Shown here one piece after another: positions 1 to 13,012 of a stretch of 13,012 bases of DNA. A program made the position numbers and the translations under genes. This DNA comes from Clostridia bacterium (lineage in GTDB: Bacteria > UBA6262 > WVXT01 > JAUXBS01). The first letter of the stretch is position 1. Every line of letters starts with the position of its first letter. The stretch is from contig JAUXDE010000045.1 in NCBI GenBank assembly GCA_030618495.1, positions 1-13,012 of the forward strand, read 5' to 3'. The notes under the pieces are model-generated. The model was not told the origin of the DNA. It ran no database searches and worked only from the letters and a program-made list of their open reading frames with translations.

Positions 1-236
1 CAAAATACTTCCAGCATATGTAAAGATATGTTAGACTCACCACACTAGAATAGGCATCATGTTTTGAGGGTATAGAACAAAAATATAGAACTATTATATT
101 TTCCTGCAAAATGTCATAAAATCCAAAATCACGCTCCGTCAAAAAAACAAAAACACGCAATTCAATTTACATCATAATTCAGCCCATTTTAAACAGAAGT
201 AAAATTTATAATAGAGCTTTATATACTAAAAAGGAC
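1..236. other. AT-rich stretch with no recognisable gene
   Basis: No convincing coding region is visible. One forward frame is open from the window edge to a TAG at 46-48, so the very end of an upstream gene cannot be excluded, but 15 codons are too few to identify. The rest is rich in A and T runs with stops in all frames. I saw no CRISPR repeat, tRNA or strong terminator hairpin. It serves as the upstream flank of the toxin-antitoxin promoter. Confidence 0.6.
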
Positions 237-265
237 TTGACAATATGTCGTAAAAAATATATACT
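237..265 (+). promoter_or_regulatory. Near-consensus sigma70-type promoter of the toxin-antitoxin operon
   Basis: TTGACA at 237-242 is a perfect -35 box. It is followed by exactly 17 nt and then TATACT at 260-265, which matches the -10 consensus at five of six positions. The predicted transcription start is near 272, giving a leader of about 22 nt before the ATG at 295. A promoter this strong suits a module whose antitoxin represses its own transcription. Confidence 0.8.
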
Positions 266-276
266 ATATGCGACAT
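245..276. promoter_or_regulatory. Inverted-repeat operator candidate across the -10 box
   Basis: ATGTCG at 245-250 and CGACAT at 271-276 are perfect 6-bp inverted arms separated by 20 nt. They lie just inside the -35 box and at the expected transcription start, so the -10 box is bracketed between them. A protein bound to both arms would occlude RNA polymerase. AbiEi-type antitoxins are known to repress their operon by binding inverted repeats in the promoter, so the winged-helix protein encoded just downstream is the natural candidate ligand. Binding itself is inferred. Confidence 0.6.
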
Positions 277-294
277 CAATAAGTGGAGAATATA

Positions 295-891
295 ATGCAG
301 AGTATTATGAGTAAAATAAGAAAAAGAATATACGGTAAGGGGCGAGGTTTTGTTTTTTCGAAAAGCCATTTTATTGATATTGGAAACAGTACGGCTGTGG
401 CTAAAGCGTTAGAGCGATTAACAGTTTACGGGACTATTCGCCGGCTCGCGCGTGGTCTATATGATTACCCTGAGAAACACCCTGTGTTGGGAGAGTTACC
501 TGCGAATTATGAGCGTATCGCCAAAGCATTGGCTGGAAGGGATAGTTTGAGAATTCAACCTTCGGGGGCGTATGCTGCCAATCTTCTTGGCTTAACTGAA
601 CAAGTACCAGCGAAAATTGTTTTTTTTACAGATGGCGCCAATAGGACGATTCAGATTAGAAATCGGCAGATTATCTTAAAAAGAACAACACCCAAGAATA
701 TGGCAACTGCCGGGCAGGTTAGCGGTTTAGTTATTCAGGCTTTGCGGTATTTAGGAAAAGATCACATGAATGATAGAATAACAGGAATACTTAAAAAGAG
801 ATTAACCAGGGATGATAAGCGTCAGCTTATGCGCGATATTCGTTATGTCCCGGCATGGATAGGAAAGATATTCAGGCTATTACAGGAGTGA
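295..891 (+). CDS. AbiEi/DUF6088-like winged-helix antitoxin
   Basis: This 198-residue protein is the likely antitoxin and autorepressor of a type IV AbiE-like toxin-antitoxin pair. Residues about 16-60 have the antitoxin winged-helix pattern: a GRGFVF strand, a helix-turn-helix (STAVAKALERLTVYGTIRR) and a basic wing ending RGLYDYP. Residues about 70-198 form the AbiEi-type C-terminal domain with the characteristic GAYAANLLGLT segment (91-101). I chose ATG 295 over the in-frame GTG at 283 because GGAG at 285-288 sits 6 nt before the ATG and would be inside the gene if the GTG were used. The stop overlaps AGGAG, the ribosome site of the toxin gene, and the intergenic gap is 7 nt, which suggests translational coupling. 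In AbiE systems the antitoxin and toxin are thought not to bind each other stably. The family call is firm; the antitoxin role is inferred from family and partner. Confidence 0.85.
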   Translation: MQSIMSKIRKRIYGKGRGFVFSKSHFIDIGNSTAVAKALERLTVYGTIRRLARGLYDYPEKHPVLGELPANYERIAKALAGRDSLRIQPSGAYAANLLGLTEQVPAKIVFFTDGANRTIQIRNRQIILKRTTPKNMATAGQVSGLVIQALRYLGKDHMNDRITGILKKRLTRDDKRQLMRDIRYVPAWIGKIFRLLQE

Positions 892-898
892 GAGGGAG

Positions 899-1915
899 AT
901 GAATAAATTCGTATTATTAACGCATAAAGACAAACGCGCGTATTTTGAAGTAGCCGCGGCTGATTTGAATATAATGCCACAACTGGTTGAAAAGGATTTT
1001 TGGGTTTGCTGGTTACTGCAAATCCTTTTTTCATTGCCAGAAATAGGGGCGCATTTGACCTTTAAGGGAGGAACATCTTTATCAAAGTGTTATAAAGTCA
1101 TTAAACGTTTTTCGGAAGACATAGACATTTCAATAGAAAGGCCTTTCTTGTCGAAAACTCATAATATTGAACCAGGCAAGGAAAAAAGCAACAAGGAAAA
1201 TCAGAAAAGACTCAAAGAATTGCAATCGATTTGCAGAACTAAAATTGATAAAATGATTCTTCCCGGTTTAAAACAAGCAATTTCGGAGGTTCTTTCCGAC
1301 AATGGGGAGTGGAAAATAGAACCGGATCCGGAAGATGCGGAGGGACAAACCGTTTTATTTACTTTCCCTCATGCCATAACAAGTGATACAGATAGTTATG
1401 TAAGATCTTCGGTCAAAATTGAATTTGGCGCCCGATCTGCTCATTGGCCGGTTGAAACCAGGACAATTGTCCCATATGTCGCGGACGTTTACAGGGGGCG
1501 GGCCATTGAAGGAGCTTCTGTTCGTGTTTTAAACGCGGAACGGACTTTTTGGGAGAAAGCGACGATTTTGCATATGATATATTATTATCCATTTGAAAAG
1601 AAAATCCTACCGCGAATATCACGGCATTATTACGATATATACGCGATGGTAGATTCACCCATATACAAACAAGCCATGGAGAATATTTCGTTGCTAAAAC
1701 ATGTGTCTGAGCATAAAACTTTGTTTTTCAGGGCTAATTGGGCGCATTACGATGAAGCAAAGCCGGGCACTTTAAGATTAGTGCCTCGTGATAATCAGGT
1801 GAGCCAACTTAAAAACGATTATCGCCAGATGCAGCAAATGTTTTTAGAGGATCCCCCATCATTTGAGCGCATTATAGAAAAATTAAGGAGCACAGAAGAA
1901 CAGGTTAATAAGTAA
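899..1915 (+). CDS. AbiEii/AbiGii-family nucleotidyltransferase toxin
   Basis: This 338-residue protein is the predicted toxin of the pair, with a DNA polymerase beta-type nucleotidyltransferase fold. The motifs fall in family order: GGTSLSK at 57-63; RFSEDIDI at 70-77, whose Asp74 and Asp76 are the metal-binding pair; KIEFGAR at 173-179, carrying a third acidic position; RTFWEKATILH at 215-225 with Lys220; and RHYYDIYAM at 242-250 with Asp246. All key residues are present, so the enzyme looks intact. Characterised relatives in Mycobacterium (MenT3) transfer nucleotides to tRNA 3' ends and stop translation, whereas AbiE systems were first found as phage-abortive-infection loci; the target here is unknown. 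ATG 899 is preceded by AGGAG (884-888) inside the end of the antitoxin gene and by a closer GAGGGAG. Base composition is AT-rich (17 G+C in the 60 nt at 1081-1140), unlike the genes from about 2000 onward, in keeping with lateral acquisition. Confidence 0.9.
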   Translation: MNKFVLLTHKDKRAYFEVAAADLNIMPQLVEKDFWVCWLLQILFSLPEIGAHLTFKGGTSLSKCYKVIKRFSEDIDISIERPFLSKTHNIEPGKEKSNKENQKRLKELQSICRTKIDKMILPGLKQAISEVLSDNGEWKIEPDPEDAEGQTVLFTFPHAITSDTDSYVRSSVKIEFGARSAHWPVETRTIVPYVADVYRGRAIEGASVRVLNAERTFWEKATILHMIYYYPFEKKILPRISRHYYDIYAMVDSPIYKQAMENISLLKHVSEHKTLFFRANWAHYDEAKPGTLRLVPRDNQVSQLKNDYRQMQQMFLEDPPSFERIIEKLRSTEEQVNK

Positions 1916-1942
1916 ATTAATAAGCTAAAATTAATAAATTAC

Positions 1943-1971
1943 TTGAAAAAAGATGTAAATATTAATAAAAT
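1943..1971 (+). promoter_or_regulatory. Candidate promoter for the flavin reductase-ExbBD operon
   Basis: TTGAAA at 1943-1948 and TAAAAT at 1966-1971 are separated by 17 nt, each matching the sigma70 consensus at five of six positions. Transcription would begin near 1978, leaving a very short leader whose 5' end is the GAAGGGA ribosome site of the next gene. The surrounding 76-nt gap is almost pure A/T, so a chance match is a real possibility. Confidence 0.4.
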
Positions 1972-1991
1972 ATTAAGAAGGGATATTAATA

Positions 1992-2534
1992 ATGGATATA
2001 AATCTTGATCTCTGGTACAGAATTCTTGCTCCAAGGCCGGTTGTGCTTATCTCAACGGTTAATACTGTTGGGATATCAAATGCGGCCCCGTTCAGTTTCG
2101 TAATGCCGTGTTCGGTGAAGCCGCCGTTGGTGGGGTTTTCTTCGGGACCGAAACATCATACTGTAAAAAATATCATAAAAACAGGGGACTTTGTCGTAAA
2201 CATACCGGGGCGGGAAATACTCGCTAAACTGTGGAAGTGCGCGGAAGACCTGCCTGCGGGAGTAAGTGAAATCAAAAAGGCAGGCCTTACCGAGGAGAAA
2301 TCGGTCAAGGTGAAATCGCCCGGCATAAGAGAGTGTTTCGCGCGCTTAGAGTGTAAGCTGCATGACAGGTTTCGGACGGGTGACCATATAACCGTTGTCG
2401 GCAGGGTTGTGCGCGCTTACGTTGAGGATAACTATTTCAAGAACAAGGAATTCAAAGTCCGGCAGGCGGACCCCCTGATGCACGTGGGCGGTAAAAGGTT
2501 CGGTCTTGTGGGAAAAATAATTAAAATTCAATAG
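1992..2534 (+). CDS. Flavin reductase-like / flavoredoxin-family FMN-binding protein
   Basis: This 180-residue, single-domain soluble protein belongs to the flavin reductase-like split-barrel family. The family signature is clear: RPVVLISTVN near residues 15-24, then SNAAPFSFVMPCSVKPPLVG (about 29-48) forming the FMN-binding strands, a phosphate-contact segment at HHTVKNI (about 55-61), and FVVNIP. The length fits the flavoredoxin subgroup, which binds FMN and passes electrons between low-potential donors and acceptors; some members are NAD(P)H:flavin oxidoreductases. The substrate cannot be told from sequence. The ATG at 1992 is preceded by GAAGGGA at suitable spacing. It is 10 nt from the proton-channel gene, so the two are probably co-transcribed, although no known pathway links them. 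There is no signal peptide, so it should be cytoplasmic. Confidence 0.88.
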   Translation: MDINLDLWYRILAPRPVVLISTVNTVGISNAAPFSFVMPCSVKPPLVGFSSGPKHHTVKNIIKTGDFVVNIPGREILAKLWKCAEDLPAGVSEIKKAGLTEEKSVKVKSPGIRECFARLECKLHDRFRTGDHITVVGRVVRAYVEDNYFKNKEFKVRQADPLMHVGGKRFGLVGKIIKIQ

Positions 2535-2544
2535 GAGAGTGAAA

Positions 2545-3183
2545 ATGTTTCAATATTTTTTACGCGGTGGGATAATGATGTACCCGTTACTGGTCTGTTC
2601 CGTGCTCATAGTTGCGGTTATCGTTAACAGGATAATGGTGTTTTACCGCGCTGAAACGGATGAAAAACGTTTGATGGTAAGGATAAAGGAGTTTCTGGAA
2701 AAAGGCATGCCCGAGGGGGCAATTGCCCTGTGCGACAAGACAAGCGGCCCGGTCGCGGCCATGCTGAGAGCGGGATTGGTTGAGCATGAAAAGGGTAAAA
2801 ACGCCATGGAAGAGGCCTTTGAGACCGCCGCGCTTTATGAAATACCAAGACTTGAAAAATTCCTGCCGATGCTTTCAATGATGGCGAGCGTTTCCACGCT
2901 GATAGGTTTTTCCGGAACGGTGCTTGGCATGATAAGCGCGTTTAACTCAATAGCAAAAGCGAACGTTTCTTCACCCGCAGTGGTAGCAATCGGTGTGGGG
3001 CAGGCGCTGATTACAACGGCAGCTGGATTGTTGATCGCAATTCCGGCAATAGTATCGTACCACTATTTTATCGGGCGGGTTGACAAGCACGTGCTTGAGA
3101 TAGAGAAACGCTGCAAGGAACTGATAAACATGATTATTCTCATGGGAGAAAGAAAAAAGAAAAACGGAGCAAGAGAAAAATGA
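2545..3183 (+). CDS. MotA/TolQ/ExbB-family proton channel subunit
   Basis: This 212-residue inner-membrane protein has the three-helix layout of ExbB/TolQ: TM1 about residues 12-34, a cytoplasmic loop, TM2 about 106-134 and TM3 about 147-174. Family hallmarks include STLIGFSGTVLGMISAF (117-133) and the polar-threaded TM3 segment GQALITTAAGLLIAIPA (152-168), whose Thr residues line the proton path in the family. The C-terminus is short and basic. I start at ATG 2545, not the GTG at 2539, because AGGAGAG at 2533-2539 is a good ribosome site overlapping the upstream stop. With the overlapping ExbD/TolR gene it should form the 5:2 proton-motive-force motor that energises an outer-membrane or periplasmic process. 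Whether it acts as ExbB (TonB transport) or TolQ (Tol-Pal) cannot be decided, since no TonB, TolA or receptor gene is nearby. Confidence 0.92.
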   Translation: MFQYFLRGGIMMYPLLVCSVLIVAVIVNRIMVFYRAETDEKRLMVRIKEFLEKGMPEGAIALCDKTSGPVAAMLRAGLVEHEKGKNAMEEAFETAALYEIPRLEKFLPMLSMMASVSTLIGFSGTVLGMISAFNSIAKANVSSPAVVAIGVGQALITTAAGLLIAIPAIVSYHYFIGRVDKHVLEIEKRCKELINMIILMGERKKKNGAREK

Positions 3184-3593
3184 AATTAAGAAGGTCAAAA
3201 AGGCTGAAGAATGCCAGTGTCGGTCCGGATATAGGTCCGATGGCGGATATAGTGTTTTTGCTCCTGATATTTTTCATGCTGTCCTCTTCTTTCGTTATAC
3301 AGCCGGGTATTAAATTGAACCTGCCCAAGACCGAAACCAGTCAGCCGCCATTGAAAGACGACCTTGTACTCATGATAGACAGCAAACAGAAAATGTATCT
3401 TGATAATGAGCCGGTCAGTATCAAGAATTTGGAAATGGCAATTAAGGAAAAACTGCCGCATTTTAAGGAGAAACTGCTCATAATAAAAGCTGACAAGGAT
3501 GTAAAGCACGGTTTCGTAGTGAAGGTGATGGACATTGCTAAAAAGTCCAAGGTGGAAAAGCTTGCCATTGCTACTGAAAGAAAAAGAAAATAA
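3180..3593 (+). CDS. ExbD/TolR-family biopolymer transport protein
   Basis: This 137-residue protein has the standard ExbD/TolR layout. A short basic cytoplasmic N-terminus (KLRRSKRLK) precedes one transmembrane helix at about 20-43, followed by a periplasmic domain of about 95 residues. The segment PMADIVFLLLIFFM (20-33) contains Asp23, the family's essential protonatable residue inside the membrane, and PGIKLNLPKTE just after the helix is the typical family lead into the periplasmic domain. Its ATG overlaps the TGA of the ExbB-like gene (ATGA, 3180-3183), so translation is coupled and the stoichiometric partner is clear. GGAG at 3166-3169 lies 10 nt upstream of the start. The length is normal for the family. 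It most likely dimerises inside the ExbB-like pentamer and contacts cell-wall or outer-membrane components. Confidence 0.92.
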   Translation: MKLRRSKRLKNASVGPDIGPMADIVFLLLIFFMLSSSFVIQPGIKLNLPKTETSQPPLKDDLVLMIDSKQKMYLDNEPVSIKNLEMAIKEKLPHFKEKLLIIKADKDVKHGFVVKVMDIAKKSKVEKLAIATERKRK

Positions 3594-3631
3594 CAGGGGA
3601 TCTCAATGCTGGGTGCCCGGAGGAGGGAATT

Positions 3632-3733
3632 ATGTCGCATGACAGAGATAAATTTCGTGGTGAAAAGAAGAAGGATGCAAAAATGAGCCTGAAGGAGAAG
3701 AGGGCGCGCAAGAAGGACAAAAAGAATAAATAA
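3632..3733 (+). CDS. Small lysine-rich ORF (33 residues), unknown function
   Basis: A short reading frame starts at ATG 3632 directly after a strong ribosome site (GGAGGAGGG, 3619-3627) and ends at TAA 3731-3733. The product has 16 Lys or Arg among 33 residues, with no cysteine and no hydrophobic stretch. It begins MSHDRDKFRGEKKK and ends KKDKKNK. It would be highly charged and probably disordered or helical, possibly nucleic-acid or ribosome associated, but no family is recognised with certainty. It lies 38 nt after the ExbD-like gene on the same strand and could be the last gene of that operon. The strong Shine-Dalgarno is the main support; low-complexity AAG/AAA codons could mislead. The alternative ATG at 3606 is in another frame and lacks a good ribosome site. 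Confidence 0.55.
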   Translation: MSHDRDKFRGEKKKDAKMSLKEKRARKKDKKNK

Positions 3734-3757
3734 AACTAATTTATCTGGATAAAGTGA

Positions 3758-5389
3758 TTGGGAAAAGAAATAATTAAAAATAAAAAGATAGTTCCAATCA
3801 TAGTAGTTTGTTTGCTTGTTATTATGTTTATTCAGGCGGTACTAAGCATGCGCCTGAAATCCATGACTTTTGATGAAACTTCTCACCTGCCTGCAGGTTA
3901 CAGCTACCTGAAAACAGGTGATTACAGGTTGAATCAAGAACAGCCTCCCCTGATAAAACTACTTGCAGGGCTTCCTTTGTTATTCCTGGATTTAAAAATC
4001 CCTTTATACACTCAATACTGGGAAAACAGTTCGCAATATCAATTCGGCAAATTCTTTCTTTATTACTCAGGAAACAACGCCGAAAAAGTTATTTTCCTGG
4101 GACGCATCCCCATGGTACTGCTTGGAGTGCTATTAGGTTATTTCATTTTTCTCTGGACAAAAAAACTTTACGGAATAAAGGCGGGACTTTTTGCCCTGTT
4201 CTTCTATGTTTTTAGTCCCAATATACTTGCGCATACAAGGCTGGTAGTTATGGACCTGGGGCTGGGTTGTTTCATGTTGATTGCCTGTTACCAGGCGTGG
4301 AATTATCTTGAAAAACCTTCCATGTCCAAACTTGTCCTGACGGGCGTATTTACCGGGCTTGCCCTGGCAACCAAGTTTTCCGCGGTAATGCTCTTTGGCA
4401 TATTCCTGTTTTTGTTCGGTTACAGGACATTCGTTGACAGCGGCGGGGCAAAAGCCTTGTTCCCAGCCGGGAAGAGCCCCGGTTTAACGGACAGGACGTT
4501 CTTTGTATTATCAAGGCTCCTGGTTATCCTGATTATATCCATTGTGATAATCTACATCGCTTACGGACTGAAAGGCAATGCCCTCGGCATGTATAAAAAA
4601 GGCATGGATATGATATATTATAACCAGCGGCAAGGTTATAAATTCTACATGAACGGCAGGTTTTCGCTTAAGCCGTGGTGGTATTATTACGTGTATGCAT
4701 TCATTATCAAGACAACGATTCCCGCTCTGGTTATGGTGGTTTTTGCCGGGGTGCTCTTAAAAAAACAGAAACATAACCTGTATAACGAAATGTGGTTGTT
4801 GATACCGATTATTCTGATTTTCGTTTCCAGTTTCTTTGACACGCGCAATCTCGGACTGAGGAGGGTGTTGCCGGCATACCCGTTTCTATTTGTCTTTATA
4901 GGCAAGGTCGCGGGGGAAAACAAAACCTGGCTGTTTCCCGCAAAAAAGAATGTCCGCGCTGCTATTATCGCATTTCTCTGCGCAGGGCACCTTATGGCTT
5001 CCCTCATGATTTTCCCCGATTACCTTACCCATTTTAACGGGTTCGTCGGTGGGGCGAAGAACGGAATAAATTATCTTGATGATTCGAATATAGATTGGGG
5101 GCAGGACCTCAAGAGACTAAAAACCTACATGGATGAACATGATATTGCGGAGGTAAAACTGCAGTATTACGGTACTTCAGACATAAAATGCTACGGTATC
5201 AAAACGGTTCCGATAACCGATAAAGAACTGCTTGAAAGGCCTGATGCCGGTTATTATTACGCAATGAGCGCGCATTACCTTGCCCGTTTGAAATTAGCCG
5301 TTATTGAAGGTTCCGGGAAGCTTGACTGGCTGGAGGAATACGAGCCGGTTGATATAATAGGTAACACCATATATATATATAAATTTTAG
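3758..5389 (+). CDS. GT39/PMT-like membrane glycosyltransferase (GT-C fold)
   Basis: This 543-residue polytopic membrane protein resembles the dolichyl-/undecaprenyl-phosphate-sugar-dependent glycosyltransferases (PMT/ArnT type). After TM1 (about 11-30) the first periplasmic loop carries MTFDETSHLPAGYSYL with Asp39-Glu40, the position of the family's catalytic acid. NQEQPPLIKLLAGLP follows at 59-73, a second hallmark. About ten further hydrophobic segments follow. A C-terminal soluble part has LDDSNIDWGQDL, common in bacterial members, then a region ending in an IYIYKF strand. Such enzymes move a sugar from a polyprenyl-phosphate donor onto a protein or lipid on the periplasmic side; the acceptor is unknown. 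The start is the weakest point: TTG 3758 follows an in-frame TGA directly, and the next ATG (3824) would cut into TM1. The ribosome site is poor. Confidence 0.85.
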   Translation: MGKEIIKNKKIVPIIVVCLLVIMFIQAVLSMRLKSMTFDETSHLPAGYSYLKTGDYRLNQEQPPLIKLLAGLPLLFLDLKIPLYTQYWENSSQYQFGKFFLYYSGNNAEKVIFLGRIPMVLLGVLLGYFIFLWTKKLYGIKAGLFALFFYVFSPNILAHTRLVVMDLGLGCFMLIACYQAWNYLEKPSMSKLVLTGVFTGLALATKFSAVMLFGIFLFLFGYRTFVDSGGAKALFPAGKSPGLTDRTFFVLSRLLVILIISIVIIYIAYGLKGNALGMYKKGMDMIYYNQRQGYKFYMNGRFSLKPWWYYYVYAFIIKTTIPALVMVVFAGVLLKKQKHNLYNEMWLLIPIILIFVSSFFDTRNLGLRRVLPAYPFLFVFIGKVAGENKTWLFPAKKNVRAAIIAFLCAGHLMASLMIFPDYLTHFNGFVGGAKNGINYLDDSNIDWGQDLKRLKTYMDEHDIAEVKLQYYGTSDIKCYGIKTVPITDKELLERPDAGYYYAMSAHYLARLKLAVIEGSGKLDWLEEYEPVDIIGNTIYIYKF

Positions 5390-5400
5390 GGGTCAGACCT
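5389..5400. repeat. GGGGTCAGACCT motif between convergent stops
   Basis: GGTC-A-GACC (5391-5399) is a small perfect palindrome inside GGGGTCAGACCT. The TAG of the rightward GT39-like gene touches its left end and the TGA of the leftward gene is formed inside it. It is followed by a second overlapping palindrome, ACCTTAAGGT (5398-5407), and a short T-run. From memory, GGGGTCAGACC-like strings recur between genes in several environmental bacterial genomes near REP-associated transposases; only this single intergenic copy is seen here. The stems are too small to count as a confident terminator. Confidence 0.35.
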
Positions 5401-5839
5401 TAAGGTTTTTGAAGCCAGGGCTTAACTTCCTGCCCTCAAATACATTTTCAAACTTATTGAGTAAACGGAAGGTGAAGAAGTAGGTAAGCGGTTTTGAGTA
5501 ATTGGCAAACTGGTCCACCAGGAGGTGGACGGTGTAGCCGATATTAAAACCAAGCAGTATTTTATTCCTTGAAACAAGATATAGCGCCCAGGAAAGAATA
5601 AGGATTTCGTAAGAGTGCAATACGAGGTAGAATTTTTTCAACTTGTATCCGTTACAGGTGTCAAAGAAACCCCGGATGCTGAATTTGAAGTTGGAATATA
5701 ACAGGTAATCAAAGATATGGTCCAGGTCAATAAATACTCCCATGCAAAAACAGGCTAAGGAGGAATAGACCGACCTTGTCAGCAGGTATACGGCTCCGCT
5801 TAGAGGCAGTGAAATCAATAAGTGATTTTTTAGTTTCAT
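5393..5839 (-). CDS. Small membrane protein resembling DUF457/YdjM-type metal-dependent hydrolases
   Basis: This 148-residue leftward protein has about three to four hydrophobic segments and a set of spaced metal-ligand-type residues: Asn5-His6 at the N-terminus, DLDH at 38-41, LHSYE with His75, and HLLVDQ at 105-110 (His105, Asp109). That order of His, DxDH, His and HxxxD is the pattern of the small membrane-bound metal-dependent hydrolase families (DUF457/YdjM and relatives), some of which are thought to act on phospholipids. The exact family is uncertain and the substrate unknown. The ATG at 5839 lacks a visible Shine-Dalgarno, but a TATAAT on the minus strand (rc of 5851-5856) lies only 11 nt upstream, which could mean a nearly leaderless message. 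The gene is convergent with the GT39-like gene (3 nt between stops) and divergent from the TMTC-like gene. Confidence 0.6.
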   Translation of the reverse strand: MKLKNHLLISLPLSGAVYLLTRSVYSSLACFCMGVFIDLDHIFDYLLYSNFKFSIRGFFDTCNGYKLKKFYLVLHSYEILILSWALYLVSRNKILLGFNIGYTVHLLVDQFANYSKPLTYFFTFRLLNKFENVFEGRKLSPGFKNLKV

Positions 5840-5885
5840 TTTGGTTTTCTATTATAACATATTTTATCTTAAAGGGATGCGAATA

Positions 5886-7856
5886 ATGCAAAAAAAGAAA
5901 AAAGTTAATAGGAAAAAGAAGTCAAAAAAAATATCCGGGGGCAACCCGAAGAAACCGGTTTCTTCCGGAAAATCAGCATTGAAATCACGGGGTCCGAAAA
6001 CCGTTTCCGCAAGAAAACCTGCGGAGGCCAGGAGGCCCGGGGGGCGCGGGAGAAAACGCGGGAGAATAAAAACTTCAAAGACAAGAAAGCAGCGTGTTGT
6101 AAAAGAAAATCTTCAGGCAGTGTCGAACCCCGGAATACTGGAAAAAAAATGGGTTGCCGTTGTGTGTATAGTTTTTCTTTCCCTTATTATTTACTCCAAT
6201 ACGTTCCGGAACGGGTTTATGTATGATGATACGGCATTCATAACGGAAAATGATTCAATCAGAAGCCTTGATAACCCCGGCAGATTTTTTACGTCAATAA
6301 AATCTTTTTCAGCGAAAGGTAATTTCTTCATATACAGGCCCCTGGCAACGCTGGCTTTTGCCGTGGACTATGGTTTGTGGGGATTAAATCCGAAACAGTT
6401 TCATATTCAAAATATCCTGTTCCACGTTCTGAACGGTATACTTGTTTACCTGCTGATGAACATATTGGTAAAACATCGTCTTGCCTCGCTTGTAACGGCA
6501 TTGGTGTTTGTGTCCCATCCGGTCCAGACGGAGTCCGTTACATGGATTGCGGGCAGGAGCAACCTCATGTTCTCAGCGTTTTGGCTTACAGCCCTTATTT
6601 CTTATGCCAGGTTTCATAAAGTTAAAGGTTTAAAAAGAATAAAATATTTGTTGATTTCCCTGGGAGCCTATGCTTTCGGGCTGCTGTCAAAGGAAATGGC
6701 GGTTACCCTGCCGGTTATTTTAATATTGTATGACTTTTGTTCTGCCGATAAGAAAAGTTTTAAAACGGTATTTGCCAATGCCAGGTATTACCTGCTTTTC
6801 GGCATCGTTACAGGAGGGTATTTATACCTGAGGTATTCCGTCCTGGGCAGGATGAGCGGCCAGAACGAGTACATTGGCGGGAGTCTTTCCAGCGCGTTTC
6901 TTACGATGTCAAGGGGCTTGACGCATTACATCCAACTGTTGATTTACCCTGTCAGGTTAAGCGCCATTTACGTATTCTCCGTTTCCTCGTCACTTCTGGA
7001 GACACCCGTTATTTTCTCGCTGGCTATTTTACTGCTGCTGCTCATATTAACAGTTATACTGTTTAGAAAATCAAGGACAGCGTCCTTTGCTATAATATGG
7101 TTTTTTGTTACACTGTTTCCCGTGTGTAATATTATCCCCCTGCAGGATGTGACTATTGCCGAGAGGTTTCTTTACCTGCCGGCGGTAGGCTTCTGCATAC
7201 TGCTCGGATTGTTGAGTATGAAGGTATTTGATATACGAAACAAGGAAACGAAGAGGAGCGCGGGAGTGTTATTCGTTATCCTGCTTATAATATTTTTCTC
7301 CCTGAGGACCATAAGCAGGAATGCTGACTGGAAAGACGAAAATTCCTTCTGGAAAGCAACGGCGGAAACCGCCCCGAACAGTTACCGTGTCCACAATAGC
7401 CTGGGTTATTTATACATGAAAAGCGATATTAACCGGGCAATTAAATCATTTGAGCGGTCGCTTGAATTAAATCCTGATAATGCAAGAGCGCATAACAACC
7501 TTGCCATAGCGTATGCTGAAAAGGGCTGGTACGAAAAAGCTATAAAGAAATTCAAGGATGTTCTTGTAACTGACCCTAACGACAGTTCAACCCGCAGTAA
7601 CCTTGGCCTGGCGTATGTTAAGATAGGGTTTTATAATAATGCCGTCAAGGAATGCAGAAGAGCCGTAAAACTTAATCCAGCCAATGACATAGCTTACAAT
7701 AACCTGGGGCTTGCCTATGAAAAGAAAAAAAACTATTCCGAAGCGCTTAACCAGTTCAGGATTGCCGTTGAAAAGAATCAAGGCAATCTGAATGCCAGGG
7801 CAAATTATGCCCGCGTGTTTAAAATCCTCAATGAAAGAAAAATGAATATATATTGA
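5886..7856 (+). CDS. TMTC-like GT-C membrane protein with TPR array and basic N-terminal tail
   Basis: This 656-residue protein has three parts. Residues 1 to about 75 are a disordered, strongly basic tail with about 30 Lys/Arg. Residues about 89-480 are a polytopic GT-C membrane domain. Residues about 491-650 hold four to five TPR repeats (AHNNLAIAYAEKGWYEKAIKKF and similar). Membrane-domain hallmarks shared with the TMTC/DUF1736 family are NGFMYDD (Asp114-Asp115, the catalytic-loop acids) and HPVQTESVTWIAGRSNL at 211-227. Eukaryotic TMTC proteins transfer O-mannose to proteins; the bacterial substrate is unknown. The last helix is followed by SRNADWKDENSFW, which bridges to the TPRs. I chose ATG 5886 because AAAGGGA (5871-5877) lies 8 nt before it; the upstream TTG 5841 and ATG 5877 have no such site. 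It is the first gene of a tight operon. By family topology the TPRs should be periplasmic and the basic tail cytoplasmic. Confidence 0.85.
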   Translation: MQKKKKVNRKKKSKKISGGNPKKPVSSGKSALKSRGPKTVSARKPAEARRPGGRGRKRGRIKTSKTRKQRVVKENLQAVSNPGILEKKWVAVVCIVFLSLIIYSNTFRNGFMYDDTAFITENDSIRSLDNPGRFFTSIKSFSAKGNFFIYRPLATLAFAVDYGLWGLNPKQFHIQNILFHVLNGILVYLLMNILVKHRLASLVTALVFVSHPVQTESVTWIAGRSNLMFSAFWLTALISYARFHKVKGLKRIKYLLISLGAYAFGLLSKEMAVTLPVILILYDFCSADKKSFKTVFANARYYLLFGIVTGGYLYLRYSVLGRMSGQNEYIGGSLSSAFLTMSRGLTHYIQLLIYPVRLSAIYVFSVSSSLLETPVIFSLAILLLLLILTVILFRKSRTASFAIIWFFVTLFPVCNIIPLQDVTIAERFLYLPAVGFCILLGLLSMKVFDIRNKETKRSAGVLFVILLIIFFSLRTISRNADWKDENSFWKATAETAPNSYRVHNSLGYLYMKSDINRAIKSFERSLELNPDNARAHNNLAIAYAEKGWYEKAIKKFKDVLVTDPNDSSTRSNLGLAYVKIGFYNNAVKECRRAVKLNPANDIAYNNLGLAYEKKKNYSEALNQFRIAVEKNQGNLNARANYARVFKILNERKMNIY

Positions 7857-7878
7857 CCGCGGGAAGTGAAGCAAAAAC

Positions 7879-8247
7879 ATGAACAAAATATTAATAGTTG
7901 ACGATGAATTGTTTATAGTAGAGGGGTTGAAGGCATACTTTGAACTGGACGGGTTTGAAGTAATAACCGCCTCCAACGGCAGGGAGGCGATAGAAATGGC
8001 GAAAAGCCAAAAACCCGACTTGATAATGCTTGATATAATGATGCCTGATTTAAACGGCTGGCAGACCTTGAAAATGCTGAAGGAGGATGAGAGCACGAAA
8101 GAAATTCAGGTCATCATGTCGTCCGTCATGGGCAAAGACGAGGATATAGAAAAGAGTATTTCACTTGGCGCGTCGGATTATATTGTCAAATCGAACGATG
8201 CCGATAAGATCGTCGAAAAAATCAAAGAAATATTGAGTAAAATGTGA
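7879..8247 (+). CDS. Stand-alone CheY-like response regulator receiver
   Basis: This 122-residue protein is a single receiver domain with no output domain. Asp8-Asp9 (ILIVDDE) form the Mg-binding pocket, Asp52 (LIMLDIMMPD) is the phospho-acceptor, Ser81 takes the conserved Ser/Thr switch position and Lys104 is the conserved lysine. All phosphorylation residues are therefore present. The proline that normally follows the lysine is replaced by Ser105 (YIVKSN), a modest departure that may alter the beta5-alpha5 turn. It lies 22 nt after the first TMTC-like gene, and its TGA overlaps the ATG of the DUF2723 gene, so it is firmly embedded in the GT-C operon. No histidine kinase is in the window. 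It probably acts by protein-protein contact, perhaps on a membrane partner or a kinase hub; the target is unknown. The ribosome site (GGGAAGTGAAG) is imperfect. Confidence 0.93.
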   Translation: MNKILIVDDELFIVEGLKAYFELDGFEVITASNGREAIEMAKSQKPDLIMLDIMMPDLNGWQTLKMLKEDESTKEIQVIMSSVMGKDEDIEKSISLGASDYIVKSNDADKIVEKIKEILSKM

Positions 8248-10025
8248 TGAAAAAGAAAAACTACTTAATCGGAGCGGCTGTTTTCCTGGTATCTTTTGGT
8301 TTGTATACCAGGACGCTTTGTCCCACGATTTACACCCAGGACAGCGGGGAATTCATTACCACCGCCTGTACCCTGGGCGTATCCCATCCCTCAGGTTACC
8401 CGCTATATAACATCATAGGGAAATGTTTCTCATTTCTCCCTTTTAAGAACCCGGCTTTCAGGGTAAACCTGATGTCCGCGTTCTTCGGGGCGTTAACGGT
8501 GGCTCTTGTGTACTTCATAATTTTAAAATTGTGTTTTTCTGTCGTTCCCGCCGTTGCCGGCGCCATGTTCCTGTTGTTTTCAAGGATACTGTGGTCATTA
8601 TCAACGGTTGCCGAGGTATATTCGCTCAATGCTTTCTTTACGGCGCTATTAATCCTGGTTATCCTGAACTGGAATAACAGGATTACATGGCTGTACCTTC
8701 TGTCTTTTCTTTTCGGCCTGAGTTTAACCAACCACCAGACAATGCTTATATGCGGCATAGCCCTTGTATATTTCGCGCTGGTGTCCGGAAAAAACAACAC
8801 GTTTTCCTTGGGTAACCTGAAAATCATACTGCCGTTATTCCTGCTGGGACTTTCAATGTACCTGTACCTGTACGTCAGGGCTCTCGGGAAGCCGGCCCTG
8901 TGCTGGGGCGCGCCTGATTCATTAAACAGATTTATACGTATTATCATGAGGTCAGACTACGGGATGATGGAAATGGGAGCCGTGAAGGGTGTCCCCCGTT
9001 CAGCGGGTTTAATGTTGAAACAGCTGGGCGGGTACTGCGCCATGCTTTTAAATCAATTTAATATCGCAGGATTTTTAACGGGTATTGCCGGCATGTATTT
9101 CATGTATAAAAAACAATTGAAATTTTTTGTGTGTTCACTGATAATTTTCCTGTTATCCGGCCCTTGTTTTACGCTTCTGGCAAACATGCCGATGGATCCG
9201 CATTCAAAAGCAATGGTCGAGGTGTTTTATCTCCCTTCAATCATTGTTTTTTCGTTATGGATAGGAATGGCCATTGCGGGTATCAATAAAAAGTTCCGGT
9301 TGTTGTTTATTATCATTCCCCTTGTTACTTTGATATTAAACTTTAAAATACTTGATAAGAGCGATAATTATTATGCGTATAACTATGGAGAGAACGTTTT
9401 AAAAACACTGGACAGGAATGCGATTATTTTCACAAAAAGGGATGAAACCCGCAACTCCATCTGGTACATGCAGTTGGTGGAGAAGAAGAGGCAGGATGTG
9501 AAATTGGTGGTATTGCCGCTTCCTTACTGGTGGACGCAGAGCATAATGAGAAAATGGCCCGAGCTTGTTATGAAATTAAACAACCATAGAGAAGGAAATA
9601 TTAAAGGTATTATAAAGGATTATATGAACACATACCCGGTATATACAGACAACATTACAGAACCTTATATGAGGGAATTCTATGACTACTGGGTTCCATA
9701 TGGGATTGTATTTAAATTCTCAAGGGAAGGAAGGGCGAATGTCCCCGATGAACGAATCAGGGAAATGGGCGGGATAATAGATAGTTATAATTACAGGAAT
9801 GAGTATAAGACAACCCTGTGCGGTGATTTATTCAGCCGCGAGATAATTCATTATTATGCGGAATCGCATTTTAATTACGGGGCGATATATCACAACAGGG
9901 GACTGTATGCCGAGGGGAGGGACGCGTTCGCCGCGGCGCTTGAAATAGAACCGGATTATGAAGATGCCAGGAAGATATACGATATTGACAGGGAACTGGC
10001 GGCGGGGAAGAAGGGCAATGAGTAG
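8247..10025 (+). CDS. DUF2723-family GT-C-like membrane protein with a C-terminal TPR
   Basis: This 592-residue polytopic membrane protein has the DUF2723 signature near its N-terminus: TQDSGEF at 30-36 (Asp32 and Glu35, the acidic pair in the first external loop) and LGVSHPSGYPLY at 43-54. Roughly ten to twelve hydrophobic segments follow to about residue 375, then a soluble C-terminal region ending in one TPR-like repeat (SHFNYGAIYHNRGLYAEGRD, from about 540). DUF2723 proteins are related to the PMT/GT39 superfamily and are widespread in Bacteroidetes and candidate phyla; biochemical activity is poorly defined, though transfer from a polyprenyl-phosphate sugar is expected. ATG 8247 overlaps the receiver gene's TGA (TGATG) and is preferred over GTG 8244. 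No strong ribosome site is visible, so expression likely depends on translational coupling with the receiver. Confidence 0.87.
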   Translation: MKKKNYLIGAAVFLVSFGLYTRTLCPTIYTQDSGEFITTACTLGVSHPSGYPLYNIIGKCFSFLPFKNPAFRVNLMSAFFGALTVALVYFIILKLCFSVVPAVAGAMFLLFSRILWSLSTVAEVYSLNAFFTALLILVILNWNNRITWLYLLSFLFGLSLTNHQTMLICGIALVYFALVSGKNNTFSLGNLKIILPLFLLGLSMYLYLYVRALGKPALCWGAPDSLNRFIRIIMRSDYGMMEMGAVKGVPRSAGLMLKQLGGYCAMLLNQFNIAGFLTGIAGMYFMYKKQLKFFVCSLIIFLLSGPCFTLLANMPMDPHSKAMVEVFYLPSIIVFSLWIGMAIAGINKKFRLLFIIIPLVTLILNFKILDKSDNYYAYNYGENVLKTLDRNAIIFTKRDETRNSIWYMQLVEKKRQDVKLVVLPLPYWWTQSIMRKWPELVMKLNNHREGNIKGIIKDYMNTYPVYTDNITEPYMREFYDYWVPYGIVFKFSREGRANVPDERIREMGGIIDSYNYRNEYKTTLCGDLFSREIIHYYAESHFNYGAIYHNRGLYAEGRDAFAAALEIEPDYEDARKIYDIDRELAAGKKGNE

Positions 10026-12027
10026 AAAAGCGTGTGTAATCATAATAATTGCCGTATCGTTCGTTGTTTTCGCTAATTCCTTCAGAAACGGTTTCGTTCT
10101 TGATGATGTATTCATCATACAGAAGAATAAAACTATCAGGGACCTGGCCAATATCCCGGAGTTCTTTTCCAGCGATTACTGGGAGGGAACTCGTTATAAG
10201 GGGGAAAGTTCAGCGTTGTACAGGCCGCTGGTAATCATCTCTTATGCGGTGGATTATGCGGTATGGAAGCTCAATCCCTTCGGTTACCATATTCTTAACC
10301 TGGTCCTTCATACCCTCAACGGCCTGCTGATATTCTACCTGGCGCTGATTATCCTGGGGAAGGATATCCGCTCAGCTCTTTTTGTGTCGTTGTTGTTCAT
10401 CGTTCATCCCGTTCATGTTGAAGCCGTTGCCGGGATAGTGGGCCGCGCGGAGGTTGCGGCGGTTTTCTTCCTGCTCGTTGCGTTCATGGCATACGCTCTC
10501 AAGGATAATGTATTAAAAATGAAGCATGGCTATGCTGTTTCTCTGTTTTCGTTCGGTCTTGCGCTGTTAACCAAGGAAACGGCATTGATATTGCCGGCAA
10601 TAATCGTACTGTATGACCTTTTCAGGTTAGGGGATTTGAGGGAGTTGAAGAAAAGAATCGCGCGTTACGCGGGTTACATAGGTGTAGTAATAGTGTATTT
10701 TTTCGTAAGGTTTCTTGCCCTGGGGACCGTATTTTCGCCTGCGGGAAAAGGTTTCTTTTACGGACAGACAACGCTGACGCGGCTTTTGACGATGTCCAGG
10801 GTGTTCGTTTCGTATATAAAGCTCCTGGTTTACCCTGTCAACCTCAGGACTGATTACAATGATTTTAGTTTTTCAACTTCACCTGACCTGGCCGTGGTTC
10901 TTTCCGTTACGGTTCTGGTTTTTATATTCTTTTTGTTCATCCGCGGTTATCGAAACCAGAAGCCGGTTTTCTTTTCCCTGGGTTTGTTCCTGGCAGGCCT
11001 TTTTCCCGTTTCAAATATCATTCCCTTTGGCGCGGTAATGGCGGAGAGGTTTCTTTACCTGCCTTCAGTCGGGTACTGCCTGCTTGCGGGTATCATGGTG
11101 GCGAAAGGTTACGGGACCGCAGCCGGCCCGAAGCGGGGAAGGCGCGAAATTCTCGCCATCCTGCTGCTTGTATTTCTTGGGATGGTGACGATGAAGTACA
11201 ATACCAGGTGGTACAGCAACGATACCCTGTGGAACTATGCCGTGAAAAAATCACCCGGTAACGCCCGTATACACTATGCTCTCGGTGTCGTTCAGCTTGA
11301 AAAGAAAGATTATGAAGGGGCAATAAGAGCATTCGAAAAGAGCGTTCAAATAGATCCGCGCATACCCGAGGCGTATAATAACCTTTCCGTCTGCTATAAC
11401 AGTATAAACATGCATGAGAAAGCGGTACTCGCAAGCGAGACGGCGCTCAAGCATAAGCCGGATTACTATGAGGCATGTATAAACATGGGTAACGCTTATA
11501 AGAGCATGGGTAATAGCGATAAAGCGATAGAGTCATATGGTAAAGCCATTAAGTTCGCCCCTGAAAATGCCGATGCCCATTACAACCTTGGGTTGTTGTA
11601 TTATGGACGGAAGAACCATACTAAAGCGATGAAGAGTTTCATTAAGATAACGCGCATGGATCCGACCTATGAGAGCGCGTGGATAGGGGTGAGCGCCGTG
11701 TTGATAGAGCAGGAAAATTATGCCAGGGCAATAGAGGAACTGGAGAAGGCGGCCGGGTTCCTGCCGGACAGCGCGGATATTTACGACCGGCTCGGGCTCG
11801 CTTGTTATTATAAGGGGGAGTTCCGGAAAGCGGTGGTAAAACTAAAAAAGGCCATTGAACTGAATCCCGGCAATGCGGTAACCCTCAACAGGCTGGGTTC
11901 CGCATACGGCAACATGGGGATGTATAAGGAAGCTCTCGTGGAGTTCAGAAAGGCCCTGGAAATTAACCCCGGTTACGGCGAAGCAAGGGATAACTATAAC
12001 AAACTGGTTGAAATCGGCATTAAGTAA
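10018..12027 (+). CDS. TMTC-like GT-C membrane protein with seven TPRs
   Basis: This 669-residue protein is a paralogue of the TMTC-like protein at 5886-7856 but lacks the basic tail. It begins with a short MSRK and TM1 (about 5-20). NSFRNGFVLDD follows with Asp29-Asp30 in the catalytic loop, and HPVHVEAVAGIVGRAEV lies at 130-146. Further shared segments include AERFLYLPSVGYC and a last helix leading into RWYSNDTLW. From about 416 to 653 there are seven consecutive 34-residue TPRs, the sixth and seventh closest to consensus (AIELNPGN, ALEINPGY). Predicted activity is membrane-linked sugar transfer onto protein, with the TPRs selecting or holding the acceptor. ATG 10018 overlaps the end of the DUF2723 gene by 8 nt (ATGAGTAG) with GGGGAAG at suitable distance. 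The in-frame ATG at 9958 lies 68 nt inside the upstream gene and adds a basic segment, so it is less likely. It is the last gene of the operon. Confidence 0.87.
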   Translation: MSRKACVIIIIAVSFVVFANSFRNGFVLDDVFIIQKNKTIRDLANIPEFFSSDYWEGTRYKGESSALYRPLVIISYAVDYAVWKLNPFGYHILNLVLHTLNGLLIFYLALIILGKDIRSALFVSLLFIVHPVHVEAVAGIVGRAEVAAVFFLLVAFMAYALKDNVLKMKHGYAVSLFSFGLALLTKETALILPAIIVLYDLFRLGDLRELKKRIARYAGYIGVVIVYFFVRFLALGTVFSPAGKGFFYGQTTLTRLLTMSRVFVSYIKLLVYPVNLRTDYNDFSFSTSPDLAVVLSVTVLVFIFFLFIRGYRNQKPVFFSLGLFLAGLFPVSNIIPFGAVMAERFLYLPSVGYCLLAGIMVAKGYGTAAGPKRGRREILAILLLVFLGMVTMKYNTRWYSNDTLWNYAVKKSPGNARIHYALGVVQLEKKDYEGAIRAFEKSVQIDPRIPEAYNNLSVCYNSINMHEKAVLASETALKHKPDYYEACINMGNAYKSMGNSDKAIESYGKAIKFAPENADAHYNLGLLYYGRKNHTKAMKSFIKITRMDPTYESAWIGVSAVLIEQENYARAIEELEKAAGFLPDSADIYDRLGLACYYKGEFRKAVVKLKKAIELNPGNAVTLNRLGSAYGNMGMYKEALVEFRKALEINPGYGEARDNYNKLVEIGIK

Positions 12028-12048
12028 AGTGGCATGCTGTGACTTTTT
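12026..12048 (+). terminator. Weak intrinsic terminator candidate
   Basis: AAAGT and ACTTT flank an imperfect stem (GGCA/TGTG around a TGC loop, with one G-G mismatch and one G-T wobble), and the run TTTTT at 12044-12048 ends it. It begins inside the stop codon of the seven-TPR protein gene and is the only hairpin-plus-T-run in the 166-nt gap before the convergent gene. The stem is short and imperfect, so efficiency is doubtful. Confidence 0.35.
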
Positions 12049-12193
12049 GCGGATAGTTGCAAGTTCTATAAAAGATATCATAATATGAAATGAAATCCGT
12101 ATGCCCCGAATATCAGAGTAGTAACACTACACTAGCCTTTCATCGCTTTAAATACACCTGATTGGGATTAGATGTGTAGGCTACTTTTATTCT

Positions 12194-13012
12194 TCATTGC
12201 TGTCTCTGGAGGGCTTTTGCTTTTTCTTCATCTATTGCTGCCAGTTTTTCTTTCCCCAGTTTTTTGTACGCAAGACTACGAAAGTAATATGCATCTACAT
12301 TCCCGGGATCCAATTCTATTGACACACTTAAATCACTTATTGCTCTATCGGCAATTCCCATGTTCCAGTAAGTAATCCCTCTGTTATTATATGCCTTTGA
12401 ATTATCAGATTTTATTTCTATAGCCTTATTGAAATCTAATATAGCTTTTTCATAAAACTTTTTTACCCCATACATAATCCCACGATTACAGTATGCGTTT
12501 GTATCTTCAGGGTCTAATTCTATTGCTTTTGAAAAAACATCTATTGCTTCATCATAAAGGCCTCTTTTATAATATTCAGCTCCACGATGATAGTATTCCT
12601 CTTTTATTTTAAGATATTTTTCAAGTGTATTATTTAATTCCGGTATTACACCATTATATGTATCCTTCTTTTCATAAGCAGTTTTCAGGTTTCTATATGC
12701 AGCAGAGTAGTCTGGATTTATTTTTATTGCTTTATTAAAATCAGCTATTGCTTTATCATAAAGTTTTTTCTTTCCATAAGTAACTCCTCTGTTATTATAT
12801 CCTTGTGAGAATTCAGGATATAGTTCTATTGCCTTACTATAATCAGCTATCGCTTTATCATAAAATCCTTTTTTGTTATAAACATTTCCCCGGCTATTTA
12901 AAGCCTTCACTGAATATGGATATATCTGTAAAGTTTTAGACCACAAAGTAAATCTATCTTTCCAGTCTGTATTTCTATTTATTGTAAGTCCGGAAAATAT
13001 AATGATAATTAT
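12194..13012 (-). CDS. C-terminal part of a TPR protein, probably a third TMTC-like protein (5' end outside window)
   Basis: The leftward frame is open from the right edge of the window to TGA at 12194-12196, giving 272 visible residues. A free-standing TPR protein starting at TTG 12946 is possible, but the frame continues upstream. It encodes a hydrophobic IIIIIFSGL stretch, then NRNTDWKDRFTLWSKTLQ. The homologous junction in the protein at 5886-7856 reads SRNADWKDENSFWKATAE, directly after its last helix. This therefore looks like the end of a GT-C membrane domain followed by seven TPR units. The second, fourth, fifth and sixth are near consensus (for example YDKAIADFNKAIKINPDY), the third is degenerate and the last is a capping helix pair. 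Codon use is much more AT-rich (17 G+C in the 60 nt at 12361-12420) than in the preceding operon (35 in 60 at 11761-11820), suggesting a different origin. It faces the preceding operon. Confidence 0.8.
   Translation of the reverse strand: MIIIIFSGLTINRNTDWKDRFTLWSKTLQIYPYSVKALNSRGNVYNKKGFYDKAIADYSKAIELYPEFSQGYNNRGVTYGKKKLYDKAIADFNKAIKINPDYSAAYRNLKTAYEKKDTYNGVIPELNNTLEKYLKIKEEYYHRGAEYYKRGLYDEAIDVFSKAIELDPEDTNAYCNRGIMYGVKKFYEKAILDFNKAIEIKSDNSKAYNNRGITYWNMGIADRAISDLSVSIELDPGNVDAYYFRSLAYKKLGKEKLAAIDEEKAKALQRQQ

Follow-up and report, generated by a model that had tools for sequence, protein, structure and literature searches.

This locus raises the question of why an uncultivated bacterium would gather, within 9.25 kb, five genes for GT-C membrane glycosyltransferase-like proteins: a PMT_2/GT39-like protein, two complete TMTC-like proteins (TMTC-A and TMTC-B), a TMEM260-like protein (family formerly known as DUF2723), and a third TMTC-like protein of which only the tail is present (TMTC-C; Table 1). 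The window, i.e., the whole stretch of DNA analyzed (13,012 nt), is the entire contig C90 of a Clostridia bacterium genome (1.69 Mb in 179 contigs, 98% complete). TMTC and TMEM260 are recently recognized animal O-mannosyltransferases and, like the PMT enzymes, act in protein glycosylation in the ER lumen. The side-by-side placement of relatives of these mannose-attaching families suggests a protein-sugar-coating locus. The literature searched assigns no function to the many bacterial relatives of TMTC and TMEM260, and a limited search on the function of DUF2723 or bacterial TMEM260 proteins gave no relevant paper. A compact locus conserved in a sister genome, together with pilin-adjacent relatives elsewhere, provides concrete candidate acceptors for testing and a way to approach what these families originally did.

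Table 1. Genes of the window, in order from left to right (positions in nt).
Feature	Position	Strand	Evidence
DUF6088/AbiEii pair, flavin reductase, ExbB/TolQ-like, ExbD-like (upstream of the PMT_2 protein)			
PMT_2/GT39-like GT-C membrane protein, 543 a.a, without TPR	3758..5389	+	Pfam PMT_2, 46.3 bits
Small YdjM-like membrane protein	5393..5839	-	Sub-threshold YdjM match, 18.9 bits
TMTC-A: GT-C half, then C-terminal TPR array	5886..7856	+	Motifs; orthologue in sister locus L069
Lone CheY-like receiver	7879..8247	+	Pfam Response_reg, 100 bits
TMEM260-like (PF11028) GT-C protein, C-terminal TPR-like repeat	8244..10025	+	PF11028, 123.7 bits
TMTC-B: GT-C half and long TPR array	10018..12027	+	Motifs; AlphaFold model
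TMTC-C: last transmembrane helix and TPR array, truncated by contig end	12194..13012	-	Junction motif; TPRs

A sequence-only reading had already described this cluster, and all five open reading frames (ORFs) were indeed recovered where it had placed them. Among the upstream genes, the ExbD-like protein was assigned from its sequence alone. TMTC-A, the receiver, the TMEM260-like gene, and TMTC-B form a tight head-to-tail unit, with gaps of about +22, −4, and −8 bp. The ORF of TMTC-A opens at a TTG (nt. 5841), with the ATG at 5886 as its likely start. The TMEM260-like gene begins at either GTG 8244 or ATG 8247 (GTGATG at nt. 8244-8249), overlapped by the receiver stop codon, and its own stop codon overlaps the ATG at 10018, the probable start of TMTC-B (ORF nt. 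9958-12027), which has the purine-rich sequence AAGAAGGG just upstream. From this arrangement, the four genes look translationally coupled. The earlier description of the cluster as nearly one operon thus holds for TMTC-A, the TMEM260-like gene, and TMTC-B (three of the five GT-C genes) and fails for the other two, given that the PMT_2 gene is cut off from the coupled unit by the opposite-strand YdjM-like gene and TMTC-C is convergent with TMTC-B. When 30–36 GT-C genes were placed at random among 1,700, five of them fell within seven consecutive genes no more often than about once in 10,000 trials; this null is weak, since duplication brings genes together as well. The window contained no Rfam family and no tRNA, and promoter matches in it were at chance level.

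The PMT_2 protein scored above the Pfam cut-off for PMT (35.8 bits) as well as PMT_2, which places it by sequence in just the broad PMT_2/PMT clan. Its first-loop FDE motif (D39 and E40) and the core of its C-terminal DSNxDWGQD motif (D442xN..DWG) are invariant among 11 relatives. The best fold matches of its AlphaFold model (pLDDT 83.4) were Pmt4 (Z 27.2; rmsd 3.5, 387 aligned) and ArnT (Z 26.2). The protein has its fold and first-loop DE in common with Pmt4/POMT (GT39) and ArnT, at about 13% identity, but differs from them in having its own C-terminal domain with the DSNxDWGQD motif and in lacking any match, in the Pfam scan, to the MIR domain that is a hallmark of eukaryotic PMTs.

The TMEM260-like protein scored 123.7 bits against PF11028 (cut-off 24.2 bits), with one TPR also matched. 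D33 in its first-loop QDSGE motif is invariant in 16 relatives, and D33, S34, and E36 are all invariant in the six closest. A profile built from six sequences found a sole match in the PDB, the human TMEM260 structure 9rql (242 bits, E 9e-71), in an alignment that spans residues 29–467 of the human protein, nearly the whole GT half, with GDSGEL and GVxHPPGYPL conserved. Human TMEM260 (GT117; structures 9rql, 9rqm, and 9rqn), which uses Dol-P-Man, is a proven protein O-mannosyltransferase (PMC11292533). The bacterial protein is a candidate for the same transfer of mannose from Dol-P-Man to protein. Unlike its human counterpart, it is bacterial, carries a C-terminal TPR-like repeat, and is translationally coupled to a receiver gene; it would not be expected to act on IPT domains, the acceptor in animals.

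TMTC-A has a Lys/Arg-rich N-terminus, which is cytosolic, and the motifs YDD, YRP, KEMAVT, and ERFLY in its GT-C half, while TMTC-B has LDD, YRP, KET, DY, and ERFLY. Pfam matched the ORF of TMTC-A (nt. 5841-7856) to PMT_2 (28.1 bits) and TPRs, and matched TPRs in TMTC-B (149 bits). TMTC-B gave TMTC_DUF1736 (PF08409) scores of 16.8–18.3 bits (16.8 with its N-terminal half scanned alone), below the curated cut-off of 27, and TMTC-A gave no PF08409 match; we have therefore named these proteins "TMTC-like". For TMTC-C, Pfam gave TPRs only; its first 30 residues correspond to the TMTC helix-11/TPR junction (RNTDWKDRFTLW; RNADWKDENSFW in TMTC-A), including the motif RNTDWKD..LW, and it scored 30.7 bits against an N-domain HMM. 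The set of seven human TMTC motifs, and the existence of full-length prokaryotic TMTC-like proteins without a function, were noted in earlier work (PMC7801869). Both TMTC-A and TMTC-B contain DD, YRP, KE, and ERxxY, which follow each other as human motifs M1, M2, M4, and M7 do (four of the seven), with the first-loop DD (M1) and ERxxY (M7) present in each. YRP and KE are the retained parts of M2 (SHKSYRP) and M4 (KE(T/Q)xxT). In M3, RxD is replaced by RxE or RxN, M6 (PxxP) is partly kept, and M5 (DW) is DY in TMTC-B and absent from TMTC-A.

In the AlphaFold model of TMTC-B (pLDDT 85.9), residues 1–406 match yeast STT3 (Z 21.5, 331 aligned) and ArnT (5f15; Z 20.7, 335 aligned), and residues ~410–668 match a consensus TPR superhelix (Z 27.5). 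The GT-C matches were obtained with VIA-align; the full-length protein in Foldseek was swamped by TPRs; a PDB sequence search with the TMTC half gave no matches. A membrane GT-C half followed by a TPR array, seen by model in TMTC-B and by sequence in TMTC-A, is shared with human TMTC1-4 (GT105), as are the four motifs above. The two differ from the human proteins in the sub-threshold PF08409 loop, the loss of the DW loop motif, and the absence of cadherin acceptors. Two points of the sequence-only reading were borne out at this level, namely the integrity of the acidic loop motifs (FDE, YDD, LDD, and QDSGE in the PMT_2 protein, TMTC-A, TMTC-B, and TMEM260-like protein, respectively) and a predicted GT-C fold, for the PMT_2 protein and TMTC-B. 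Folds devoid of a GT-C active site, which would have refuted that reading, were thus not encountered.

Conservation of the neighborhood in relatives, whose absence would likewise have refuted it, was found in the one sister genome compared in the genus JAUXBS01 (CSMAG_2805). On its contig C137, the L069 locus carries, in order, the flavin reductase, ExbB-like, ExbD-like, PMT_2, YdjM-like (reverse strand, nt. 9940-10302, in the same relative position), TMTC-A, receiver, and TMEM260-like genes, the last truncated by the contig end. Identity to the window is 71% for the PMT_2 protein, 69% for the GT half of TMTC-A, 76% for the receiver, and 74% for the TMEM260-like protein. Inserted between TMTC-A and the receiver are two PMT_2-TPR proteins (737 and 664 a.a) and a MORN-repeat protein. 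In this single orthologue pair, the TPR and GT halves of TMTC-A are conserved to the same degree (66% identity for the TPR half), showing no sign of fast acceptor-driven divergence, so the earlier suggestion that the TPR arrays choose the acceptors gains no support from it. In a sister family of the same order (four genomes), we found no TMEM260-like match, and one TMTC-like match each in two genomes.

Of 145 genomes spread over bacteria, 55 had TMEM260-like matches, 43 had TMTC-like matches, and 16 had members of this PMT_2 family. TMEM260-like proteins were commoner where the PMT_2 family was present (12/16 vs. 43/129 genomes, p = 0.002), and by an approximate hand count 4 of 26 PMT_2 genes in other genomes lay <10 kb from a TMTC-like gene (about 0.5 expected, Poisson p = 0.002), with PMT_2 and TMTC pairs recurring in three other genomes. 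All three families occurred together outside the genus on one Elusimicrobia contig (L114), apart from which pairs alone recur. Many Elusimicrobia genomes also exhibit a head-to-tail operon of MoxR, DUF58, BatA, VWA, two or three tandem TMEM260-like genes, PMT_2, and DUF4175 (loci L113, L115, L125, L158, L161, L163, and L164). A supposed link between TMEM260-like and pilin genes in Elusimicrobia was rejected, as the presumed pilin cluster is RsmG, in MnmG-TMEM260-RsmG loci.

While the window holds no pilin gene, clues to acceptors come from related genes elsewhere. In both genomes of the host genus, a TMTC-like gene lies directly 3′ of the type IV pilin gene in a PilB-PilT-PilC-pilin locus (L074 on contig C15 of the host, L091 on contig C87 of the sister genome). 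Among 30 TMTC loci, including a broad sample, a pilin lay within 1.5 kb in the sister genome only, indicating that this link is genus-level. In seven Patescibacteria loci (L126, L138, L166, L169, L176, L179, and L182), a TMEM260-like gene follows a pilin by 32–115 bp, and in four of the seven PilD is encoded no more than two genes further on; PilD lies further off in L138, and one gene intervenes in L182 and L169. This claim rests on the arrangement shared by the seven loci, not on statistics. Pilin enrichment near TMEM260-like genes at the ORF level was not significant (p = 0.25), partly because pilus loci hold several pilins. The pilin-adjacent transferases TfpO and TfpW of Pseudomonas glycosylate their own pilin (PMC11841053), and the comparison of the TMTC-like and TMEM260-like genes above with them is one of gene position; the window cluster lacks that neighbor. 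By this analogy, pilin adjacency supports protein acceptors for the two families.

Taken together, we regard protein O-glycosylation by these GT-C enzymes as the best reading of the locus (probability roughly 0.55). The glycosyltransferases would sit in the inner membrane, each taking one sugar from a polyprenyl-phosphate carrier at the periplasmic face and passing it to an acceptor, for which Ser/Thr residues in secreted or surface proteins are the likeliest choice. The TPR arrays, which follow the last membrane helix, should be periplasmic and could hold the acceptor proteins, and TMTC-A, the receiver, the TMEM260-like protein, and TMTC-B would be produced as one translationally coupled unit. 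Enzyme activity, protein acceptors, a role for the TPRs, and any control by the receiver are all predicted here, and mannose as the sugar is conjectured by analogy with the animal enzymes. A broader proposal, that bacteria, here a small candidate lineage, use relatives of the animal O-mannosylation enzymes jointly for O-glycosylation of envelope proteins, in which the TMTC-like and TMEM260-like branches would naturally modify type IV pilins and related secreted proteins, is tentative and on balance doubtful. Several points count against the protein-glycosylation reading, including the lack of an obvious acceptor gene in the window, the location of most host TMTC-like genes beside unrelated housekeeping genes, a dolichyl-phosphate-mannose synthase not established in the host, and the changed M3, M5, and M6 motifs with a low PF08409 score.

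The strongest competitor, though still somewhat unlikely, is that the genes have no joint function, being amplified GT-C genes gathered by duplication and recombination and acting on separate substrates, which is compatible with protein O-glycosylation by each enzyme singly. Roughly 19 TMTC-like, 6 TMEM260-like, and 12 PMT matches are present in the host genome, and given the TMTC-like number, the clustering may stem in part from expansion of paralogues. The additional GT-C genes inserted in the sister locus, the rarity of the full set outside the genus, and the presence of GT genes on both strands point the same way. The preserved order of TMTC-A, receiver, and TMEM260-like genes in the sister genome, however, argues for a joint role, as do the association of the PMT_2 family with TMEM260-like proteins and its excess of TMTC-like neighbors across bacteria.

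The same fold occurs in ArnT-like GT-C enzymes acting on lipids or polymers. The targets could be glycolipids or surface polymers instead of proteins, modified by ArnT-like or side-chain-adding enzymes, with the TPRs organizing a polysaccharide complex. The PMT_2 model fits ArnT about as well as Pmt4, and Pfam yields just the broad clan. We nonetheless judge this unlikely, since the TMEM260 and TMTC relatives of known function are protein O-mannosyltransferases (PMC11292533) and related genes adjoin pilin genes. It is highly improbable that the TMTC-like proteins are inactive scaffolds in which the TPR array is the useful part: this would suit the altered human motifs M3, M5, and M6, but DD, RP, and K185 do not vary, or hardly vary, among the paralogues compared, as expected under catalytic constraint.

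A TMTC-like gene lies immediately 3′ of the pilin gene in the PilB-PilT-PilC-pilin locus of both host-genus genomes. In seven type IV pilus loci of Patescibacteria, a gene for a TMEM260-like protein (PF11028, formerly DUF2723) is located 32–115 bp 3′ of a pilin gene, often with PilD nearby, and we regard these TMEM260-like genes as candidate pilin glycosyltransferases.

TMEM260-like genes were also noted in tandem (two or three copies) in Elusimicrobia operons containing MoxR, DUF58, BatA/VWA, and DUF4175, with a PMT_2 gene following the tandem in most of these MoxR-DUF58 operons. These operons tie a Bat-type system to GT-C glycosyltransferases, an association of which we know no description. 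Local GT-C clusters were found in other genomes as well (see table).

Features and loci, with coordinates
Feature	Location	Content
Toxin-antitoxin-like pair	window 283-1915	DUF6088 + AbiEii; upstream of flavin reductase
TMTC-A N-terminal extension	window 5886-6140	
Stand-alone receiver domain gene	window 7879-8247	
Host-genus pilus loci	L074 3-1261; L091 1-2064	
Local GT-C cluster	G034:C4:275148-290642	four TMTC-like genes + PMT_2 gene
Local GT-C cluster	G102:C85:6353-14667	PMT_2-TMTC-PMT_2
Local GT-C cluster	G047:C15	TMTC-like genes in tandem
Elusimicrobia Bat-type operons	L113, L115, L125, L158, L161, L163, L164; also L116, L160, L174, L180	MoxR/DUF58/BatA/VWA/DUF4175 + TMEM260-like
Patescibacteria pilus loci	L126, L138, L166, L169, L176, L179, L182	pilin + TMEM260-like

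Within the window, the TMTC-like protein TMTC-A begins with an extension of ~80 residues that is very rich in Lys/Arg (32 of 84, with two acidic residues) and poorly conserved in its orthologue. The toxin-antitoxin-like pair has no counterpart at the corresponding place in the sister genome (locus L069); gene pairs encoding ~270 and ~265 aa near TMEM260-like genes in L129, L140, and L148 may resemble it. Translation of the receiver domain gene appears to be coupled to that of a gene for a membrane glycosyltransferase, an arrangement also present in the sister genome.
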